From positions 1-64,000 of the IMG/VR virus record IMGVR_UViG_3300003690_003261: a stretch of 64,000 nt of DNA. One strand, written 5' to 3'. Of the stretch, positions 1-64,000 are shown in pieces (the stretch's first letter is position 1; each line of letters starts with the position of its first letter). The DNA is from a virus. A program made the position numbers and the translations under genes. The notes under the pieces were generated by a model that was not told where the DNA came from, made no database searches, and was given only the letters and a program-made list of their open reading frames with translations.

Positions 1-254
1 TTGCCGAATACACGGCGAACGAGGGGAAATGCGACAGCCGCAAAGCCCTCAACGTCACCAGCAGCCATGCTGGATGACTCACGGAGTAGCTCTTTTGCTT
101 GGTTCTCAAGCAATCGGGCCATACCGTTCCGAACGTGATCGTCGGCCAGACCTTCAAGCAGTCCGGTGCTTTCCCACTTTGCAATGAGAGCGGCACCTTC
201 CGCAGAAAGGTCACGGTTGACAATACCTTCGGTTAGTTTTTGTACAATAGACAT
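1..254 (-). CDS. Major capsid protein, N-terminal part (gp23-like), cut by window edge
   Basis: The reverse strand reads MSIVQKLTEGIVNRD at the start, followed by KWESTGLLEGL, then MARLLENQAKELL, then FPLVRRVFG, where the window ends. Leu-Leu-Glu-Asn-Gln followed by a Pro-(Leu/Met)-Val-Arg-Arg block is the pattern of the N-terminal region of T4-type gp23 capsid proteins, which build the icosahedral shell. A textbook ribosome site (AGGAGG, 8 bases before ATG) fixes the start at 254. It lies directly downstream of the scaffold gene, the usual order protease-scaffold-capsid. Only 84 residues are visible, so the call rests on motifs plus gene order. In T4 the capsid protein is trimmed at its N-terminus by the prohead protease; the homologous cleavage site here is not identified. 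Confidence 0.85.
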   Translation of the reverse strand, partial: MSIVQKLTEGIVNRDLSAEGAALIAKWESTGLLEGLADDHVRNGMARLLENQAKELLRESSSMAAGDVEGFAAVAFPLVRRVFG

Positions 255-274
255 TTATATAACCTCCTAGTATG

Positions 275-1432
275 TTATTGTTTTGTTAAACCTGCTAAAC
301 GCAGCATACGATCCATCTTTGGATCGTATGTTGCCTCGTTGTTTCTCTTAGAATTGATCAAAAGCGAGGTAGGTCTTATAACAGCTTCACGAAGTGTTTG
401 TGGTCTCAAACCATTAGTAGAGTTTGAGACGCCCACTGCGTTTTGAATTGTTTCAAATAATACCTGCGCTTCTTCAACAGAATTGGCAAGTTGAACAGCT
501 TCGACAATCTTATTCTTTTGTCGCTCATTCAAGGAGACGCTGCTTAGTGCCTTGTTTTGATAAACAAGCTTGGCGTTCGCCAAATTCAGCTTCGTAAGCT
601 GATTTTTGGCTGTCATTAAGAGAGCACGTAGCTCTCTTGTTGATTCTTTAAGTTGTATAAACTTTGTTTCATAAAGTTCCGCATCCGACACAATATCCGG
701 TGCGGTGTGAACTGCTTCAGTTTCCTCTTCCTCTTCAAGGTGGGCCTCCTGGGCGGCTGCCATAGCTTCATCATTAGCTTGAATCACGCTATTATAGGCA
801 GACCCTTCGGCCGACCACCCTTGTGGGCGAGGAATCATATCTACTACGAGTTCTTCGATAAGATCCGAAAGCATTTCTTCTGTAAGATCGATGTCTTCAT
901 CTAGATCTTCTTCTCCGGCGGACTCGTTGGGGCCGACTGACTGGCCCACGTATTTACCGGTGGCGATTGATGCAGTATCCTCTTCAGCGTCGTCTTCAAG
1001 CTCCACATCGCTAATCTGCTCCGCTAAATCTGCGGCTGCATCTACTGTCGGAGCCGCCATATCCGGGGGGAAATTTAAATCAGCAGCTAGCTCAGGGGCA
1101 TCCACAAGAGATTCCGCGCCAGTATCAAGCCCTGCTGCTTCCTCTTCTTCAATACGAGCTTTCAAGGAATCAAAATCGATTTCAATTAATTCATCAGCCG
1201 GAGGTGCATCTAGTTCTTCAGTTTGAAAAGCAAACGGAAGATCGTCCGTATAGGAGGAGTCTCCACCTTCGCCACCCTCTTCTAGACCAAATTCATCTTG
1301 TTCTAATAGGGTGGAAATAGCGTTCTTAACTTCGGTAGAATACTTCTCTAAAACGGTATTTTCGGCATTTTTCAACGCCGCGTCCTTAAGAGCTTTCGCA
1401 TCTACAATAGCTTCCTCTAATAATGACGACAT
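275..1432 (-). CDS. Prohead core scaffold protein (gp22-like)
   Basis: A 385-residue, strongly acidic protein rich in Glu, Asp and Ala, with long predicted helices. It has an N-terminal MSSLLEEAIVDAKALKD segment, a central Glu/Asp-rich low-complexity region (about residues 55-230), and a C-terminal coiled-coil-like part with the segment LNERQKNKIVEAVQLANSVE. This composition and its position just upstream of the capsid gene are typical of T4-type internal scaffolds, around which the shell assembles and which the prohead protease then degrades. The start is placed at 1432 because GGAG precedes that ATG by 7 bases; a longer reading from TTG at 1462 has no ribosome site. Assignment is by position and composition, not by a catalytic motif. 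Confidence 0.75.
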   Translation of the reverse strand: MSSLLEEAIVDAKALKDAALKNAENTVLEKYSTEVKNAISTLLEQDEFGLEEGGEGGDSSYTDDLPFAFQTEELDAPPADELIEIDFDSLKARIEEEEAAGLDTGAESLVDAPELAADLNFPPDMAAPTVDAAADLAEQISDVELEDDAEEDTASIATGKYVGQSVGPNESAGEEDLDEDIDLTEEMLSDLIEELVVDMIPRPQGWSAEGSAYNSVIQANDEAMAAAQEAHLEEEEETEAVHTAPDIVSDAELYETKFIQLKESTRELRALLMTAKNQLTKLNLANAKLVYQNKALSSVSLNERQKNKIVEAVQLANSVEEAQVLFETIQNAVGVSNSTNGLRPQTLREAVIRPTSLLINSKRNNEATYDPKMDRMLRLAGLTKQ

Positions 1433-1530
1433 TAAATTACTCCAGATCTGACATGTAATCAAAAATAAATAGTCTGTAAGATGGGGAAATGACTAATAGT
1501 TCTCATTTAAGGCTTGTACAAACCTTTTTA

Positions 1531-2685
1531 CTATTGGCTCCCGCTAATCTCCAGCTGTTCTATTCTTGCCTCCAATGACTCAATTATAACCTGTTGTTCT
1601 TTGATCGCCAATGCAGAGCCGCTTGGGATCAAGTCTTTTTCCTCGTCACGGAGTCTGCCCTCGGAAACGAATTCTGGGAATATGGCTTGCACCTCTTGCG
1701 CAATAAATCCCGTAGCACTTGTAATATCCCCATGATACTGAGGATTTATCCATTCATAAGTTCTGCCCTGTAGTAATTTAATTTTTGTCAAAGACCCTGT
1801 AACATTTATTATATTCTGTTTAAGACGCCGATCAGATGATGAGTTTGTCCATGACCCACCGGAGGGTTTCGCAGCCGTGCCACCAGACGCAATTTCGAGA
1901 GTATAGGTGTCAGGGACCTCACCATTGCCAATCCAGTTGCCCAGACCCGTACCGCCATCACGATATATCACCAGGACATATTCACTGCGGCCAGCATCAT
2001 AAATATAAAAATCGTTTTCACCGGTGATGGCGCCGCGGCCCGCAATAAACCCAGAACCATCACCGATCCCAAACCCCATCGTTGCTCTGCCTTCAGTAGC
2101 GGTGTGAGACCCCGTTATGTTAATGGCTGGGTAAACACTGTTGCCGGCTCCAATTTCTAGTTTATAGCGGGGATTAGATCCCACTCCGATGCCAACTGCC
2201 CCTCCGGTAACCGAAACATAATCAGCCCCGGATCCGGTTACAAATAAAATCGTACCATCAGTTGCTCCATCAATCTGAAGCAACGCATCATCAGCTGACG
2301 ATGAAACATGAAGTTGAGCTTGAGGGCTCGTAGTTCCGATGCCCACTTCGCCGTCCTGGGTAAAAACGACATTGTGGCCAGCGTTCGCATCAATAAACCG
2401 CAGTGTATCATCATCTTGTTCGGATTTAATAAGCCACTTTTGGGCTCCGGCTATCCGAAAATAAAGACGCGGGTCCGAGCTGCCTCCAGATGCCGCATCC
2501 AAATCTAGCTGAACGTGTCCCGCTGTACTCTTTATTCTCATTTCATAAGGGGAACCTCCCTCAGATTGGACTAAGTCAAAAGTATATTCGGGAGTAGCTG
2601 TTCCAAAACCAATTCTACCTTCATTACCAGAACCGGTTACAAATATTACTGGAGTATCGGGAGTGTTTCCATCTACTCTAAACAA
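1531..2685 (-). CDS. Tail fibre, C-terminal part with S74 intramolecular chaperone (frame-broken gene)
   Basis: This frame carries fibre repeats (SSSADDALLQIDGATDGT, then VTGSG, then VGIG) and ends in a peptidase S74 / endosialidase-type chaperone domain. That domain shows SSSDRRLKQNI at about residue 285, then GFIAQEVQAIFPE, then a C-terminal coiled coil (residues 350-380). In this family the domain helps three fibre chains fold and then cuts itself off just before the Ser of the S-D-x-R-L-K motif. The only start in this frame is a TTG at 2685 with no ribosome site, and the coding sense extends upstream (SSSGDEVLFRVDG) back to a TAG at 2716-2718. It is therefore read as the continuation of the ORF at 2673-3143 after a -1 shift, giving a fibre of about 530 residues. 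Confidence 0.8.
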   Translation of the reverse strand: MFRVDGNTPDTPVIFVTGSGNEGRIGFGTATPEYTFDLVQSEGGSPYEMRIKSTAGHVQLDLDAASGGSSDPRLYFRIAGAQKWLIKSEQDDDTLRFIDANAGHNVVFTQDGEVGIGTTSPQAQLHVSSSADDALLQIDGATDGTILFVTGSGADYVSVTGGAVGIGVGSNPRYKLEIGAGNSVYPAINITGSHTATEGRATMGFGIGDGSGFIAGRGAITGENDFYIYDAGRSEYVLVIYRDGGTGLGNWIGNGEVPDTYTLEIASGGTAAKPSGGSWTNSSSDRRLKQNIINVTGSLTKIKLLQGRTYEWINPQYHGDITSATGFIAQEVQAIFPEFVSEGRLRDEEKDLIPSGSALAIKEQQVIIESLEARIEQLEISGSQ

Positions 2686-3143
2686 TACTTCATCACCAGA
2701 CGAGGAAAGCCCGCACTAGTGGCCGCGTCCAAACGTAATAAGGAAACATCATCATAGGATGACGATGCATGAAACATTGCCGTTGGGGTTAGGCCGTAGC
2801 CGCCGTCTACGACTCCGACAGCACCAGCTTGAACAACCATTGGGTCGCCGCCGCCGCCACACACTGAGATTGTAAACTTGCCTAACCTATGAGACAAAGT
2901 AGCATTATCAGTATCGTTCTCAGATAATCTTAGTTGCCCCGTTGGGTCCAAAATCTCTAATGACATTTGGGGAGAGGTAGTCCCGATTCCAACAGCTGAC
3001 CCACTCACAACTAAAGTAGTACTACCCGAAGCCACCATCCCGATATAGTCTTCGTCCCAATCTATATATGTGTTGCCCTGCGCGTCATCTTCGTTATAGA
3101 TGTCACCACGAAAAACTTTACCTTTTGCGTATTTGTATGCCAT
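2673..3143 (-). CDS. Tail fibre, N-terminal part (frame-broken gene)
   Basis: A 156-residue reading frame starting MAYKYAKGKVFRGD. It carries the fibre repeat units VGIGTTSPQMSLEI and ASSSYDDVSLLRLDAATS, then runs into a non-homologous tail (GFPRLVMKYCLE) and stops at 2673. The neighbouring frame resumes the repeat pattern at once (SSSGDEVLFRVDG), so the gene is probably interrupted by one base near 2709. Its start MAYK(Y) resembles that of the next fibre upstream (MAYKF at 5453), suggesting a common virion-attachment N-terminus. The start has only A/T-rich sequence and no clear Shine-Dalgarno. A strong terminator lies just upstream, so this gene may need its own promoter, or be served by read-through. 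Confidence 0.7.
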   Translation of the reverse strand: MAYKYAKGKVFRGDIYNEDDAQGNTYIDWDEDYIGMVASGSTTLVVSGSAVGIGTTSPQMSLEILDPTGQLRLSENDTDNATLSHRLGKFTISVCGGGGDPMVVQAGAVGVVDGGYGLTPTAMFHASSSYDDVSLLRLDAATSAGFPRLVMKYCLE

Positions 3144-3167
3144 ATTATTATAAATAGAAACTCAGAT

Positions 3168-3204
3168 ATAAAAAGGGTGGACACTCCGAAGAATGCCCAC
3201 CCTT
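3168..3204 (-). terminator. Rho-independent terminator with UUCG tetraloop
   Basis: On the minus strand a 14-base arm (AAGGGTGGGCATTC) is followed by the loop TTCG and the matching arm GAGTGTCCACCCTT. All 14 positions pair, two of them as G-U wobbles, and the arm is followed by TTTTTAT. The loop is closed by C-G, giving the extra-stable C(UUCG)G tetraloop. It sits in the 96-base gap between two fibre genes, after the 3240-5453 gene in the direction of transcription, and would uncouple the distal fibre, scaffold and capsid genes from the upstream operon unless read through. It is the only clear intrinsic terminator I found in the window. Confidence 0.9.
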
Positions 3205-3239
3205 AAAATTTTTATCTCACAAGAAAAGCTTCGCTCATC

Positions 3240-5453
3240 TTAGAAGATGTTCCAGTTTGCTGTTTCATCATCATATACAAGTGTTACGGCGGCTCCAGCA
3301 CTCTCAAGAGTTACACTATTGTCACCATCAATCTGTCTACCGGCTCCCAAAGAACCACTATAAATTATAACATCATTGCCCATTCCCGAATGGCGTTTAA
3401 TAGAAAGCCAATCGCCGCGCGTGGGGGTATCAGGTAAATATACATTCATGTCTAGTGCAGCCGTATTGTAACAAACAACATAAGTGAACCTATCTTGGTT
3501 ATTCCAATCTTTTCCGGGGGCGGAGACAGCCGTTTCTAGATCGATGTCGGATCCCGAAAGAACCGCCAGGCCACCATATCGAAGACCAATCTTATCAAAC
3601 CGAACAGTTTCATAATCAGTTGTCGTCACGAAGGTCATAAAATTATCACCCCAAGTGGTATCTCTAATCATAAATCCTTCGTTTACATCGTTTGGCATGT
3701 TAATAGCGACGCCGCCATCACCAGCATTAACACCATCAATTATAATATCGCCGGCACTACCAATTTGACTAGCGAAAACGGTACGGAAAGCGAGACTATT
3801 TGTTCCCATGTCGACTGAATCATTCGTACTTGGAAAGAAAGTTCTTGGGAAACTCACACCTTTAAAACTTCCTGATGTGTTAAACTTCAAATAATCGGTT
3901 CCGGCCGGGCCGTAGAACAGAAGGGCCCCATTATCGCTACCCTCACCGGAGATGCCGTCCTGAATCTCCCAGGCTATGGCGTTCTGCGGACTCTTGATAG
4001 AAGCGCTAAAGTGTGTCGTCGCATTCACAGTAAGAACATCGCCGCTGGCATCGCCAAGAACAACACTGCCGCTCGCTTCAAGCTTCCCGCCACTGAAGAT
4101 CCCCGCCAGTCCGCCGCCGGCCGAGCAGTTGATACTATTATCAACAACCATTGAACCATCAGGATTCCAGTTACCACCAGTCGGCAATGAAATCTGTTCA
4201 CACACGAAACCACCGCTCCCGTCGTTAGTGGTATAGATCGCTCCACCGTCAGCAGTTATTTCCTGGTGGGCGTAGATGTTAGCAGAACTCGAAATATTCT
4301 CTTCCGACTGCATCGCAGCGTACACGGAGATCAGTTCCCCGCTGACGCCGAGATTGGTCTCGCCGGTGGGGGAGATCAAAAGTGTGCCGCCGAGCTGTAT
4401 GCCGCGTTCTTCTTCGACGGTGAACGAGGAATCTACATAGACCCCTAGGGACGTGTGGGACCCGGATAGGTAAACAACACCTCCGCTATTGGTGCCCGGC
4501 GTGATGTCGCGAGCTTCGAGGGCCAACCATGGGTGACTCCCGCCGCCGAAGCCGGCCGGGAAGTCGATCGCGCCGCCCCAGATGCCCACACCAAGCGAAT
4601 CGGTGTCACTATCGGTCGTACGGAAATCAATTCTACCAAATGCACGTGCCTGCATGTCGCCCTCACTGGTGAGGGCCTCGACGGTCATTCCATTAGAGCT
4701 TGACAATACAAGTCTGGAAACCGATCCGGAGGCCAAACTGCCTGAAATTGTAGGATTCGTATTACTAATGGTCATCACACTTGAAGAAGGGATGATATTA
4801 AGAGTGTCATTAATATAAACAGTTGCGGCCGTCTCGGTTCCTGACGAATCAAAGAACGGTATATAGTAATTCCCAGCAGAGAAGTTCGCCGTGGTATTAA
4901 CCGTGGCACTAGTTGACGTAATCCCGGTAATACCAGAACCGTCGCCCACGAAGCTAGAAGCAGAAATTCCCGCCGACGAAGAAATGCTGTACCATGTGGA
5001 CATCCCGGATGCCAGGATGATGCCCTCAGCCTCCGGCGCTCCCTCCGCAGAACCACTGAGCTGGAGCGGGCCCTGGTTGTTGTTCATGAAAAACCGCTCT
5101 TTGCCGGCGTGCTTCTTCCGGAAGAGCGCGACGCGGCGGTCGCCGCCGAGGCCAACGTCGTCATCACCAAATACTATACCCCCGCGGAAGTTGTAGCCGG
5201 CCGAGCCACTCGCGCGCATGTCGCCGTAGATGCCATTGGCCGAGAGCATAGAGGCAGTAATTTGGGCCGGGATGTTGAGCTGTCCGGGGCCTACTTCACT
5301 AATTGTAGTCGTACCAATAGTAAGACTGTCTGCTGAACAGCTTAGCTCTTGGAAGTGCGCGGTTGTACCACTCATTATCGAAGCGGTAAGTTGATTTTGA
5401 AAAGTTGTGTTGCCAATTAATACGGCATCACCTACTTGAAATTTATATGCCAT
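3240..5453 (-). CDS. Tail fibre / virion adhesin, 737 residues
   Basis: A Ser/Thr/Gly-rich, beta-structure-like protein with fibre phrases (FVGDGSGITGI, SGS repeats). It begins MAYKFQVGDAVLIGN, similar to the neighbouring fibre starting MAYKY. The C-terminal 90 residues, ending with GRQIDGDNSVTLES, then VTLVYDDETANWNIF, match the C-terminus of the 1243-residue fibre upstream (QTIDGDVSVDIDS, then VFLYSDGSNWFIY), so the two share a terminal head domain. Such proteins usually bind the host surface. A strong ribosome site (AGGAGG) precedes ATG 5453. The gene is followed by the UUCG terminator. No enzymatic motif was seen, and the receptor cannot be inferred. Confidence 0.7.
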   Translation of the reverse strand: MAYKFQVGDAVLIGNTTFQNQLTASIMSGTTAHFQELSCSADSLTIGTTTISEVGPGQLNIPAQITASMLSANGIYGDMRASGSAGYNFRGGIVFGDDDVGLGGDRRVALFRKKHAGKERFFMNNNQGPLQLSGSAEGAPEAEGIILASGMSTWYSISSSAGISASSFVGDGSGITGITSTSATVNTTANFSAGNYYIPFFDSSGTETAATVYINDTLNIIPSSSVMTISNTNPTISGSLASGSVSRLVLSSSNGMTVEALTSEGDMQARAFGRIDFRTTDSDTDSLGVGIWGGAIDFPAGFGGGSHPWLALEARDITPGTNSGGVVYLSGSHTSLGVYVDSSFTVEEERGIQLGGTLLISPTGETNLGVSGELISVYAAMQSEENISSSANIYAHQEITADGGAIYTTNDGSGGFVCEQISLPTGGNWNPDGSMVVDNSINCSAGGGLAGIFSGGKLEASGSVVLGDASGDVLTVNATTHFSASIKSPQNAIAWEIQDGISGEGSDNGALLFYGPAGTDYLKFNTSGSFKGVSFPRTFFPSTNDSVDMGTNSLAFRTVFASQIGSAGDIIIDGVNAGDGGVAINMPNDVNEGFMIRDTTWGDNFMTFVTTTDYETVRFDKIGLRYGGLAVLSGSDIDLETAVSAPGKDWNNQDRFTYVVCYNTAALDMNVYLPDTPTRGDWLSIKRHSGMGNDVIIYSGSLGAGRQIDGDNSVTLESAGAAVTLVYDDETANWNIF

Positions 5454-5490
5454 TTTTAATTTCCTCCTATATTATGGCAAAACGGGTGAG

Positions 5491-5643
5491 TTAATAATAA
5501 GTTGGTTCGCGAACGCTCATCGGAGGAGTAAAAAATAAGTAAAGGTATCCACAACCGTTTTCTATAACATATAGTGTTGCCGAAGCAGAATAGACAAAGT
5601 TATTTTCATATTTTTTCTTAGTAAATAAACCAATTAGATCCAT
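5491..5643 (-). CDS. Small ORF, 50 residues, unknown function
   Basis: An ATG at 5643, inside the last codons of the 1243-residue fibre gene, opens a 50-codon frame that fills most of the 164-base gap before the next fibre. The product begins MDLIGLFTKKKYENN, has a hydrophobic, aromatic middle (TLYVIENGCGYLYLFF) and ends PPMSVREPTYY. The amino-acid make-up looks like a real folded or membrane-associated peptide rather than a chance frame. No convincing Shine-Dalgarno precedes the ATG, so translation would depend on coupling to the upstream gene. I do not recognise the family. Confidence 0.5.
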   Translation of the reverse strand: MDLIGLFTKKKYENNFVYSASATLYVIENGCGYLYLFFTPPMSVREPTYY

Positions 5644-8600
5644 CAGAATAAAGGAAGACGGCACCATGGGGAGAGTCTATGTCAACACTCACGTCCCCAT
5701 CAATTGTTTGGCCCCAAGCGCCAGTAAGAACAATAGCATTAGAAACGCTCGCATTACCTGTTTCATCCTTTATTAACAACGCTTGCCCATCAGCAAAGGA
5801 GGTAGCATCAAATTCGATAGAAGTGGGAACTGAGGCAACACCCAGAATGTAATCAGTTACTGAAGCCGTATAGCTTGTGGCGATCGTGACTCTCTTATGT
5901 ACGAGGCCTCCAGATAAGTACGTGTCTCCGACAACTGATAGGTTATGGCTCGGGGCTCGTGTTCCAACCCCCACATTTCCGTTGTCTCTGAAGCTCATCA
6001 CATTCACACTAGCCGATTCAGCCCATGAACCTACAGATTTCAAATTAATGTCTAACTGAGTATAGGGACCGTAGGGTGAGCCTCCCACATCGTATGCTGA
6101 AATATTAAAGTCAGCCACAGGGGGGTAGTATTGGCCAGAGGCGCCGGGGCGTGTGAGTCGAAGAAGTGTTTCGGGTGTTTGAGTGCTCGCGGAGTTGCCT
6201 ATTAGTCTTACAGCCGCATCAGGACCCGAGAGGATGGTAGAGACGTGCGGGTCATTTATCTGGAACGATGCTGTACAGTAAAGGTTTCCATTAACTTCCA
6301 GTTGTCGTGTCGGCAACGATTGACCCACCCCCAGCTTACCATCACTTCTAATTGTTAAAACTTCATCTCCTGGTGTAGATTCATCTACGTGGTCATTAAA
6401 GAACCTATAGGAGCCGCCCTGGCCAGCAAAGAAATCAAAGTCGCCACTACTAATCCCTATACCATAGCGTGCTGATGTGCCAGGACTATCATATAAAACT
6501 ATTTTATTAGCCGTTGTCTCCCCTGTGCCATCAAACTGATTGTTAAAAACCAAACGCCCGTCTGTGGGAGAGGCCGATGCGCCGGCTTCTGTGCCGTCGA
6601 TGTGAAAGTCTCCTGCAATGCGGCCTGCTGATGCTGACAACGTTGTGGCTTGGACAAGTGAGCCGCTAAGACCTATAGATGCTGTAACATCACCAACAAC
6701 ATGCAACGTTGAAGTGGGAGCGTCGGTGCCAATACCCACACGCCCAGAACCAGTTACAAACAGTACTATGCCCTGAGTGAATCCATCAACTCGGAATAAT
6801 GCTCCGTCGCCCGAGAAGTCCTCGCCCGCAGAAGCGGATATATGAAGGGATCCAGAGCGAGATGTGCTCGGAGTTTCTGTTCCAATGCCGATGGCCCCAT
6901 AAGGATTAATGGTCATGCGAACGTCGATATCATCCACGCTAGTCTTCGGGCCGTCGGCTGTGCCAAACTTCAAGGAGGCTCTATAGCCAGACGCATAGTC
7001 GTGATGTTTAATGAAAGCTTCGGGTCTCCCATCCGAAGTACGGCGCCAATAAATACCCATATTGTCGCCGACGTAGTTATTATGATTATGTAAAGTAATC
7101 CCCTCAAGCGATGTAATTTCTCCAGGGAACACCGGGCCCCGGATATGTAACAAACCTCGCGGTGTATCGGTGTTAATACCAACGCCGCCGGCATGGGGCC
7201 CCAAGCCGTCAAAAGAAACTATATTACCAGTTACATATAAAATTGTACCTGAAACCGCCCCATCAACCTGGAGCAGGCCGGCGTCGCCAGAAGAGGAAAC
7301 ATGGAGGGTCGCAGATGGAATGTTCGTACCGATGCCAACTCGGCCAGAACCAGTTACAAATAGAATACTCCCAGAAGTTGCCCCATCAACTCGAAATAGT
7401 TGTTGATCGCCAGAAGACGAAACATGAAGTAGAGCAGCAACGGTGGTATGATGTCCAATTCCCACCATATCATTTGCAGCATCTGTTCTTATAAGGTTTG
7501 CCTCGCCGGATCCTTTAACTTGAAAATCGACATCCTTGAGGGCATTATTAATTGTAACTTTGTCCGCTTGGTCGCCTGAGCTACCTTGGACAATGTAGAG
7601 CATGTTTTCTCCACCCACCTCAATGTTTATATTATTCTTTGAACCGTCTTTTTCAAACTGAATGAAGTTGTCTGCGTTTTCATTGTGATAGATGTATTCG
7701 TTAAATCCAGCATCTCCTGCAACATCAAGAGTATAATCGGGAGCATCTGTTCCAATACCTACTCTGTTTGTGCCCGCATCTGTGTGTAAAATTACTTCAC
7801 CATCATCAGCCATCACCTGGAGATCCAAGTCTTGATTGGTGTTGTTTAATTGAATTATGCCGGTGCTCTTTTCTAATTTAATCGCCGACCATCCACCAGC
7901 AACAACGTTTACAAGGTTGGGCGCGAATCGTATATAAGTATCGGGATCCTCATTGTGATAGATGTATTCGTTAAATCCGGCGTCCCCCGCAACATCAAGA
8001 GTATAATCGGGAGCATCTGTTCCAATTCCCAGCGACGTGCCATCAAAGGTAAGGTTTGAAGATCCCCCAAAGGCTCCAGCATCATTAAACTGAACAGAGT
8101 TAACAGGAGCAGCCGGAGAAGTTGTGGCCCCGTCGCCTGCAGAGAGAATAACATTATTGTTTACATCCAGACCCAAGTAGCTGGCGGGGCCCGCTAAGGT
8201 ACCCGAAGTGGGAAGCAGAGTCATCAATGATGCTGAAAGATTCATCAGTTGCGCGAGCGAGCCACTAAATGAACCACTTACGGTGGTGCCATCAAATGTG
8301 AAAGCAGAAGAGGCCCCAAATGACCCTCCATCGTTATATTGAACTTGTGTATTCGAGCCGCCAGGATCACTGCCAGCGGAAGCCGTTACAACAATGTTAT
8401 TATCAGCATCGAGGCCTAAGTAGCTACCCGCGCCGGCGAGGGTACCAGACGTAGGAGCCAAGTTCATTAATGATGCAGAAAGGGTTAGTAACTGTGCGAG
8501 CGATCCGGTATAGTTGGTAGCAGCTACAGTGCCCGTAACCTGTAACAAATTGCTGCTTGTAAGAAATGTCAAATTGGCGCTGGCAGCAAAGGCAGCTGCG

Positions 8601-9349
8601 CCGTCATTAAACTGTAGTTGCCGGGCTAATCCCGCAGCAGACTGAGCCGTGGAGGCAACAGTAATTGTACTATTCGCACCCCCGTCGGTAATCGTAATAC
8701 CGGTGCCCGCCGTAAGAACTCGTTCATTCGGGAGCTTTGTGTCTGCGGTAACTGTTATATAGGTAGCCGCGAGGGGTGGATAGGGAGCCGGACGTGGTGC
8801 TGGGGGTGAGCTGCCGTCCGGCAGGGCAGCTGCGTCGACAGGACGATCGATAGCAGGCATCACCTTAAAGGTACCCGCGCGAGCGGCTATACACTCAGCG
8901 CTTATTTGAAACTTGTGCTCAACTTGGCCGAAGTAATAGCGAGTATCGTTATAAGTTCGAACAATCTCATAAAATTCATCGCCATACTGAACGAAGTCGC
9001 CAACGCGAACAAAGAGATTTTGGTCATCAACCAAACGCTTCCGATTAAAATTGACGGTTAGTTTGCTCTGATATTCATACCCATATCGATCGTGGGTTTG
9101 TTCGTTTGAAACCTCAACGTATGCAAATACGCGGATCGGGGGAAGAGAAACCTTTTCAATGGCCTCCCCATAAACATCATTAAAATTCGATTCTTCAATG
9201 CTTATAGGATAATAAGCAATAGGCTGGCCAATGACTCTTTCAGCCAGCTCATCATTTACTTGTTTTACAAGGTCGCGTTCTTTTTTGCCAAAGAACATCG
9301 GCGCCGGTGGGGCTGCCGGTTGACTCCATTTATTTTTAGGATCAGCCAC
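5618..9349 (-). CDS. Large tail-fibre-like virion protein with conserved N-terminal virion domain
   Basis: A 1243-residue protein. Residues 1-170 form a separate domain containing ERVIGQPIAYYPISIEESN, then YGEAIEKVSLPPIRVFAYVE, then VNFNRKRLVDDQNLFVRVGD. I associate this domain with conserved structural (possibly neck-type) proteins of marine myoviruses. The rest is fibre-like: several copies of SSSGD-x-x-L-F/L-x-VDG-A-x-SG-x-I-L-x-VTG, of VGIGTDAPDYTLDVAGDAGF, and of PTSGTLAG-x-x-SYLGLD. The C-terminal domain ends QTIDGDVSVDIDS, then NWFIY, shared with the next fibre. The start is GTG at 9349, with GGGGGA about 8 bases upstream. It probably anchors to the particle by its N-terminus and reaches out for host contact. 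Confidence 0.7.
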   Translation of the reverse strand: MADPKNKWSQPAAPPAPMFFGKKERDLVKQVNDELAERVIGQPIAYYPISIEESNFNDVYGEAIEKVSLPPIRVFAYVEVSNEQTHDRYGYEYQSKLTVNFNRKRLVDDQNLFVRVGDFVQYGDEFYEIVRTYNDTRYYFGQVEHKFQISAECIAARAGTFKVMPAIDRPVDAAALPDGSSPPAPRPAPYPPLAATYITVTADTKLPNERVLTAGTGITITDGGANSTITVASTAQSAAGLARQLQFNDGAAAFAASANLTFLTSSNLLQVTGTVAATNYTGSLAQLLTLSASLMNLAPTSGTLAGAGSYLGLDADNNIVVTASAGSDPGGSNTQVQYNDGGSFGASSAFTFDGTTVSGSFSGSLAQLMNLSASLMTLLPTSGTLAGPASYLGLDVNNNVILSAGDGATTSPAAPVNSVQFNDAGAFGGSSNLTFDGTSLGIGTDAPDYTLDVAGDAGFNEYIYHNEDPDTYIRFAPNLVNVVAGGWSAIKLEKSTGIIQLNNTNQDLDLQVMADDGEVILHTDAGTNRVGIGTDAPDYTLDVAGDAGFNEYIYHNENADNFIQFEKDGSKNNINIEVGGENMLYIVQGSSGDQADKVTINNALKDVDFQVKGSGEANLIRTDAANDMVGIGHHTTVAALLHVSSSGDQQLFRVDGATSGSILFVTGSGRVGIGTNIPSATLHVSSSGDAGLLQVDGAVSGTILYVTGNIVSFDGLGPHAGGVGINTDTPRGLLHIRGPVFPGEITSLEGITLHNHNNYVGDNMGIYWRRTSDGRPEAFIKHHDYASGYRASLKFGTADGPKTSVDDIDVRMTINPYGAIGIGTETPSTSRSGSLHISASAGEDFSGDGALFRVDGFTQGIVLFVTGSGRVGIGTDAPTSTLHVVGDVTASIGLSGSLVQATTLSASAGRIAGDFHIDGTEAGASASPTDGRLVFNNQFDGTGETTANKIVLYDSPGTSARYGIGISSGDFDFFAGQGGSYRFFNDHVDESTPGDEVLTIRSDGKLGVGQSLPTRQLEVNGNLYCTASFQINDPHVSTILSGPDAAVRLIGNSASTQTPETLLRLTRPGASGQYYPPVADFNISAYDVGGSPYGPYTQLDINLKSVGSWAESASVNVMSFRDNGNVGVGTRAPSHNLSVVGDTYLSGGLVHKRVTIATSYTASVTDYILGVASVPTSIEFDATSFADGQALLIKDETGNASVSNAIVLTGAWGQTIDGDVSVDIDSPHGAVFLYSDGSNWFIY
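7681..8026 (-). repeat. Direct repeat pair of about 76 bp inside fibre gene
   Basis: Positions 7681-7756 and 7951-8026 are nearly the same (about four differences by eye) and encode identical peptides including GTDAPDYTLDVAGDAGFNEY. They are 270 bases apart in the 1243-residue fibre gene. Pairs like this allow domain number to change by recombination, a common way for fibres to vary in length. Confidence 0.8.
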
Positions 9350-9361
9350 CGGTTTGTCCCC

Positions 9362-9445
9362 CTATGCGCTACGGACCGGCTCGTTTAGTCTCCACCATCG
9401 TAGGTTTTCCACCACTACCTTATAGATATTTGTTTCCATGCACAT
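9362..9445 (-). CDS. Possible micro-ORF, 27 residues
   Basis: In the 112-base gap between two virion genes, GGAGG is followed after 9 bases by ATG (9445), opening a 27-codon frame. It encodes MCMETNIYKVVVENL, then RWWRLNEPVRSA, and stops at 9362. The good ribosome-site spacing and the Trp/Arg-rich amphipathic make-up argue that it is translated. The length gives no statistical support, and no family is recognised. Confidence 0.35.
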   Translation of the reverse strand: MCMETNIYKVVVENLRWWRLNEPVRSA

Positions 9446-9461
9446 CGACTCAAGCCTCCCC

Positions 9462-9869
9462 CTAGCCAACTGTGGTAAGGCCCGAGCCGGTTAAGACATA
9501 CATCATATCATTACCAATAGTGGTTAATTCAGCAACAACCTCATAAGCTCCGGCGCTGGAGGAAACTGACAAATAAATTTCTTTACACTTAACATTTAAG
9601 TCTATACTCTTTAATCCGGCGCCGGACTGCCCTACAGTAATAAAATGATTACCAGTAATAACATTGCCGGATCCTGTAGCATTAAAATGAACACGGATGT
9701 CAGTGGTGGCGGGGTCGCGATTAATCACAGTAACGCGCTTAGTAACCGACGGAAACTGAAGTCTATCCTCGTCCGTGAGAAGGTTGGATCCAGTAACCCA
9801 AGGCACGCCAGCAACTTGATAGGAGCCTACATTTTGCAGGCCCGCTTTATAATATGTTTTAACAGCCAT
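9462..9869 (-). CDS. Small conserved virion protein
   Basis: A 135-residue, beta-rich protein starting MAVKTYYKAGLQNVGSYQV, with GVPWVTGSNLLTDEDRLQFP and KRVTVINRDPATTDIRVHF. It has no signal peptide or membrane segment. The pattern (N-VGSYQVAG-P near the start, a hydrophobic beta core, RVHF) is familiar to me from small structural proteins found beside capsid genes in marine phages. Its position between bS21 and the fibre genes suits a head-surface or fibre-associated role, but this is inference. GGAG lies 9 bases before ATG. Confidence 0.55.
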   Translation of the reverse strand: MAVKTYYKAGLQNVGSYQVAGVPWVTGSNLLTDEDRLQFPSVTKRVTVINRDPATTDIRVHFNATGSGNVITGNHFITVGQSGAGLKSIDLNVKCKEIYLSVSSSAGAYEVVAELTTIGNDMMYVLTGSGLTTVG

Positions 9870-9911
9870 AATCTTTATCTCCGTTTACTAAATAGCATCA
9901 TCAAGGCTGTT

Positions 9912-10133
9912 TTATCTAAACAATTTCGCATCCTTTTTCCTTTGCAGCTTTTGTTGCTCTTGAATTGCTTTTTGGTGCTTGATTCTTTTTTTTACTGATG
10001 GTTTTATATAGTGGCTGGTTCTAGCTCTGTAAGTCTCCAAAATTCCTTCTCTCTTACACTTCTTAACAAATCGCCGAATAAGTCGTTCGGGGCTTTCCCC
10101 TCTTTTCAAGCTCACGCTTGTATTAATTGCCAT
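9912..10133 (-). CDS. rpsU: Ribosomal protein bS21 homologue
   Basis: A 73-residue, highly basic protein starting MAINTSVSLKRGESP. The features match bacterial bS21: length close to the E. coli protein (71 residues), an N-terminal beta segment, then ERLIRRFVKKCKREGILETY (the R-R-F-x-x-x-x-x-x-x-G-x-L core), then HYIKPSVKKRIKHQKA and a Lys/Arg/Gln-rich C-terminal helix. bS21 joins the 30S subunit near the anti-Shine-Dalgarno region and affects initiation. Phage copies are known from marine phages and may bias host ribosomes towards phage messages. The start is placed at 10133 rather than an upstream ATG (10169) because MAINTSV aligns with the family start and avoids overlap with the upstream gene. 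It lies within the head operon. Confidence 0.88.
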   Translation of the reverse strand: MAINTSVSLKRGESPERLIRRFVKKCKREGILETYRARTSHYIKPSVKKRIKHQKAIQEQQKLQRKKDAKLFR

Positions 10134-10140
10134 GATCGCT

Positions 10141-10590
10141 TTATTTACCTTTCTTTTCCATGTGAGCATTCCAGTGGTTGCCTACGGACCCAAAAAGATC
10201 CCGTATGTCAACTCCTGGATCACCGGGATTTTGGCCAGCCATAGGAGAAGACATTTGTGTTTCTCCCAGCGGACCCTGTGTCGGTGTGGTGCCTTCAAAC
10301 AAATTGACACCGTTGTATGCGCGAGACCCGATGGCGCTCATTAGTTTGTTCTTAGACTCTTTTAGCTTTGTGCTCTCTTCTCTAGTAAAAGCATTGCGCC
10401 TCATTCTTTCAAACTCGGGATCTACTTTTTCCTCGGCCCGAACAGGCGCAGGCGCAGAAGTCTGAGCCCCACTGATTCCGCGAGCCACCTCTGATATAAC
10501 TCCTGATAATATGCCCTCATCTAATATAATCTCTTTTACACATTCTTTGACTAGGGGCTTTAATATCTTTTTTAATTCTGCTTTTTTCAT
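10141..10590 (-). CDS. Head-region protein with N-terminal amphipathic Lys-rich helix
   Basis: A 149-residue protein coupled to the protease gene by TGATG at 10590. The N-terminus, MKKAELKKILKPLVKECVKE followed by IILDEGILSGVISEVARG, is a basic then hydrophobic helix that recalls the IIKEEL-tagged proteins at 24.6-26.5 kb. The remainder is polar: a Pro/Ala stretch, FERMRRNAFTREE, and a Gly/Pro-rich end containing RDLFGSVGNHWNAHMEKKGK. Sitting between the prohead protease and capsid-related genes, it could be a head-assembly or internal protein processed by the protease. No known domain is identified. Confidence 0.6.
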   Translation of the reverse strand: MKKAELKKILKPLVKECVKEIILDEGILSGVISEVARGISGAQTSAPAPVRAEEKVDPEFERMRRNAFTREESTKLKESKNKLMSAIGSRAYNGVNLFEGTTPTQGPLGETQMSSPMAGQNPGDPGVDIRDLFGSVGNHWNAHMEKKGK

Positions 10591-11189
10591 CACTCGCCAA
10601 TAATTTCATTTAATAAATTCATGATTTTATTTTTTTGTTCAACCTGCTCGTTCATTAAACGGTTTTCTGATAATGCCATAAATGCATTTGGTGTTGATGG
10701 TTCAGAAACGATATCAAAACAAATCAATTGAAAATCATCTTCTACAATTGTCTTCCCCATCTGCTCCTTTACCGAACCCATGCCGCGGGAAGAGATTCCG
10801 GTTTTAACCCCTGATTCAACGAGGGCCCTAAGAATTTGACCCGAGGGAGTATCAAGAACTTTAATTTTACCCATAACCGAAGGACCATCCATCCAAACCT
10901 CTGTGACCATGTGTGACACATTCACGAGGTTAATGATGGACGAATCCGGATGGTCCAACTCACCAAGGGCTCGGTTTTCACCTACAAGCTGAGCATACTT
11001 TTTCACCTCCCTCTCCATAATACTGCGAGGATACACTCGCCCGTTGCCATTCTGAACATCCGCTTCCTGCAACTTACCCGTAAGCATCATACCACCATTG
11101 CGAACAAAGGACTTCTCGACTTCCGTCAAAAGATCCTGACAGACACCACCTTCGCATAGTTCATAATATTCTCGGAGGAGCTGGGGCAT
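10590..11189 (-). CDS. Prohead core protease (T4 gp21-like, serine peptidase)
   Basis: A 199-residue protein with the conserved blocks of T4-type prohead proteases: QNGNGRVYPRSIMEREV (46-62), ALGELDHP with His80, VSHMVTEVWM, GVKTGISSRGMGSV with Ser133/Ser134, and FDIVSEPSTPNAFM. His80 and the Ser of SSRG correspond in spacing to the catalytic His85 and Ser140 known for T4 gp21. In T4 the enzyme sits inside the prohead and cuts scaffold, capsid and internal proteins after (Leu/Ile/Ala)-x-Glu before DNA is packaged. Its stop overlaps the start of the next gene. It is a key neighbour for judging which other proteins here may be packaged and processed. Confidence 0.9.
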   Translation of the reverse strand: MPQLLREYYELCEGGVCQDLLTEVEKSFVRNGGMMLTGKLQEADVQNGNGRVYPRSIMEREVKKYAQLVGENRALGELDHPDSSIINLVNVSHMVTEVWMDGPSVMGKIKVLDTPSGQILRALVESGVKTGISSRGMGSVKEQMGKTIVEDDFQLICFDIVSEPSTPNAFMALSENRLMNEQVEQKNKIMNLLNEIIGE

Positions 11190-11192
11190 TCT

Positions 11193-11519
11193 TTATTCCT
11201 CCGCGTTCTCTTCCAGGGCACCGCCGGGTCCAATATCGACTTCCGCCCCGGGAGCAGTTTGCCGAGCCAACTCCTGTGTGACGACCGAAATTTCATCCTC
11301 CGTAAGGCCCTCCGTAGCGCGTTCCAAAGCGCCAAGAAGCCAATCGAGTACACGGTCGACCCGTGATTCTGATTCTTCAGGAGCTGCTACAGGAACCGCA
11401 TCGGCTGTAGCAACAAGCCCGGGTGGGGGCTCTTCTTGTAATATCTCCTCCTCACGATTCGTTGTCTCGTGCAAGAAGTGTCTTGGATCTATTCTTTTTG
11501 TGTTCTTTCTGTGCGCCAT
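11193..11519 (-). CDS. Small acidic head-region protein with IDPRHFLHETT motif
   Basis: A 108-residue protein starting MAHRKNTKRIDPRHFLHETT, a basic N-terminus followed by a long acidic region rich in Glu, Ala and Pro and a probable helix (RVDRVLDWLLGALERATEGL). It lies just upstream of the prohead protease, so a scaffold-like or internal prohead role is plausible. The N-terminal K-x-IDPR-x-FL-x-ETT pattern is one I have seen at the start of small head-operon proteins of marine phages, but I know of no assigned function. Confidence 0.5.
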   Translation of the reverse strand: MAHRKNTKRIDPRHFLHETTNREEEILQEEPPPGLVATADAVPVAAPEESESRVDRVLDWLLGALERATEGLTEDEISVVTQELARQTAPGAEVDIGPGGALEENAEE

Positions 11520-11591
11520 AATATTATTCCTTTAAAGTAGTCAACTGCCTGAGCAGCATCTACGAACTGGTTGGATCATCCATCTTTTCAT
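11489..11591 (-). other. Possible frame-disrupted small ORF in gap
   Basis: GGAGGTGAGC precedes an ATG at 11591 that overlaps the upstream stop as ATGA, the signature of a translated small gene. In frame it ends after 16 codons (MKRWMIQPVRRCCSGS). In the +1 frame from 11575 the reading SNQFVDAAQAVDYFKGIIL, then WRTERTQKE, looks protein-like and runs to a stop at 11489, overlapping the next start. Either a 16-residue leader peptide is made, or the sequence has lost or gained a base near 11576-11580. Evidence is weak. Confidence 0.3.
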
Positions 11592-11908
11592 GATTGCTCA
11601 CCTCCTTTATGGATCACCTTGATCCCAAAATCATCCACCACCATACTCAAAAAGTATGATGTTCCGGCACTAATACACCCACAAATAAACGCAGTTACGG
11701 GGCTGTTACTAAAGCTAAATAGTTCTGTCATAGAACTTACGCCCCAAAGAAAGACCCCAACCCAGAATCCCATGCATAAAGAACAATAGAAGATACGCGC
11801 AAAACCGCCCCATGCTTCACAAGGTGGACGCACCTTATTAAAGATAGAACCATGTACAATAATAAAGGTCATGCCATACGCGGCAAGAATAAAATAGAGT
11901 AGTTCCAC
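11588..11908 (-). CDS. Small three-helix membrane protein with CxxC-GFW motif
   Basis: A 106-residue hydrophobic protein with about three membrane segments (residues 1-20, 40-62 and 68-92). Its short cytosolic or periplasmic loop carries FYCSLCMGFWVGVFLWGV. The Cys-x-x-Cys-x-Gly-Phe-Trp-x-Gly core resembles a family of small phage and bacterial membrane proteins of the DUF1360 type, which have no assigned role. It sits in the head operon between two unknown genes. It could affect the host membrane (for example superinfection exclusion or lysis timing), but nothing in the sequence decides this. Confidence 0.6.
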   Translation of the reverse strand: MELLYFILAAYGMTFIIVHGSIFNKVRPPCEAWGGFARIFYCSLCMGFWVGVFLWGVSSMTELFSFSNSPVTAFICGCISAGTSYFLSMVVDDFGIKVIHKGGEQS

Positions 11909-11909
11909 T

Positions 11910-12416
11910 CTAATATCGATTTCTTAACGGATAGTAATAGTAGCCCGGGCGCATGGAGCCCTTTTCGGCATACTGTGGTACTTCACCATATTCCGTAGAA
12001 TCGCGATCGGACGGGTGGGTATACATATCTTCTAACTCTTTCTCATAATTATCGGCCACACGTTCGTGTTCGGCCTCATATGCTAAAAACTCGGCAATTA
12101 CGAACACAGCAGCTTGCAAAGCATTAATTTGTTCATTTTCATAAAGAAGGCCTTCTAAGGATCTGTAAACATCGCCTCCCTGTACGGTGGAGCGATCAAT
12201 GACCCCCTTGTCAGACAGTAGCTCAAAAAGACGGTTTTGATAATCATAGACATCTTCGGTGGCCGTAGTTTTTGGAAAAGTAACAACCTTTAATTTATCG
12301 GGAACCACAGCAATATCAATTTTTTTATGATCCATAATAAGCAAAGAACCATCCAGCGCTTTGCGCGCATTAAGCTCTACAGTTGCCTGTGGGCCTCCGA
12401 TCTTAATTTTAATCAT
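11910..12416 (-). CDS. Unknown head-operon protein, 168 residues
   Basis: A soluble protein starting MIKIKIGGPQATVELNARKA with a compact N-terminal alpha/beta region (DGSLLIMDHKKIDIAVVP), a helical middle (ENEQINALQAAVFVIAEFLA) and a Tyr/Pro-rich end (MRPGYYYYPLRNRY). The start overlaps the upstream stop by 8 bases, so it is translated with that gene. Its location between portal and protease, where T4 carries small head genes, suggests an assembly factor or minor head protein. No family is recognised. Confidence 0.55.
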   Translation of the reverse strand: MIKIKIGGPQATVELNARKALDGSLLIMDHKKIDIAVVPDKLKVVTFPKTTATEDVYDYQNRLFELLSDKGVIDRSTVQGGDVYRSLEGLLYENEQINALQAAVFVIAEFLAYEAEHERVADNYEKELEDMYTHPSDRDSTEYGEVPQYAEKGSMRPGYYYYPLRNRY

Positions 12417-13221
12417 GAGCCGCTAGCTCCTCAACCAATTCCTGTGTTTTTAAAATCTTGCTGAGATCTTCTGTCGTAAAATCCCGGTGGCGGAATCCTT
12501 CGAGGTATTTTACCACACCAGTAACTTTTTGTGAAATTGCAGTATCTGTGGCGTCTTCCGTAGATTCCTGAAGTGTCTCCTTAAGCCGAGACAATTCTTC
12601 GTTTAAATAGACTCGTAGCTCAAAGCCTTCGTCTGCAAAGCTTGTAATAAAATGATTTAGCAATTCTTTTTGTTCAATCATAAGAGTACCAAATTTCTTA
12701 TTAAACTTTTTTATAAAGGAATTATAAGTGAGAGTATCAATCGGTTGCATCGGTTTAGAAGGTGTATATTCCTCTGTGTGGCTCATCCTATCTACGATGG
12801 CCTGTTCAAACAAAACTTTCTTTTTAAGAGCAGTCTTAGAATTAAAAATTGCATTCACCGAAGCAATGGATTTAAAGTTCGGCACAAAGGTGGCCCAAGC
12901 TTCTTTGCCGAGTCCTTTATTTATTGCAGCAATAACACGAGACTGGGCATCAAAAATAATATTTTCGTCTAGGGAAGAATATGCCTCTTTTGTTTCAACC
13001 AAAAGACGCTCGGCCACCTTAGTTTGAATGCTGGTGGTTTCCAGTAACACTTTATAAAGATCTAATTCTTTTGCGAGAATACGGCCATGGCTAAAAAATT
13101 CCTTCAGTAGTACCAGTACGGTGTTCTTCCGCATAGAATCCTTATCTACAATAGCTTTAGTCAGCTCTCGAGTGAGAGTTTCATAAATAAAGGCTGTATT
13201 ACGTTTCTTGTTGTGCTTCAT
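12409..13221 (-). CDS. Unknown head-operon protein following portal, 270 residues
   Basis: A mainly helical protein starting MKHNKKRNTAFIYETLTREL, with further helices (VLVLLKEFFSHGRILAKELD; FVPNFKSIASVNAIFNSKTA) and a C-terminal region GVVKYLEGFRHRDFTTEDLS. Its start overlaps the portal gene by 23 bases. No membrane segments or known catalytic motifs are seen. Position directly after the portal makes an internal core or portal-assembly partner a reasonable guess, but nothing in the sequence proves it. Confidence 0.55.
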   Translation of the reverse strand: MKHNKKRNTAFIYETLTRELTKAIVDKDSMRKNTVLVLLKEFFSHGRILAKELDLYKVLLETTSIQTKVAERLLVETKEAYSSLDENIIFDAQSRVIAAINKGLGKEAWATFVPNFKSIASVNAIFNSKTALKKKVLFEQAIVDRMSHTEEYTPSKPMQPIDTLTYNSFIKKFNKKFGTLMIEQKELLNHFITSFADEGFELRVYLNEELSRLKETLQESTEDATDTAISQKVTGVVKYLEGFRHRDFTTEDLSKILKTQELVEELAAHD

Positions 13222-15172
13222 TTTTGTCGGCCTCGTGCTTCTCCATCTGTTCTACAAGCTTCCTAACTCTCACGGTGTTTTCAATCATACGTACTTCATT
13301 CCTGTTATAAATAGATTGCTTCTGTTCTTCCAGACCAACTAGTGACTTAAAGTCAAAACTCCCCACTCCTAAATCTGATACATTTATCTGGCCCGGTGTT
13401 TTGGCTCGATCAGTAGCAAGTCTAGGTGCCTCCGGTAAGGCGGTGTTTTTTATATGGCGACTCGTTGGACCAGAGCGGCCTCTGATACGCCGATCGCCGC
13501 CGCGTTTCCGTACAGTTTGATAAGAACTCTTTTCATAATTTCGTACATCACCGTCTTCCTGAATATCCTCTCGCCGCGACGGGGCAGTTAGAAGAGCAGA
13601 TTCTTCTCCGCCTTCGGGGGCGATCGCATCCAGATCCTCGCCTCCAAGTTCTTCGTCGCCCATCTCACCTCCTAAGTCTCCGAGCCCCTCGTCGCCCCCT
13701 AGAGCGTCTTCGGTACCCTGGTCAACAACAGCCTCTAAGGCTTGCTGATACTTACGATCATAGAAAGACTCTCGCTGATTACGCAAGAACTCGTCATCGG
13801 ACAATCCAAGAATATTATGACCAATCCAGCGCTTACTAAAGGTACCTTCAGGAACGGCGTTCGCCACATCAAACTTTGTACGCATGTACTCTAGCTGTTG
13901 TAGCTCTGCCAAGCGAGAAGGATTGTTCAAGGATAAATCAAAGCTAATCAGGTCATTCCCTCTAAACCCAAGAGTATACAAATGAACTACAGCAATCTTT
14001 TCCATCTCAGAAGTCACAGATCGCTGCAATCTTTGGATCGTCCGCGCGAAACGAATGTCCTTCTGTGCTAAGGTAGTTTTATCTTCGTCGGCGCCCTCAA
14101 GATTGGTGAGATAGGCTTGAGGAATCTTGATGGCGGAAAACAGCTTGTCACGCATATATTTTACGTCGTCAATATCATCAAGAGATTTGGCACCAGGTAG
14201 AGAAACGATGTCTGAGCCGACCCCTCCTCGCATTGGAATGAAATAGTCTTCTTCTAAAGATAAGGGGTTATAGCGCAGATCCACTCGACCCGTTTCGGAA
14301 TCCACCAGCTGGTTGCGCTTCATCTCTGTTTTAACTTTTTCCATATATTGTGGAACATCTTGTGGCGGAATGTTTCCTACGTCAATTTTGAAAACGCGGC
14401 GCTCGGGGGCGCGAACAACACGATATGCTAGCATCGCATCTTCTAGTAGAGTAAGCTGGCGCCAAATGCGGCGCGCAGGATCTAAAACAGAAGTTCCATA
14501 GGGCGCGTGTCGATCATTGCCAAGGATACGGAAATGGGCAACCTGCCAATTTTCAAAGGTTAGGCCGCCGCCATTCCACTGGTATTGGATATAATTAGGA
14601 TTTGTTGGGTCTTGGCCTTCGAGTCTCTCTACCTCGTTGTTGGGGAGTCCCACCACAGAGGTGACGCCTAACTTTTCGTCCACATCTAAATAAAGAAAGA
14701 AATCCCCATACTTGCACATGGACCGCGCCCAGCCGAAACTATTAAATTCGATATTAAGTACGTCATAAAAAAGAGCTTCCAGAATAGTTTTAATCTCAAG
14801 ATTCATGCACGACACATTTAACAACTTATCGTATTCATTGGAGGTGGTCATCTCGTCAGCATAAATATCAAGAGCCGATGCAAGTTCGGGCATATATTCC
14901 ATCTGCTCAAAGTCAACATAACGCTCCGCACGATTCTGTGCGCGGAAAGCCGCAGACGTCATCATGTTAAAGTTCTGCGACATATTAATGTCGGAGCGCT
15001 TAAACTCTTGACCGCTTAATGAACGGAAGCGATATCGGTATTTATCTAGATCGCCGCGTTTTTCCTGGCGCGCGATTTGAGCCCGATAATTTATAATCGG
15101 TCCGGATAAAAGCCTGGTGAGCCTCTTAAATAACGGTGCGGTAGTATTTCTAGGGTTCTTCTGATTGGCCAT
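13199..15172 (-). CDS. Portal vertex protein (gp20-like)
   Basis: A 657-residue protein with the T4-type portal layout. It has RYRFRSLSGQEFKRSDI near residue 45, YMPELASALDIYADEMTTSN (about 95-115), then VVRAPERRVFKIDVGNIPPQ, and the conserved stretch RDKLFSAIKIPQAYLTNLEG. The long acidic C-terminal extension (DALGGDEGLGDLGGEMGDEE) is less conserved. Portal rings of twelve subunits occupy one capsid vertex, start prohead assembly, and form the channel for DNA packaging by the terminase encoded just upstream. Gene order terminase-portal-protease-scaffold-capsid is as in T4-like phages. Confidence 0.93.
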   Translation of the reverse strand: MANQKNPRNTTAPLFKRLTRLLSGPIINYRAQIARQEKRGDLDKYRYRFRSLSGQEFKRSDINMSQNFNMMTSAAFRAQNRAERYVDFEQMEYMPELASALDIYADEMTTSNEYDKLLNVSCMNLEIKTILEALFYDVLNIEFNSFGWARSMCKYGDFFLYLDVDEKLGVTSVVGLPNNEVERLEGQDPTNPNYIQYQWNGGGLTFENWQVAHFRILGNDRHAPYGTSVLDPARRIWRQLTLLEDAMLAYRVVRAPERRVFKIDVGNIPPQDVPQYMEKVKTEMKRNQLVDSETGRVDLRYNPLSLEEDYFIPMRGGVGSDIVSLPGAKSLDDIDDVKYMRDKLFSAIKIPQAYLTNLEGADEDKTTLAQKDIRFARTIQRLQRSVTSEMEKIAVVHLYTLGFRGNDLISFDLSLNNPSRLAELQQLEYMRTKFDVANAVPEGTFSKRWIGHNILGLSDDEFLRNQRESFYDRKYQQALEAVVDQGTEDALGGDEGLGDLGGEMGDEELGGEDLDAIAPEGGEESALLTAPSRREDIQEDGDVRNYEKSSYQTVRKRGGDRRIRGRSGPTSRHIKNTALPEAPRLATDRAKTPGQINVSDLGVGSFDFKSLVGLEEQKQSIYNRNEVRMIENTVRVRKLVEQMEKHEADKNEAQQET

Positions 15173-15175
15173 GTT

Positions 15176-16762
15176 TTATCCTTTTATCAACGCCATATAT
15201 TCTTGAGTATATACTTCTGCTTGTCCTGTACGTTGATCTTCTTTCGTCATTTTATGACCCCGCATTCCCGGTATAGTTGTTGATATGTTAGTTGTAGAAG
15301 TTGAAATGGAAGATAAAAATTGTTTACTATACTCTATATCTTTGTGGCTTTCTACAATCACTGTATCTCTCACCCAACACCCAATAGCAAATGACATTAC
15401 CAAATCATCATTATAGCTACGCATCGCCTGGGGCCTTCCTGAATGCCAAATAAATGTTTTCATTTCAGAAAGCAGCCGATTAGAGTTAATCTTAATTAGT
15501 TTGTTTCTCATAAACTCTTCCATCTTCGCCACAATCAAAGGTCGTGTTTTAGAAGATGTTGTAAATCCAGGGATTACGTTTGACTGCCACTGGGCCGCGA
15601 TTGGATCGACGTATTGATGTTCACCTTTGGTTGAATGATATAGGTTAGGATACCCTTTATCTAAAAGTTTTTTAAGTACTGCATAACCTATATTATTATT
15701 TTCTATAACTAACATGGGATTTCCGTACTCGGAAGCCACATTATATAAAATATCTGCAAAGTCATCAGGGGTTGGTTTTCCTACATACTCAGCCACAACT
15801 TCCATTGTGGCAAGTTCAAATATATGAAAAGCACTATTATCTTTGCCATCTCCCCGCGCAACATCTGCAACAATTAAATAAGGTTTTTCCCCTTCGTGGC
15901 GTTTCCAAATCCAATAGTTTCTATCAAAACCAGTTCGGTATTCTGGGGTTGTAGTCCTCTCTAAATACCACTGAATGTCGTCGGGGTGTATGACGGTTTC
16001 GCCGGACACATTAAAGTTACACTCAAGCTCCTGTGCAATCTGGCGCTTCGACATATTCATGGTTTCTTTCTCAAACCACGTCTTGTCTCTGTCGGGGTGA
16101 ACATCCCATAACAATGTCGTCATATAAAAATCGTTGGTGCCGGCTTCAGCTTCGACACAACTTTGATGGAACCAGTTTCCTACGCCGTTCGGAGTTGATA
16201 GAGCGATGCAGCGGCCGCCAGTCGATAAAGTAGGATAAAGAGCTGTCCACAACTCTCCTAACTTTTCAACGTGAGCGGCCTCATCAACAACGAGTAAGGA
16301 TAGAGCTTCTGAACGTCCAGCATCAGCTGAAGTGGAAGAACTCTTAATCTGTGAACCATTAGAAAGTTCAAAAGAGGTTCTGTTATCAACTACAATTTCG
16401 GATATGCGCATCCAGCCAGGCAAATGTTTGATAATTGCTTTTACTTTTTTCACTAAATTGGTGGCAGTTTGCAATTTGGTGGCCACAACAAGAATGTTCT
16501 TATCGCGATGAAAAAGCATAAGCCACGCGATATAGGCTGCAGTAATTGTAGATATGCCAAGTTGTCGTGCCTTAAGAATAATATTAAAGCGATAATCGCT
16601 AAAATCTTTTAATAGATCTTTCTGATAATCATACGCATTAAACGGTATGAGCCCACGTTGTGGATGGGAAATCCGACAATAACTTGTCGTAAAATGAACT
16701 GGGTCTTTGCCCGCACGGACAATTTCTTTTAATATCTCTTGCTTGGTTAGAGCGTTCCCCAT
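15176..16762 (-). CDS. Terminase large subunit (gp17-like)
   Basis: A 528-residue packaging motor. The ATPase half has an adenine-binding DYQKDLL (about 44), a variant Walker A ARQLGIST (about 65), Walker B LLVVDEAAH (about 157) and the coupling motif CIALSTPNG (about 185). The nuclease half has IVADVARGDGKDNSAFHIFE (first Asp, about 296), MLVIENNNIGYAVL (Glu) and SYNDDLVMSFAIG (last Asp pair, about 449), the RNase-H-like acidic set. It cuts concatemeric DNA and pumps it through the portal. The ATG at 16762 has a weak ribosome site. It lies between a small unknown gene, where a small terminase could be expected, and the portal. Confidence 0.95.
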   Translation of the reverse strand: MGNALTKQEILKEIVRAGKDPVHFTTSYCRISHPQRGLIPFNAYDYQKDLLKDFSDYRFNIILKARQLGISTITAAYIAWLMLFHRDKNILVVATKLQTATNLVKKVKAIIKHLPGWMRISEIVVDNRTSFELSNGSQIKSSSTSADAGRSEALSLLVVDEAAHVEKLGELWTALYPTLSTGGRCIALSTPNGVGNWFHQSCVEAEAGTNDFYMTTLLWDVHPDRDKTWFEKETMNMSKRQIAQELECNFNVSGETVIHPDDIQWYLERTTTPEYRTGFDRNYWIWKRHEGEKPYLIVADVARGDGKDNSAFHIFELATMEVVAEYVGKPTPDDFADILYNVASEYGNPMLVIENNNIGYAVLKKLLDKGYPNLYHSTKGEHQYVDPIAAQWQSNVIPGFTTSSKTRPLIVAKMEEFMRNKLIKINSNRLLSEMKTFIWHSGRPQAMRSYNDDLVMSFAIGCWVRDTVIVESHKDIEYSKQFLSSISTSTTNISTTIPGMRGHKMTKEDQRTGQAEVYTQEYMALIKG

Positions 16763-16770
16763 AACATTTG

Positions 16771-17322
16771 TTATTTGCCTTTACGAGTGTCGTTAGAAGG
16801 ACGTTTATTCTTTGGGCCGAGGGCCAACCAATCGCGGACTGCTTTATCAAGACGATCCTTATCTGATCCACGTTCCACCCCTATTACCTCTTTAAGACCG
16901 CCGATAAGATAATCGCAATGAGCTTGAACATCTGTGCGATAGTTGGACATCCTTTGAACAAAAATGTGGTGGTCGCCTTCCTTAGTTAAAGTAAGCGTGT
17001 TACCGGTGATGGCTTTATATTCTTTCTTCAAGAACTTTATCACTTCTTGTAACTGACGAGTGACCTCGTCTTCAAAGTCGTTCCGCTGTACTTCTTTGAT
17101 TCGCGCCTCTGATTGATAAGACAGGCGTAAGAGGGGGCCGTTAAATTTTACCTTAAATCCATCCATCACGCGCCGATCATTGATATAATGACCTTCTTGT
17201 CTTTTCAGACCAGCGTCCCGGGCCTTGGCATCTGCCTGCAGTGATTCCTCGTGCGCTCCGTCCCAGCCTCCATTGGCGGCCGCCTGAGCAATTCCTTGAA
17301 TTATTTCTAGTACTGTCGCCAT
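16771..17322 (-). CDS. Unknown protein upstream of terminase; candidate small terminase or assembly factor
   Basis: A 183-residue protein starting MATVLEIIQGIAQAAANGGW. The rest is helical and charged: YQSEARIKEVQRNDFEDEVT, LQEVIKFLKKEYKAITGNTL, and a basic C-terminus ending GPKNKRPSNDTRKGK. AAGGA ahead of ATG 17322 supports this start over a longer frame overlapping the zinc-ribbon gene. It directly precedes the large terminase, the classic position of the small terminase, and its size and helical, basic nature would fit, but no diagnostic motif is visible. The label is positional. Confidence 0.5.
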   Translation of the reverse strand: MATVLEIIQGIAQAAANGGWDGAHEESLQADAKARDAGLKRQEGHYINDRRVMDGFKVKFNGPLLRLSYQSEARIKEVQRNDFEDEVTRQLQEVIKFLKKEYKAITGNTLTLTKEGDHHIFVQRMSNYRTDVQAHCDYLIGGLKEVIGVERGSDKDRLDKAVRDWLALGPKNKRPSNDTRKGK

Positions 17323-17323
17323 A

Positions 17324-17710
17324 TTATTTTTCCTTCTCCGGTCTCCAACCAGTTTGCCATCTATCCTCTCTTCCTTCGACATATTGTACATAACAGCCGA
17401 AGCAAGCCTCGAACTTATTCATATACAAATCATCCCGGGGATGAAAAGAATATTTCTCACAAACCAAGCACGCCCGATTGTGGTCTCTAGTAAGTAGTTT
17501 TTTGTTTATTAAAAATCCGTCTTGTTCCACTTTGGTTTGAGCATCTGTCAATTTAGCAAACTTCTGACGTTCCTCTAAGGACTGGTCAAGGTACTCTTTT
17601 TCTTTCTCATCGTTCCAAAAACGCTTTGGATTATTTATAGTTTCCTCTCCATATTTTTGAGATATGGCTTTTTCGAGCTTTGCAATATATTGTTGTTTAT
17701 CTTCTGACAT
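17324..17710 (-). CDS. Small zinc-ribbon protein
   Basis: A 128-residue protein with a charged helical first half and a C-terminal metal-binding module. RACLVCEKYSFHPRDDLYMN and FEACFGCYVQYVEGREDRW supply Cys-x2-Cys and Cys-x2-Cys pairs about 21 residues apart, a four-cysteine zinc ribbon. The end, RWQTGWRPEKEK, is basic and aromatic. It lies immediately upstream of the gene before terminase. Zinc ribbons of this kind often bind nucleic acid, so a packaging or transcription accessory role is possible but not shown. Confidence 0.55.
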   Translation of the reverse strand: MSEDKQQYIAKLEKAISQKYGEETINNPKRFWNDEKEKEYLDQSLEERQKFAKLTDAQTKVEQDGFLINKKLLTRDHNRACLVCEKYSFHPRDDLYMNKFEACFGCYVQYVEGREDRWQTGWRPEKEK

Positions 17711-19578
17711 TATACTACAGTACTATACTCTCCACCGGGATTAAAATAAATGGTTGAATTACTAGCGTTGGTACAATGTCCAACTATTCTCACAATATCA
17801 CCGGAGGTGTTGGGCTTTGTCAGGGTCATCGCGCCAGCAGTGGTAGACATGAAGACAGCCGCCCCGGGGGAGGGCTCATCCAACAAGCCGGTATCATTGT
17901 TGAAAAACCCATCAAGCATAAGCCCCGCAGCTACACTGGCACCCAGAGCGATCGCCAGAAGGCCTGTAGATTTAGAGTCATCAGCGTCGGCCCGATACCA
18001 GAAACCATCGGTGTCCAGCTCCAGTAAGTAGCCGGCCGAAATCGTCACGCCGTCGCCTAGAGCGCCAAATGTTACAATAGTTCCGGTGCCCGTGTCATTA
18101 TCAAGACCAGTAGGATCTGATACTGAGTTGAGGCCCTCGTCATTAAAGCCCAATGAATTGGTGCCATCTGTGAAGTTAAAGGCACCAGCCCCGTCAATTG
18201 AAAGAGTGTTGGTGCCGTCTCCGACACTAAACGCGCCGGTGCTAGAATCATATATAAAGTTACTATTAGTTGCCATAGAACCACCAGTACTGGTATGAAC
18301 AACGGCCTTACTAGTAGAAAGGCCCGTAACTGTAAGGGCGCCGGTACCTGCTTCGGCACCTTCCACAGTCAAGGTGCCCCCATCAAACGTAAGATTCTCC
18401 TCCCCCTGAACTGTGCTAGAATTTACTGAAGTTATAATTCTCGTCGCGCCGGGGGTGTTATATGTTTCAATGGCGCCGCCGCCAGTTGCGGCCGTTGTCA
18501 TCGAGGTATCGTCAGAAAAAGTAATCTTGGGAGTTCTCAAGCTGGCGGTTACTTCGCCCCCTCCGCCGCCGCCGTTGATAGTAACGTCAGCAACCGTCAG
18601 CACCCCAGTGGTATTGAGGAAGTTTAAACTGCTATTGCCAATGATGTTGTTGGTGCCACCGCCCCATGTAGGAACTTCGCCCTCCACGCCGGAACCTACG
18701 CCTGGGTAAACCAAGCCTGTCAAGCCGCCCCCAGCGCCAGTATAAGAGCCAGCATCCATTGTACCATCGCTAGACATTGTGCAGGTTCCGCCATTGCCCG
18801 CAACCACGATCGACGAGTTCGCCCCTTCCGCCTTCGGAGAGGTTATAGTACACGAACCGAGTCCATTACCACTAATCTGGCAACTTGCATTACCCAGCGC
18901 GTCGACGGTGCTGATTACAGTACCGCCGCCGGGGAATGTGATTTCCTCGGTGGCGTCATCTGCATCTGCCGTGACTCCCCAGCAGCCACCGGAGGGGTAA
19001 TCAACGCTGGCATCAGCGCCGTCATCGTCGCCGGCGGCTTCGAAGCCTATTCCGTCGTCCAGCTTGCCTACGAAGATCCCGCCGCCGCCGGTCGAATCGT
19101 CGCCACCGGTGACGATGACGGTGCCGTCCCCGGTGCCGCCGTCGAGGGTGGCGTCGGCGCCCGTGTCGTCGACAAAGTCGGTGATACAGCCTCCATCATC
19201 GCCGGGGGTGTCGATGCTGTCGGTGCAACTGTCTGGAGTGCAGGTACAAGTGCAATCAGCGCCGTCCTCGCCGTCTTCGCCCGGTTGCGTGATTATGATG
19301 GTGGTGGTGGTTCCCGGGTCGCCCGTGGGTCCAGGGGGGCCCTCTAAGCTTAAACCTCCATCACCATCATAGGTAAACCCTGGATCGCAGCCCCAATAGC
19401 CCTCGGAGCCCGGAGTTGGAGGCTCCCAAAAAGGTACAGAACCGGTGACATGGCAAGCCGAGCCGCTAAAGCAATCGCCGCACCCCTTCATCGACCATAG
19501 GGGATGAGGGTAGTAGCGCTTAAGCCACGCCAGAAGAGCCTGAGGGCTATAAACAGCATCAATGGGTCTACTGACCAT
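17710..19578 (-). CDS. Gly/Asp-rich, Cys-rich virion fibre or adhesin
   Basis: A 622-residue protein of low complexity. An unusual N-terminal segment has several Cys residues (GCGDCFSGSACHVTG). A short collagen-like part (GPPGPTGDPG) leads to a Cys cluster (DCTCTCTPDSCTD), followed by Gly/Asp-rich repeats and beta-solenoid-like GTNTLSIDGAGAFNFTDGTN segments. The C-terminal 110 residues form a distinct domain (GFWYRADADDSKSTGLLAI; GHCTNASNSTIYFNPGG) that I recognise as a common end domain of marine phage fibres. The ATG overlaps the upstream lysis-type gene by 11 bases and has a GGAG site. Location between lysis and packaging genes is odd for a fibre and may mark an inserted module. Confidence 0.65.
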   Translation of the reverse strand: MVSRPIDAVYSPQALLAWLKRYYPHPLWSMKGCGDCFSGSACHVTGSVPFWEPPTPGSEGYWGCDPGFTYDGDGGLSLEGPPGPTGDPGTTTTIIITQPGEDGEDGADCTCTCTPDSCTDSIDTPGDDGGCITDFVDDTGADATLDGGTGDGTVIVTGGDDSTGGGGIFVGKLDDGIGFEAAGDDDGADASVDYPSGGCWGVTADADDATEEITFPGGGTVISTVDALGNASCQISGNGLGSCTITSPKAEGANSSIVVAGNGGTCTMSSDGTMDAGSYTGAGGGLTGLVYPGVGSGVEGEVPTWGGGTNNIIGNSSLNFLNTTGVLTVADVTINGGGGGGEVTASLRTPKITFSDDTSMTTAATGGGAIETYNTPGATRIITSVNSSTVQGEENLTFDGGTLTVEGAEAGTGALTVTGLSTSKAVVHTSTGGSMATNSNFIYDSSTGAFSVGDGTNTLSIDGAGAFNFTDGTNSLGFNDEGLNSVSDPTGLDNDTGTGTIVTFGALGDGVTISAGYLLELDTDGFWYRADADDSKSTGLLAIALGASVAAGLMLDGFFNNDTGLLDEPSPGAAVFMSTTAGAMTLTKPNTSGDIVRIVGHCTNASNSTIYFNPGGEYSTVV

Positions 19579-20056
19579 CTGTCACAATCTCCGTTGAAAT
19601 AGCAAAAATACCCAATGACGTAAGGGTGCCAATTCCAAACCCCAGAGCAACCATCCACGGATCCTTGTTTGGGTTTTGCTTAAGAATGAGTTTTTCCAAA
19701 CGATCATTTTCAGCAATTTTAAGAATCATCATCGATTCGTATCGATCCTTCCATGATTGAATTTCAATATCTTTATAATCCAATTGTAGCTGGAACCTCT
19801 CGCTTTGAATGTGTAACTCATAGCTGATGCGCAAGTCACATGAGGCATCTTCAAACTTTTTCTCAACCGCAATCTTGGCGGCCGCATCAAACGATAGTAA
19901 TACGCCGTCAAATGGCGCGGGGTCGCCTGTTTCTAATGGTACAACGTCATAAGAAATGTCTTCAGTTTCTTCTTCAACTTCTTCTTCAGCGGCGACTAAA
20001 TATGATGGGAATAATAAAAATGAAATTAAATAAAGTGATAATATTTTTTTAACCAT
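19568..20056 (-). CDS. Spanin-like or envelope protein with signal peptide and C-terminal membrane helix
   Basis: A 162-residue protein. The N-terminal KKILSLYLISFLLFPSYLVAA is a signal peptide or anchor. An acidic linker follows, then LETGDPAPFDGVLLSFDAA, a coiled coil (about 60-130; DRYESMMILKIAENDRLEKL), and a C-terminal membrane helix (WMVALGFGIGTLTSLGIFAI). The PAPFDGVLL segment recurs in phage envelope proteins of the inner-spanin type, which span the periplasm and fuse membranes at the end of lysis. It overlaps its neighbour by 8 bases in a membrane-protein cluster. A spanin role is an inference from topology and context. Confidence 0.6.
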   Translation of the reverse strand: MVKKILSLYLISFLLFPSYLVAAEEEVEEETEDISYDVVPLETGDPAPFDGVLLSFDAAAKIAVEKKFEDASCDLRISYELHIQSERFQLQLDYKDIEIQSWKDRYESMMILKIAENDRLEKLILKQNPNKDPWMVALGFGIGTLTSLGIFAISTEIVTDGQ

Positions 20057-20465
20057 GCTCTAATCCGTATAACTTCGCGATCTCTCTAGATAATCTTTCG
20101 GGATCATTATAACTTTCATCAACAAGTTTTTTAAGTTCTGCTTTTTTTGTCTTATCTAGGTCTTCATCTCTGGTTTTAAATTCTTCTTCTAACTCGGCCA
20201 CGCGTTTGTGATATTCTTCTAGACGTACGTTTTTCTCTGTGACCTCTGTGTTGTGAACGTGGGCCAACGTTTCCATTTCTGCGTCATGGGCGTCTCTTTT
20301 GATTTCCATCAAGTCTACAAGCGATGCCACAAAGGCTCCGTTCCTCGTCACCAACCACAGAAGTATCGCTATAATTAGGCCCAAGGCCAATACAAGAGCC
20401 CACCAAAACTTTTTGGCATAAAGCCATATTTTTTTGGCAACTAATTTTACTTTCAGACCTGTCAA
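20049..20465 (-). CDS. Membrane-anchored coiled-coil protein (lysis cassette candidate)
   Basis: A 138-residue protein with one N-terminal membrane helix (WWALVLALGLIIAILLWLV, about residues 21-39) and a long charged coiled coil (EIKRDAHDAEMETLAHVHNT through EEEFKTRDEDLDKTKKAELK), ending in a small helix, SREIAKLYGLEHG. The start is TTG at 20465, supported by AGGA 9 bases upstream, directly after the stop of the holin-like gene. One membrane anchor plus a periplasmic coiled coil is the layout of Rz-type inner spanins. With two other membrane genes beside it, a lysis role is likely, but other envelope functions remain possible. Confidence 0.55.
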   Translation of the reverse strand: MTGLKVKLVAKKIWLYAKKFWWALVLALGLIIAILLWLVTRNGAFVASLVDLMEIKRDAHDAEMETLAHVHNTEVTEKNVRLEEYHKRVAELEEEFKTRDEDLDKTKKAELKKLVDESYNDPERLSREIAKLYGLEHG

Positions 20466-20651
20466 TTAATTATGTCCTTTCAAACGAGCGACCGTATCTA
20501 CAACGGTTTGACCCCCAATATAAACACATGTAATAATTACCCAGTCTGCCGATGTCAAATCTGCAAACAGTAACAAACATGTTGCTGTTGTCCAAGCTAG
20601 CAACTTACGAGATACTAACTTTTGTAACCCTTTATCTACTATGTGTCTCAT
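20466..20651 (-). CDS. Holin-like small membrane protein
   Basis: A 61-residue protein with two hydrophobic stretches (KLLAWTTATCLLLFADLTSA and WVIITCVYIGGQTVVDTVA) and a short basic tail. Size, two membrane helices, and the SADW followed by Y-x-G-x-Q-x-V-x-D pattern fit small phage holins, which form holes in the inner membrane to time lysis. The ATG at 20651 has GGAG 9 bases upstream; an in-frame reading from 20705 lacks such a site and runs into the divergent gene's leader. It is the first gene of the membrane cluster and starts only 43 bases from the divergent J-domain gene. Confidence 0.6.
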   Translation of the reverse strand: MRHIVDKGLQKLVSRKLLAWTTATCLLLFADLTSADWVIITCVYIGGQTVVDTVARLKGHN

Positions 20652-20693
20652 GAGAACCCACTCCTCTATTCTAATTAGGAAGGAATCCGAAGT

Positions 20694-21410
20694 ATGTCTA
20701 AACAACTTAAATACAGATTTAAAAAAACTTTAAAAAAAGCAGATTTTGTACACGCCGATCTAGAGTATCATAAAGAATTGATTCCCGAAGCCCAAAAATT
20801 ATTCTTCGACACCATCGCTGAGCTAATCGCGGTGTTGCCCGAAGAAGATCAGGAACAACTTAAAAAGATCGATCAACACAAACAAGAGATGTTTCAACAA
20901 CATATTCTCGAAAATATAAACAAACAAAAAGAGGCCGCGGTGATAGAAGAGTCTCGCGACGTAGAGGAAGGAGGCACCCTAGTCCCAACCGATATAGAGG
21001 TTATAGAGAACCCGCAAGAACAGGTTGAGAAAAGAAAACTTATAGAATTAAAAAAGCTTTTCCATAGAATTGCCGAGCAAACACATCCGGACAAAATGGG
21101 AGCTAGTGGCTTCTCCCACCAAGAAATACAGCGTTTAGAAAAAGTATTTAAAAAAGCGCTTAGCGCCTACCACGAAAACAATTGGTATATCCTTTATTCT
21201 ATCGCTATAGATTTGGGGCTAGAAATAGGCGGACTCGACCAAGAACACATCGACTGGGTAGAAGACGACATAAGAAATACTCTAAGCGAGATTTCCCAAA
21301 TAGGACGGCTCCTAGCATGGATTTGGTATACGGGCGACCCGGGGGTTCGTGGCGCAGCCTTAAAAGATTATTTTCAACAAATATACGGAGTTAACTGCCC
21401 GGGTTTGTAG
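20694..21410 (+). CDS. J-domain (DnaJ-like) protein
   Basis: The only plus-strand gene, 238 residues. Residues 1-110 are helical and charged. The segment LKKLFHRIAEQTHPDKMGAS (about 120-140) holds the HPDK motif that activates DnaK/Hsp70, followed by helix III (RLEKVFKKALSAYHENNWYI), so the J-domain lies in the middle rather than at the N-terminus. The C-terminal part has IDWVEDDIRNTLSEISQIG and an aromatic LLAWIWYTGDPG. AGGAAGGA ends 8 bases before ATG. It probably recruits host DnaK to a phage task such as virion assembly or replication, but the client is unknown. It ends one base from the convergent recombination gene, with no terminator between them. Confidence 0.8.
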   Translation: MSKQLKYRFKKTLKKADFVHADLEYHKELIPEAQKLFFDTIAELIAVLPEEDQEQLKKIDQHKQEMFQQHILENINKQKEAAVIEESRDVEEGGTLVPTDIEVIENPQEQVEKRKLIELKKLFHRIAEQTHPDKMGASGFSHQEIQRLEKVFKKALSAYHENNWYILYSIAIDLGLEIGGLDQEHIDWVEDDIRNTLSEISQIGRLLAWIWYTGDPGVRGAALKDYFQQIYGVNCPGL

Positions 21411-21411
21411 C

Positions 21412-24400
21412 CTATTGGGCCACGCGAGCATAATCTCCTGATTTATCAATTGAAATTTCAACGTCAACAACATCTTTCAAAGAATCTAAATGAGAAATCA
21501 AAATAACTGTTTTAAAATACATCTTGATTAACTGAAGAATTCGGACAAACCCTTCCATATTTTCAGCATCAAGAGCAGTGCCAGGCTCATCAAGAATAAA
21601 TATATTTCCCTTGGGCAGAGAGGAAACAGATAACAAAGCCAAACGAATTGCCATGGCTGACACGGTCTTTTCGGCTCCCGATCCCATTTCGATTGGGCGG
21701 GGCTCATGCTTGGGGTGCTTAATCAAGATGTCCAGTTTTCGACCATCTTCTTGAAAGAAGACCTCAAAGTCAACAATATTAGAAATCACTTTGGCAATTT
21801 CTTCATTTATGACGGGCAATCTCTTTTTAATAATATCGTAGGCAATACCATTCGAATGAGTGCACCGCATAAATAAATCGTAAGCGGTGTACTCCTGTCG
21901 AATATCGAGAAGTTCCGATTTCTTTTCATTTAAATCGTCAACCTTCTGTTCTAAAGAACCAATCAAACGATGATTTTGATTTATTTCTTCTTCACCATTC
22001 ACAAGAGATTCTTTTAATAAATCAGTTTTTTGCTGCACTTCGTTTCGCGATGTAATAAGCTTCTCTATATTCTGAATTAGTTCTTTCTTTTCCTCATACA
22101 AAGCAATTTTTTCATTGGTCTCGGTTAACTCATTCTTATAATTCTTGATTTTTGCATATAGTTTTTCGATCGAAACTTTATTATCTCTCTTTTCTATCTC
22201 AAGATTATTCTTTTGAATTATAATACCATTATATTTATCAATTAAATCAACGAGTTCCATAGAATTCACAGAGATAATTTTTGTCTTATAATCTTTGGCT
22301 TTTTCAATCTCATCAATAATCTCTACTTCTAACGAGGGCAGCTCCACTGCGGCCAAATGTGCATCACGGATGAATTGACACATGGGAAATTGATCCCCGC
22401 ACGGCACCTCATCCAGCAAGCGCAATTTCTTGCTCATTCCTTTATAATCATTATCAAGCAATCTGGCTGCGGTTATGGTATCATCATAGTTCTTCTTGAA
22501 AGTGTCGTATTCTTTCTTTTGCTCTAGCAAATCTTCAACATCAATCGTCGTAAGAAAATCATCATATTCTTTTAACTGTTCCTCGTATACACTATTTTCT
22601 TCTTTAAGTTCCACCACATTTATATTTGTGTGCTCAACTTTGTTTTGTGTCTCCGTGCGACTTTCCACCAACATCTTAATATCAAGGCGCTCCGCCGGAA
22701 TGGAATCAATTTGTTGAGTTAGTGACATATATTCTTCTTCGGCAATCCCCATTTCTTGTCGCAGTGAGCCGCATGCAACTATTTCTTGCTGTAGTTGTTT
22801 CCGAGCTTCGTCTCTATGAAGTTCGGCAATCGCTATATCCTCGTCATAGTTGATCTCTCCGACGCGACGAAGAAGGGCTTTTAAGTCGGCGCAGTCCTCT
22901 TGGGCCAACTTAAACTTCCGCTCAAAGATGTCTAAATCCAGGAACTTAGCTAAGATTTCTTTCCGGCGAGTCGACCCCTCTTTAATAAACGCCAAACTAT
23001 CGAGTTGGCTGGCCATAGAAGTCAAAAGGAAGTCTTCTACCGTACCAAATCTCTTGCGAATATGGGCGTCCGTCTCATTCCTGGTGGTACCGTTAAGACT
23101 TACTGTCTCTCCTGAAACGGGATCAACACCACTAAAATCTAAATTGGTCCTCGCTTCATTGGTCACAACACCTTTGAGCTTCTTTACATATTTTTCAGAA
23201 GTTCTTTCAATTGTGTATACTTTGTCTCCGACTTGTACTTCAATGAGGCCGCGGCAATCTTTTTTATTCTGGTTAATAATATTGTAATTTTTGCGTTCGT
23301 TCTTTGATGTCGTGTTGAACATCGTGTATAACAGGCCATCGATAATACTCGACTTTCCTGAAAAGTTTTTTCCAAAAATGCCCACAATCCCATTTAAATT
23401 GGAAAAGTCGACGCTGTTATCAGCCCCATAATTAAATAAATTATCCCATTCAAACCTGTTTAGATTCCAATTAATATTCCTAGCTATTTCCTCAGTCTCT
23501 TCAATTTGCGAATTATACTTTCGATTCAGATTAAATACTCGTTGTAGGGTGTCTTCGCTGGGCGTGTAGTCCGTAAGGTACTCGCGAATAAGGTTTTCCT
23601 GAACGCCCTTGTCCCTTAGATTCTCGACCTTAAATCCTGCACCAATCTCAACAGTGCCGCGCTCGCCGGCGGCGCGATTGAGAAAAGTGATACTCTCGGG
23701 ATTAAACCTATGCTTGGCCACCTCAACTGCCTTACGCATCACATCAAGCGGCAAGTTGTTATTACTTACTAAGCGCAAACGTGCGCCGTCAGGAACCTTA
23801 GTCCCGCGGGGCATTCGTCCCTTTGGTGTAAGTTCTATTGTTACGAATGGCTTTGGGTTGAGCAATACATGGTGCCTCACTTCAAATGTATTTTTATCTT
23901 CGATCTCCCAAATCAAGAATCCTTTATCATTGGTCTCGCCATGATTCTGTTGAACTGTGGAGCCAGCGTATCTTACGCGACCTTCGGTATCCAAGATCTG
24001 GTTTGTCTTGTGAATATCCCCCAACAAAGCATAATCGTGGCCCCCAAAGATTCCCACGTCATGGTCACCCCGGGTCATCACCCAACCGGTGTCGGTCTTC
24101 ACACCAGACACAGATCCGTGATAAAGGGCGATGTTGATTCTATCAGGGTCACTCGGCATCACCCAGTTCTCTTCGTCAAAAACCGAGAGCACGTTGAAGG
24201 CGATGTGCGGCCCTACAAGGACTTCTCCTGCGTTCTTAAGCAGATGTAGGTCCGGTAGGTTCAAAGCCTTCACAATGGGCGACAGGGCGTCCTGACGGGT
24301 ACTATTGCGTAAGTTGCCGTCGTGGTTGCCCAAGATGATGTAGGTGGGTGCGATGGAGGCAAGATTTGCGAAGAAGTCGGAGCAAAGCTCAACGAACTCT

Positions 24401-24564
24401 GGTGAAATTTGGGTCTTGGTATGGGCGATGTCGCCGCAATGTACGATGTAGTCTACGTTTTCTTTTCGTAGTGTTTCGTATAGTTGCTCGAAAACAATCT
24501 TATACTCGTAGTGAAACTTTAAATTCTTTATGTGGGTGTCCGCAATATGCGCTATTTTGTACAC
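21412..24564 (-). CDS. Fused recombination nuclease-ATPase (gp47-gp46 / SbcD-SbcC type)
   Basis: One 1050-residue chain joins two normally separate proteins. Residues 1-340 form an Mre11/SbcD-type phosphodiesterase: HIADTHIKN, VHCGDIAHTKT, IILGNHDGN, YHGSV, GGHDYALLGDIHK. The rest is a Rad50/SbcC-type ATPase: Walker A FGKNFSGKSS (about 397), signature MGSGAEKT (about 960), Walker B IFILDEPGTALDAE (about 991) and switch His ISHLD. Between lies a coiled coil with a possible Cys hook (PCGDQFPMC, about 721). In T4 the gp46/47 complex resects DNA ends for recombination-dependent replication and helps degrade host DNA. The start is GTG 24564 with AGGGG 8 bases upstream, behind its own promoter. Confidence 0.92.
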   Translation of the reverse strand: MYKIAHIADTHIKNLKFHYEYKIVFEQLYETLRKENVDYIVHCGDIAHTKTQISPEFVELCSDFFANLASIAPTYIILGNHDGNLRNSTRQDALSPIVKALNLPDLHLLKNAGEVLVGPHIAFNVLSVFDEENWVMPSDPDRINIALYHGSVSGVKTDTGWVMTRGDHDVGIFGGHDYALLGDIHKTNQILDTEGRVRYAGSTVQQNHGETNDKGFLIWEIEDKNTFEVRHHVLLNPKPFVTIELTPKGRMPRGTKVPDGARLRLVSNNNLPLDVMRKAVEVAKHRFNPESITFLNRAAGERGTVEIGAGFKVENLRDKGVQENLIREYLTDYTPSEDTLQRVFNLNRKYNSQIEETEEIARNINWNLNRFEWDNLFNYGADNSVDFSNLNGIVGIFGKNFSGKSSIIDGLLYTMFNTTSKNERKNYNIINQNKKDCRGLIEVQVGDKVYTIERTSEKYVKKLKGVVTNEARTNLDFSGVDPVSGETVSLNGTTRNETDAHIRKRFGTVEDFLLTSMASQLDSLAFIKEGSTRRKEILAKFLDLDIFERKFKLAQEDCADLKALLRRVGEINYDEDIAIAELHRDEARKQLQQEIVACGSLRQEMGIAEEEYMSLTQQIDSIPAERLDIKMLVESRTETQNKVEHTNINVVELKEENSVYEEQLKEYDDFLTTIDVEDLLEQKKEYDTFKKNYDDTITAARLLDNDYKGMSKKLRLLDEVPCGDQFPMCQFIRDAHLAAVELPSLEVEIIDEIEKAKDYKTKIISVNSMELVDLIDKYNGIIIQKNNLEIEKRDNKVSIEKLYAKIKNYKNELTETNEKIALYEEKKELIQNIEKLITSRNEVQQKTDLLKESLVNGEEEINQNHRLIGSLEQKVDDLNEKKSELLDIRQEYTAYDLFMRCTHSNGIAYDIIKKRLPVINEEIAKVISNIVDFEVFFQEDGRKLDILIKHPKHEPRPIEMGSGAEKTVSAMAIRLALLSVSSLPKGNIFILDEPGTALDAENMEGFVRILQLIKMYFKTVILISHLDSLKDVVDVEISIDKSGDYARVAQ

Positions 24565-24590
24565 GTAGTTATCCCCTATGCTATGATACT

Positions 24591-24618
24591 AGTATACAGG
24601 GTGTGTGGGTGGTGTCAA
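24591..24618 (-). promoter_or_regulatory. Sigma70-like promoter for the gp47-gp46 fusion
   Basis: Minus strand: a perfect -35 box TTGACA at 24613-24618, a 16-base spacer, and a -10 box TATACT (one mismatch to TATAAT) at 24591-24596. The predicted start point is about 20 bases before the GTG of the fused nuclease-ATPase, leaving room for its AGGGG ribosome site. The gap holds nothing else. This suggests early or middle expression by host RNA polymerase, independent of the structural operon upstream. Confidence 0.75.
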
Positions 24619-24626
24619 GTGTTATT

Positions 24627-24917
24627 TTAATATTCTTCTTGCCAATGGCCGGCGTCCATGGCGGCCTGATCTAAATCCATTTGACGGTCAACCTCGGACT
24701 GGGGCGCCATATCAAATTGGCTCTCAAGGTTTTCTCTGAACTCTTCAATCTTTAAAAAGATCGTTGTGAGAAATTCCTCCTCATCTGCAAATTCATTGAT
24801 TACGTTCCGGATACGCTCCATTTCATGATCGATATTCCCCATGACTCCTCCGCGCTCATTTAAAGAAGAAAGCTCTTCCTTGATAATCTGTCGTAGTTTT
24901 GTTTTTGAGATCTTCAT
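24627..24917 (-). CDS. IIKEEL-tagged protein 5 (acidic, helical)
   Basis: A 96-residue protein starting with the tag MKISKTKLRQIIKEEL. The body is acidic and helical (DHEMERIRNVINEFADEEEF, FRENLESQFDMAPQSEVDRQ), with no membrane segment. It starts with ATG in a one-base TAATG overlap with the preceding gene and is the last of five tandem genes sharing the tag. The tag contains Ile-Lys-Glu, which fits the (Leu/Ile)-x-Glu cutting rule of T4-type prohead protease. The body has no recognised domain. Unlike genes 2 and 3 it has no basic tail, so it may have a different role in the group. Confidence 0.7.
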   Translation of the reverse strand: MKISKTKLRQIIKEELSSLNERGGVMGNIDHEMERIRNVINEFADEEEFLTTIFLKIEEFRENLESQFDMAPQSEVDRQMDLDQAAMDAGHWQEEY

Positions 24918-25354
24918 TAGTCTTGGTCCTTTTTAATATCTCTTTTGGACTGGGCGCGTTCGGCCTTATTGTAGGCTTTCTTCTGCGGCTTTTTGCTTTT
25001 GCCTCGTTTACTTTTAGAGTAAGTAACTTCGGAACGATGGCCGCTTACTTTGTTTTCTTCCATTCCTGAGCTACCGTACATTGGGTTCGCTTTCAAAGAT
25101 CCGATGAACCTGGCCATATCCGCAGTCATCTCTATGCCAAGATCGGCTGCGAGGGCATCGAGGGAATCGTACCTATCGACTACAGCACGGGTCAATATTC
25201 GCGAAAGCAGTTGCTCTTCGCGAGTGCCTAGGCGGCCGGCCATAGGATCTTCCTCTTCTTCTGGCTCTGGGAAGCCTTCTATATCGGCTCCCACACTCAC
25301 GGTCTCAAGTTCTTCCTTGATAATCTGTCGTAGTTTTGATTTTGAAATCTTCAC
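24917..25354 (-). CDS. IIKEEL-tagged protein 4 with very basic C-terminal tail
   Basis: A 145-residue protein starting MKISKSKLRQIIKEEL (GTG start at 25354, in a TAGTG overlap). After the tag come an acidic linker (FPEPEEEEDP), a globular helical part (LLSRILTRAVVDRYDSLDAL; ADMARFIGSLKANPM), and a basic tail of about 40 residues rich in Lys (SKSKRGKSKKPQKKAYNKAE). An N-terminal tag plus a DNA-binding-like tail is the design of packaged internal head proteins in T4. That function is inferred, not shown. No known fold is recognised for the middle region. Confidence 0.7.
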   Translation of the reverse strand: MKISKSKLRQIIKEELETVSVGADIEGFPEPEEEEDPMAGRLGTREEQLLSRILTRAVVDRYDSLDALAADLGIEMTADMARFIGSLKANPMYGSSGMEENKVSGHRSEVTYSKSKRGKSKKPQKKAYNKAERAQSKRDIKKDQD

Positions 25355-26019
25355 TATGCTTTACCTTTTTTGATGCGCTGCTTTTCGACGGAGCGCCTTT
25401 TTTTAGAAGCAGCTTTTTTCCTGCCTTTTGAACTCCACTGATGCGCTGAGGGATCGAGCTTCTCTGCTTCTTTGCTTGGAGGACTGCCTCCGGATTGAGA
25501 TGATTCTTCTAGTTCTTCACTCCGGGCGCGCATAGGAGTCAACATACCATCGAAGGGTGCTGGATCTCCTTTCTTTAGGGCCTTCTCACCACCAGTCGTT
25601 TGCTGTCGAAGTTCACCACCCAACTTGTTCACTTTCGTTCTAAAGCCTTCTTCTTCTCTTGATATGATCAAGTCTGGTTGCTTGACATAAATCCTCATAA
25701 GTTCTTTGACCATGTTGTTTAGTGTGTCGCTGGGTATTTCTGCGAGGGCGCGCACATCTGCTGGGAGACTCTTAAGATCCGCCGGCTTGCCCAGAGAAGA
25801 CCGATCAACCTTAAGCACTGTCAAAAGGCCGACGGCGAGTTTTGACAGGCCTGCCACATTCATGATAGCAAGAAAAGCTCGCAAACGACTGTGGTTGTCG
25901 CGAGTGATTTTTTGAATGCTTTGCTGTATACTTGCTGCCCCGGGGGATGCCTCCAAAAGAGACACCCTTTCCAGCTCTTCCTTGATAATCTCTTTAAGTC
26001 TTTGTTTGGTGATTTTCAC
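25354..26019 (-). CDS. IIKEEL-tagged protein 3 with PAPFDG motif and basic tail
   Basis: A 221-residue protein, the largest of the tagged set, starting MKITKQRLKEIIKEEL (GTG start overlapping the upstream stop as GTGA). The middle is helical (LRAFLAIMNVAGLSKLAVGL, DTLNNMVKELMRIYV). At about 155-170 it carries KKGDPAPFDGMLTPM, a motif also present in the spanin-like protein at 19568-20056. The C-terminus is strongly basic (SSKGRKKAASKKRRSVEKQR). No catalytic motif is seen. The tag and basic tail fit an internal, protease-processed head protein; the PAPFDG part hints instead at an envelope link. Confidence 0.7.
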   Translation of the reverse strand: MKITKQRLKEIIKEELERVSLLEASPGAASIQQSIQKITRDNHSRLRAFLAIMNVAGLSKLAVGLLTVLKVDRSSLGKPADLKSLPADVRALAEIPSDTLNNMVKELMRIYVKQPDLIISREEEGFRTKVNKLGGELRQQTTGGEKALKKGDPAPFDGMLTPMRARSEELEESSQSGGSPPSKEAEKLDPSAHQWSSKGRKKAASKKRRSVEKQRIKKGKA

Positions 26020-26300
26020 TGTCTGTTCTCAAATTGTCCAAGAGCAATAACATAACGCTCTTTCAAATCATCAAGTTTGTCCTGAAGTATATTAGCGTGG
26101 GTACTAAGATGAACAAACTCGCCGCCGTCATGCTCTTCCACCAAACGTGCGATGGCGCTCTGAAAATCCAGGAGCCTCTTGTCAAGTTTCCGCAGCGCTA
26201 TTTGGCCGCGGGCGGCTAGCTCATCGGCGTCCATCGAGAACGTATCTCCTTCAAGCTCTTCCTTGATAATCTCTTTTAGTCTTTGTTTAGTGATTTTCAC
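26016..26300 (-). CDS. IIKEEL-tagged protein 2 (helical)
   Basis: A 94-residue protein starting MKITKQRLKEIIKEEL, with the same first 16 residues as protein 3. The body is a probable helical pair (RGQIALRKLDKRLLDFQSAI; HANILQDKLDDLKERYVIAL) and could form a small coiled-coil oligomer. GTG start; both ends overlap neighbouring genes by four bases. The body shares nothing obvious with the other tagged proteins, so the tag is a detachable module. No function is recognised. Confidence 0.7.
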   Translation of the reverse strand: MKITKQRLKEIIKEELEGDTFSMDADELAARGQIALRKLDKRLLDFQSAIARLVEEHDGGEFVHLSTHANILQDKLDDLKERYVIALGQFENRQ

Positions 26301-26512
26301 TTTAGTTCTCCTCGCTCTTCCATTGAGTGGGCGATTGCAACAGCCTGATCTTTAGACTTGCCTTCTTTGTCCACAAGATAAGAAATCTTCCGTGAAATTC
26401 TTTCGTCTTTGGTTTTTTGAGTCTCTTTTAATTCCTGCGTCCCGCGGTGAAACTCTCGGTAAAAGAGTTCCTCTTTGATAATTTGTTTTAAACGGGTGGC
26501 TGAGATTTTCAC
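26297..26512 (-). CDS. IIKEEL-tagged protein 1 with EGKSxDQAVAIA motif
   Basis: A 71-residue protein starting MKISATRLKQIIKEEL. Its C-terminal half, KISYLVDKEGKSKDQAVAIA followed by HSMEERGEL, matches a short helical module I know from many small phage and bacterial proteins, in which an EGKS turn precedes a helix with QAxAIAxSM. Its function is unknown. GTG start at 26512, just after the primase gene, with which it is probably co-transcribed. It opens the block of five tagged genes. Confidence 0.7.
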   Translation of the reverse strand: MKISATRLKQIIKEELFYREFHRGTQELKETQKTKDERISRKISYLVDKEGKSKDQAVAIAHSMEERGELK

Positions 26513-26520
26513 TGGGGCTC

Positions 26521-27456
26521 CTACACAGACATTGCAAGCGTCAACAATAAATAGTTGTCCGGAGTGATAAGGGTCGCATTTTCAAGGCATTTCTGGAATT
26601 GTTCCTTGGCCATAGACCCAACGTCTTCATTATCGCCAATATCAACCTTCCAAACTTCTATGTCAAAATCAAGTAAGATCTTGATAACTTCTAGTTCCTT
26701 TTTCTTTGCGTCGGGATCCAATGCAACATATACTCCTGCGTCTTCTTTAACGATCTTACGAAGTAAAATCGAGTGTTGATTCAGAGTAGAACCGAGGATA
26801 GGGACCGCATTACGGCCAGCAATAATCGCATCAAAAATCCCTTCGACCAGAACAATGTCTGAACTCCAATCCACAAACAAATCGTTAAATATAATGTTCT
26901 TGCTTGCTGGAGGATTTTTATACTTTGGGTAATAGGCGCGATCAAACGATCTAGAAATGAAGTAGTTTAAATCACCTTCGTCATCAAACGACGGAATAAT
27001 GACTCTACCTTCATATTCTCCTTCGCTACAATAGCCCATCTTCCACCAAACAATATCTTGTTTTCCGATGTTTCGTTTTCTTAGATAGTTCATTGCAGCG
27101 AACCCGGTAGGGGGCATCTCTTTATTCGCTAAAGAAACGAAACCCTCGGGCATCTCAAGTATTTGTTTTTCTTCTATTTTCTTGGTAAATAAATCTTCGA
27201 GTTTCTCGAAATCAATTTCCGATGTAAAATCCCTCCACTGAGATTTATCGTGGTTTGTGCCGAAGCGTCGAACGACACGGTAGAGGTTCTTACCCCGAGT
27301 ATCGCATACCCAGCACTTATAATAGCCTTTGTCGAGATTTACGGAAAACTTGCGCTTGTGGTGGTCGCAGTAGGGGCACTTAAAAAGAAACTCGTTGTTG
27401 GTCCGATACGAGGACCCCAGCACACTAGTCAGTATTTTGAGTTTCTTCTCTTTCAC
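26521..27456 (-). CDS. DNA primase (DnaG/gp61 type)
   Basis: A 311-residue primase. The N-terminal zinc finger is CPYC (27-30) plus CWVC (48-51) within FKCPYCDHHKRKFSVNLDKG, the CHC2-like DNA-binding module. The Toprim core follows: GRVIIPSFDDEGDLNYFISR, IVLVEGIFDAIIAG (catalytic Glu) and VYVALDPDA (metal-binding Asp-x-Asp). It makes RNA primers for lagging-strand synthesis together with a helicase, which is not in this window. I place the start at GTG 27456 (KEKKLKILTSVLGSSYR), since the family begins there; a TTG at 27477 only extends further into the resolvase gene. It overlaps the upstream resolvase by 32 bases. Confidence 0.9.
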   Translation of the reverse strand: MKEKKLKILTSVLGSSYRTNNEFLFKCPYCDHHKRKFSVNLDKGYYKCWVCDTRGKNLYRVVRRFGTNHDKSQWRDFTSEIDFEKLEDLFTKKIEEKQILEMPEGFVSLANKEMPPTGFAAMNYLRKRNIGKQDIVWWKMGYCSEGEYEGRVIIPSFDDEGDLNYFISRSFDRAYYPKYKNPPASKNIIFNDLFVDWSSDIVLVEGIFDAIIAGRNAVPILGSTLNQHSILLRKIVKEDAGVYVALDPDAKKKELEVIKILLDFDIEVWKVDIGDNEDVGSMAKEQFQKCLENATLITPDNYLLLTLAMSV

Positions 27457-27958
27457 GAATCCAGCCTGCCTTTGCAATCACATAACTATCCGACCGATCA
27501 TTATAGCCGGCCTTTGGATTTCCATGTTTTGTATATTGTACATCAAAACCAGGTACGCTGTCAACTACAAATTGAAGTGTAACTGCTTTTGCTTTCTGTC
27601 CCTTGGGGACTTTGATACCGCATGCCTTGCGGGCTGATGTGGCGGCCAAATAGTGAGGATCTTGCCCAAACATATTATAGCACAGCCAAGAAACAATGCC
27701 ATTGATTTTTGATAAAAGCGAAAGGGTTTGTGCCGACGAGAAACCAGATCGAAAGGATTGTAGAGACTGTTCAATATAAACTTGTTCTATCTCATATCGT
27801 TCGTTGATGTCTTCAAGGCGCGCGCTAATGATTCGTATTTTTTTAAAAAAATTCTTTTCTTTTCGTAGATCAACGTGATCACAGGCAAGTATGTGGCCCT
27901 CATAATCTAATATTGTGTATCCAGTTATGCTAGTGGATATATCTAATCCTAAAATCAT
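27425..27958 (-). CDS. RuvC-like Holliday junction resolvase
   Basis: A 177-residue RNase-H-fold nuclease. ILGLDISTSITGYTILD gives the first catalytic Asp (residue 5), VYIEQSLQSF the Glu, and NDRSDSYVIAKAG the C-terminal Asp pair, the RuvC pattern. The segment TSARKACGIKVPKGQKAKAV supplies the basic DNA-binding region. In phages with branched replication intermediates such enzymes cut junctions before packaging, the role of endonuclease VII in T4, but from a different family. The ATG at 27958 overlaps the stop of a 38-residue ORF (TAATG), and its own end overlaps primase, so the three are coupled. Confidence 0.88.
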   Translation of the reverse strand: MILGLDISTSITGYTILDYEGHILACDHVDLRKEKNFFKKIRIISARLEDINERYEIEQVYIEQSLQSFRSGFSSAQTLSLLSKINGIVSWLCYNMFGQDPHYLAATSARKACGIKVPKGQKAKAVTLQFVVDSVPGFDVQYTKHGNPKAGYNDRSDSYVIAKAGWIREREETQNTD

Positions 27959-28074
27959 TAGTCCCCCATATCTAACTTCTCTATCTCTAAATCTTCAATT
28001 TTTATACGAAAAGAAATTTTGGCTTTTTTGTTGCCCTTTTCTATAATAACCGAATTCCCTCGCGGGTCATACAC
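27958..28074 (-). CDS. Small ORF, 38 residues, coupled to resolvase
   Basis: GTG at 28074 overlaps the stop of the virion gene upstream (TAGTG), and the frame ends at 27958 overlapping the resolvase start (TAATG). The product starts MYDPRGNSVIIEKGNKKAKI and continues SFRIKIEDLEIEKLDMGD, alternating basic and acidic with a beta-strand-like pattern. Perfect tiling between two genes and a plausible composition support translation. The ribosome site is weak, and no family is recognised. Confidence 0.5.
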   Translation of the reverse strand: MYDPRGNSVIIEKGNKKAKISFRIKIEDLEIEKLDMGD

Positions 28075-29384
28075 TATATATCAAGCTCAATTTTAAATGT
28101 AAAATCGCGTTGGGATGTTTTTTTGACGGGTGTTGCCGGCTTTGCTATAGCAATCAAATTCATATTCTTGTCGTATATCCCAACCTTACAAATATAAGTG
28201 GTCCTCTCAAACGATCCAGTAGGAGTATTATATGAAGAACTAACAATATTTTTAATACCTAATTCTTGATTTTGTACATATCCCATGTTGCTTGTAGCCG
28301 GTACCGAGGATGAGGACACCACAAAAGTAGGGTTGCTAGACTGATTCAGTTCCCCCTTGGGGGCCGTGGCAAACATAGTGAGAGTTTGTGTTCTAGAGGT
28401 CCCGCTCATCTCGATCATAAAAGAGGACGAGGGCGCCATAACGGGACCGCCCGGGAGTGAAGCGCCAAAATTAACCCAATTAGGATAAGAATTTGTACCG
28501 CCATAATCCTCCGTATGCTGGCCGGAGCTGATATCCCAAGACCCGGTAAGGACGAAAAAGCCTTCATTATATAAAGCAACTCCCGCAACGCTCCCCGATC
28601 CAGCGGAGCCCGGAGGACCAGTTTGCCACAACACTCCATTTTGGTTTTTATCTTCCAGTCTCCCCTTAAGAGCGCCAGAAATATAAAAATCTAACTTTAT
28701 TGTGCCGGGTTTAACTTTAGAGCCGTAGAAAATGGTGGGAATATTAATGAGCCCCACTTGTACGCTGTTTAAATCCCGACCCAACAGAGTAGAAGAATAG
28801 GCATAATGTGGGCTTAAATAGGTATAATGATTTAATGTATTTTTTAAAGTTCGCAGATGCGAAACCGATCCATAATCAGTTATTTGAAGACCACTTGTGT
28901 CGGTTTCTACCACCACCGGAGGAACATGTCGAGCAGTGGTTGCAGTGTAATATTCTCTGGTTATAGAAGAAGTATATGGAAGCGTTCCAATAAACACATC
29001 CCCTGCGGCTCCTTGGGAAAAAGCGGTTGATGAAACAGAACCAAACCCAAGACGGGTAGAATCTTTAACCATAAACTGGTAAAGAAGCCCGGTATCACGA
29101 ATTGATTTATCTGGTTGTACAATACCGTCCTCATCCGTAACGACGGTGATGTAGCGATTGAGCTGTAAATCTACAGAGGAAGAAACAAATTTTCTATCAA
29201 TATTTAGTTCAAAAAGGCTAATATTGTTGGGAGTTGTACACCGGATAGATCCGGTAAAAGAACCTGAAATATTAGGAGTGTTGTTATAGTATGCCGAACC
29301 ACTGTAAATGAAGTACTTTGTTTCAGGGTACGTTTTTAGGGTGTTGACATATATATCGTTTCGATTGAACTTATAAACCGGCAT
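28074..29384 (-). CDS. Virion structural protein with C-terminal LAVAK-type domain (paralogue A)
   Basis: A 436-residue, beta-rich, Ser/Thr/Tyr-rich protein starting MPVYKFNRNDIYVNTLKTYP. The last 100 residues, with NQSSNPTFVVSSSS, then CKVGIYDKNMNLIAIAKPA, then VKKTSQRDFTFKIELDI, match the C-terminus of the next protein upstream (29439-30551) in the order N-x-S-x-NPT, VGLY, NxLxAxAK, P-x-KK, and a final strand. This is a shared domain that I associate with structural proteins of marine myoviruses. The gene follows a 54-base gap with a possible promoter. The role is probably in the tail or fibres, but no finer call is possible. Confidence 0.6.
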   Translation of the reverse strand: MPVYKFNRNDIYVNTLKTYPETKYFIYSGSAYYNNTPNISGSFTGSIRCTTPNNISLFELNIDRKFVSSSVDLQLNRYITVVTDEDGIVQPDKSIRDTGLLYQFMVKDSTRLGFGSVSSTAFSQGAAGDVFIGTLPYTSSITREYYTATTARHVPPVVVETDTSGLQITDYGSVSHLRTLKNTLNHYTYLSPHYAYSSTLLGRDLNSVQVGLINIPTIFYGSKVKPGTIKLDFYISGALKGRLEDKNQNGVLWQTGPPGSAGSGSVAGVALYNEGFFVLTGSWDISSGQHTEDYGGTNSYPNWVNFGASLPGGPVMAPSSSFMIEMSGTSRTQTLTMFATAPKGELNQSSNPTFVVSSSSVPATSNMGYVQNQELGIKNIVSSSYNTPTGSFERTTYICKVGIYDKNMNLIAIAKPATPVKKTSQRDFTFKIELDI

Positions 29385-29398
29385 CTTAATTCCCTACT

Positions 29399-29426
29399 AT
29401 TATAAGTAGTTGAGTGTTGTTGTTAA
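29399..29426 (-). promoter_or_regulatory. Possible sigma70-like promoter
   Basis: Minus strand: TTAACA (29421-29426), a 16-base spacer, then TATAAT (29399-29404), the same geometry as the stronger promoter before the recombination gene. The start point would fall only about 8 bases before ATG 29384, cutting into the AGGGA ribosome site, so the message would be nearly leaderless. It may serve structural genes late, or be fortuitous. Confidence 0.35.
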
Positions 29427-29438
29427 CAAAAGCCGATA

Positions 29439-30551
29439 TTAGTAATCCAAACGAACCCTAAGAGTCAACTCCGAGGACGGATCCTTCTTAAGGGGTTCCG
29501 AAAGCTTTGCTACAGCCAGCAGTTCATTGTCAGCAGAATACAGTCCAACTGCCGTTGCATAACTAACCGGCGAATCAGTTGAATTATTCTTCGTTACAAT
29601 CTTACTCGCACTTAGGTAGGTAGGATTGGCAGAATAATTAAAATCATTGTGATTGGCCCGGCAGAAGTAAATTGTGGAATTCAACTCCGTCGTGTTATTA
29701 AATGAGAGGTTGTAGATCCGATGCCTAAAGTAGTTGCACGAGGCCGAAATTGTCGATCCCGTAAGACCGCTTAGATAGACCCGAGCACCCGAGGGTGCCT
29801 CGGTTGGATTAACAAATTGCACGTTCTGATCGAGCATACCATCATAGGCAGTTCCTTGAAATATGGCTCCGGTCAATACACAAACCCCTGCCTGGTAGTA
29901 AAGAAGCCCACAAGGCGCACTACTATCCAATGAAGTTCCTGCAGTGTTTGCTGCATACAGCAGGCCATACTCGCCGGCTGGTGAGTTTACTTTGAACCCA
30001 GACGATCCACTGGGGTCTGTAATTCTGATGCGATTTGCCCAGATTCCTTCCTTGGCGTCGGCGCCGACTGGACTCCAGCCATAGCCTACCCCCATCTCTA
30101 AACTAAAGCTGCCCTTCTTAATTTCATCCTTGGCAAGTAACCGAGTAAAATTAAGAAAAATCGCATCGTTGAACTTTGCACCACCTGTTAGATCCCCGTC
30201 GCGATCAAATTTACGAACGTTGCCGTTTTCATCAAATCCGGCTAAAACTTGCGCCATTTCGTTATAAATATTAACCTTCTTGGTACGCATAGTGTTGCCA
30301 CCGGCGCCGACGGGGTCGAAATCCGAGGCCATACCAAGCGTAACGTCGAAAATATGATTGGCCGACGAGCTAAGATAGGGATAATCATAAACTGATTGGA
30401 ACATCCCATGTGCATAATTTTTAATATTGGCGTCTGCATAGGCGCCAGTTTCGTAGTTTACAATTGTACCAGTTATTGGAACTGCTTCGTGTAACAGATT
30501 TCTAGTCGAAACTACATCCTTTGGATCAATTGTTTTAAATGAAGAAGCCAT
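29439..30551 (-). CDS. Virion structural protein with C-terminal LAVAK-type domain (paralogue B)
   Basis: A 370-residue protein starting MASSFKTIDPKDVVSTRNLL, with AHGMFQSVYDYPYLSSSANH near residue 48. Its final 75 residues (NYSANPTYLSASKIVT; AVGLYSADNELLAVAKLSEP; LTLRVRLDY) are the same domain type as in the 436-residue neighbour, so the pair arose by duplication of at least that domain. It is beta-rich with no membrane segment. Proteins with this ending are widespread in marine myovirus structural regions; the exact place in the particle is unknown. Confidence 0.6.
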   Translation of the reverse strand: MASSFKTIDPKDVVSTRNLLHEAVPITGTIVNYETGAYADANIKNYAHGMFQSVYDYPYLSSSANHIFDVTLGMASDFDPVGAGGNTMRTKKVNIYNEMAQVLAGFDENGNVRKFDRDGDLTGGAKFNDAIFLNFTRLLAKDEIKKGSFSLEMGVGYGWSPVGADAKEGIWANRIRITDPSGSSGFKVNSPAGEYGLLYAANTAGTSLDSSAPCGLLYYQAGVCVLTGAIFQGTAYDGMLDQNVQFVNPTEAPSGARVYLSGLTGSTISASCNYFRHRIYNLSFNNTTELNSTIYFCRANHNDFNYSANPTYLSASKIVTKNNSTDSPVSYATAVGLYSADNELLAVAKLSEPLKKDPSSELTLRVRLDY

Positions 30552-30569
30552 TGTTTATTTCCTTATTCC

Positions 30570-31085
30570 TTATGTTAACTTAACAAACCTCAAAGGAATG
30601 TCTAGGCTATACCCAGTATTAACCCCTGATACTCTAATGGTAGAATCAATAAACCGATAAGGATTCGTGGCTGGGTCCAGAGGTGTACCGGCAGCATTCG
30701 CAATTGTCGCTGTTCCATCTGACCCCAATTGAGTAAAGAGAAAATCACTGTTTCGCAGTTCTAGGCTTGCGCCGACTCTAAGACTCAGCTTCGTACCTCT
30801 TGGTCCAGAAATACTAGAAGCTTCGGTTGCCCGTAAATTATTAACAAAGCCGCGGCCTTGGTCTCCTCCCACAAAATAATAATTAGCTATACCATCATCA
30901 TCTAAATATGCGTATGTAGCGGGGGAGAGTTGGATATTTGATGCCGCATTAGCACTGGCAATGGCCGTCACATTGTCTGCAGCCGGAAAGATCTGGCCTA
31001 GGCGGTTGTCAATCTGTACAATATATTGATTCTCAACAAGTTGGTCCGCAAGAGGATCTTCCTTGGCTAGTTCATTGGTGTCCAA
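30570..31085 (-). CDS. Virion protein, C-terminal part (probable frame-broken gene)
   Basis: A 171-residue frame beginning at a TTG without a usable ribosome site. Coding sense continues upstream of it (QGLDTNELAKEDPLADQLVE), and the frame overlaps the preceding one by 19 bases. The body has YIVQIDNRLGQIFPAADN, a beta-rich middle (GPRGTKLSLRVGASLELRNS) and ends DIPLRFVKLT. I read it as the second half of one roughly 335-residue protein whose first half is at 31067-31540, joined by a -1 shift near 31095. The whole would be a structural protein of unknown place in the particle. Confidence 0.6.
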   Translation of the reverse strand: MDTNELAKEDPLADQLVENQYIVQIDNRLGQIFPAADNVTAIASANAASNIQLSPATYAYLDDDGIANYYFVGGDQGRGFVNNLRATEASSISGPRGTKLSLRVGASLELRNSDFLFTQLGSDGTATIANAAGTPLDPATNPYRFIDSTIRVSGVNTGYSLDIPLRFVKLT

Positions 31086-31540
31086 TCCTTGGCCGGATCG
31101 TCGCCCGGGCGATATCCGTTTAAAATACCGGCGCCCAAAGTGGTTCCAAAACCAGTCTCAACTGTGCTCTTGTCAACAGGGACAACAAACCCACTAGCAT
31201 CGCCCAAACTGGCCATCTCAGAGCCCAACCCAGACTGTGTGAAAAGTTTAATAACTGGGAGATAGAGCAAGTCATTATCGTTAATAGTCAAAAGTCGAGA
31301 CTTCATGCTCGACATATTGTTGGTAAAAGCTTCTAAAACCGGAGTCTGAAGAATGCTGATATCATAATAGGCGGATCCGCTCGTATTATTTTTATCGTAG
31401 AGCGTATAGTCGATTTCATCATCGCCTAACGCAAACTTGTCTATTTTGAAGCTTCCGTCGCCCTTGGCTAGCCGGAGACGCCCCGTATCAGTTAAAACCG
31501 CATCAAGTATAATATCACCTGAATTATCTAAGAAACCCAT
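31067..31540 (-). CDS. Virion protein, N-terminal part (probable frame-broken gene)
   Basis: A 157-residue frame starting MGFLDNSGDIILDAVLTDTG with a GAGAGG ribosome site. Residues 10-45 (ILDAVLTDTGRLRLAKGDGS then FALGDDEIDYTLYD) parallel the N-terminus of the 326-residue protein at 38387-39367 (LEVQLTEYGKYLLSLGRLAP then SFYDDEILY), so both carry one small domain. The C-terminal codons after GYRPGDDPA appear to be out of the true frame. See the partner ORF at 30570-31085. Confidence 0.6.
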   Translation of the reverse strand: MGFLDNSGDIILDAVLTDTGRLRLAKGDGSFKIDKFALGDDEIDYTLYDKNNTSGSAYYDISILQTPVLEAFTNNMSSMKSRLLTINDNDLLYLPVIKLFTQSGLGSEMASLGDASGFVVPVDKSTVETGFGTTLGAGILNGYRPGDDPAKDWTPMN

Positions 31541-31588
31541 ATCTTTTTAAACCTCTCTATATAAATAGTGAATAAATTATTATTATTC

Positions 31589-32914
31589 CTATGGAATGAC
31601 AACTCCATCATTTTTAAACGTCATGTTTAAATCAATCTTTCTGCCCGTCTTTTTACTAGTTACTCTAATTTTGAACTTCTTGCCCCATACCGAAGACACT
31701 TGTCTGACCTCTGTCGTCCCTAAAATATTAGGATCTGGGGCCTCATTAATCCCCACCACTCCGGGCGTGGATGCGGCGGAATCGTAAAAAGTCTGTGTGG
31801 AACGCGGCCGGACAGCCAAAAATCGGCGGCCGGTCTTTTTGTAGTCGTACTTCTGTGATTCAAAGGCAAATATCTTTGTTCTCAAAAACATCTGGCCCCT
31901 ATTGTCAACCATTTCAACCTCGACTATATATGTCGGATTAGAAATGTTGTCGTGTATATCTATTGATCGCGCGCAATACCAATACGTACGATTGGGCACG
32001 AGCCCATCCACAAAAGCCACAGCCGTCGAAAACTTGTCAGGACCTAGCTGAGCCTGAATTGGAGCATCCGTCCGATTAAACCCCTTGAAATCATTATAAC
32101 TTGTTGGTTTGTGCGAAATTCTGAACAGCTCATACTTTCGAATTGGATCATCATTACGGTACTGGAGCTTTTCAAGACCATTCGCGCCTATAGCAATGTT
32201 GGCCAAATCTTGTTCTGTGAGAGTAATTTTATGCTGTGAGAAGTATTCTTCCACTACAAACGTTACATCCGTATCTCTTAGAATGATCGGCTTTTCCTTC
32301 TTCTCTCCGGCGTTGGAATTGAATAATACCAGGACTCTGTTGTTCACACCAACATATGGAACAAACGTTATATCTGGAGGTATGGGCGGATTATCGGTGA
32401 CAGTAGAAGTAAGACCACAGTAACTAGTTCCGATGGCTCTAATATTTGGCTTATTATCAACGGTAACTTCAGCAACTGGTGGACCATTCAAAAGAATTTG
32501 AGAACTGGTCAAGCCGCCGTCCGATCCATGCTCACCTGAATGAAATAATAAAGTAAACGCCTCGTTGTCCTCGTTGTAGATCCTATATTCAATGGCTAAT
32601 TCTCGGCTGGCGCGGCCCAAATTCACACTCTCAACCGATGGACTCCCGGGTGCCGGGGGAGCGATCGGGCGCACCCTCGCGGTAATGTGATATAAACGAG
32701 GAGCTATACCGTTTTCATATGCGGCCTCAAAAGCAGTTTGAACTCTTTCTATAAATGTATAAACCGAAAGATTCTCATCGGGCGAAAACTCAATGGGGCC
32801 TACCGAAAAAGTGCTCGCGAGGGCTGTGCCGGTCGTGACAGGGGAAGTATCAGGATCCCCTTGACTTACATCAAAACTATTTTCAGCTATATCTATATAC
32901 CAATAAAAATTCAT
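31589..32914 (-). CDS. Virion structural protein, 441 residues
   Basis: A protein starting MNFYWYIDIAENSFDVSQGD, with Pro-rich linkers and two or more beta-sandwich-like parts. One, near residues 305-350 (VDGLVPNRTYWYCARSIDIH then PTYIVEVEMVDN), has the look of a fibronectin-III-like module. The C-terminus (GKKFKIRVTSKKTGRKIDLN) is basic. It lies in the middle of the large structural block with a one-base gap to its upstream neighbour. Unknown function, probably baseplate or fibre. Confidence 0.55.
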   Translation of the reverse strand: MNFYWYIDIAENSFDVSQGDPDTSPVTTGTALASTFSVGPIEFSPDENLSVYTFIERVQTAFEAAYENGIAPRLYHITARVRPIAPPAPGSPSVESVNLGRASRELAIEYRIYNEDNEAFTLLFHSGEHGSDGGLTSSQILLNGPPVAEVTVDNKPNIRAIGTSYCGLTSTVTDNPPIPPDITFVPYVGVNNRVLVLFNSNAGEKKEKPIILRDTDVTFVVEEYFSQHKITLTEQDLANIAIGANGLEKLQYRNDDPIRKYELFRISHKPTSYNDFKGFNRTDAPIQAQLGPDKFSTAVAFVDGLVPNRTYWYCARSIDIHDNISNPTYIVEVEMVDNRGQMFLRTKIFAFESQKYDYKKTGRRFLAVRPRSTQTFYDSAASTPGVVGINEAPDPNILGTTEVRQVSSVWGKKFKIRVTSKKTGRKIDLNMTFKNDGVVIP

Positions 32915-32915
32915 T

Positions 32916-35366
32916 CTAATTACCTGACCATAAATCCAGCAGATCCGGATCTATCTGGTATTTCCCCTGGATGGAGATGTCTGCTGTCCCCTTCACTGGC
33001 GTACCATAATCCGGGGATCCTGCATATGTGGCTCCCGTTGCATCAACCATCGGCTCCGATGTTTCCCCCGGAGTTTCCCCCGTTGGACCAGGAGCAGTCG
33101 GTCCTACACCGGCGGTGGCGCTTATGGTAGACATCAATATTCCTGAATCTGCTCCGCCCGTGCTATTCCCCTCAAGACCAAACCCTTCTGTAATATTCAT
33201 ATAAATGTCCTCAAGAACGCTTCTATCGGCCGCGGTGGAGTTCCCAAGCATGGGATTTTTATGAACATAACCTGTTCCAGTGGCGAATAACACTTCGAAT
33301 CTCTCGCGCTCGGGGCCGGCCATAAAAGCATTAAAATTGGCTGCTTTAAAGATATAATAGCCACTTAATGCAGACACTTCGTTTCCAGCCCCGTCCATTG
33401 TTACTTGAGATTCTGAGGAATTTTGATCTGTCGCGCGATACTCTTTAATATATTCAGTAACATAATCGTCCAGCAAATATTCTGTGCGAGGTTCGCGGTA
33501 AAAACCTAGGGCATTCCCGACTGCTCGTCCATAGCCCGGGGCATCTCGGAAAAACACCTTTAAATCTTTATAAGAGTATTTCGTTCCAAAAATCATACGA
33601 ATCTGCTTAATATCATAATAGTATCTTACACCATATTTAACCTGAGAATCAATATAATTTATTTCTTTGTTCTCGAAAGATTTACCTATAAATATTGTTT
33701 GTACCGGAGTTGCCCCCGCAGCAGGCACGTCTACAGAGGCGGGGAGCGCATACTTATCAATCTGATACATTATGGGCTCGCTATATGCTGCCTTGTTAGC
33801 AAGAATTTTATCAAAATCGCGGACGGGATAGTTGAGGCGGTCGTCCTGGTTAAGAAGAAGAAAATTGTCTGTCGCGACGTTCGTGGCCGCTACCAGGCCG
33901 GCCTCAGAGTTATAATTTCTTATCAAAATAAAATTATCATCGGTGGTAGTGTTCGTGTTGATCCGGGTTATAATTTGTTGAATCCGAAATTCGTTCACAA
34001 TGTCATCTAAAAAAGTACTCATATCAAAATATAAAGAAACCGACGCATCTTCCACGCTGATACTGTGTGTCGTAGGGTCTGTAGAACTTCCGCGGGTAAG
34101 CTTCTGTGTTTTGAAGGAGGAAGCTTCGCTGCTGTGGCCTAGAATATTCTGTATGATATACAGCTGTAAAATATCCATGAAACTGTGACTACTTTCAAAG
34201 TCCGGATCATCCATCATCAACGAGAAAAAGGAGGACCCATTAAATAACTCGCTCGGATCTGAAACATTATCCTCATCGCGACCAATAGTAATTTTATTAT
34301 AAAACGAGATGTTACGAAGACCGGAGGTTTCGTCATCACGAATAACAAACTCACTCATAGCGGGAAGGTCCGAATTTAGAATAACCATATTTTTATACTT
34401 CTCGTTGAAGGCAGTCTTTAGTCCATCAACTTGACTGTTGTTCTTGAGAATATTCAGGCCCTTGCTATACAGAGTATAGAATTGAACTGTTGTAGATTCA
34501 TCAAATCCTCCGGCCGGGCCGGCAACTTGTTGAAACCATGGATCGGGATCCGCATCATTATCTATATTAACTTCTTGAAGTTTCCCATCCAGAGTAATTT
34601 GGTTGAAATAATCTGCAGAATTAAATGTGGAGCCTGTATTGCGTATTTCCGATTCTAAACAATAAAAGCTAGGTAGCATTGGTTCGGAGGCTTGCAAAGA
34701 GATGGTCTCATAGGGCGGTGTTGTATCAACATAAAAATTATAGACTGGCTCAATTTTTACAGTCAGACCACTTTTCTCTCGGATTGTATCGTCATTAGAG
34801 GCTCTATAAAAAAACGAAGTCAAATCAGAAAATATTTGCGTGGTATCAAAGACCGGGGGTATGCCAGTGGGTAGAGGAGGGTCCGCAAGCTCTGCTCCGG
34901 GGATGCCAGATTTCAGAAAATACTCCCACATTGGATCGCCTTCAGACACGCCGGCCTCCTCGATGGCTTGTCTCAACAAATTAAGAGAAGAATCTTCAAA
35001 CGCCAAAGCATTCCAAGCAGCATTATCAAGTTCTATCAAATATTTTATAATTCCATTATTAGCCGGAAGCTGCGACAAAATAAGCGGAATAGATTCTACT
35101 TGGCGCGCGATCGCTAGGGTGCTGAGATCTGCGGAGCCTTGCCCCAAGTTTACAAGTTTGGGGTCCGAATCGGTGCCTCCTGAGGAGATGGCATAATAAG
35201 CACCCAAAACACCTCTAAGCCGATCAGCAATACCCCAATTAGGACGCAGAGCATAATTTAGTTTGGCGCCTCCAGCTGCGCGGTTCGGATTGGTCCTGTC
35301 CAGAACTCCGATCAAGTTCGAATTTACAAGTATGACCGAATTTTTAAAATTATTATTTTGTGCCAT
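32916..35366 (-). CDS. Large virion structural protein, 816 residues
   Basis: An acidic, mixed alpha/beta protein starting MAQNNNFKNSVILVNSNLIG, with helical stretches (EDIYMNITEGFGLEGNSTGG near the end) and a Pro/Gly/Thr-rich C-terminal region (PTAPGPTGETPGETSEPMVD) likely to be a flexible linker before the short last segment KGTADISIQGKYQIDPDLLD. The start overlaps the upstream stop (TGATG). No domain known to me. The surrounding block of structural genes suggests a virion component. Confidence 0.5.
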   Translation of the reverse strand: MAQNNNFKNSVILVNSNLIGVLDRTNPNRAAGGAKLNYALRPNWGIADRLRGVLGAYYAISSGGTDSDPKLVNLGQGSADLSTLAIARQVESIPLILSQLPANNGIIKYLIELDNAAWNALAFEDSSLNLLRQAIEEAGVSEGDPMWEYFLKSGIPGAELADPPLPTGIPPVFDTTQIFSDLTSFFYRASNDDTIREKSGLTVKIEPVYNFYVDTTPPYETISLQASEPMLPSFYCLESEIRNTGSTFNSADYFNQITLDGKLQEVNIDNDADPDPWFQQVAGPAGGFDESTTVQFYTLYSKGLNILKNNSQVDGLKTAFNEKYKNMVILNSDLPAMSEFVIRDDETSGLRNISFYNKITIGRDEDNVSDPSELFNGSSFFSLMMDDPDFESSHSFMDILQLYIIQNILGHSSEASSFKTQKLTRGSSTDPTTHSISVEDASVSLYFDMSTFLDDIVNEFRIQQIITRINTNTTTDDNFILIRNYNSEAGLVAATNVATDNFLLLNQDDRLNYPVRDFDKILANKAAYSEPIMYQIDKYALPASVDVPAAGATPVQTIFIGKSFENKEINYIDSQVKYGVRYYYDIKQIRMIFGTKYSYKDLKVFFRDAPGYGRAVGNALGFYREPRTEYLLDDYVTEYIKEYRATDQNSSESQVTMDGAGNEVSALSGYYIFKAANFNAFMAGPERERFEVLFATGTGYVHKNPMLGNSTAADRSVLEDIYMNITEGFGLEGNSTGGADSGILMSTISATAGVGPTAPGPTGETPGETSEPMVDATGATYAGSPDYGTPVKGTADISIQGKYQIDPDLLDLWSGN

Positions 35367-38300
35367 CAGTAGCCCCCCTTCTTACTCATCCTTGAACGCC
35401 GTACTTTAGACCCCGAGGCGCGGCGGGGACCGCGAGTCGGCGATTTCTTTTGTCGCCCGGGCTTGTGCCGGGCAGGCGCTGGGGGCGGCGGCGGAAGAAG
35501 TCGCACATTCAATGGTGATGGGATTTGGGTATACGCGGGGTCAACTAAAGAGATTGGATCTTCAATATTGAGAGCAGTCTTTTTCATCTCTTCTTTCATC
35601 CGTTTATACAGAGATTTGATAATTTCATCATAGCCGCCGCCTACATAATTTATCGATGCTGCCTCAGGGGCCTGGTCGCCTAGTACAAACAAACTATCAT
35701 ATTCAGGAAGTTTATAGTGGCTTGGCACCTTAAAAGCTTTAGTAACCATTAGCATCCTACATAATACCGTTGCTTTCTGTTGCTTAAACTTGTTAAACTG
35801 GGTCTGGTTAAGTGTACGCCATACAGGAGCATTAAGGTTTATTGTTCCTCCGGTTTTTACATAACCATCAAAATATTGAATTTCTACCAAAGAATTGAAA
35901 TTAATTGACTTACCAAAACTACTATTATTTTGGGTGCTTGATGGATCTTGATTATCGGCAGCAGCCGCTAGCGAACCCAGGCCGGCAGATCCATAAATTG
36001 GTCGGGGGAAGCGTTTGAAATTAAACGCTCTGGAACTCACCAGTCTGCGCGAGATCCTAGATTTTCTCAGTCGCGATCTCCTGGAGCGGATTCGTTTAAT
36101 CTTAAACTGTTGTGATCCTTCTTTAGCGGCCACAGAAGAAACCACATCCTTATTAAAAGAAGCATTAAATATGTAATTACTGGTTCGTACTGTCTTGGTA
36201 CTAATGGGCTTGGGGTCCGCTAAAATTTCTATCAAGGGTTTAGTATTTTCGACCATAGAAACATCAGCGCTTCCTAATATGTCGCCCACTTCTTCATCGT
36301 AAACTTCTTCGGTATTCTTTGGGGAGACTCGCGCAACGCCGCGGATATTAGGACTCAAGGCACCCCTCAATACTCCATTTCCAGACGCTTGGGGAAGAAA
36401 TTTTAGGGAAGTATCCACAATCCCGCCACCAGTTTTCAAGCTGCGAGGGCTAAAGAAACCAAACTTATTCACCCCAGGAGCATTCGGCTCAGGAACCGTA
36501 AACTTAGCTAGTTCATCTGACACCCTTGCTTCATATTGAGAAAAAGAGATATTTGTAAAGTTTCCTACGTTATTGACAGTTCGAGCGTCATCTAAATAGT
36601 CGGTGCCCTCGTCTCTCCCGGCGCTGCACGTATAATTAGACGCGAAAACGTGCTCAATCATAATCTTACGCCTTGTACTATTTTCGGATGTAATCTTCGA
36701 ACTAACATTAAATTTATTACCATTGGTTGGTGTGGTCGTCGTCTTAAAAAGTCTCTGAAGATTTGTATTAAAATTGTTTACCAGCTCGCCCACCATCCTC
36801 ATTGACTGGATGTCCCCGTTCCCGGGATTAACCATGGTAATAAGATTTTTTCTCCACATTAGTGACCCAAACCCACCGTACGCGGACGCACCATAAACAA
36901 ACTCAATGGCTGTCATATAGGCATTAATTAACCTTTTCCATTCTTTTTGAAGCTCTAAAAGGAATTTTTGATCCCGCTTAAGGCGTGCTTTAATATTAAA
37001 TCCGCTTTCACCAACCGCGTCTGCGGCGGCCAAAAACTGATTATAGCGAGCCAAAAATTTGGGCAACACTTTAGCAATTCTGGCAATTGCCGAAACTGAC
37101 GTATCAATTAAATCAACATAAACTTTATATTCATATGTGCCCGTGCTTTTATCCGCCATGTCGGAATCTGTCACCACTAAGTTGGCCACCTTACCATTAG
37201 CTCCCCTAAAAGTAACGGGCTTTACAACCCCGTTTTTCAATGAACCAATAAATTTTTCACTCGAAAGTTGTATGTTATTCCCACAAATACTTATTTTACC
37301 GGGGGTCAGCTCATTAGGTTGCGTGTTGACAGGATCGATTCTAGTGCGGAACACTCGAATATTTTCTATTTTGAAACAACTAGCCAAGGAATCTTTATTC
37401 TGAATGAAGCTCCCTAGCTTTGTATTATCGCGAGCTAAGCGGTCATAATTAATAGAGAAAAATATTTTAAGTTCGTTGTCAGATGTTCTCGAATATAAAG
37501 TGTCCGATATATGGGCTGGTGCGTTGAGTACTTTGCGAGTTTTTTCAAAATCTTTGCGTTGACGTCGCGACAAGGCTTCTATCTTTGAAGGAATATTAGA
37601 AAAAGATAATTTTTTAACGTCATTTAAAAAACGCAAATCCAATATTTTCTGATTTGATAATTGCCGGCTCTGAAGGGGCGGATGAGGCTGCGACCATGAC
37701 CATGGTTTATTAGGGTGGCTTGCAAAATAGCTCCCCCGGTAGTGATTTACTGGGCCGGCCCAGATCTCGCCCTTTTTCCCATATCCCTTCGCAGCTTGTT
37801 GAAGAGTATAAACAGTACTTAATAACGAAGACTGACCATTTCTCATAATTTCATCTACCGCTGGCGCGCCTATTTTCATAGCTTTTATTTTTCGATCCAC
37901 CCCCGATTGACTAATAGACTGTGGGTCGATGGCGTAAGGAGTGGCGTAAACAAATAAATTTTTAAGACCCTTAAGCGGACACTCATAAACAAGCTTCACT
38001 TCTTTCTTGTATAGAGTACGTCTCGGAGATCGAGTGTTAATAGGAACTCCCTCCAGGTTTTTGTAGCTCTGGTCCACCTTTAAATAATTCTTAACTATGC
38101 CACCCTCTAATTTCGGATTGCGAATCAAGTCCTTTGTCCAGCTTTCGTACGCGCACATTTTATGGAGAGGGCCCGCGGAGTGTGCAAAGGCCACAAAGAT
38201 CATATAACGACCACTTATAAGAGCCGACGGCCACTGTGTGGTTTGTACCGACAATGTTACCTCTACTTTTTGGACTTCTGCCTCAAAATCAGTCGGCAGG

Positions 38301-38383
38301 ATCTTTATCTTTTCAATAAATAGAGAAGGTAAAGTACCATCAGGAATGGCTCCATAACCGATTTTAGCACTAGAGGAAGCCAT
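35366..38383 (-). CDS. Large virion structural protein with basic tail, 1005 residues
   Basis: A protein starting MASSSAKIGYGAIPDGTLPS. The central part is mixed alpha/beta. A strongly basic patch near residue 760 (KRIRSRRSRLRKSRISRR) and a Pro-rich, Arg/Lys-rich C-terminus (PPPPPAPARHKPGRQKKS then KVRRSRMSKKGGY) stand out. Such tails may contact nucleic acid or acidic partners. Coupled to its neighbours by minimal gaps. No known domain; assignment as virion protein is by context. Confidence 0.5.
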   Translation of the reverse strand: MASSSAKIGYGAIPDGTLPSLFIEKIKILPTDFEAEVQKVEVTLSVQTTQWPSALISGRYMIFVAFAHSAGPLHKMCAYESWTKDLIRNPKLEGGIVKNYLKVDQSYKNLEGVPINTRSPRRTLYKKEVKLVYECPLKGLKNLFVYATPYAIDPQSISQSGVDRKIKAMKIGAPAVDEIMRNGQSSLLSTVYTLQQAAKGYGKKGEIWAGPVNHYRGSYFASHPNKPWSWSQPHPPLQSRQLSNQKILDLRFLNDVKKLSFSNIPSKIEALSRRQRKDFEKTRKVLNAPAHISDTLYSRTSDNELKIFFSINYDRLARDNTKLGSFIQNKDSLASCFKIENIRVFRTRIDPVNTQPNELTPGKISICGNNIQLSSEKFIGSLKNGVVKPVTFRGANGKVANLVVTDSDMADKSTGTYEYKVYVDLIDTSVSAIARIAKVLPKFLARYNQFLAAADAVGESGFNIKARLKRDQKFLLELQKEWKRLINAYMTAIEFVYGASAYGGFGSLMWRKNLITMVNPGNGDIQSMRMVGELVNNFNTNLQRLFKTTTTPTNGNKFNVSSKITSENSTRRKIMIEHVFASNYTCSAGRDEGTDYLDDARTVNNVGNFTNISFSQYEARVSDELAKFTVPEPNAPGVNKFGFFSPRSLKTGGGIVDTSLKFLPQASGNGVLRGALSPNIRGVARVSPKNTEEVYDEEVGDILGSADVSMVENTKPLIEILADPKPISTKTVRTSNYIFNASFNKDVVSSVAAKEGSQQFKIKRIRSRRSRLRKSRISRRLVSSRAFNFKRFPRPIYGSAGLGSLAAAADNQDPSSTQNNSSFGKSINFNSLVEIQYFDGYVKTGGTINLNAPVWRTLNQTQFNKFKQQKATVLCRMLMVTKAFKVPSHYKLPEYDSLFVLGDQAPEAASINYVGGGYDEIIKSLYKRMKEEMKKTALNIEDPISLVDPAYTQIPSPLNVRLLPPPPPAPARHKPGRQKKSPTRGPRRASGSKVRRSRMSKKGGY

Positions 38384-38386
38384 TTT

Positions 38387-39367
38387 CTAACATGCCTCCT
38401 CATCTTCAGTCACATATAGATCTCTATTAAACTTAGGTCGCGTGGAATTGGAAGTAAGATCGTTCATGTCTATCTTGGCTTCTTGCAAAATATCAGCCGG
38501 AATCTCCTGGTCTAAATACAAATTAAAATAATATTCTACATTACCAATATTAGTTTCCGCATTCCCCAAAGGCGCCGGAACACTTATAGCGTTATTTAAA
38601 AATGCCATTTGTTCTAGCGTTGAGGGAGGAGTCATAACAGATCCACTCATCTCAGACTCAAAAAATACTTCCACTTCAAAGTTTTCTTTTATAAAGTTGG
38701 TATTGCCTTCTAAAATTTCCAACACCACATAGTCTTCACGCAAAGATAAGTAAATATTTGTCTCCGGTGCACCGGGTATATAATCACTAATGGCGTTTAC
38801 AGACTTCGGACCTTTCTCAAAATAAGTTTGATAATCTATCTCAATATTTAACTGAGGAATTCTAGTAATCACCCCATTGTTAATATCGGCAAAACTGCTA
38901 GATGGATTCGTTATGATATATTCTTGAGATGAATCAATGGTGTTCTTAAGCGCTCCAATAGACCATGCTGCTGATTTGTCTGTTGTCATCAGCCCGGTTC
39001 CAATTGGATAAGATGAAAAATTAACCTTCCCAATAAAGGCCTCCTGTTGAAATGCCTCCACCGAGTCAGCCGGATCTGAATTTTGACCTACCAGATTCGC
39101 ACTAACTTTATCAAGGAAGCGCTCGACACGCGTTTCGGCGCCAGTTCGAGTGGGTACCACTTTAAGATTGGGGGTTTCGTAGCGGATACGACGGTCGACA
39201 TCATTTTGATCTTCAGTAATATCTACAAATTCTGAATTATATAAAATTTCATCGTCATAAAAAGAATAGTAAACTGGCGCCAGGCGTCCTAGCGACAATA
39301 AATACTTACCGTATTCCGTCAACTGAACTTCTAGCATTTCTTCTTTTTTATTAAAGAATTCAGCCAT
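38387..39367 (-). CDS. Conserved virion protein with LTEYGKYLL N-terminal domain, 326 residues
   Basis: A protein starting MAEFFNKKEEMLEVQLTEYG, then KYLLSLGRLAPVYYSFYDDE. I know this opening from structural proteins of marine myoviruses, without a tested function. A related opening occurs in the frame-broken protein at 31067-31540. The remainder is acidic and beta-rich, ending NRDLYVTEDEEAC. ATG at 39367 directly follows the stop of the giant adhesin gene. Confidence 0.6.
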   Translation of the reverse strand: MAEFFNKKEEMLEVQLTEYGKYLLSLGRLAPVYYSFYDDEILYNSEFVDITEDQNDVDRRIRYETPNLKVVPTRTGAETRVERFLDKVSANLVGQNSDPADSVEAFQQEAFIGKVNFSSYPIGTGLMTTDKSAAWSIGALKNTIDSSQEYIITNPSSSFADINNGVITRIPQLNIEIDYQTYFEKGPKSVNAISDYIPGAPETNIYLSLREDYVVLEILEGNTNFIKENFEVEVFFESEMSGSVMTPPSTLEQMAFLNNAISVPAPLGNAETNIGNVEYYFNLYLDQEIPADILQEAKIDMNDLTSNSTRPKFNRDLYVTEDEEAC

Positions 39368-42300
39368 TTACTTCCTCCTCTTTATGCTCTGGCGTCTCGA
39401 TGTTTGTTTTTTGCGATCTTTCAGCTTCCTACGCGAGCCAGTTTCTATTTCCACTCCGTCGCGCGCGGTACGGATCTTAGGACGACGTTTTTTACGACGA
39501 TCAATAACCTCAGGCTTGAACCGCTGACGGGTTGGCTGAACCTCCGTGGGTAGTAGTCGCTTAGCCACATCCTCTTCCATGGGGATAAACTCTTCTAAAT
39601 CGGGCGCAACAAGTACTTCCTCCTCGGCGTCGGTGATAATATCCTCCGTCGCATAGGTCATCTCGGCATCTATTTTAACTAGTTCAACGATGGAGAAGTA
39701 ATCATATGGCCAGTTATAGGAATAAGGAAGAGATAGAGCCGGTTGGACAATTGGTTTTTCTTCGGTGAGCACCTTTTTGGTGTACACATTATAATCTTTT
39801 TCGGCCTTTCTCTTCACCTTGAACACCATCCATTCCAGTTCTTCGTTGTTTTCCATCAGTCGATCGACCAAATCCTTAATTTTAATTTGGACATTAGTCT
39901 TTTGGAATTGGCGGCCGCTATAGCTCTTGGGAGGAACATTTTGCCAAATATTCATTAAATCTTCTTGGTCAAGTGTCATCTCAAATTCAAAAGCATAAAA
40001 TACTATGGGCTTCACAGTAGGATTGGTAAGATAATCAAAAGTGGGAGGGAATAAATATTTATTAAGCAGCGCTAATTGGCGTATATATGTAGGAGATGAG
40101 GGTTCAATATCAAAAAATCTCCTGTCACCGCGAACGTTAATAAATGGAACGATAACTACTGCTTCTTCCAGTTTTCTAGCATCAGCAAAGTCTCCCACTC
40201 TCTTAGAATTGGTTTCAAATCCAACTACATTTCTAAGTGACTTCACGGGAATTTCCCCATACCGGCCGGATACAAATAATTTGGGCATATCGTTGATCGC
40301 TAGATTGAGACCCGACTCCCCTATCACCGGGTTTCCATATTGATGCCACATTCCTCGGACCTCTAAATAGGGGTTATTCGACCCGGTAAGGTCGCCGCGG
40401 TCAACATAGGTAGTCGGCCCAGGATTGATAAACTTCGTGGCGCCTCCGGCCGAGCCGGAACCCACGCCTATGCGATTAGCCTCGGTGTTGTAGAAGTTTA
40501 ATACGGGAGTCTCAAATTTAGGCTGTATCAACCATCGTGATTCTTGTTGAGCTGTTCCTTCGGGAATTACCATCAACTTATCAAAGATATTGACGCTAGA
40601 ACTAATCTGGCTTCTAAGGCCAGAGTAAGATAGGACAGCTGAGATATCATCCGCGTCGTATCCTCCAGTAATGCCCTGGCGGCATGACGCACTGGCAAGT
40701 GTCGTGAAGTCACCATAAAGAGGATCATTCAAGTATGTGGCCACCTCTTGGGCCCGGGCCTGGGATGAATAAAAACTATCTTTTGCATACTCAACGACTG
40801 CGCCGCCCATAATATCGTTCAAGGTTACCCGACCATCAAACTCTGCCTTATATAGGATATTGGCCCGGGCACTACCATAAAAATAAGGAGGCAGAACGTG
40901 CTCATAAGACCAAATTGGACTTGTTTGATACGTGGCGTCCTCTCCACCCGGCGTTCCGGCGCCTCCGGGAAGAATGAAATCTTTAATCTTGCCGGTGGTA
41001 GCATTTCTTGCGGGACTTAACCCGCATAACGCGATGGGAGGCCCGAAGGCTGAGGCTCGGGAATACATCCCAAACGTCCGAGTTGGGTCTTTGCCGCGCG
41101 CGCCGTCGAGGTCGCCCATGGTTTCCCATCCCCACGTATTAGGAACGGACAGATCTACAGACATACCATAATAGGACCCGGAAGTCACTGCCATAAATTC
41201 TTCTTCTTGTTTTGACAGGAAGGCGCAGTTTTGAGGGCCTTTAAGGAAAAAGTTATAAGTTTCACACAGAAAATTATCAATTGCCATCTTGTACAAGGGA
41301 GATTTTGAAACTCCACTATATTTTATCTTACTCCGAATATCGCCCATACTGCTAGATAGAGAAGGAATCAAAGGAGCCAGAGCACTCCCTACGTGATGAA
41401 GCGACGCCATCCCGAGGCCCGTATCATATAGCCACTCTTCCGTTATTGACGTTGACCCCAAATATTTCTCGGGATCTCTCAGTGCCTCGAAAGGCAATTT
41501 TTTCAAGAAATAGCCACCAGTGTTAAGGTGTCTCGACGACATGTCATTTATATTAGGCGGCAATGATCCGGATCCTGCAATAGATGTAACCCAATCGCTC
41601 ACAGCCTTTTCAGTGGTAAGGTTCAAGAGAGGAAAGCCGTAAGAGCCCGCTGTTATATTGGTTCCCATCCAATGCGGCGTCCCGCCGACTCCCGCGTTGT
41701 CGTCGTTCACCGGAGGCTGGCCTGACCCGGTGTATCCCCCGTCCATCCCGGCAGGACATGCTTTGCCAGGCCAAGTGTCTCGGAGTCTGAACCCCCCGTA
41801 ATCATAGTTGATCATATCAGGCCAAGTGGCTGCCCGGTTGTCCCCGTAATAGCCGGCGGAAATATTATATATCCAATTCGGCCCGCCGCGATCTTGGTCG
41901 ACCGAGGCCGACACCGAACCACTTTCTCTTAGTAGGTTCTCATAGAGAGGGTACTTCGAGACTAAAGCATGACCATCGATGGGGCGCTTATAAAAGCCGT
42001 CGGGGCTACTCGAGCCGGCGCGGTAGGTTTGGATCATATTGCCTATCACGAAGTTGTCAACAGCAATCCCAGACTTAATAGTGTTATATAAAATTCCAGG
42101 CGATATGAGAGGTTCATAAATAATACGCTTCAAAATTGCGCCGGCGCCGGGTTGAACAATCGAGCCACTATTTTTTATAGCATTTGTAGCTATATCGATT
42201 TCGCCCAAGGAATGCGAAAGCAGTGTTCCCAACTCTAATGTTCTCTCTGCTGGATAAAATCCCTCATAAGGCAAAAACTGTAGTATGGCCTCGCAAGATA

Positions 42301-45300
42301 ATTCAAGCGCATGGCGATCCACATTGACTCCCGCTGCGTTTGTCTGTCCGGCGAAATCCTCGTCAACCACCTTGAAATATTTCATAAAATCTGTTGTAGA
42401 ATAAACCTTATAAAACTCGGCACTTGTTACGGTGCCTGCTTGCCCGGGTCCGCCACGACCAACTGACTCTAGAGAGCCTCCCGGGACTTCGAACAAAGCC
42501 GGCGGTGAATCTAAGAAATTGGCATTATGAGTATCAACCCAATCCGCAAGATGTTGCGAGATTCTAAACTCGGGAACTACTGTATAATCTTTACCAACCA
42601 AACGGAAATCCGATGATAACTCCTGATAAGTCTGATATGGCTGTGGGCCGGGCTGATCACCCCAATACGTGGACTGATTGGTAATAATCGGTTTTGGGAA
42701 ATCAAAGTGAGATTCCATCGACCCGGCTGGGGCAGTCCAGGGAGTCTCTCCTATAGCGACAATGGCGGCGCCAGACATAAGGCCGGATGTTCTGTTCCCG
42801 GCGAATTCGGGGTTTGCGGGCATCGTCGCGTCAAGCAACATTTCCCTTAAATTACCATAAAGGGGACGATTACCGCCAAATATAGGCATTGTATAAGTGC
42901 TTGCCGCCTTTGCTGAGGCCGCTCGCTTGATATATCCGTGCCGATCGTCGCTATCACGAATGAGCCACTCCACTTGACGCGCTCCCCACCGGCCGGTAAA
43001 TACGGGCCTATTCCCGGTACCGGCGCCATCCGAAGAAATAACATTAATAGCAAGACCTGGGAAATTAAAGCGAGAATAGGTGTTCATTAACTCGCCAGAG
43101 GGAGCAGCTATTCCCTTGCCGTCATATATATCAGTAAGAAAGCCAAGATCTCCAACATCCCCCTTGCCAACATGATCGCCACCCTGCCCGTCGCGATTGA
43201 TTTGCAAAGAGCCCGATGGATTGTTCCTCCAAGGGAACCAGCCATAGGTGATCCCATTAGTAGGAGAGAAATCCCCGGAGCCCGAGACGCTGGCGGAATA
43301 TTCATAGTCCAGCGGCCAGATACTGGCTCCCGTGACAGGCAGATTTTGAGAGTTTAAAATTGTTCGAATATCGGAATTGTTTTTATACCCGTGTAGCCAG
43401 GCGCCTTCCGCAAAGGTCACCAAGCTTGAGTTACACGTCAGGTCGATGCCTGACCAACGGGTTGTAGAGCAGGCATTCCATATGTCAACAATACCATAGG
43501 TTTCTCTACTCCTAACCCTGTTTTGATACATATTTGTTTCTTTGGGGTAAATGGTTTGACCATATTTGACCATAAAACTTAAATTACTATTAATAGCAAA
43601 ATCTGCGACAGTGTTGTAAGCATTTCCCTCATCGGCTATTTTGACAAGATTAAGTTTATTATTCAGACCCGTATGGGAAAAATAATCTAAATTATTTTGA
43701 TAGGAAACATCCAGCGCCAAATTGTTGGAAACGTCCGGATCGGCGTCGTTGTCTTCGAATGCAAAAAATATTGGTTTAGCACTACTGGCGATTGGTTGTT
43801 CAACGTAATTTGTAAAACTATTGGATGACAAGCCGCGATCAAACCCGATAAACTGTCCTTCTGCGTTTTTCTGCTCAAGATAGGGGGGAGGATCCGCAAT
43901 TCCAATAATGTTCTTCTTTCTCAGGGCGCGCGCCACTTTAGTTTCCCCAGTCCTAATCTGCTTCCAAGTTGGATATCCATAAGGGCCATTTCGGCTTAAC
44001 GTAAGGAAATTAAGCATCTTAGGTTCAGAAGTACTCGAAGGTTGTAGAGTTACATGCCGAGAAGTCATTCCCTCCGTATTGTTGACCCCCACTTGATTGA
44101 CAATCGTGCCACGATATGCATTCTCGGTCGAATTAAAAACAGGATTTGTATCCCCATGCAAAGGATTAAAGCGGTACCAGGCGATGAGAGAATCGCTCAT
44201 ACTTATTATGGGATCAAATGCAGCGCTTCCGCCATTATACACCTCTGCCACCTGAGCGTTGGTCAACTCGCCATCTCCGCCTGGGCCGGAGCCCCATATA
44301 GTTACATTGCTCATACCACCCTTCCAAGAATCCCAGGTCGTTGGCGTGGTGGCGTTCAGGTTCGTACCGATATATCCTATATAAGCATCTGATGCCTGCG
44401 AGTCGATCATGCTTTTAGGATTATCAGTCGTATTGGAGTCCACAAGTGCCCCATTAACATACACCCTTATGGCACCGGTGGAGCCGCCCTCAAAAGTAAC
44501 AGCCACGTGGGTCCAGATGCCGTCCGGAATCAATGTTCCGTCGACTTCAACCAACCCGTTGCCGGGTCCGGAGCCGGTGGCGCCCTTTATTTGGAAGAAG
44601 AAAGTGCCTTGGACACCGGGCCCGGACGTTACAGTCGTGGAGCGCTGGTAGAAGGCGCGTCTGCAGCCGCCGTCGGCGTCACCTGGTGATCCTCCGAAGT
44701 AAAAGAGGGCGTTCTGAATCGTACTAAATTGATTTCTAATGAGATGCTTAGGCTGGATCCACATTGCTATGGTGAAAGCGCGGGCTGAGGCGCCGGCGAG
44801 ACCAATAAGGGCATCCCAAGTACTCTTCGATCCAATATTCAACCAAGCATGTTGGTTGAGATCGTGGCTGGCGGCCGCGGACCACGGTGGCGGGCACGTG
44901 TAGATGTTGGGGTCGAGTTGGCCTAGTGTATGAGTAGTCGTATTTACCGGATCCGTGGTTGGGCCATTCAGGCCTAAAAAGGAAATATTTCCATAATAAG
45001 GATCAGAAGAGCCTGTCATAAGCTTACATAAAGCTGTGCTGGAATAACATGATGGAGAATCAAGACCAAGTATAGATTTATTTGCCATTAATGACGCAGT
45101 CATCCATGCATACTGTTGTTCCGATTGAGGTATGGGATGCTGAACATACCAATTATCATAAACCTTCTTATATGTATTGGAAACCGATTTTATTGCCACG
45201 GCAGACTGAATTGTCAGATCTGCTCCGGCGCCGTCGGTGCCCGGGGAAGCGGCCGGGGCCCTGTTTTCAACATCGCTAGCGGTATCCCCTAGGGCCGAAT

Positions 45301-48300
45301 CAAACGCATACCACGCTAGCAAATCATTAGGCAAAGCACTAGTCACCGCACAAGTTTCATCTGGGCGGCGTGTGAGCGTTGGATCTACTAAGTTTTCTCC
45401 TCTTCCATACAGGTTGATAATTTCTGCCGGCGTTAGGTCGCGCCCCCAAATGCCCACCCCTTGAATAAAACCGTCGAACTCCCGGTTCACCGCGGTGGAA
45501 GAATTACCGATTATTGAATCGTTGGTGAGTACATCTGGTCCGTTAAGCTGCTGGTCAACAACTGTATCAAGTTCTCCATTGATATAAATCTTCATATAAT
45601 CAGCGGTGTTGGCGCCGCCAGGATCACCGCCGGCATAGGTTACCACCACATGCATCCACTCATTGGTCTTTGTCTGGTGGTCGGTTCTTACTTTACCGTC
45701 CTGGGTGCCCTCTATCTCAAATCTTACATTGGCAGAAGTATACAAATATATAGTCCTGCGCCCAGCACTGCCCATATCCACAATTCGTGGAGCGGCGTTG
45801 TTGTCCACGCTCCTTGGTCGGACCCAGGCGGAAATAGTGAAGGGCAGCGCGTCGTCGTTTGTTCCCCCTATTAGCGCATCCCAAACAGTGCTAGTTCCAA
45901 TATTAACTTCACTGGTAGTCCCATTAAACTCACCCGCATAATTAACCTTCGACCATTGCAGCTGTCTCTTCGCATTCCTGTTCACCTTGTGGTAGGAGGG
46001 CGTCGTAACGTACGTGAGAGTCGGCACAGAGCCGTATGCGGCGTCGGAACCGAATGGGCCGCAGTGGAGGTCAAAACGCTGGTTCAAACCCCTCACCTTG
46101 CCGAGCTGGTCCTGTACGCGGAGGGTGTCGATTATTGACGGATCCACAGACGCAGAGCCTGAAAGACCGTAGTTGATGACAGAAAGATTATGATAAGGCA
46201 GCGCATTGTAAACTGACATTTCTTCGTGTGCGGGGTCCATGTACCCGCGCGACATTACTTCATAGCCGCTGCCAGCAAATCGATTTACAACAATCGATTG
46301 ATTCGAGGCGGAGCCGATTCTGCTAGGTAATTCATAGTCTAGGTTACCGCCCGGGTTGGCCGTTGATCCAGTAGAAAGTGGAAAGCGCCCTCTTGTTGCC
46401 ATGGTCTCCGGGTGCAATGCAAAATTAAATGATTGATCGTTGAAGAATGGATCGTTCTTTCTGCGTGAATTTGACATCACAACTTGATAATTCTTCTGAT
46501 AGTTGCCGATTGCGCTGTGTCTTTCGACTCCTTCTAACCTCGTACCAACAGAAGCAGTCGTCATCATAATGTTTTGAATATTGACTGGTCTCTTGGCTCC
46601 TACATTTCGCAAATGTTGTCCTGTCGGAGTATCGGCGTTATATCCCACATCATTGTCGGCATAATTGGGAGGTATAATAGATAATTCTTGACCTAAAATC
46701 TCTAGCTTAAATCCTTCAGCCCGATTAAGTCCAGTATCGTTACCATCATTTATTTCTGCATGTCGATAGGTGCGGCCGCCAACAAACTTCTCAGTGAAGG
46801 GGCCCTGCGCAGGAATATCTGAGCTGTCGACAAGATCATGGTGAAGATTCGTGATTTGAACATTGGGAGCATAGTCTTCAACAACAGTATGGTTATAGCC
46901 CGTGGTTACTGAAGAAGAATAGAGGCTGAACGGTAAGAATAGGTTTCCGTCGCCCTTTATCGGACTTCCGTTATCGCGGTTTATGTCCGGATCCATTCCA
47001 AACCCAAGACGCTGTTTATAGGCTGGATGATATACATCCGTGGTGTTAATCAGTTGTTCAACTTCAGAGCCCATTCCAGCGATGACATTCTCCGGAGCGC
47101 CGTCGCGCATGGACCCAAACGGAGTGGTCGCAGTAAACACAAAGTTGATTTTCTTGTTCGTGTTAAATCCAACGCCGCCTAGCGTGGAGGTACCGCTTCC
47201 ACCAAATCTATAGGGTGCCTGTTGCGATCGAAAATCCTTGAACTGGTTGGACATCAAAACTGTCTGCTTGTTTTTATTGAGAGCAGCCGACGAACCTGAA
47301 ATTACCTCGTTCCCTCTTTCTGCGCGGGAAGTCCACCAAATATTGTTTTGGGTTAGGCTGGGGCCACTATAGGGTAATCTAATTGGAGGGGACTCTGTAT
47401 TGTCCAATGCGTCGGATGGGAAATTAACAGGTGTGCCATTACGGAAACCAGTTTGATCATATATCGTTCCATCGTAGGTGTCTCGAGAATCGCCTCCTAG
47501 TTCCCACCATGAAATCAAATTATCTTTAACGGCGCCCAATGATAATAGATCTATTCTATTCCCGCCAGCATAAATTGCAGCTACGTCTTCTTGGCTTAAC
47601 CCTTTGTTCCATACGGCGACGTCAGCAAAGTGGCCAGGTGCATTTCTCGTCAAACCGGCCCCGCCGGCGCCAATTTTGGAGATAGATACACCAATGGCCG
47701 CGGGCTCAGCGGAGTTGTTCAGACTATCTGTGGCGTCCGCGCCATTAATATATATGTTTGTTAGGCCGTCGCCAGCGCCTCCGCCGGTAAACGTTACAAC
47801 AATATGGTACCAGGACCCCGCGGATATAACACCTGAAGCGGTGTAGGCCTTGTTGTTGCCGGCGGCGTTGGCCGCGACGAGCATCGCGGATCCGAGAGTA
47901 GCTCCGGTGAACCAGATCGCCCGGCTGTCGTTGCCGAAAGATATTAGCCGAACATATTCGTCGACACTGCCGCCCATTTCTGTAGCATACCACCACAGAG
48001 AATAAGAATACGGTTTTGCGGTTGCAGCGGCACCGCCGATTAACGCCTCCCACTCACTGCTGGTGGCATCTTCGGATATTTGAACGTAAGTGTTATCACC
48101 ATTAAACTCCAACGATCTTTGTTGAGGGGCAAGGGCGCGAGGTGTTGGAGCATGCGTATACTGCCACCACTTAAAGTTAATGGGCTGAGATGAGCCGATT
48201 TGGCGCCGAGAGAACGCGTTCATCGAATAGAAACCGACACCCTGCGGATCACTGGCCGGTGATGTCGACATCTCGCCGCTCGCTTCGGAGCCAACAGCTG

Positions 48301-49957
48301 TCCCCTCTGGGTTGGCTGGCTGCTTCTTGACATTCTGAAACTTACTCTGATATTTGCTGCGCTCCAGCATGTGGCTTTCAATAATTGTCCTAACGTTCTC
48401 GGCAAAATCTGCTGAAGCTGGGACAAGCTGCTGCAGCATCATCGTCAACGACGTATCAAACCACTTGTAAAACTCATAAAACTTCTCAAAGTCAATTTCG
48501 CTATTACTCACTCTTTCAAAGAAACGTTGCCGTAATATCTTCAGGCCCTTATACTCCGACCTATATCGATTTACGGGGTCCCCAATTATATTATTGATGT
48601 CTTTTAAGGTGGCGAAATAATTAATCATTTCCACAGAAACTGCGGAAGCCATGCTCTTCTCAAAGGCGAAGAAATAATTGATAGGCCTCGAATCTTTGGT
48701 AAAAATGTTTTGTTCTTGAACGTTAAGAACTTGTACCATCTCGCTTGATTGCACGTTTTCTGGTAATTGTAATTTCGAGGAGATGACAAAATCTTTGTCG
48801 AGTGCTTTGGTAGAAGACGGAGTGAAGAACTGTCCTCGACCAGTATACTGCTTGTTGAGAATCTCACCGAGAGCACCAAAGCGAGTTGGATCGGATCCCG
48901 ATGGTTGTGCATATTCATCCGCGACCGTGAACATTCCCGAGGCATTGGAGCCTGTATTTTGAGCAAACTCCCAATTAAATACCAATGTGTCAGATTTGAG
49001 TATCTCCCCATATGGGGCATTCGGCTCAAATGGATAAGCATAAGAACTCGGGCGCGTACTACCGTAATTCTGTGTATCGTAGGCATGGCCCAGCAAAGCT
49101 TCATCGTCTACATAATCTAGCCAATATCTACAAGCATTAACTTTAATATCTGACTTTTGACGTACACGCCCATCGAAATCTGTGCGGTGGGCGCCGATAA
49201 ATACACGCTTGCTGCCCGTCACGAACCCCGCCGGCGGGGAGGTAACAGATCCACTTACTGTAAATTCATTACGAACGACGCCAGCATCAACTTGTACACC
49301 ATGAAGCTCAACAACATAATTTCCTGAGTCCGCGCCGGATAAGTAAGTGCGAGGATAATTTTCTGGTTTGATGCGGACCGCCAAATTCCAATGAGTATTT
49401 TCATATACATCTTGGAATAAAGCTGACTGGAGATGAGGTACAAACCCTCCAGCAGTTCCTGTCAACTCGAAGCGCGCATTATCCGAATCAAGCTCGTCTC
49501 GAACGGCGTAAACCTGAAAATTTGTTCTGTCTGGACTCGCCCAGGCCAAATTAGTTTGAGACTGGTCAGTAGTGTGAACACCAAAGAGCGAGGAACTTAT
49601 GACATTAGTATTATAATAAAACTTAGAGTCCTTTGTAATTTTAAGCGGGAAAAGAACGTCGGCCTCTAAAGTCTGGGCATATCCCCCTGTTAGGTGTGTG
49701 CTCGGGGGAATAAATCCTGTAGTATTTGCAGCGTCGGCGGAATCTTGATATTGGAAAACAGACGCCTGGCGCCCGATTTCAGTGTTGAAATCTACAAACC
49801 GTTCAGCCACCAAAACGGTACGGCGATTGTTTCTTACTTCGTACTCAATACCATTTCCATACATATTAAGCTTGACCAATTCGTCATCAATACCAAAGGC
49901 TCGAATTAAATTGCGGAAAGACTTTTCGGTCCCCTTGGTTTTATAAATGTAAACCAA
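39368..49957 (-). CDS. Giant LamG-domain virion adhesin, main (C-terminal) part
   Basis: An open frame of over 3,500 codons. Coding sense begins upstream of the nominal TTG at 49957, back to about 50041 (EDRVYEKSLTDIKNTIYQNI), and no start with a ribosome site exists there, so it is most likely the continuation of the ORF at 50025-51704. Residues 1-35 (YIYKTKGTEKSFRNLIRAFG) are a conserved virion motif. Three LamG/concanavalin-like sandwiches (about 610-840, 1340-1580 and 1700-1955) each contain W-(D/E)-A-LIG and W-x-H-(I/V)-(V/A)-V-T-(F/Y). The C-terminus is very basic (RRKKRRPKIRTARDG; KKQTSRRQSIKRRK). Probably a tail-associated sugar-binding protein. At over 10 kb it is the largest gene here. 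Confidence 0.8.
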   Translation of the reverse strand: MVYIYKTKGTEKSFRNLIRAFGIDDELVKLNMYGNGIEYEVRNNRRTVLVAERFVDFNTEIGRQASVFQYQDSADAANTTGFIPPSTHLTGGYAQTLEADVLFPLKITKDSKFYYNTNVISSSLFGVHTTDQSQTNLAWASPDRTNFQVYAVRDELDSDNARFELTGTAGGFVPHLQSALFQDVYENTHWNLAVRIKPENYPRTYLSGADSGNYVVELHGVQVDAGVVRNEFTVSGSVTSPPAGFVTGSKRVFIGAHRTDFDGRVRQKSDIKVNACRYWLDYVDDEALLGHAYDTQNYGSTRPSSYAYPFEPNAPYGEILKSDTLVFNWEFAQNTGSNASGMFTVADEYAQPSGSDPTRFGALGEILNKQYTGRGQFFTPSSTKALDKDFVISSKLQLPENVQSSEMVQVLNVQEQNIFTKDSRPINYFFAFEKSMASAVSVEMINYFATLKDINNIIGDPVNRYRSEYKGLKILRQRFFERVSNSEIDFEKFYEFYKWFDTSLTMMLQQLVPASADFAENVRTIIESHMLERSKYQSKFQNVKKQPANPEGTAVGSEASGEMSTSPASDPQGVGFYSMNAFSRRQIGSSQPINFKWWQYTHAPTPRALAPQQRSLEFNGDNTYVQISEDATSSEWEALIGGAAATAKPYSYSLWWYATEMGGSVDEYVRLISFGNDSRAIWFTGATLGSAMLVAANAAGNNKAYTASGVISAGSWYHIVVTFTGGGAGDGLTNIYINGADATDSLNNSAEPAAIGVSISKIGAGGAGLTRNAPGHFADVAVWNKGLSQEDVAAIYAGGNRIDLLSLGAVKDNLISWWELGGDSRDTYDGTIYDQTGFRNGTPVNFPSDALDNTESPPIRLPYSGPSLTQNNIWWTSRAERGNEVISGSSAALNKNKQTVLMSNQFKDFRSQQAPYRFGGSGTSTLGGVGFNTNKKINFVFTATTPFGSMRDGAPENVIAGMGSEVEQLINTTDVYHPAYKQRLGFGMDPDINRDNGSPIKGDGNLFLPFSLYSSSVTTGYNHTVVEDYAPNVQITNLHHDLVDSSDIPAQGPFTEKFVGGRTYRHAEINDGNDTGLNRAEGFKLEILGQELSIIPPNYADNDVGYNADTPTGQHLRNVGAKRPVNIQNIMMTTASVGTRLEGVERHSAIGNYQKNYQVVMSNSRRKNDPFFNDQSFNFALHPETMATRGRFPLSTGSTANPGGNLDYELPSRIGSASNQSIVVNRFAGSGYEVMSRGYMDPAHEEMSVYNALPYHNLSVINYGLSGSASVDPSIIDTLRVQDQLGKVRGLNQRFDLHCGPFGSDAAYGSVPTLTYVTTPSYHKVNRNAKRQLQWSKVNYAGEFNGTTSEVNIGTSTVWDALIGGTNDDALPFTISAWVRPRSVDNNAAPRIVDMGSAGRRTIYLYTSANVRFEIEGTQDGKVRTDHQTKTNEWMHVVVTYAGGDPGGANTADYMKIYINGELDTVVDQQLNGPDVLTNDSIIGNSSTAVNREFDGFIQGVGIWGRDLTPAEIINLYGRGENLVDPTLTRRPDETCAVTSALPNDLLAWYAFDSALGDTASDVENRAPAASPGTDGAGADLTIQSAVAIKSVSNTYKKVYDNWYVQHPIPQSEQQYAWMTASLMANKSILGLDSPSCYSSTALCKLMTGSSDPYYGNISFLGLNGPTTDPVNTTTHTLGQLDPNIYTCPPPWSAAASHDLNQHAWLNIGSKSTWDALIGLAGASARAFTIAMWIQPKHLIRNQFSTIQNALFYFGGSPGDADGGCRRAFYQRSTTVTSGPGVQGTFFFQIKGATGSGPGNGLVEVDGTLIPDGIWTHVAVTFEGGSTGAIRVYVNGALVDSNTTDNPKSMIDSQASDAYIGYIGTNLNATTPTTWDSWKGGMSNVTIWGSGPGGDGELTNAQVAEVYNGGSAAFDPIISMSDSLIAWYRFNPLHGDTNPVFNSTENAYRGTIVNQVGVNNTEGMTSRHVTLQPSSTSEPKMLNFLTLSRNGPYGYPTWKQIRTGETKVARALRKKNIIGIADPPPYLEQKNAEGQFIGFDRGLSSNSFTNYVEQPIASSAKPIFFAFEDNDADPDVSNNLALDVSYQNNLDYFSHTGLNNKLNLVKIADEGNAYNTVADFAINSNLSFMVKYGQTIYPKETNMYQNRVRSRETYGIVDIWNACSTTRWSGIDLTCNSSLVTFAEGAWLHGYKNNSDIRTILNSQNLPVTGASIWPLDYEYSASVSGSGDFSPTNGITYGWFPWRNNPSGSLQINRDGQGGDHVGKGDVGDLGFLTDIYDGKGIAAPSGELMNTYSRFNFPGLAINVISSDGAGTGNRPVFTGRWGARQVEWLIRDSDDRHGYIKRAASAKAASTYTMPIFGGNRPLYGNLREMLLDATMPANPEFAGNRTSGLMSGAAIVAIGETPWTAPAGSMESHFDFPKPIITNQSTYWGDQPGPQPYQTYQELSSDFRLVGKDYTVVPEFRISQHLADWVDTHNANFLDSPPALFEVPGGSLESVGRGGPGQAGTVTSAEFYKVYSTTDFMKYFKVVDEDFAGQTNAAGVNVDRHALELSCEAILQFLPYEGFYPAERTLELGTLLSHSLGEIDIATNAIKNSGSIVQPGAGAILKRIIYEPLISPGILYNTIKSGIAVDNFVIGNMIQTYRAGSSSPDGFYKRPIDGHALVSKYPLYENLLRESGSVSASVDQDRGGPNWIYNISAGYYGDNRAATWPDMINYDYGGFRLRDTWPGKACPAGMDGGYTGSGQPPVNDDNAGVGGTPHWMGTNITAGSYGFPLLNLTTEKAVSDWVTSIAGSGSLPPNINDMSSRHLNTGGYFLKKLPFEALRDPEKYLGSTSITEEWLYDTGLGMASLHHVGSALAPLIPSLSSSMGDIRSKIKYSGVSKSPLYKMAIDNFLCETYNFFLKGPQNCAFLSKQEEEFMAVTSGSYYGMSVDLSVPNTWGWETMGDLDGARGKDPTRTFGMYSRASAFGPPIALCGLSPARNATTGKIKDFILPGGAGTPGGEDATYQTSPIWSYEHVLPPYFYGSARANILYKAEFDGRVTLNDIMGGAVVEYAKDSFYSSQARAQEVATYLNDPLYGDFTTLASASCRQGITGGYDADDISAVLSYSGLRSQISSSVNIFDKLMVIPEGTAQQESRWLIQPKFETPVLNFYNTEANRIGVGSGSAGGATKFINPGPTTYVDRGDLTGSNNPYLEVRGMWHQYGNPVIGESGLNLAINDMPKLFVSGRYGEIPVKSLRNVVGFETNSKRVGDFADARKLEEAVVIVPFINVRGDRRFFDIEPSSPTYIRQLALLNKYLFPPTFDYLTNPTVKPIVFYAFEFEMTLDQEDLMNIWQNVPPKSYSGRQFQKTNVQIKIKDLVDRLMENNEELEWMVFKVKRKAEKDYNVYTKKVLTEEKPIVQPALSLPYSYNWPYDYFSIVELVKIDAEMTYATEDIITDAEEEVLVAPDLEEFIPMEEDVAKRLLPTEVQPTRQRFKPEVIDRRKKRRPKIRTARDGVEIETGSRRKLKDRKKQTSRRQSIKRRK

Positions 49958-50024
49958 GTTGTTGTAGATGTTTTGATAGATGGTGTTTTTGATGTCAGTT
50001 AACGATTTCTCGTATACCCTGTCT

Positions 50025-50044
50025 TCACTTCTGTCTTTTCTCTA
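50025..50044 (-). other. Apparent +1 frameshift site in giant adhesin gene
   Basis: The upstream frame ends at TGA 50025-50027 and the downstream frame opens after TAG 50042-50044, so any switch must occur in these 20 bases. The minus strand here contains GAG AAA AGA; dropping one A of the AAAA run (50036-50039) joins DADVLEK to DRSEDRVYEKSL without a gap. It could be a recoding site, a mutation, or a one-base sequence error. Confidence 0.7.
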
Positions 50045-51704
50045 ATACATCAGCATCCACAAACAGATCCGAAGCTACGAGGCCCGTAGAGTTGAGCAGG
50101 CGATCAGCAAAAGGAAGCGGTTTGTCGTTGCGATAGGCTTGAGGATAACTTATGTCTTTGAGGCTCGCTAATTGTTCGATTTGCAAATGTAAAGTATCGA
50201 AATAACTGGCTAAAATCTGGGTAAGATACTTTACATTTTTCTGGCCTTCGAAATCTTCTTCGGTAATCCACGAAGGAATAGAATTATAAATAGATGCATT
50301 GTTATTCACATCATGCTGCGAACCCGTATGCTGGAGAGAGGTGGCAAGAGCAACGACGGCTGGGTGAGAAGACCGCATAATAGGGTCTTTAAACTCTTTT
50401 GTGGCAGCATTCGACAAAATAATTGCAGATCCGGTGTTACGCGATGTTGAGGTGTATCCTGTCCACGAACCATTCGTGAGGCGCCCAGAATAATCAAGTA
50501 CGACCGAATCGAACGAAGAGTTACCGGTAATACCTTCGTTAAATTTATAATAAACTCCTAGGGTAGTATTAACATCCTCTGTCGTTTCCACAAATGGGGT
50601 GGGATCATTGTTGGTACCCCCGCCCACCTGAGTGAACCAGTGGCGACCAATCTGTTTGCCATTTCTTTGTGTCTTCCAATATCGAAATTCATCCAGCGAA
50701 CCACTTAGCTTGCCGGCGCCCGTCATTGTCTCACCGTGATAAACATTTCCTGAAGGGTTGGTTACAATCGCGCCGATATTTGCCCGCAGAGACCCCACCA
50801 CATTGTCCAGACCTGACGAACCCAGCAGAGTTTCGCTGTTTAGATCGCCGTCTACATAAAACTTCGAAGTAATACCCAAGGCTGCCGTCTTCAAAGTAAG
50901 AGCATAATGATGCCAACTATCATCAGCAACCGTAGCTGTGGTGACAGCAGTACTCCCAACAGTGGCAAATTGAACTCCGGAGGTACCCGAGAGGGCCGTC
51001 AGCCTAAACGGGCCGGTTCCTCCAGTCAACTCAAGACGCAAGCGCCCGTATTGAGCGGACGATGAGAGTTCCCCATTCCATAAATCAAAAATAACCTCTT
51101 TTTCTGTAATGTCTATGTCAAAGGCGGTCTTTTTAAGCCAAAATTCTAGGGAGACACCCTTATTTTGTAAATCAAACTTAAGATTGCTTTCTCGATTTAG
51201 GTCTGGTTCGTAATAGTTAGCGCCACTAAATTGAGTTGCATACGGCGACATCCCGTAAGGGTTGGGGTGAGGCCCCCCTTCCAGATAAATGTTTTCGGGA
51301 GTGAGAGGCGTACCATAACCCTCAAGCTGGGCACCACTCAGATCGCCCCACCCATCGGCCGAAAAGATTATATATCCGTTTGTGCGAGGATACTTTGTGT
51401 CAAAAATATAAAGATCCAGATAGGTGGACTCATTTTCCCATTCTAAGCGCTCTTTTAAAGAACCGTCATAGGGATAATAATTGTAAATGTGATTTAAAGA
51501 TTGATTATAATACTCTTCAGCCGAGCCATAGCGCGCAAAATTACTAGGGAGCCGAAAATTAACGCGAGGAATGAACCGCTCTTCGCGAATAATATCCTGC
51601 TCTTGGAAGCCGACGGACTCGACTTCGCCCGCTATTTCTTCAGCTGACTTGTTGGCTAGCGCTTGAATCGTCGTCGCTTTACCAAAATAATCTTTGGCGC
51701 TCAT
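50025..51704 (-). CDS. Giant LamG-domain virion adhesin, N-terminal part
   Basis: A 559-residue frame starting MSAKDYFGKATTIQALANKS, with GSAEEYYNQSLNHIYNYYPY, then a LamG-like domain (about 170-420; VSLEFWLKKTAFDIDITEKE, ADDSWHHYALTLKTAALGI). A helical part follows (FEGQKNVKYLTQILASYFDT, LHLQIEQLASLKDISYPQAY), leading to PFADRLLNSTG and DLFVDADVLEK, where it stops within a few codons. The downstream frame picks up with EDRVYEKSLTDIKN, so both ORFs seem to encode one protein of roughly 4,090 residues. The helical region and YIYKTKG motif probably anchor it to the particle, with LamG modules as binding heads. Confidence 0.75.
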   Translation of the reverse strand: MSAKDYFGKATTIQALANKSAEEIAGEVESVGFQEQDIIREERFIPRVNFRLPSNFARYGSAEEYYNQSLNHIYNYYPYDGSLKERLEWENESTYLDLYIFDTKYPRTNGYIIFSADGWGDLSGAQLEGYGTPLTPENIYLEGGPHPNPYGMSPYATQFSGANYYEPDLNRESNLKFDLQNKGVSLEFWLKKTAFDIDITEKEVIFDLWNGELSSSAQYGRLRLELTGGTGPFRLTALSGTSGVQFATVGSTAVTTATVADDSWHHYALTLKTAALGITSKFYVDGDLNSETLLGSSGLDNVVGSLRANIGAIVTNPSGNVYHGETMTGAGKLSGSLDEFRYWKTQRNGKQIGRHWFTQVGGGTNNDPTPFVETTEDVNTTLGVYYKFNEGITGNSSFDSVVLDYSGRLTNGSWTGYTSTSRNTGSAIILSNAATKEFKDPIMRSSHPAVVALATSLQHTGSQHDVNNNASIYNSIPSWITEEDFEGQKNVKYLTQILASYFDTLHLQIEQLASLKDISYPQAYRNDKPLPFADRLLNSTGLVASDLFVDADVLEKRQK

Positions 51705-51711
51705 ACTCTAA

Positions 51712-53226
51712 TTATTCTTCAACTCTAAATTTGAACGTTTGCATTTGTTCTTCCCAATCTCCTACACTGTCATTATAATAAGATATTTTTATCTCATACA
51801 TATAACCGGCATCCAGAAGAGCCATATCGAGATCAAAATAATTGCCGTCTTTATCGTATGACAAGTACGTACTATAGTTTGATCCTGTCCCATATGGTAT
51901 AGCAACATAATCGTCCGTAACACGACGAATTGAATAAGACGCGCTGGGCATTATATCAGTGGGGTTGTTAGCGTTCGCTTTAACATAGATGGTTGGGTTC
52001 CAATTCCTGTCTCGGATAAAAAATCTGAATCGTGACGTGTCGTTTTGAAGATAAGACTTCTTAAGATTGGTGCAACTTGTAACTTTAGTAATGGTCGGCG
52101 CGGCACTATACGTCGGAAATGCTTCCGGGTACAGAGATCCTGTATAATATTGTAATGAACCGCTGTGCCAGACATCAAACAGAGACGAAGCTTCAGACGA
52201 CGTCGCCGCGAGGGCAGCGGTATATATTCCTGTTTTCACCCACGAAGCAGTTATATTAACGTTCCCATTCCATAAAGTTATTTTAGAACCTTTGGGAACA
52301 GTTGTCCCATCATATAAAGAAACATAAACGTCGCCGGTTCCTACACTTGGCAAATTAACCAAGCGGCCGCGGACATAGTTATACAAGTAGAGGTTGTTCA
52401 AATTATCCGCGGCTGGGGCGAAAGAACTGGAATAGAAGAAATATTCTCTGTCATCCTGAATCCTTGAGTCCCACCGAGCTTCGATGGCCGGCTTCTTAAA
52501 AAAGAACTCCGTGGACCTAGAGAAAAACTTCTTCGTATAATAAGATGTTGTTGCTCCTCCAGGATTATTGATAAGAACCGTCGTATCCTGGCCCGTAGAA
52601 CTTGAAAAGTAACCTTCTTGACTCGAGGATAAGTGGATCCCCACTCCATAGTTATTAGCATAAGCTGGATCTGCGCCAGATATCCACTTCTCTATCAAAC
52701 CTGTAATATTTAAATCTATATTTTCATAACCCTTTGGAAAAGAAACAGAGTAGTTCGAACCAGTTCGGTAATCACCACCGATAGAAGTCCAGACGCCACC
52801 GTCTCCAGAAGCTGACAATCGAGCCTTGAGCCAATTTGCAGACCCCAAGTCCTTATACTCGTCCATATCAAGCCCGGTTCCCTCGGACCAAGATCGTGAT
52901 AGAGGGGCGATTGTTAAACTAAACCCTTGAGGAAGAGTAAAAGGATGCTGCGCATTATACATCTTTAAATAAAAGGATACGCTTCCTGATGCAGGAATAG
53001 TACCGGCAGTTCTAGCTGCTGAAATAGACGTAATGGGAAACTTTATTAACATCCTAGACAACTCTTGAGATTGCCCGGTAGAACCGCTGGTTTGACCGTA
53101 GATGGAGAAAACCTCTAGGGAGTCAGCATAACCCATGTTTGACCCAGTTCCTCGTGTAGAGAGACCCGACTCAAAAGCATTAGTTATGGTTGTATCGGCG
53201 CTTGCAACGAATTTTAAAATGCCCAC
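51712..53226 (-). CDS. DNRLRE-like beta-sandwich virion protein
   Basis: A 504-residue protein starting (GTG) MGILKFVASADTTITNAFES. The first 230 residues follow the DNRLRE-type pattern: ADTTI at the start, GYADSLEVFS, RMLIKFPIT, GSVSFYLKMYN, APLSRSWSEG, NWLKARL, IDLNITGLIEKWISG and NNYGVGIHL. Such domains occur in surface and adhesion proteins. The C-terminal half is beta-rich with Tyr/Ser-rich strands (ATSSEASSLFDVWHSGSLQY), ending MQTFKFRVEE. It sits between gp6 and the giant adhesin with a TAGTG overlap, so it may be a connector or fibre part of the baseplate. Confidence 0.55.
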   Translation of the reverse strand: MGILKFVASADTTITNAFESGLSTRGTGSNMGYADSLEVFSIYGQTSGSTGQSQELSRMLIKFPITSISAARTAGTIPASGSVSFYLKMYNAQHPFTLPQGFSLTIAPLSRSWSEGTGLDMDEYKDLGSANWLKARLSASGDGGVWTSIGGDYRTGSNYSVSFPKGYENIDLNITGLIEKWISGADPAYANNYGVGIHLSSSQEGYFSSSTGQDTTVLINNPGGATTSYYTKKFFSRSTEFFFKKPAIEARWDSRIQDDREYFFYSSSFAPAADNLNNLYLYNYVRGRLVNLPSVGTGDVYVSLYDGTTVPKGSKITLWNGNVNITASWVKTGIYTAALAATSSEASSLFDVWHSGSLQYYTGSLYPEAFPTYSAAPTITKVTSCTNLKKSYLQNDTSRFRFFIRDRNWNPTIYVKANANNPTDIMPSASYSIRRVTDDYVAIPYGTGSNYSTYLSYDKDGNYFDLDMALLDAGYMYEIKISYYNDSVGDWEEQMQTFKFRVEE

Positions 53227-55022
53227 TATCTTATGGTCCCCTGAATGTCAGCATTCGGAAATTTAAGTTCAAAAATAGTTGTCTCGGCGGCATTGATCAT
53301 CTTTCCATCTGCAGACAACTTAGATTGAAAATCATAATTGCTTTCGGAATACCGGCCGCCTTGTTTCGGAATCATTTGCACATCAAATACGTCCAAAACT
53401 CCTTTAACTTTGAGTAGTTCACGATAAACATCCGACAAAAGAAGTGGCTCACCAATATCAAACTGATTCTTTGCATAAAATTTAGCTAAGCGAGCGCCGG
53501 CTCTATTAATGACCGTATAACGATTAGCATTCGCTTCTAAATTAATTTGATATTTAATTCCAAAATTTACTATCTCCGCATCTAAAATGTCAACCGTATC
53601 ATTAACCATCTTATATGGTCCAATCCAATTTTTTATATTATTTTTTAGAGTTGTATTAGATGGAGTCAGCTTGCCACTTGTATTCGTGGAGATGACATAT
53701 AGATTGAGATTTCTTTTAAACTCATCAAAATCTTTAACAATTCGAGCGCGATGGATGGCGCCGAATTTTCCAGGCATCCCATAAACTATTGCCTGATAAT
53801 CTTGAACAGTTACGGCACGATTTTGAGTAGCAAAATAGCCCTTTACTCGTTGTTTAATATCCTCAGAGCTGGGGAGACTAATACTGCCCACAAATGCTTC
53901 CTCGTTGGTGACTTCTAGAGAGTTCCGGACCGCGGCCCTTGTCGCGACCAAAAGTGATCCCTGGTCATTAAACTTAAAATTAGGGGATGCAACTCTAGTA
54001 ATGGTGTCTACAGCCGCATTGACATCATTACCACTGTTTAATCGATAAGTTACTCGCAGTTTAGTGTTAGAGGGTGCAATCCCAAACTTATCTGTACTAA
54101 TAAGTTTGGTAGGATCAAAATCTAAATCTGTTATATAATTTCTGCCGGTCATATCAAGCATAAGGTTGGTGGGATCTAATACAGAATTACTTAATAATTC
54201 CGAATCTGAGCCATATCCAAACTGTAGGAACGACGAAACAGAAGTTTGTTCTAGTACAAAGCGACGCGCTACGGGGACCGCTTTAAGAATATTCGGTACC
54301 GTTGAACGATTAGAATCCGAATTGCGAACAGCCTTATAAATAGTATTTTGAGAAAGATTGTCTACCTGAACATATTCATGACCTTCTGAATCTACTACGC
54401 TTAAAATATCTGCGACATTCACATTGGAAAGAGGAATTTTTAAAAACCTTTGAAACTCTCCTATAGTAAACTCTTGTACTGTTGCCTTCCCGGAAACGCC
54501 GCGGCCCAAGGATCGAATAATATAGGCCGTGGCTGTGCCGGTATCGGAGTCTGCTTCGCCCACCACGACTTGATTGGTGGGTGTCGCGAAATTAACATTC
54601 TCTAAAAGAGTGTAGCCTCCCCCTCCCGTCGACGTGAATGTCGAACCCGCGCGCAGAGTTGGTGCATAGGATAAATCTGGGCCGCCGCCAACAGACGTGG
54701 CCGGGACTCTAATATAGAAGGTTAATAGACCGAAAGAAGAGGGGCTTGCAGGGAGGCGGAACCCTAACTGCCGAGCGTGTCTCACAACATTATTATATTG
54801 TACGGCCGAATCTAAAAAGCTTTCGTTTGCCTGATAATCTAGATAGAAAGATAAAATGTCGCCGACATATGAAACAGTGTCCAACATGAGGGACCCAAAC
54901 GAGGCTTCACTGAAGTCTTTATAAGTATTGGGATAATGCCTTTTGGCATAATTTTCTAAGTCTCTACGAATTGAATCATAATCGCGACTGGTATAGTTTA
55001 TGGCTTGTAGTTTCTTTGGCAT
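53226..55022 (-). CDS. Baseplate wedge protein (T4 gp6-like, baseplate J superfamily)
   Basis: A 598-residue protein starting MPKKLQAINYTSRDYDSIRR. The signature blocks are FGSLMLDTVSYVGDILSFYL, YQANESFLDSAVQYNNVVRH and ARQLGFRLPASPSSFGLLTF, seen in gp6-type wedge proteins. The C-terminal part contains RVKGYFATQNRAVTVQDYQA, then IVYGMPGKFGAIHRARIVKD, also typical of the J superfamily. In T4 gp6 dimers form the ring that frames the contractile baseplate. The gene follows gp25, as in many myoviruses, confirming a contractile tail. Confidence 0.9.
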   Translation of the reverse strand: MPKKLQAINYTSRDYDSIRRDLENYAKRHYPNTYKDFSEASFGSLMLDTVSYVGDILSFYLDYQANESFLDSAVQYNNVVRHARQLGFRLPASPSSFGLLTFYIRVPATSVGGGPDLSYAPTLRAGSTFTSTGGGGYTLLENVNFATPTNQVVVGEADSDTGTATAYIIRSLGRGVSGKATVQEFTIGEFQRFLKIPLSNVNVADILSVVDSEGHEYVQVDNLSQNTIYKAVRNSDSNRSTVPNILKAVPVARRFVLEQTSVSSFLQFGYGSDSELLSNSVLDPTNLMLDMTGRNYITDLDFDPTKLISTDKFGIAPSNTKLRVTYRLNSGNDVNAAVDTITRVASPNFKFNDQGSLLVATRAAVRNSLEVTNEEAFVGSISLPSSEDIKQRVKGYFATQNRAVTVQDYQAIVYGMPGKFGAIHRARIVKDFDEFKRNLNLYVISTNTSGKLTPSNTTLKNNIKNWIGPYKMVNDTVDILDAEIVNFGIKYQINLEANANRYTVINRAGARLAKFYAKNQFDIGEPLLLSDVYRELLKVKGVLDVFDVQMIPKQGGRYSESNYDFQSKLSADGKMINAAETTIFELKFPNADIQGTIR

Positions 55023-55048
55023 CCAAATGCTCCCGATAATAATTAGTT

Positions 55049-55435
55049 CTAAAAATCAATTTGAAGCGTAGTAGACGCTTGTAATGGTACTATTGTGAAG
55101 TGAATAGACACAGATAAGTCATGGGGATACATATCTGGGTTGTTTTCGGGAACTGAAAAATCAATTTTGTTGAGCTGAATATAACTCATGTACCTTTTTG
55201 TTTGTTCCACAATTCGATCATTGATCATTGCATGTGTAGAGGGGCTATTCGCCTCAAAAAGATATTGTTTTAGCCCCACCCCATACTCTGGATCCATCAT
55301 ACGCTCGCCAGGAATTGTTAATATGAGCATCTTAAAGTTTTGCTTAATCAACTCAACCTGATTCCTTATAAGCGCATACGGCCCATCGATGGGACTTACT
55401 TGAAGAGGTAATCTGACCGCGAATCCACCTGACAT
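55049..55435 (-). CDS. Baseplate wedge protein (T4 gp25-like)
   Basis: A 128-residue protein with the compact gp25 fold. ALIRNQVELIKQNFKMLIL leads to TIPGERMMDPEYGVGLKQYL, the conserved PGER-x-M-x-P-x-x-G-x-x-L core, then LFEANSP and a final beta part (HFTIVPLQASTTLQIDF). In contractile tails gp25 connects the baseplate to the start of the sheath. Length is normal for the family. It is followed by gp6 and preceded by the 2082-residue virion protein. Confidence 0.9.
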   Translation of the reverse strand: MSGGFAVRLPLQVSPIDGPYALIRNQVELIKQNFKMLILTIPGERMMDPEYGVGLKQYLFEANSPSTHAMINDRIVEQTKRYMSYIQLNKIDFSVPENNPDMYPHDLSVSIHFTIVPLQASTTLQIDF

Positions 55436-55456
55436 TTTAATATCTCCTTTCTATAA

Positions 55457-58400
55457 TTAACACTCACTTCCACTTTCCTCTTCAGAAATTTCTGTTCCAG
55501 ATGAGCGCTCGTCTCCGAAGGCTTCCTTTAGTTCATCTTCCAACGCGTTCTTGAGCAACATTAATAATAAATAAACAATCCCAAATGGACCGGGCGGCAA
55601 CATTAGTAGACCCAAGAAAGTTCCAGTAAAGTCCACCCCTTCAACAGTTATGCGCGGGAAGAAATTTTCTTTAATTTCTTCCGGGACGTTGTTTCGAGGA
55701 TCTCGTGGATCGGGGTCGCCTTCTTTATATGTTAGCTGCGGGGGCATTTTCGGGAGCCCGAAACCGTCGCTGTCAGGATCATCTTCAATCTTCAGAGGAT
55801 TGCCAATTAAAGGCCCGAAGATCGGATTCAAAAACGGAACCGAATCGGGAGAGATTGGAGGAGGAAAAGGCACCAGATGTGCACCATGGTCATGAGGGGG
55901 ATCTTCCACCGCAAAGGGATCAGGAGGCTCCGCATACAAATGAAATCCGGACTGGGATGCTTTCATAGCCAGGGTTAGTAAACAGAATAAAAGCTTCAGT
56001 ACTCCTTCCCCGCTGATCCCGGGTGCAAGGCCGCCGGGAGAATTACCATCTGCATCAGGAGGAGGCCCGTCTTTTAGGAATTGGATCGGGGGTGTCACGT
56101 CAATTGCTTGTCCAATTTTATAAAAAACAGCGCCCGTAATATCACGAATAATTTTTGATAGCGCAACGTGTGGGTCCATCATTTCGCTTATTCCCCGCAA
56201 TATATTAATTGGGGTTTCGATAAGCATCTTTAAAATAAATTCCAAAGCCGATTGTTGCAAATCACTCAATATATCAGGGCCGCCGGCCGCTAGGGCCTGC
56301 GGGCCAGGGCGTCCTGCACGGGGGTCTGTAATGGCATTCTCATTTAGCACCGTGTCGGTAAAAATTTGTACGCAGCGGGCCTTGGGGGCGCCCAACAATT
56401 TATCAAAAGCCGGGAAAAACTGCGTCGTTAAATAAAAATTGTGCATTACAGGTATAAGGGTCGTCACATCGCGGCTAAACGTCTTCCCAAAATAATCTTC
56501 AAAAACTGGGTCCATGGCAATTGCCAACAGCTCACTATTAGTTCCCTCTTCATTATAGAAACCCAGCTGAGTTCTTAATATTGGAACATCTTGTCTCTCA
56601 TATTGGCCGCTTGATTCTACGAACACAAATTTTGATTCTGTTTGTGTTGTGGCTATTTCATTAGCCAAAGGTATAAATGCATCAAGTCTTTTTAGTGGAA
56701 CCCGATATAAATTAATGTTCTCGCCTAAACTCATTCGACATCGCGGGGCTAAAAGATTACCCCAGTCCTCTGTAAATAACTTAGACTCCTCTCCTGAGGC
56801 CGCGGGGGGTTTGGTCGTGCCGGGCTCTATTATCGTCCCCATGGGGTGGCCATCTTGGCCGATGAATGCCCGGGCGATTTCTTTTGGTGTATATTCAACC
56901 GGAATATCAAGAGACTCTGGGAAATAGTAAACCACATTATATCTAATATTCAGATTAGTAAACCTGAGATTAACCTCTGCACCAGATTGTAAGCCCGTTA
57001 GTGCTTCTCTAAAGCGCGCACCAAAAACTGCAGTCTTAAATAAATCAAATTCAAGGCCATACTCTTGGCCGCTTGTGTTGCTAATAATCTCAGGAACGGT
57101 GCCGCCGGTGGTGGATTCTACACTGTCCCACACTACTTGGCGCTCTAAAACTATCTTTCCATATGCTAGCGAGTTGGTAATGTCGGCTTCTTTAATGGTG
57201 TTTTTAGTTCTATTAATAAGATTTGTGAGAGAGTTTCCCCACCCCACATCGTTATACCATCTACGCAAAGAGGAATATTTACCATAGCCGCTGCCTCCTA
57301 GAGGGCCAGGGTCAATGTTTGGGTTGTGGTGTACATAAACATAAGCATCCTCTTCGGAGGTGCCGGTCCCATATTCCCACGCCCCGAACCACCCGGGCTG
57401 GAATGTAAGAATATCTTCTATAAAGGCTTTATTAAACGGCTTCGGATCCAGCAAACTAGAAGATGCCTTCACGGCGTTGGAGACGGGACGCTTAGAATTC
57501 ATGATGCGATGGCCGGTAAGATATTCTATAATCGCTGGGAAATCCGTGGGGCCAAATACCATCCCTTCGGGGAATACCACTTCTCCCTCGTGATCCAGGA
57601 GGCCTCCGTTTTGAAGAGCGTAAGGGCGTTTAATCTTTTTATTAAAATATTCCACCATTTTTTCGCTTATCATCGGGTGACTTCGCACATAACGCTCAAC
57701 CTGTTCTCTGATTGTCACCGACATAAATTCTCTCACCAATGGCGAACCTAAAATATGATCAATTTCAAAGGCCGAAAACACAAATATATTCTTAATAATA
57801 AATTGAGCAATGTGAATCTGAATTAAAAGCAGGAAAAGACCATATCGAATTACTTCGCGAATCTTGGTCCCCATGGGATTTAGGCCATCGCTATCAGCAT
57901 CATAGCAGAGGGCGTCTAACATCTCGTCATTTAGTTCTTCTAAAATACTGCTGACGTCGAGCAAGTCGGCCACGTCTTCAGGAAGACAATTTGCGTTATC
58001 ATGAAAAAAGTTTAATGAATTCAACCGCGTAATGTCAAAAATACCGTTTTTCTGCACATAGTCAAAAGCAGATTCTACGAAGCCGGCATAAACAGCCGGG
58101 AACAGGACGGTGTCCACCTCTCTTTTAACTTGCTCTCGGCGTTCGGGGGTATAGAGACCCAAACTAAGAGTGGGGAACGGTATATTTTCGATTAATGCAT
58201 CTGTAAACAGCGCAGCATAAGGATTGGTGTCGCGGCCGGAGTCGATGATGGTAGTGGGGGGCTCAGATGTACCAAATTTTATAGCAGCCTCATAGGTAGG
58301 CAAAAGTTTAGATTTTAAAGACACATCAATATATTTGCTATTGGTGTCAGCCTCTATGGTAGAAAGTGTGGGAAACTTAATTGTTAAGGCATCAATTTCG

Positions 58401-61400
58401 TTGTTTAGGTCTGATGGCACCATCTGATATTTGGGCACAGACGTGCTCCCGTAAAACGACCCCGGGACTGCCTGCCACTGACTTGCAGCTGCAGCGGGAA
58501 ATGCGAAAGTAAGGTGTGGTGGCTTGTAAGAATCATATCCATTTGACAGAAACAATTGAGGCGTCGTAGAATAAAACTTTCCCGACTGTACAAGTTCTGT
58601 TCGGGACGCGGACTCCAGAGTAGAAAAAGACTCTCGCGGATCAAATATGGCCGTGTCCCCCATATAATCTTGAAACTTTTGTGTGAAACTGGCTGGAAAA
58701 TCATAAGTAATCGCCGGCGGGGTCGAACCTCCCTGCTCGTTTTGATTTGCAATGTTGGCAAATGCTTCCTCGATCCCGCCTAGGGCCTGGGCAAATTCGG
58801 GATCATTAAGCATCTCGTTCATCACGTCTACTACGACCTCTATTACTTCTCCAACGACGTCTGCCTCTAGGCCGAGGATCTCTCCTATATCGCAAGTTTC
58901 CTCCATGGTGTCCATCATACTGCCCATCGAAGCAAACACCTCTTGCATCCTTTCAAGAATCTGACGCGCGATCTTGCTCAGTTCTTCACCGCCCTCTCCT
59001 ACCACGCCGGCCGCGTCGAGGGTGGACCCCATAAGTCGGGTGGCGGGATTATCCGCAATGCGTGGTTCCTTAAGCGCCTGTTGGGCCGCCCCAACCGAAT
59101 TAACAAAGTCCTCTTCAATAACCCCAACAACAGTTTGAAGGAGGCCGGGGATTGTATCATTGAAAAGTGGATTTGCTATAAAGTTGGGGCGATCGGGACA
59201 TTGTAAGTTGATACCTTGCCCTTCGCCGCGGCCCTTATCGCCCGGGCTGGGAGGGCGGGCAGCGCCATTGTATGGAGGGCCTCCGGGATTACTAAGACCG
59301 AAGGGATCTGGGAGGCCGTCAGCCAATCGTTGCAAAAGTTCATCGATTCTATCAGGAGCTGCCTCTTCCAACAAACACAAATTATCTATATTTGCCTGGA
59401 ACAGCTCATTCGCAATCTCATTGCAGAAATCGGTTAGGTCCACAAAGCGAGATAAGTTAGCAAAGAACCCTATTATGGCGCCATAAGTATTCAGAGTTGT
59501 CCGAATCTGTAAATCCGGATATTCTAAATTGAAATCTATGATTTTCTCTATTGTTTCGTAAGGAACTTCCGCGCGATTCATAAACAAAAAGCATATATCC
59601 ATTGAACTAAGAATAGCGGATAGGTCTCTTAAATATTTCATTATCTGATCGTAAGAGAATCCGTCCTTAGCAAAAACTTGGGCGAGGGGTCCCGTTGGCG
59701 GTTTTGTCCCGAGATTACCAACAGGGGCCGGAGGTACTGGCGTAAGAGGAGTCCCATTAGGATTTAAAGCTGATTGGTTGGAAATATTGGGCATCCCCGC
59801 ACTATCATTTAAGTTGTTGGCAACCAAATCCGCCAAATCATTGGCGCCGTAGTCGTCTGCGCGAGGATTGTTTAACTTGCACAGTTCCTTCAAAAGAGCT
59901 GCTAATGCCTTTACAATTTCTAAAAGAGACTCCATAAGAGTGTCGATCAGCATCTTCCTTATCTGAGGCCATAGTTGCCCGTCGACGGTGAATATTTCAA
60001 ACATCGACAGATCAATTTCTGGCATCGACATCGCATTTTTCGGCCCTTCTGGCTCCTCGTAAATTTGCAGCCCCACTTGCCTTATCGCGCCGCTGACAGC
60101 CTTAAGCAACCGAGCAAATGCCGGCGCAAGACCGAAGGTAGCACAAATCATTGCTTCCTTCGCCAACTCATCAATTCCTATTTTACGAAGTAGCAATCCT
60201 AATTTGGAATTCTTTTTAATACCGGGGAAATTGCCCTCTAAAACACCCTCGATGCCTTTAGTCACATCCATTGCAGTTTTTAAGGCTTTAGCTTTATTTG
60301 CTGCAACTACTTTCTTGTATACTTCAGGATTCTCTCTTACTTTTTGCCTATACTCTCGCATTTCTTTTGGCGAGAGCGCAAGCTTAAATCCCTTTTCTAA
60401 ATTCTTAACATCCCCGAGATCGATCACTCCATACTTGGCTGCTTCCTTAAGAAAAAGGTTTTCTGTATCAACAGGTTTGGGGAGATCATCCCACACAAAA
60501 TTACTATCTAACCCAAAATCTCCGGGCGAAGTACTTCCCAAGAAGTCTATAAAGGAAAAATCTGGAGCATTCGGGCCTGAGGCAAGGCCCATCACTCGCA
60601 CTAGCATTTCGTAATTTTTGAGCGTCGCCAAAATTAAAGGATCATTAAGCTGCACGTTATATAAAATGTTTGTCATATAACCAGTTCTTAACGTTTGGCG
60701 CGAGAGAGATATTTCATTTACTACATAAGAGATTCCAGAAATTACAGGTTTCCCACGATGGACTCCACTAATACGGTTGCCAAAATGAAGAACAAGCAAA
60801 TCAGCATCTGTAAACTCAACCTGGGAAGCCGACAGTGTAAAAGTGCCAGTATTATAGGCATCCGTCAAGTCTTTCATCAATTCTGCTACAACCATATGTA
60901 AGATTTTCATCATCCCCTGTTGCGTCGAATTAAAATCTAAATTAATAGGAAGGGCGCCTGGGAATCCATCTAGTTGCCGCTGAAATGAGGAAAGGCCGTC
61001 GTTCACCAAATTATTAGTTTCTAAAAGAGACCCGATCACCAAAGTAGTAGAAGCACTACCTCCTTTAATCCCCTCATCTACATTAAAAAGCTCAATGGCC
61101 TCATCAATATCGGGAAGCATTCCTATAGCCCCAAGCATATCTTTCATTATTTTGGGGGAATAAGTTGAAACAGTGAGAGTTTCGTCGGAATCTGGGATTG
61201 CCATACCATTCACTAAATTATAGCTAGCCATCGAAGCTTTGGTATTTGCCTTAAGAAGCGTCACATCATTGTAAGTTAGTGGGAGACCAAACTCTTCCAA
61301 AGTAACTAGAACCATGTGCTTTGTGGGCTTTAAGACAGGGCTGGCCGGCTCGTAGTACACTGCCGTCAGTCTGGGCGCTTCGGGGTTGCTTATACTGGTG

Positions 61401-61705
61401 CGCACACGCTCATAGGCTGCCTCGGTCTCTGTATCAATGCTTCCCTCTTTGTCCCGTATATCAATCCGATAAGCCGAATAATATTCCGGAAAATAGTGCA
61501 ACATAATACGATTAGTAGCCCGCTGTCGAATTTGAGGAAGTTGGCTGTTGAAATCGTTGGTACTTGCAAACTTATCAAACACCACCTTAACCTTTATTGT
61601 TCGACTAGCCAGATCGAAAAATGGGATGTCCCTCTTTTCTGAACGAAAGCCGGTCTTATTGGCCTCGGCATCACTTAGAAGATAATCAGATATTTGTGTA
61701 GGCAT
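55457..61705 (-). CDS. Giant virion protein upstream of gp25, 2082 residues
   Basis: A huge protein starting MPTQISDYLLSDAEANKTGF. It has several long helical and hydrophobic stretches (LLLRKIGIDELAKEAMICAT; YGLFLLLIQIHIAQFIIKNI; LPPGPFGIVYLLLMLLKNAL at the C-terminus) separated by Pro/Gly-rich linkers (PNGTPLTPVPPAPVGNLG; NPGGPPYNGAARPPSPGDKG). I recognise the final PPGPFGIVYLLL block from large structural proteins of marine myoviruses, where the role is unknown. It is probably not the tape measure, since coiled coil is limited and it sits within baseplate genes. It may form a hub, tail-tip or membrane-interacting component. Confidence 0.55.
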   Translation of the reverse strand: MPTQISDYLLSDAEANKTGFRSEKRDIPFFDLASRTIKVKVVFDKFASTNDFNSQLPQIRQRATNRIMLHYFPEYYSAYRIDIRDKEGSIDTETEAAYERVRTSISNPEAPRLTAVYYEPASPVLKPTKHMVLVTLEEFGLPLTYNDVTLLKANTKASMASYNLVNGMAIPDSDETLTVSTYSPKIMKDMLGAIGMLPDIDEAIELFNVDEGIKGGSASTTLVIGSLLETNNLVNDGLSSFQRQLDGFPGALPINLDFNSTQQGMMKILHMVVAELMKDLTDAYNTGTFTLSASQVEFTDADLLVLHFGNRISGVHRGKPVISGISYVVNEISLSRQTLRTGYMTNILYNVQLNDPLILATLKNYEMLVRVMGLASGPNAPDFSFIDFLGSTSPGDFGLDSNFVWDDLPKPVDTENLFLKEAAKYGVIDLGDVKNLEKGFKLALSPKEMREYRQKVRENPEVYKKVVAANKAKALKTAMDVTKGIEGVLEGNFPGIKKNSKLGLLLRKIGIDELAKEAMICATFGLAPAFARLLKAVSGAIRQVGLQIYEEPEGPKNAMSMPEIDLSMFEIFTVDGQLWPQIRKMLIDTLMESLLEIVKALAALLKELCKLNNPRADDYGANDLADLVANNLNDSAGMPNISNQSALNPNGTPLTPVPPAPVGNLGTKPPTGPLAQVFAKDGFSYDQIMKYLRDLSAILSSMDICFLFMNRAEVPYETIEKIIDFNLEYPDLQIRTTLNTYGAIIGFFANLSRFVDLTDFCNEIANELFQANIDNLCLLEEAAPDRIDELLQRLADGLPDPFGLSNPGGPPYNGAARPPSPGDKGRGEGQGINLQCPDRPNFIANPLFNDTIPGLLQTVVGVIEEDFVNSVGAAQQALKEPRIADNPATRLMGSTLDAAGVVGEGGEELSKIARQILERMQEVFASMGSMMDTMEETCDIGEILGLEADVVGEVIEVVVDVMNEMLNDPEFAQALGGIEEAFANIANQNEQGGSTPPAITYDFPASFTQKFQDYMGDTAIFDPRESFSTLESASRTELVQSGKFYSTTPQLFLSNGYDSYKPPHLTFAFPAAAASQWQAVPGSFYGSTSVPKYQMVPSDLNNEIDALTIKFPTLSTIEADTNSKYIDVSLKSKLLPTYEAAIKFGTSEPPTTIIDSGRDTNPYAALFTDALIENIPFPTLSLGLYTPERREQVKREVDTVLFPAVYAGFVESAFDYVQKNGIFDITRLNSLNFFHDNANCLPEDVADLLDVSSILEELNDEMLDALCYDADSDGLNPMGTKIREVIRYGLFLLLIQIHIAQFIIKNIFVFSAFEIDHILGSPLVREFMSVTIREQVERYVRSHPMISEKMVEYFNKKIKRPYALQNGGLLDHEGEVVFPEGMVFGPTDFPAIIEYLTGHRIMNSKRPVSNAVKASSSLLDPKPFNKAFIEDILTFQPGWFGAWEYGTGTSEEDAYVYVHHNPNIDPGPLGGSGYGKYSSLRRWYNDVGWGNSLTNLINRTKNTIKEADITNSLAYGKIVLERQVVWDSVESTTGGTVPEIISNTSGQEYGLEFDLFKTAVFGARFREALTGLQSGAEVNLRFTNLNIRYNVVYYFPESLDIPVEYTPKEIARAFIGQDGHPMGTIIEPGTTKPPAASGEESKLFTEDWGNLLAPRCRMSLGENINLYRVPLKRLDAFIPLANEIATTQTESKFVFVESSGQYERQDVPILRTQLGFYNEEGTNSELLAIAMDPVFEDYFGKTFSRDVTTLIPVMHNFYLTTQFFPAFDKLLGAPKARCVQIFTDTVLNENAITDPRAGRPGPQALAAGGPDILSDLQQSALEFILKMLIETPINILRGISEMMDPHVALSKIIRDITGAVFYKIGQAIDVTPPIQFLKDGPPPDADGNSPGGLAPGISGEGVLKLLFCLLTLAMKASQSGFHLYAEPPDPFAVEDPPHDHGAHLVPFPPPISPDSVPFLNPIFGPLIGNPLKIEDDPDSDGFGLPKMPPQLTYKEGDPDPRDPRNNVPEEIKENFFPRITVEGVDFTGTFLGLLMLPPGPFGIVYLLLMLLKNALEDELKEAFGDERSSGTEISEEESGSEC

Positions 61706-61719
61706 AAGATATACTTTAA

Positions 61720-62739
61720 TTAATTATTAGAATTATATGGGCTGAGAATATTTTTAGACTGTGAATTGCCGTCGACCGTTTCTACTCCTGTCGGTTCAAG
61801 ATATTCAAAGATTAACTGATTAAGAGCCTGCTGCGTCGTCATATTTCCAACATCTACATTTGTAATATTGTTGATAATAACGTTGATACCATCGGGCAAC
61901 ACCCCCATAAAATCAGGAGAAGTTTGGGATCCATAAAACGGAGAGAGGTGTTTGTGAGATAGAAGAGCTTGATGCATTTTCCTCGTCTCAGAAACATATG
62001 TCCCCAAGGTGGATAATATTGTAGAGGTAGTCATAATCATTGCCACCAGAAGGTTTTTTAAATTTTCTCCTTTCACCATAGGCTGCAAGCTGTCGGTGTC
62101 GTTCATCGCCACAATATCAATACCATACTGGCTTGTCATCGCTCTTCCAAGTGTGCCTCCCTGAGAATTCAACTTATCCGTGCGTGTCACCAATTTAATG
62201 TTCTCGCGCGCGATCAATCTTACAGTATCGGCCTTAACGGCAACCGTAGACCTCGGGTTATCCATACTGGTGTTCCCTACGTTTCCGGGCTTTAATCTAA
62301 AATTTCCATCTACATCAGTTTTTTGACTGACATATATCCTCGCCGCGTCAATAACAAAATCATTATCAACTTTAATGGGCGTAGACTGCCCATTTAGGGC
62401 TTCGTTGCTATGCGCGAACCAAGCTTTACGGCCGGCGCAAATATCAATCGTGGCACAGTGGGTGCCGTTCTGGCCACCAAAGCCACTATTTTCAAAACTT
62501 GGCCGGTCTAAACCACAAACAATGGTACAATTTCCTCGATGTGTGGAGGCAAGGTCGATTTCATAAGTCATTAAATTTGGAGCCGGCGAATCAAAATTGG
62601 GCCGCGCGCGGCCTCCAAAGCCCAAATAAAGCGCCTGCTCTTCTTCGCTCAATTCGTCGAACATTGCGCGCTGTTCGTCATCCATCGCATTAAGATTTAT
62701 AATGCGACTTTCTCTTTGGGGTCCTGGATTAATCGACAT
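61720..62739 (-). CDS. Baseplate spike-like protein
   Basis: A 339-residue protein starting MSINPGPQRESRIINLNAMD. It has DFVIDAARIYVSQKTDVDGN, then VAVKADTVRLIARENIKLVT and LQPMVKGENLKNLL. This order (AARIYVSQKTD; ADTVRLIARENIKL; QPMVKGENL) is one I know from baseplate proteins of T4-type marine phages. The short repeated strands fit a beta-helical or OB-type spike region, and the C-terminal part forms helices and an INVIINNITNVDVGN strand. Lies between the M15 peptidase protein and the giant tail protein, so a puncturing or hub role is plausible. Confidence 0.6.
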   Translation of the reverse strand: MSINPGPQRESRIINLNAMDDEQRAMFDELSEEEQALYLGFGGRARPNFDSPAPNLMTYEIDLASTHRGNCTIVCGLDRPSFENSGFGGQNGTHCATIDICAGRKAWFAHSNEALNGQSTPIKVDNDFVIDAARIYVSQKTDVDGNFRLKPGNVGNTSMDNPRSTVAVKADTVRLIARENIKLVTRTDKLNSQGGTLGRAMTSQYGIDIVAMNDTDSLQPMVKGENLKNLLVAMIMTTSTILSTLGTYVSETRKMHQALLSHKHLSPFYGSQTSPDFMGVLPDGINVIINNITNVDVGNMTTQQALNQLIFEYLEPTGVETVDGNSQSKNILSPYNSNN

Positions 62740-62760
62740 ATCTTATATTCTCTTTATCTC

Positions 62761-63921
62761 TCATGCTATTAGAATTGGTTCCAGATAGTCAGCGTCTTCT
62801 TTGTCAAGTTTTGATCGGCGGTTGGCTGTCGCAATATTCTTTGGACCTTCCCTAGTCTCGCTTAGTCCCCACGACATGTGAAAGTGGCCACCAGTGGAGG
62901 CACTGGTAGGATTGGTGTACTCATCTATAAATCTAAAGTTATTGTCGCCGGCGGAATAGGCTAAAAGTACTTCTGTTACACGATTCAGGGCCGGGGCGCC
63001 GTGAGGGGAAAGGGTAAAATCCACAGCCTTTCCCTGTGTGTGGCGGCTCGTATAACAATCCCCATCTTCCCCCGAGGTGCGTACACCGTCATCGTTGCAT
63101 AGAAGTCCATGATGGAATAAATCATTGCCACCCGTCAGGATATAACGGAAATGAGCCGGGGTGTTGTTCTTTAGCGTCTTCATAACAGCTATAACTGCTT
63201 TAGACATCTCAGAAGACATGTCACCGCCCGAACTCAATTCCCCACGGCCGTTCTTTTTCTGTTCTCGGAAGCGTGGGCCCAGGAGATTAAGTGTTGCTCG
63301 TATTCTGTCAGCTTCGGGAGTAGGTCCTTCAAATGGCGTGGCGGCTGCAAAGCCCAGGACAGCCTTTGGAACACGCTTCCATAATGTTTTTAACTTACTT
63401 TGATCGAGACCCTCAAATGCAAAATAGATGTCCCCCTCAACAGACACAATAAACGGATCAGTAAGGGTCGCCAAACTGGAGTATTGCACTTTCACTACCG
63501 TGCCGATCTCGATCGGCTCCGAGAATTTGCTGGATGGATAAACATCCGGGTAGGTATAAACAACCGGATCATCCAAAGACAGAGGATAGGGCCGGCATTC
63601 TATTTCAGGAATATAAACCTTATAAATAAAGTACTCTGTAACCTTAGGATCTTCGACGCCCATTTTCACCAACAGGTGATCTTTGCGGGCATAGGCGGCA
63701 TCGATGCTCGATCGAACAGAGATAATAATACCGTTGAATTGGGTCACCCCCTTCATTGTATCCCTGCCAAAGGTGTCCCTTAGAGAGGTATTTAAGAAAA
63801 ATTTACTTGAGCCGCGGCGTGGAGATCCAGAGCCGCGAGCGCTGGTGTCACCAAAATTATTGAGGGTACCAAATTCCAACTCATGTAGGCGTAACCCTCC
63901 GGGTGGTCTTTCTTCAGTCAT
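62761..63921 (-). CDS. Tail/baseplate protein with C-terminal M15-type peptidoglycan peptidase
   Basis: A 386-residue protein. Residues 1-215 are a structural part (VTQFNGIIISVRSSIDAAYA; IGTVVKVQYSSLATLTDPFI). The C-terminal domain (about 225-370) has SRHTQGKAVDF (about 290), which is S-x-H-x-x-G-x-A-x-D, and GGHFHMSWG (about 350), the H-x-H motif. Together these are the zinc ligands of M15 (VanY/D-Ala-D-Ala carboxypeptidase-like) enzymes. It probably cuts cell-wall peptides locally during injection. The start is set to ATG 63921, which has GAGGGA upstream and an ATGAC-TGA overlap with the previous gene; the longer ATG at 63936 lacks a site. Confidence 0.75.
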   Translation of the reverse strand: MTEERPPGGLRLHELEFGTLNNFGDTSARGSGSPRRGSSKFFLNTSLRDTFGRDTMKGVTQFNGIIISVRSSIDAAYARKDHLLVKMGVEDPKVTEYFIYKVYIPEIECRPYPLSLDDPVVYTYPDVYPSSKFSEPIEIGTVVKVQYSSLATLTDPFIVSVEGDIYFAFEGLDQSKLKTLWKRVPKAVLGFAAATPFEGPTPEADRIRATLNLLGPRFREQKKNGRGELSSGGDMSSEMSKAVIAVMKTLKNNTPAHFRYILTGGNDLFHHGLLCNDDGVRTSGEDGDCYTSRHTQGKAVDFTLSPHGAPALNRVTEVLLAYSAGDNNFRFIDEYTNPTSASTGGHFHMSWGLSETREGPKNIATANRRSKLDKEDADYLEPILIA

Positions 63922-64000
63922 CCTTTTGTCCCTCATTTAAGAGATCAAATAATTGCTCTTTATCATCAGCCGTCAGCCCCATATGGTGCTCGCTCTGTTT
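63914..64000 (-). CDS. C-terminal end of an upstream gene, cut by window edge
   Basis: An open frame enters from position 64000 and ends at 63914 with the acidic tail KQSEHHMGLTADDKEQLFDL then LNEGQKDD. Its stop overlaps the M15-containing gene's ATG by several bases, so it belongs to the same operon. Only 28 codons are visible, and the product cannot be identified. Confidence 0.6.
   Translation of the reverse strand, partial: KQSEHHMGLTADDKEQLFDLLNEGQKDD

Follow-up and report, generated by a model that had tools for sequence, protein, structure and literature searches.

Five adjacent genes in the 64,000-nucleotide stretch analysed here (the window), which belongs to a viral record of 90,173 bases, raise the question of why proteins with unrelated bodies should all begin with the same short peptide. 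A precedent is found in the internal proteins of phage T4 and their capsid-targeting sequence (CTS), reportedly the work of Mullaney and Black. An earlier note on this DNA had read the peptide in that light, as a capsid-targeting signal linked to a gp21-type protease on a modular set of head proteins. Our analyses suggest that the shared N-terminus is probably a capsid-targeting, scaffold-joining propeptide that carries fast-changing cargo, analogous to the internal proteins of T4. The features concerned are collected in Table 1.

Table 1. Tagged genes, head genes and island borders in the window (positions in the window; the arrow, here and in the text, marks a known or putative cut)
Feature	Position	Strand	Remarks
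Tagged gene 1	26297..26512	-	71 aa, GTG start; tag MKISATRLKQIIKEEL + body RISRKISYLVDKEGKSKDQAVAIAHSMEERGELK
Tagged gene 2	26016..26300	-	94 aa, GTG start, 4-nt overlap
Tagged gene 3	25354..26019	-	221 aa, GTG start, 4-nt overlap, basic tail
Tagged gene 4	24917..25354	-	145 aa, GTG start, basic tail
Tagged gene 5	24627..24917	-	96 aa, ATG start
Tag of gene 1	26465..26512	-	16 codons
Tag of gene 2	26253..26300	-	DNA comparison of five tags
Tag of gene 3	25972..26019	-	DNA 94% identical to gene 2 tag
Tag of gene 4	25307..25354	-	DNA comparison of five tags
Tag of gene 5	24870..24917	-	DNA 92% identical to gene 4 tag
gp21-type prohead protease (Peptidase_S77)	10590..11189	-	PF03420 E=1.1e-32; phrog_207 E=4e-56
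gp22 (scaffold) slot gene	10141..10593	-	Tag-1-like N-terminus MMKKAELKKILKPLVKECVKEIILDE↓G; homologous slot in 80 S77 loci
gp68 slot gene	11193..11519	-	N-terminus ...KRIDPRHFLHE↓T (Φ-Φ-x-E, Φ being a hydrophobic residue)
T4-type portal protein (gp20)	13199..15172	-	PF07230 E=1.7e-76
Large terminase, T4 type	15176..16762	-	PF03237 E=7.6e-10
SbcD-SbcC (gp47-gp46-like) nuclease, one island border	21412..24564	-	Metallophos + AAA_23 domains
DNA primase, other island border	26521..27477	-	phrog_47 E=2e-44

The five open reading frames form an overlapping series on the minus strand, with the primase on one side and gp46/47 on the other, and all five products start with MKI[ST]xx[RK]L[RK][QE]IIKEEL (tag 1). 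No further ORF with this motif was found in the whole 90,173-base record, including the 26 kb beyond the window. The DNA identity among the five genes is 62–94% over the tag and 21–38% over the next 48 nt, showing that the similarity ends sharply at the tag, and comparison of the five bodies with one another revealed no similarity. The ORFs, the DNA identities and the body comparison thus bear out the earlier description of five adjacent genes with one N-terminal tag and unrelated bodies. The translational coupling claimed for them is plausible, as the overlap between adjacent tagged genes is 1 or 4 nt (the start codon is GTG in four of them and ATG in one), and the Lys/Arg-rich tails noted on two products are indeed present, on two of the five only (24917–25354 and 25354–26019). 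None of the five bodies has a recognised function, and a known counter-defence function was found for no body; the body of 26297–26512 has a weak match to PHROG 2423. Relatives of 26016–26300 are two in number, in the corresponding island of loci L514 and L530, and none was found for 24627–24917 among the loci compared. In the predicted structure of 24917–25354, an N-terminal helix stands apart from a small, confident helical core, with a disordered linker between the two, and the model has no fold match in the PDB. A removable tag would be expected to give just such an arrangement.

Tag 1 is both widespread and specific to viruses. Its exact degenerate pattern matched more than 119 stretches in IMG/VR, and 257 Gb of prokaryotic genomes yielded only two loci, both on metagenome-bin contigs with a viral look. 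Given that the reversed pattern had no match in any of the 36 tag-carrying records, and that 257 Gb held two matches, the tag is not a product of chance. Several tags per record are common, with up to eight in a record and 15 in tandem in one contig. In a sampled set, 273 tagged proteins fell into 215 body clusters, so that one short N-terminal sequence is common to proteins with unrelated bodies. Comparison between tags of the same record gave a pS of 0.60 and a pN of 0.12 (pN/pS 0.19). The amino acids are kept although synonymous sites are nearly saturated, which indicates selection on the peptide; a DNA-level or translation signal was rejected on the same grounds. Conservation at tag positions 1–15 is due in part to the search pattern, and residues 17 onward are free of this effect. 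The tag was absent from named phages in pattern scans of four records only, and tblastn searches of cultured phages with bare tags returned nothing, the short Lys/Glu-rich queries having probably been masked. In the open-access literature no description of the tag was found, and 'IIKEEL' matched only unrelated peptides.

Small C-terminal modules recur among the tagged proteins and are shuffled among those of L004, L015, L120, L122, L172, L176 and other loci; examples are RKLSKGEKKEKERVVKGMKKSKxDFKKRYGDDAESVMYATATKIAKDKK and SEKQRRxMCAxKDxDxRPExLSxxEAEEMC. Recognisable folds are rare among tagged bodies; one is that of the tag-1 protein at L056 4786–5505, a P-loop kinase-like AAA_33 domain (E=2e-13).

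The gp21-type protease that the earlier note had recognised at 10590–11189 is confirmed by its Peptidase_S77 match (113.6 bits, against a PF03420 cut-off of 27); its gene belongs to a T4-like block of head genes that includes the terminase, and sits downstream of the portal gene in transcription order; gp23 was not found on the 90,173-base record. The proposed survey of the tag for linkage to such proteases gave a clear association: S77 is present in 36 of 49 tag records of at least 12 kb and in 3 of 34 random IMG/VR records, drawn by an arbitrary 15-mer (p=2e-9). Divided by size, and with the window excluded, the tag records have S77 in 27 of 35 cases at 28 kb or more and in 9 of 14 at 12–28 kb, the random records in 1/16 and 2/18. 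All eight large tag records without S77 likewise lack the T4 portal and gp23, and three of them share baseplate or replication genes with the window, which suggests that they are fragments of the window's lineage. The protease thus accompanies the tag and is missing only where the record is a fragment without head genes. Many tags without S77 are also seen in the records G003 and G019 and in contig C25 of a Halobacteriovorax bin. These, which might suggest that the tag occurs in phages lacking the protease, represent one group of partial sequences without recognised head genes. Contig C13 of the same bin carries TerL, portal, S77, MCP, primase and gp46/47 genes of the T4-like type; C25 and C13 may therefore be two parts of one phage.

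On a Halobacteriovorax-bin contig (PBIO01000025.1; L365 386–7769), 15 tag-1 genes with differing bodies stand in tandem, and the T4-like head genes, S77 among them, are on another contig of that bin. Two related virus-like contigs with many tag-1 genes bear a YeaH(DUF444)–SpoVR–PrkA set (L346 10833–15329, in IMG/VR record G019, and G085:C25), which is usually a bacterial stress operon.

The S77 linkage is partly phylogenetic, as all genes of a T4-like genome are linked to S77. Linkage alone may therefore reflect lineage history, and position beside S77 is the more specific evidence. Across 80 S77 loci, 23 of 152 S77-adjoining ORFs are tagged, against 31 of 1042 other ORFs (p=2e-8), and Φ-Φ-x-E occurs within 30 residues in 54 of 62 distinct gp22-slot N-termini, compared with a 29% share among the other ORFs (p=5e-20), both p-values being optimistic because the loci are related and the simple ORF calling leaves spurious ORFs in the background. 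The genes flanking S77, at the positions of gp22 and gp68, bear the tag about six times as commonly as other genes. The window's own gp22-slot protein starts with MKKAELKKILKPLVKECVKEIILDE↓G, and a domain of 25354–26019 recurs in the tagged gp22-slot protein that adjoins S77 in L228 (E=1.9e-6). At the level of sequence, then, gp22-slot proteins bear an N-terminus of the tag type.

No phage of the window's clade was found among cultured phages, the nearest being Microcystis phage Mel-JY01 and Flavobacterium phage immuto (portal identity 43% and 37%). In immuto, two families of shared N-termini, MENFDLKKFLVE and MKKSQLRQIIKEAL, were found without a preset pattern. Members adjoin S77, primase and terminase, and both types of N-terminus occur next to S77 and primase. 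The neighbours of its S77 gene read MENNFDIHKWQAKFLKE↓S downstream and HFIAE↓A upstream. Immuto thus offers a practical test system.

The gp22-slot proteins of L204, L207, L230 and L237 have a common C-terminal end, LxRMKVLAGVK, and a similar RMQxLAGIITE is found close to the N-terminus of two immuto proteins. A gene for ribosomal protein bS21 (9912–10169, minus strand; PF01165 E=2e-13) lies within the head gene cluster of the window, and Mel-JY01 has a bS21 gene at the corresponding place.

T4 gp21 cuts after L/I-x-E, and the T4 CTS depends on residues 4 and 7 for targeting and on residues 8 and 10 for processing (PMC9026906). The IIKE of the tag fits this specificity, and the earlier note had placed the cleavage there. 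The site that stands out statistically, however, is a second Φ-x-E further on. A second [LIVMF]xE ending at residues 19–26 is present in 167 of 260 tagged proteins (64%), against 53±6 (20%) after shuffling; as Φ-x-E↓[G/A/S] it lies around residue 21–23, 5–9 residues past the first site. Glu occurs at +2 from a hydrophobic residue at several distances: the probability of Glu 19 given a hydrophobic residue 17 is 0.64 versus 0.04, and that of Glu 22 given a hydrophobic residue 20 is 0.58 versus 0.09 (p=4e-17). The P1' residue is G/A/S in 41% versus 18% elsewhere (p=3e-10), and the conserved P3 residue is L/I/V/M/F. The MCP propeptide ends in ELLRE↓A or ELLRE↓Q in the tag phages and in QLISE↓A or QIVSE↓A in their cultured relatives. 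Two of the window's five tagged proteins have the second site, as SLNE↓R in 24627–24917 (N-terminus IIKEELSSLNE↓R) and as LLE↓A in 25354–26019 (IIKEEL...LLE↓A); the other three have the IKE site only, and the E-L after it departs from the usual P1'. Judged from these patterns, the second, covarying site matches the specificity of gp21 more closely than does a cut after IKE by itself. The cut would probably fall after the second site where this is present and otherwise after IKE, and IKE↓EL is a possible site. The Gly after the last helical turn could alternatively be a helix cap. The idea of a merely amphipathic helix is weakened by the covariation of the +2 Glu with the hydrophobic residue wherever that residue is placed.

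These site statistics also bear on the possibility that the tag is a core-joining helix that stays uncut, which would make the tagged proteins minor scaffold or structural proteins and not injected cargo. The tagged N-termini of gp22- and gp68-slot proteins, the E-L in place of A/G/S after IKE and the lack of a second Φ-x-E in some tagged proteins would all agree with this. We nevertheless consider it unlikely, in view of the covarying Φ-x-E with its preference for G/A/S after Glu, the similar end of the MCP propeptide, and bodies far more variable than structural parts would allow.

Further insight comes from a second tag, MKxLxENWRx[FY]LxE (tag 2), first seen as MKxLIENWRxYLxE on a tag-1 MAG contig. 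It is as widespread as tag 1, and many loci carry both. Tag 2 has the same length and register as tag 1, with hydrophobic residues at 8, 11 and 12 and Glu at 14, and ends in [FY]LxE, as the T4 CTS does. For tag 2 alone, the presence of S77 in fragments (11/39 versus 1/16) is not significant (p=0.15), while all eight tag-2 records of at least 150 kb have S77. Among 50 primase relatives, the island between primase and gp46/47 is hypervariable, with 0–7 genes per genome, and the four most distant relatives have no island. Tag 1 is found on 99 of the 138 island ORFs and tag 2 on 11, and several others have slightly divergent tags. The bodies of L561 and L533 share 86% identity over 176 aa and those of L538/L541 and L542/L543 72–74%, and in both comparisons the tags differ; in the L561/L533 alignment, SFIDE of tag 1 stands opposite KFVNE of tag 2. 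The window itself has two genes whose families bear either tag, 24917–25354 with 39 relatives and 26297–26512 with 13. The two tags therefore replace each other on homologous bodies in one island.

A GIY-YIG homing endonuclease-like protein, judged by its sequence, is encoded inside the island at L535 8895–9578 and is a possible driver of island turnover. The T4 late promoter TATAAATA is absent upstream of the window's island on the coding strand. The motif ATAAATAG occurs eight times in 1–64000, always on the plus strand, and nearly all genes are on the minus strand; four copies precede gene starts by 3–35 nt, one ahead of the tagged island. In its coding-strand form, CTATTTAT, it is possibly a promoter or other signal.

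The exchange of tags bears in turn on the main alternative of the earlier note, a membrane-binding helix. An amphipathic helix of this kind would anchor the expressed proteins at the host inner membrane, where they might serve superinfection exclusion or takeover. The tag is a Lys-rich amphipathic sequence, hydrophobic at 3, 8, 11, 12 and 16, and T4 proheads also assemble on the membrane. However, a membrane helix would not be expected to have nearly invariant Glu at 14 and 15, a Glu always at +2 from a hydrophobic residue, enrichment beside S77 and on gp22-slot genes, or exchange with a Trp-rich tag of equal length and FLxE end; it explains less than capsid targeting and is quite improbable. 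Hardly any credence can be given to recruitment to another assembly (replisome, RNA polymerase or phage replication compartment) with the head-gene link as lineage history, since the location of the window's island within the replication block, from primase to gp46/47, would fit, but the S77-side enrichment, the gp22-slot N-termini and the protease-like site would be left unexplained, and further tagged clusters are found in other places, such as next to terminase in immuto.

The capsid-targeting reading, in contrast, draws on the tag itself, its S77 linkage and its position beside S77, the MCP likeness, the Φ-x-E site statistics, the tag exchange and the selection at the protein level, all of which are observed. 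The T4 internal proteins IPI, IPII and IPIII carry a CTS of the MKTYQEFIAE↓A type and form a diverse defence set in which only the CTS is conserved (PMC9026906, PMC3012670), and it has been suggested that T4-like phages in general use the CTS for loading a variety of proteins (PMC9026906). As in T4, a short N-terminal address is here attached to unrelated, fast-changing, often basic proteins; the tag, like the CTS, ends in hydrophobic-hydrophobic-x-Glu, and a gp21-type protease is encoded in the genome. An L/I-x-E gp21 site is found, as a motif, at the end of both tags. Compared with the T4 CTS, the tag is longer (14–22 aa) and is built on a constant core, MKITKxxLxxIIKEEL or MKxLxENWRxFLxE, and unlike the T4 internal proteins, the tagged proteins number in the hundreds, with up to 15 in tandem and two swappable tags. 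No Pfam or PHROG match indicates homology to IPI, IPII, IPIII or the CTS, the resemblance being one of pattern, and we therefore class the system as one that works like the T4 internal proteins and not as a member of their family. The slots around S77, with their Φ-Φ-x-E N-termini, recall T4 gp22, gp67 and gp68. In T4, where gp22 begins MLKEQLIAE and gp24 MAKINELLRE, scaffold and internal-protein N-termini are not obviously one family, whereas here a gp22-slot protein and cargo can share the tag. In the giant phages phiKZ and SPN3US, a gp21 relative cuts the N-terminal propeptides of ejected head proteins after x-x-Glu; these propeptides are mostly longer than 100 residues and are cut at S/A-x-E (PMC5694885), unlike the tag with its 14–23 residues and L/I-x-E. 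What is new is the tag, its scale, the N-terminus common with gp22-slot proteins, the two exchangeable tags and the island.

In the mechanism that we propose, an amphipathic helix of about 14–16 residues, MKΦxxxxΦxxΦΦxE, usually followed 5–9 residues on by Φ-x-E↓G/A/S, would join the cargo to the prohead scaffolding core, the proteins of which (gp22 and gp67/68 positions) bear like N-termini. The S77 protease would then cut after Glu and free the cargo within the head, among the DNA, for delivery at infection. The body is the variable part, and hot spots, here the primase–gp46/47 island, would be where tagged genes come, go and change tags. By analogy with T4, the tagged proteins would bind the core, be cleaved, packaged and injected, and act in counter-defence or takeover (PMC3012670, PMC9391042); the injected, DNA-associated set acting on the host that the earlier note envisaged would likewise be a candidate role. 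We put forward, more tentatively and as a possibility that we do not favour outright, that the tag duplicates the N-terminal helix of the scaffold itself; cargo would enter the head by like-with-like co-assembly with the scaffold, and the product of any gene gaining a tag of about 16 codons would be packaged. Were this the case, marine T4-like phages would possess an open-ended, tag-readable set of injected effectors, with hundreds of unknown families and at least two interchangeable tags.

Should the tag serve as a packaging address, the proteins loaded into the head, and perhaps injected, by an uncultured marine phage could be recognised from sequence pattern alone, and compact new tags would become available for protein loading into T4-like heads. 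The tagged proteins would be likely counter-defence or takeover proteins of the first minutes of infection, nearly all from unknown families, and the three-protein internal set of T4 would be a single instance of a modular scheme of far larger scope.
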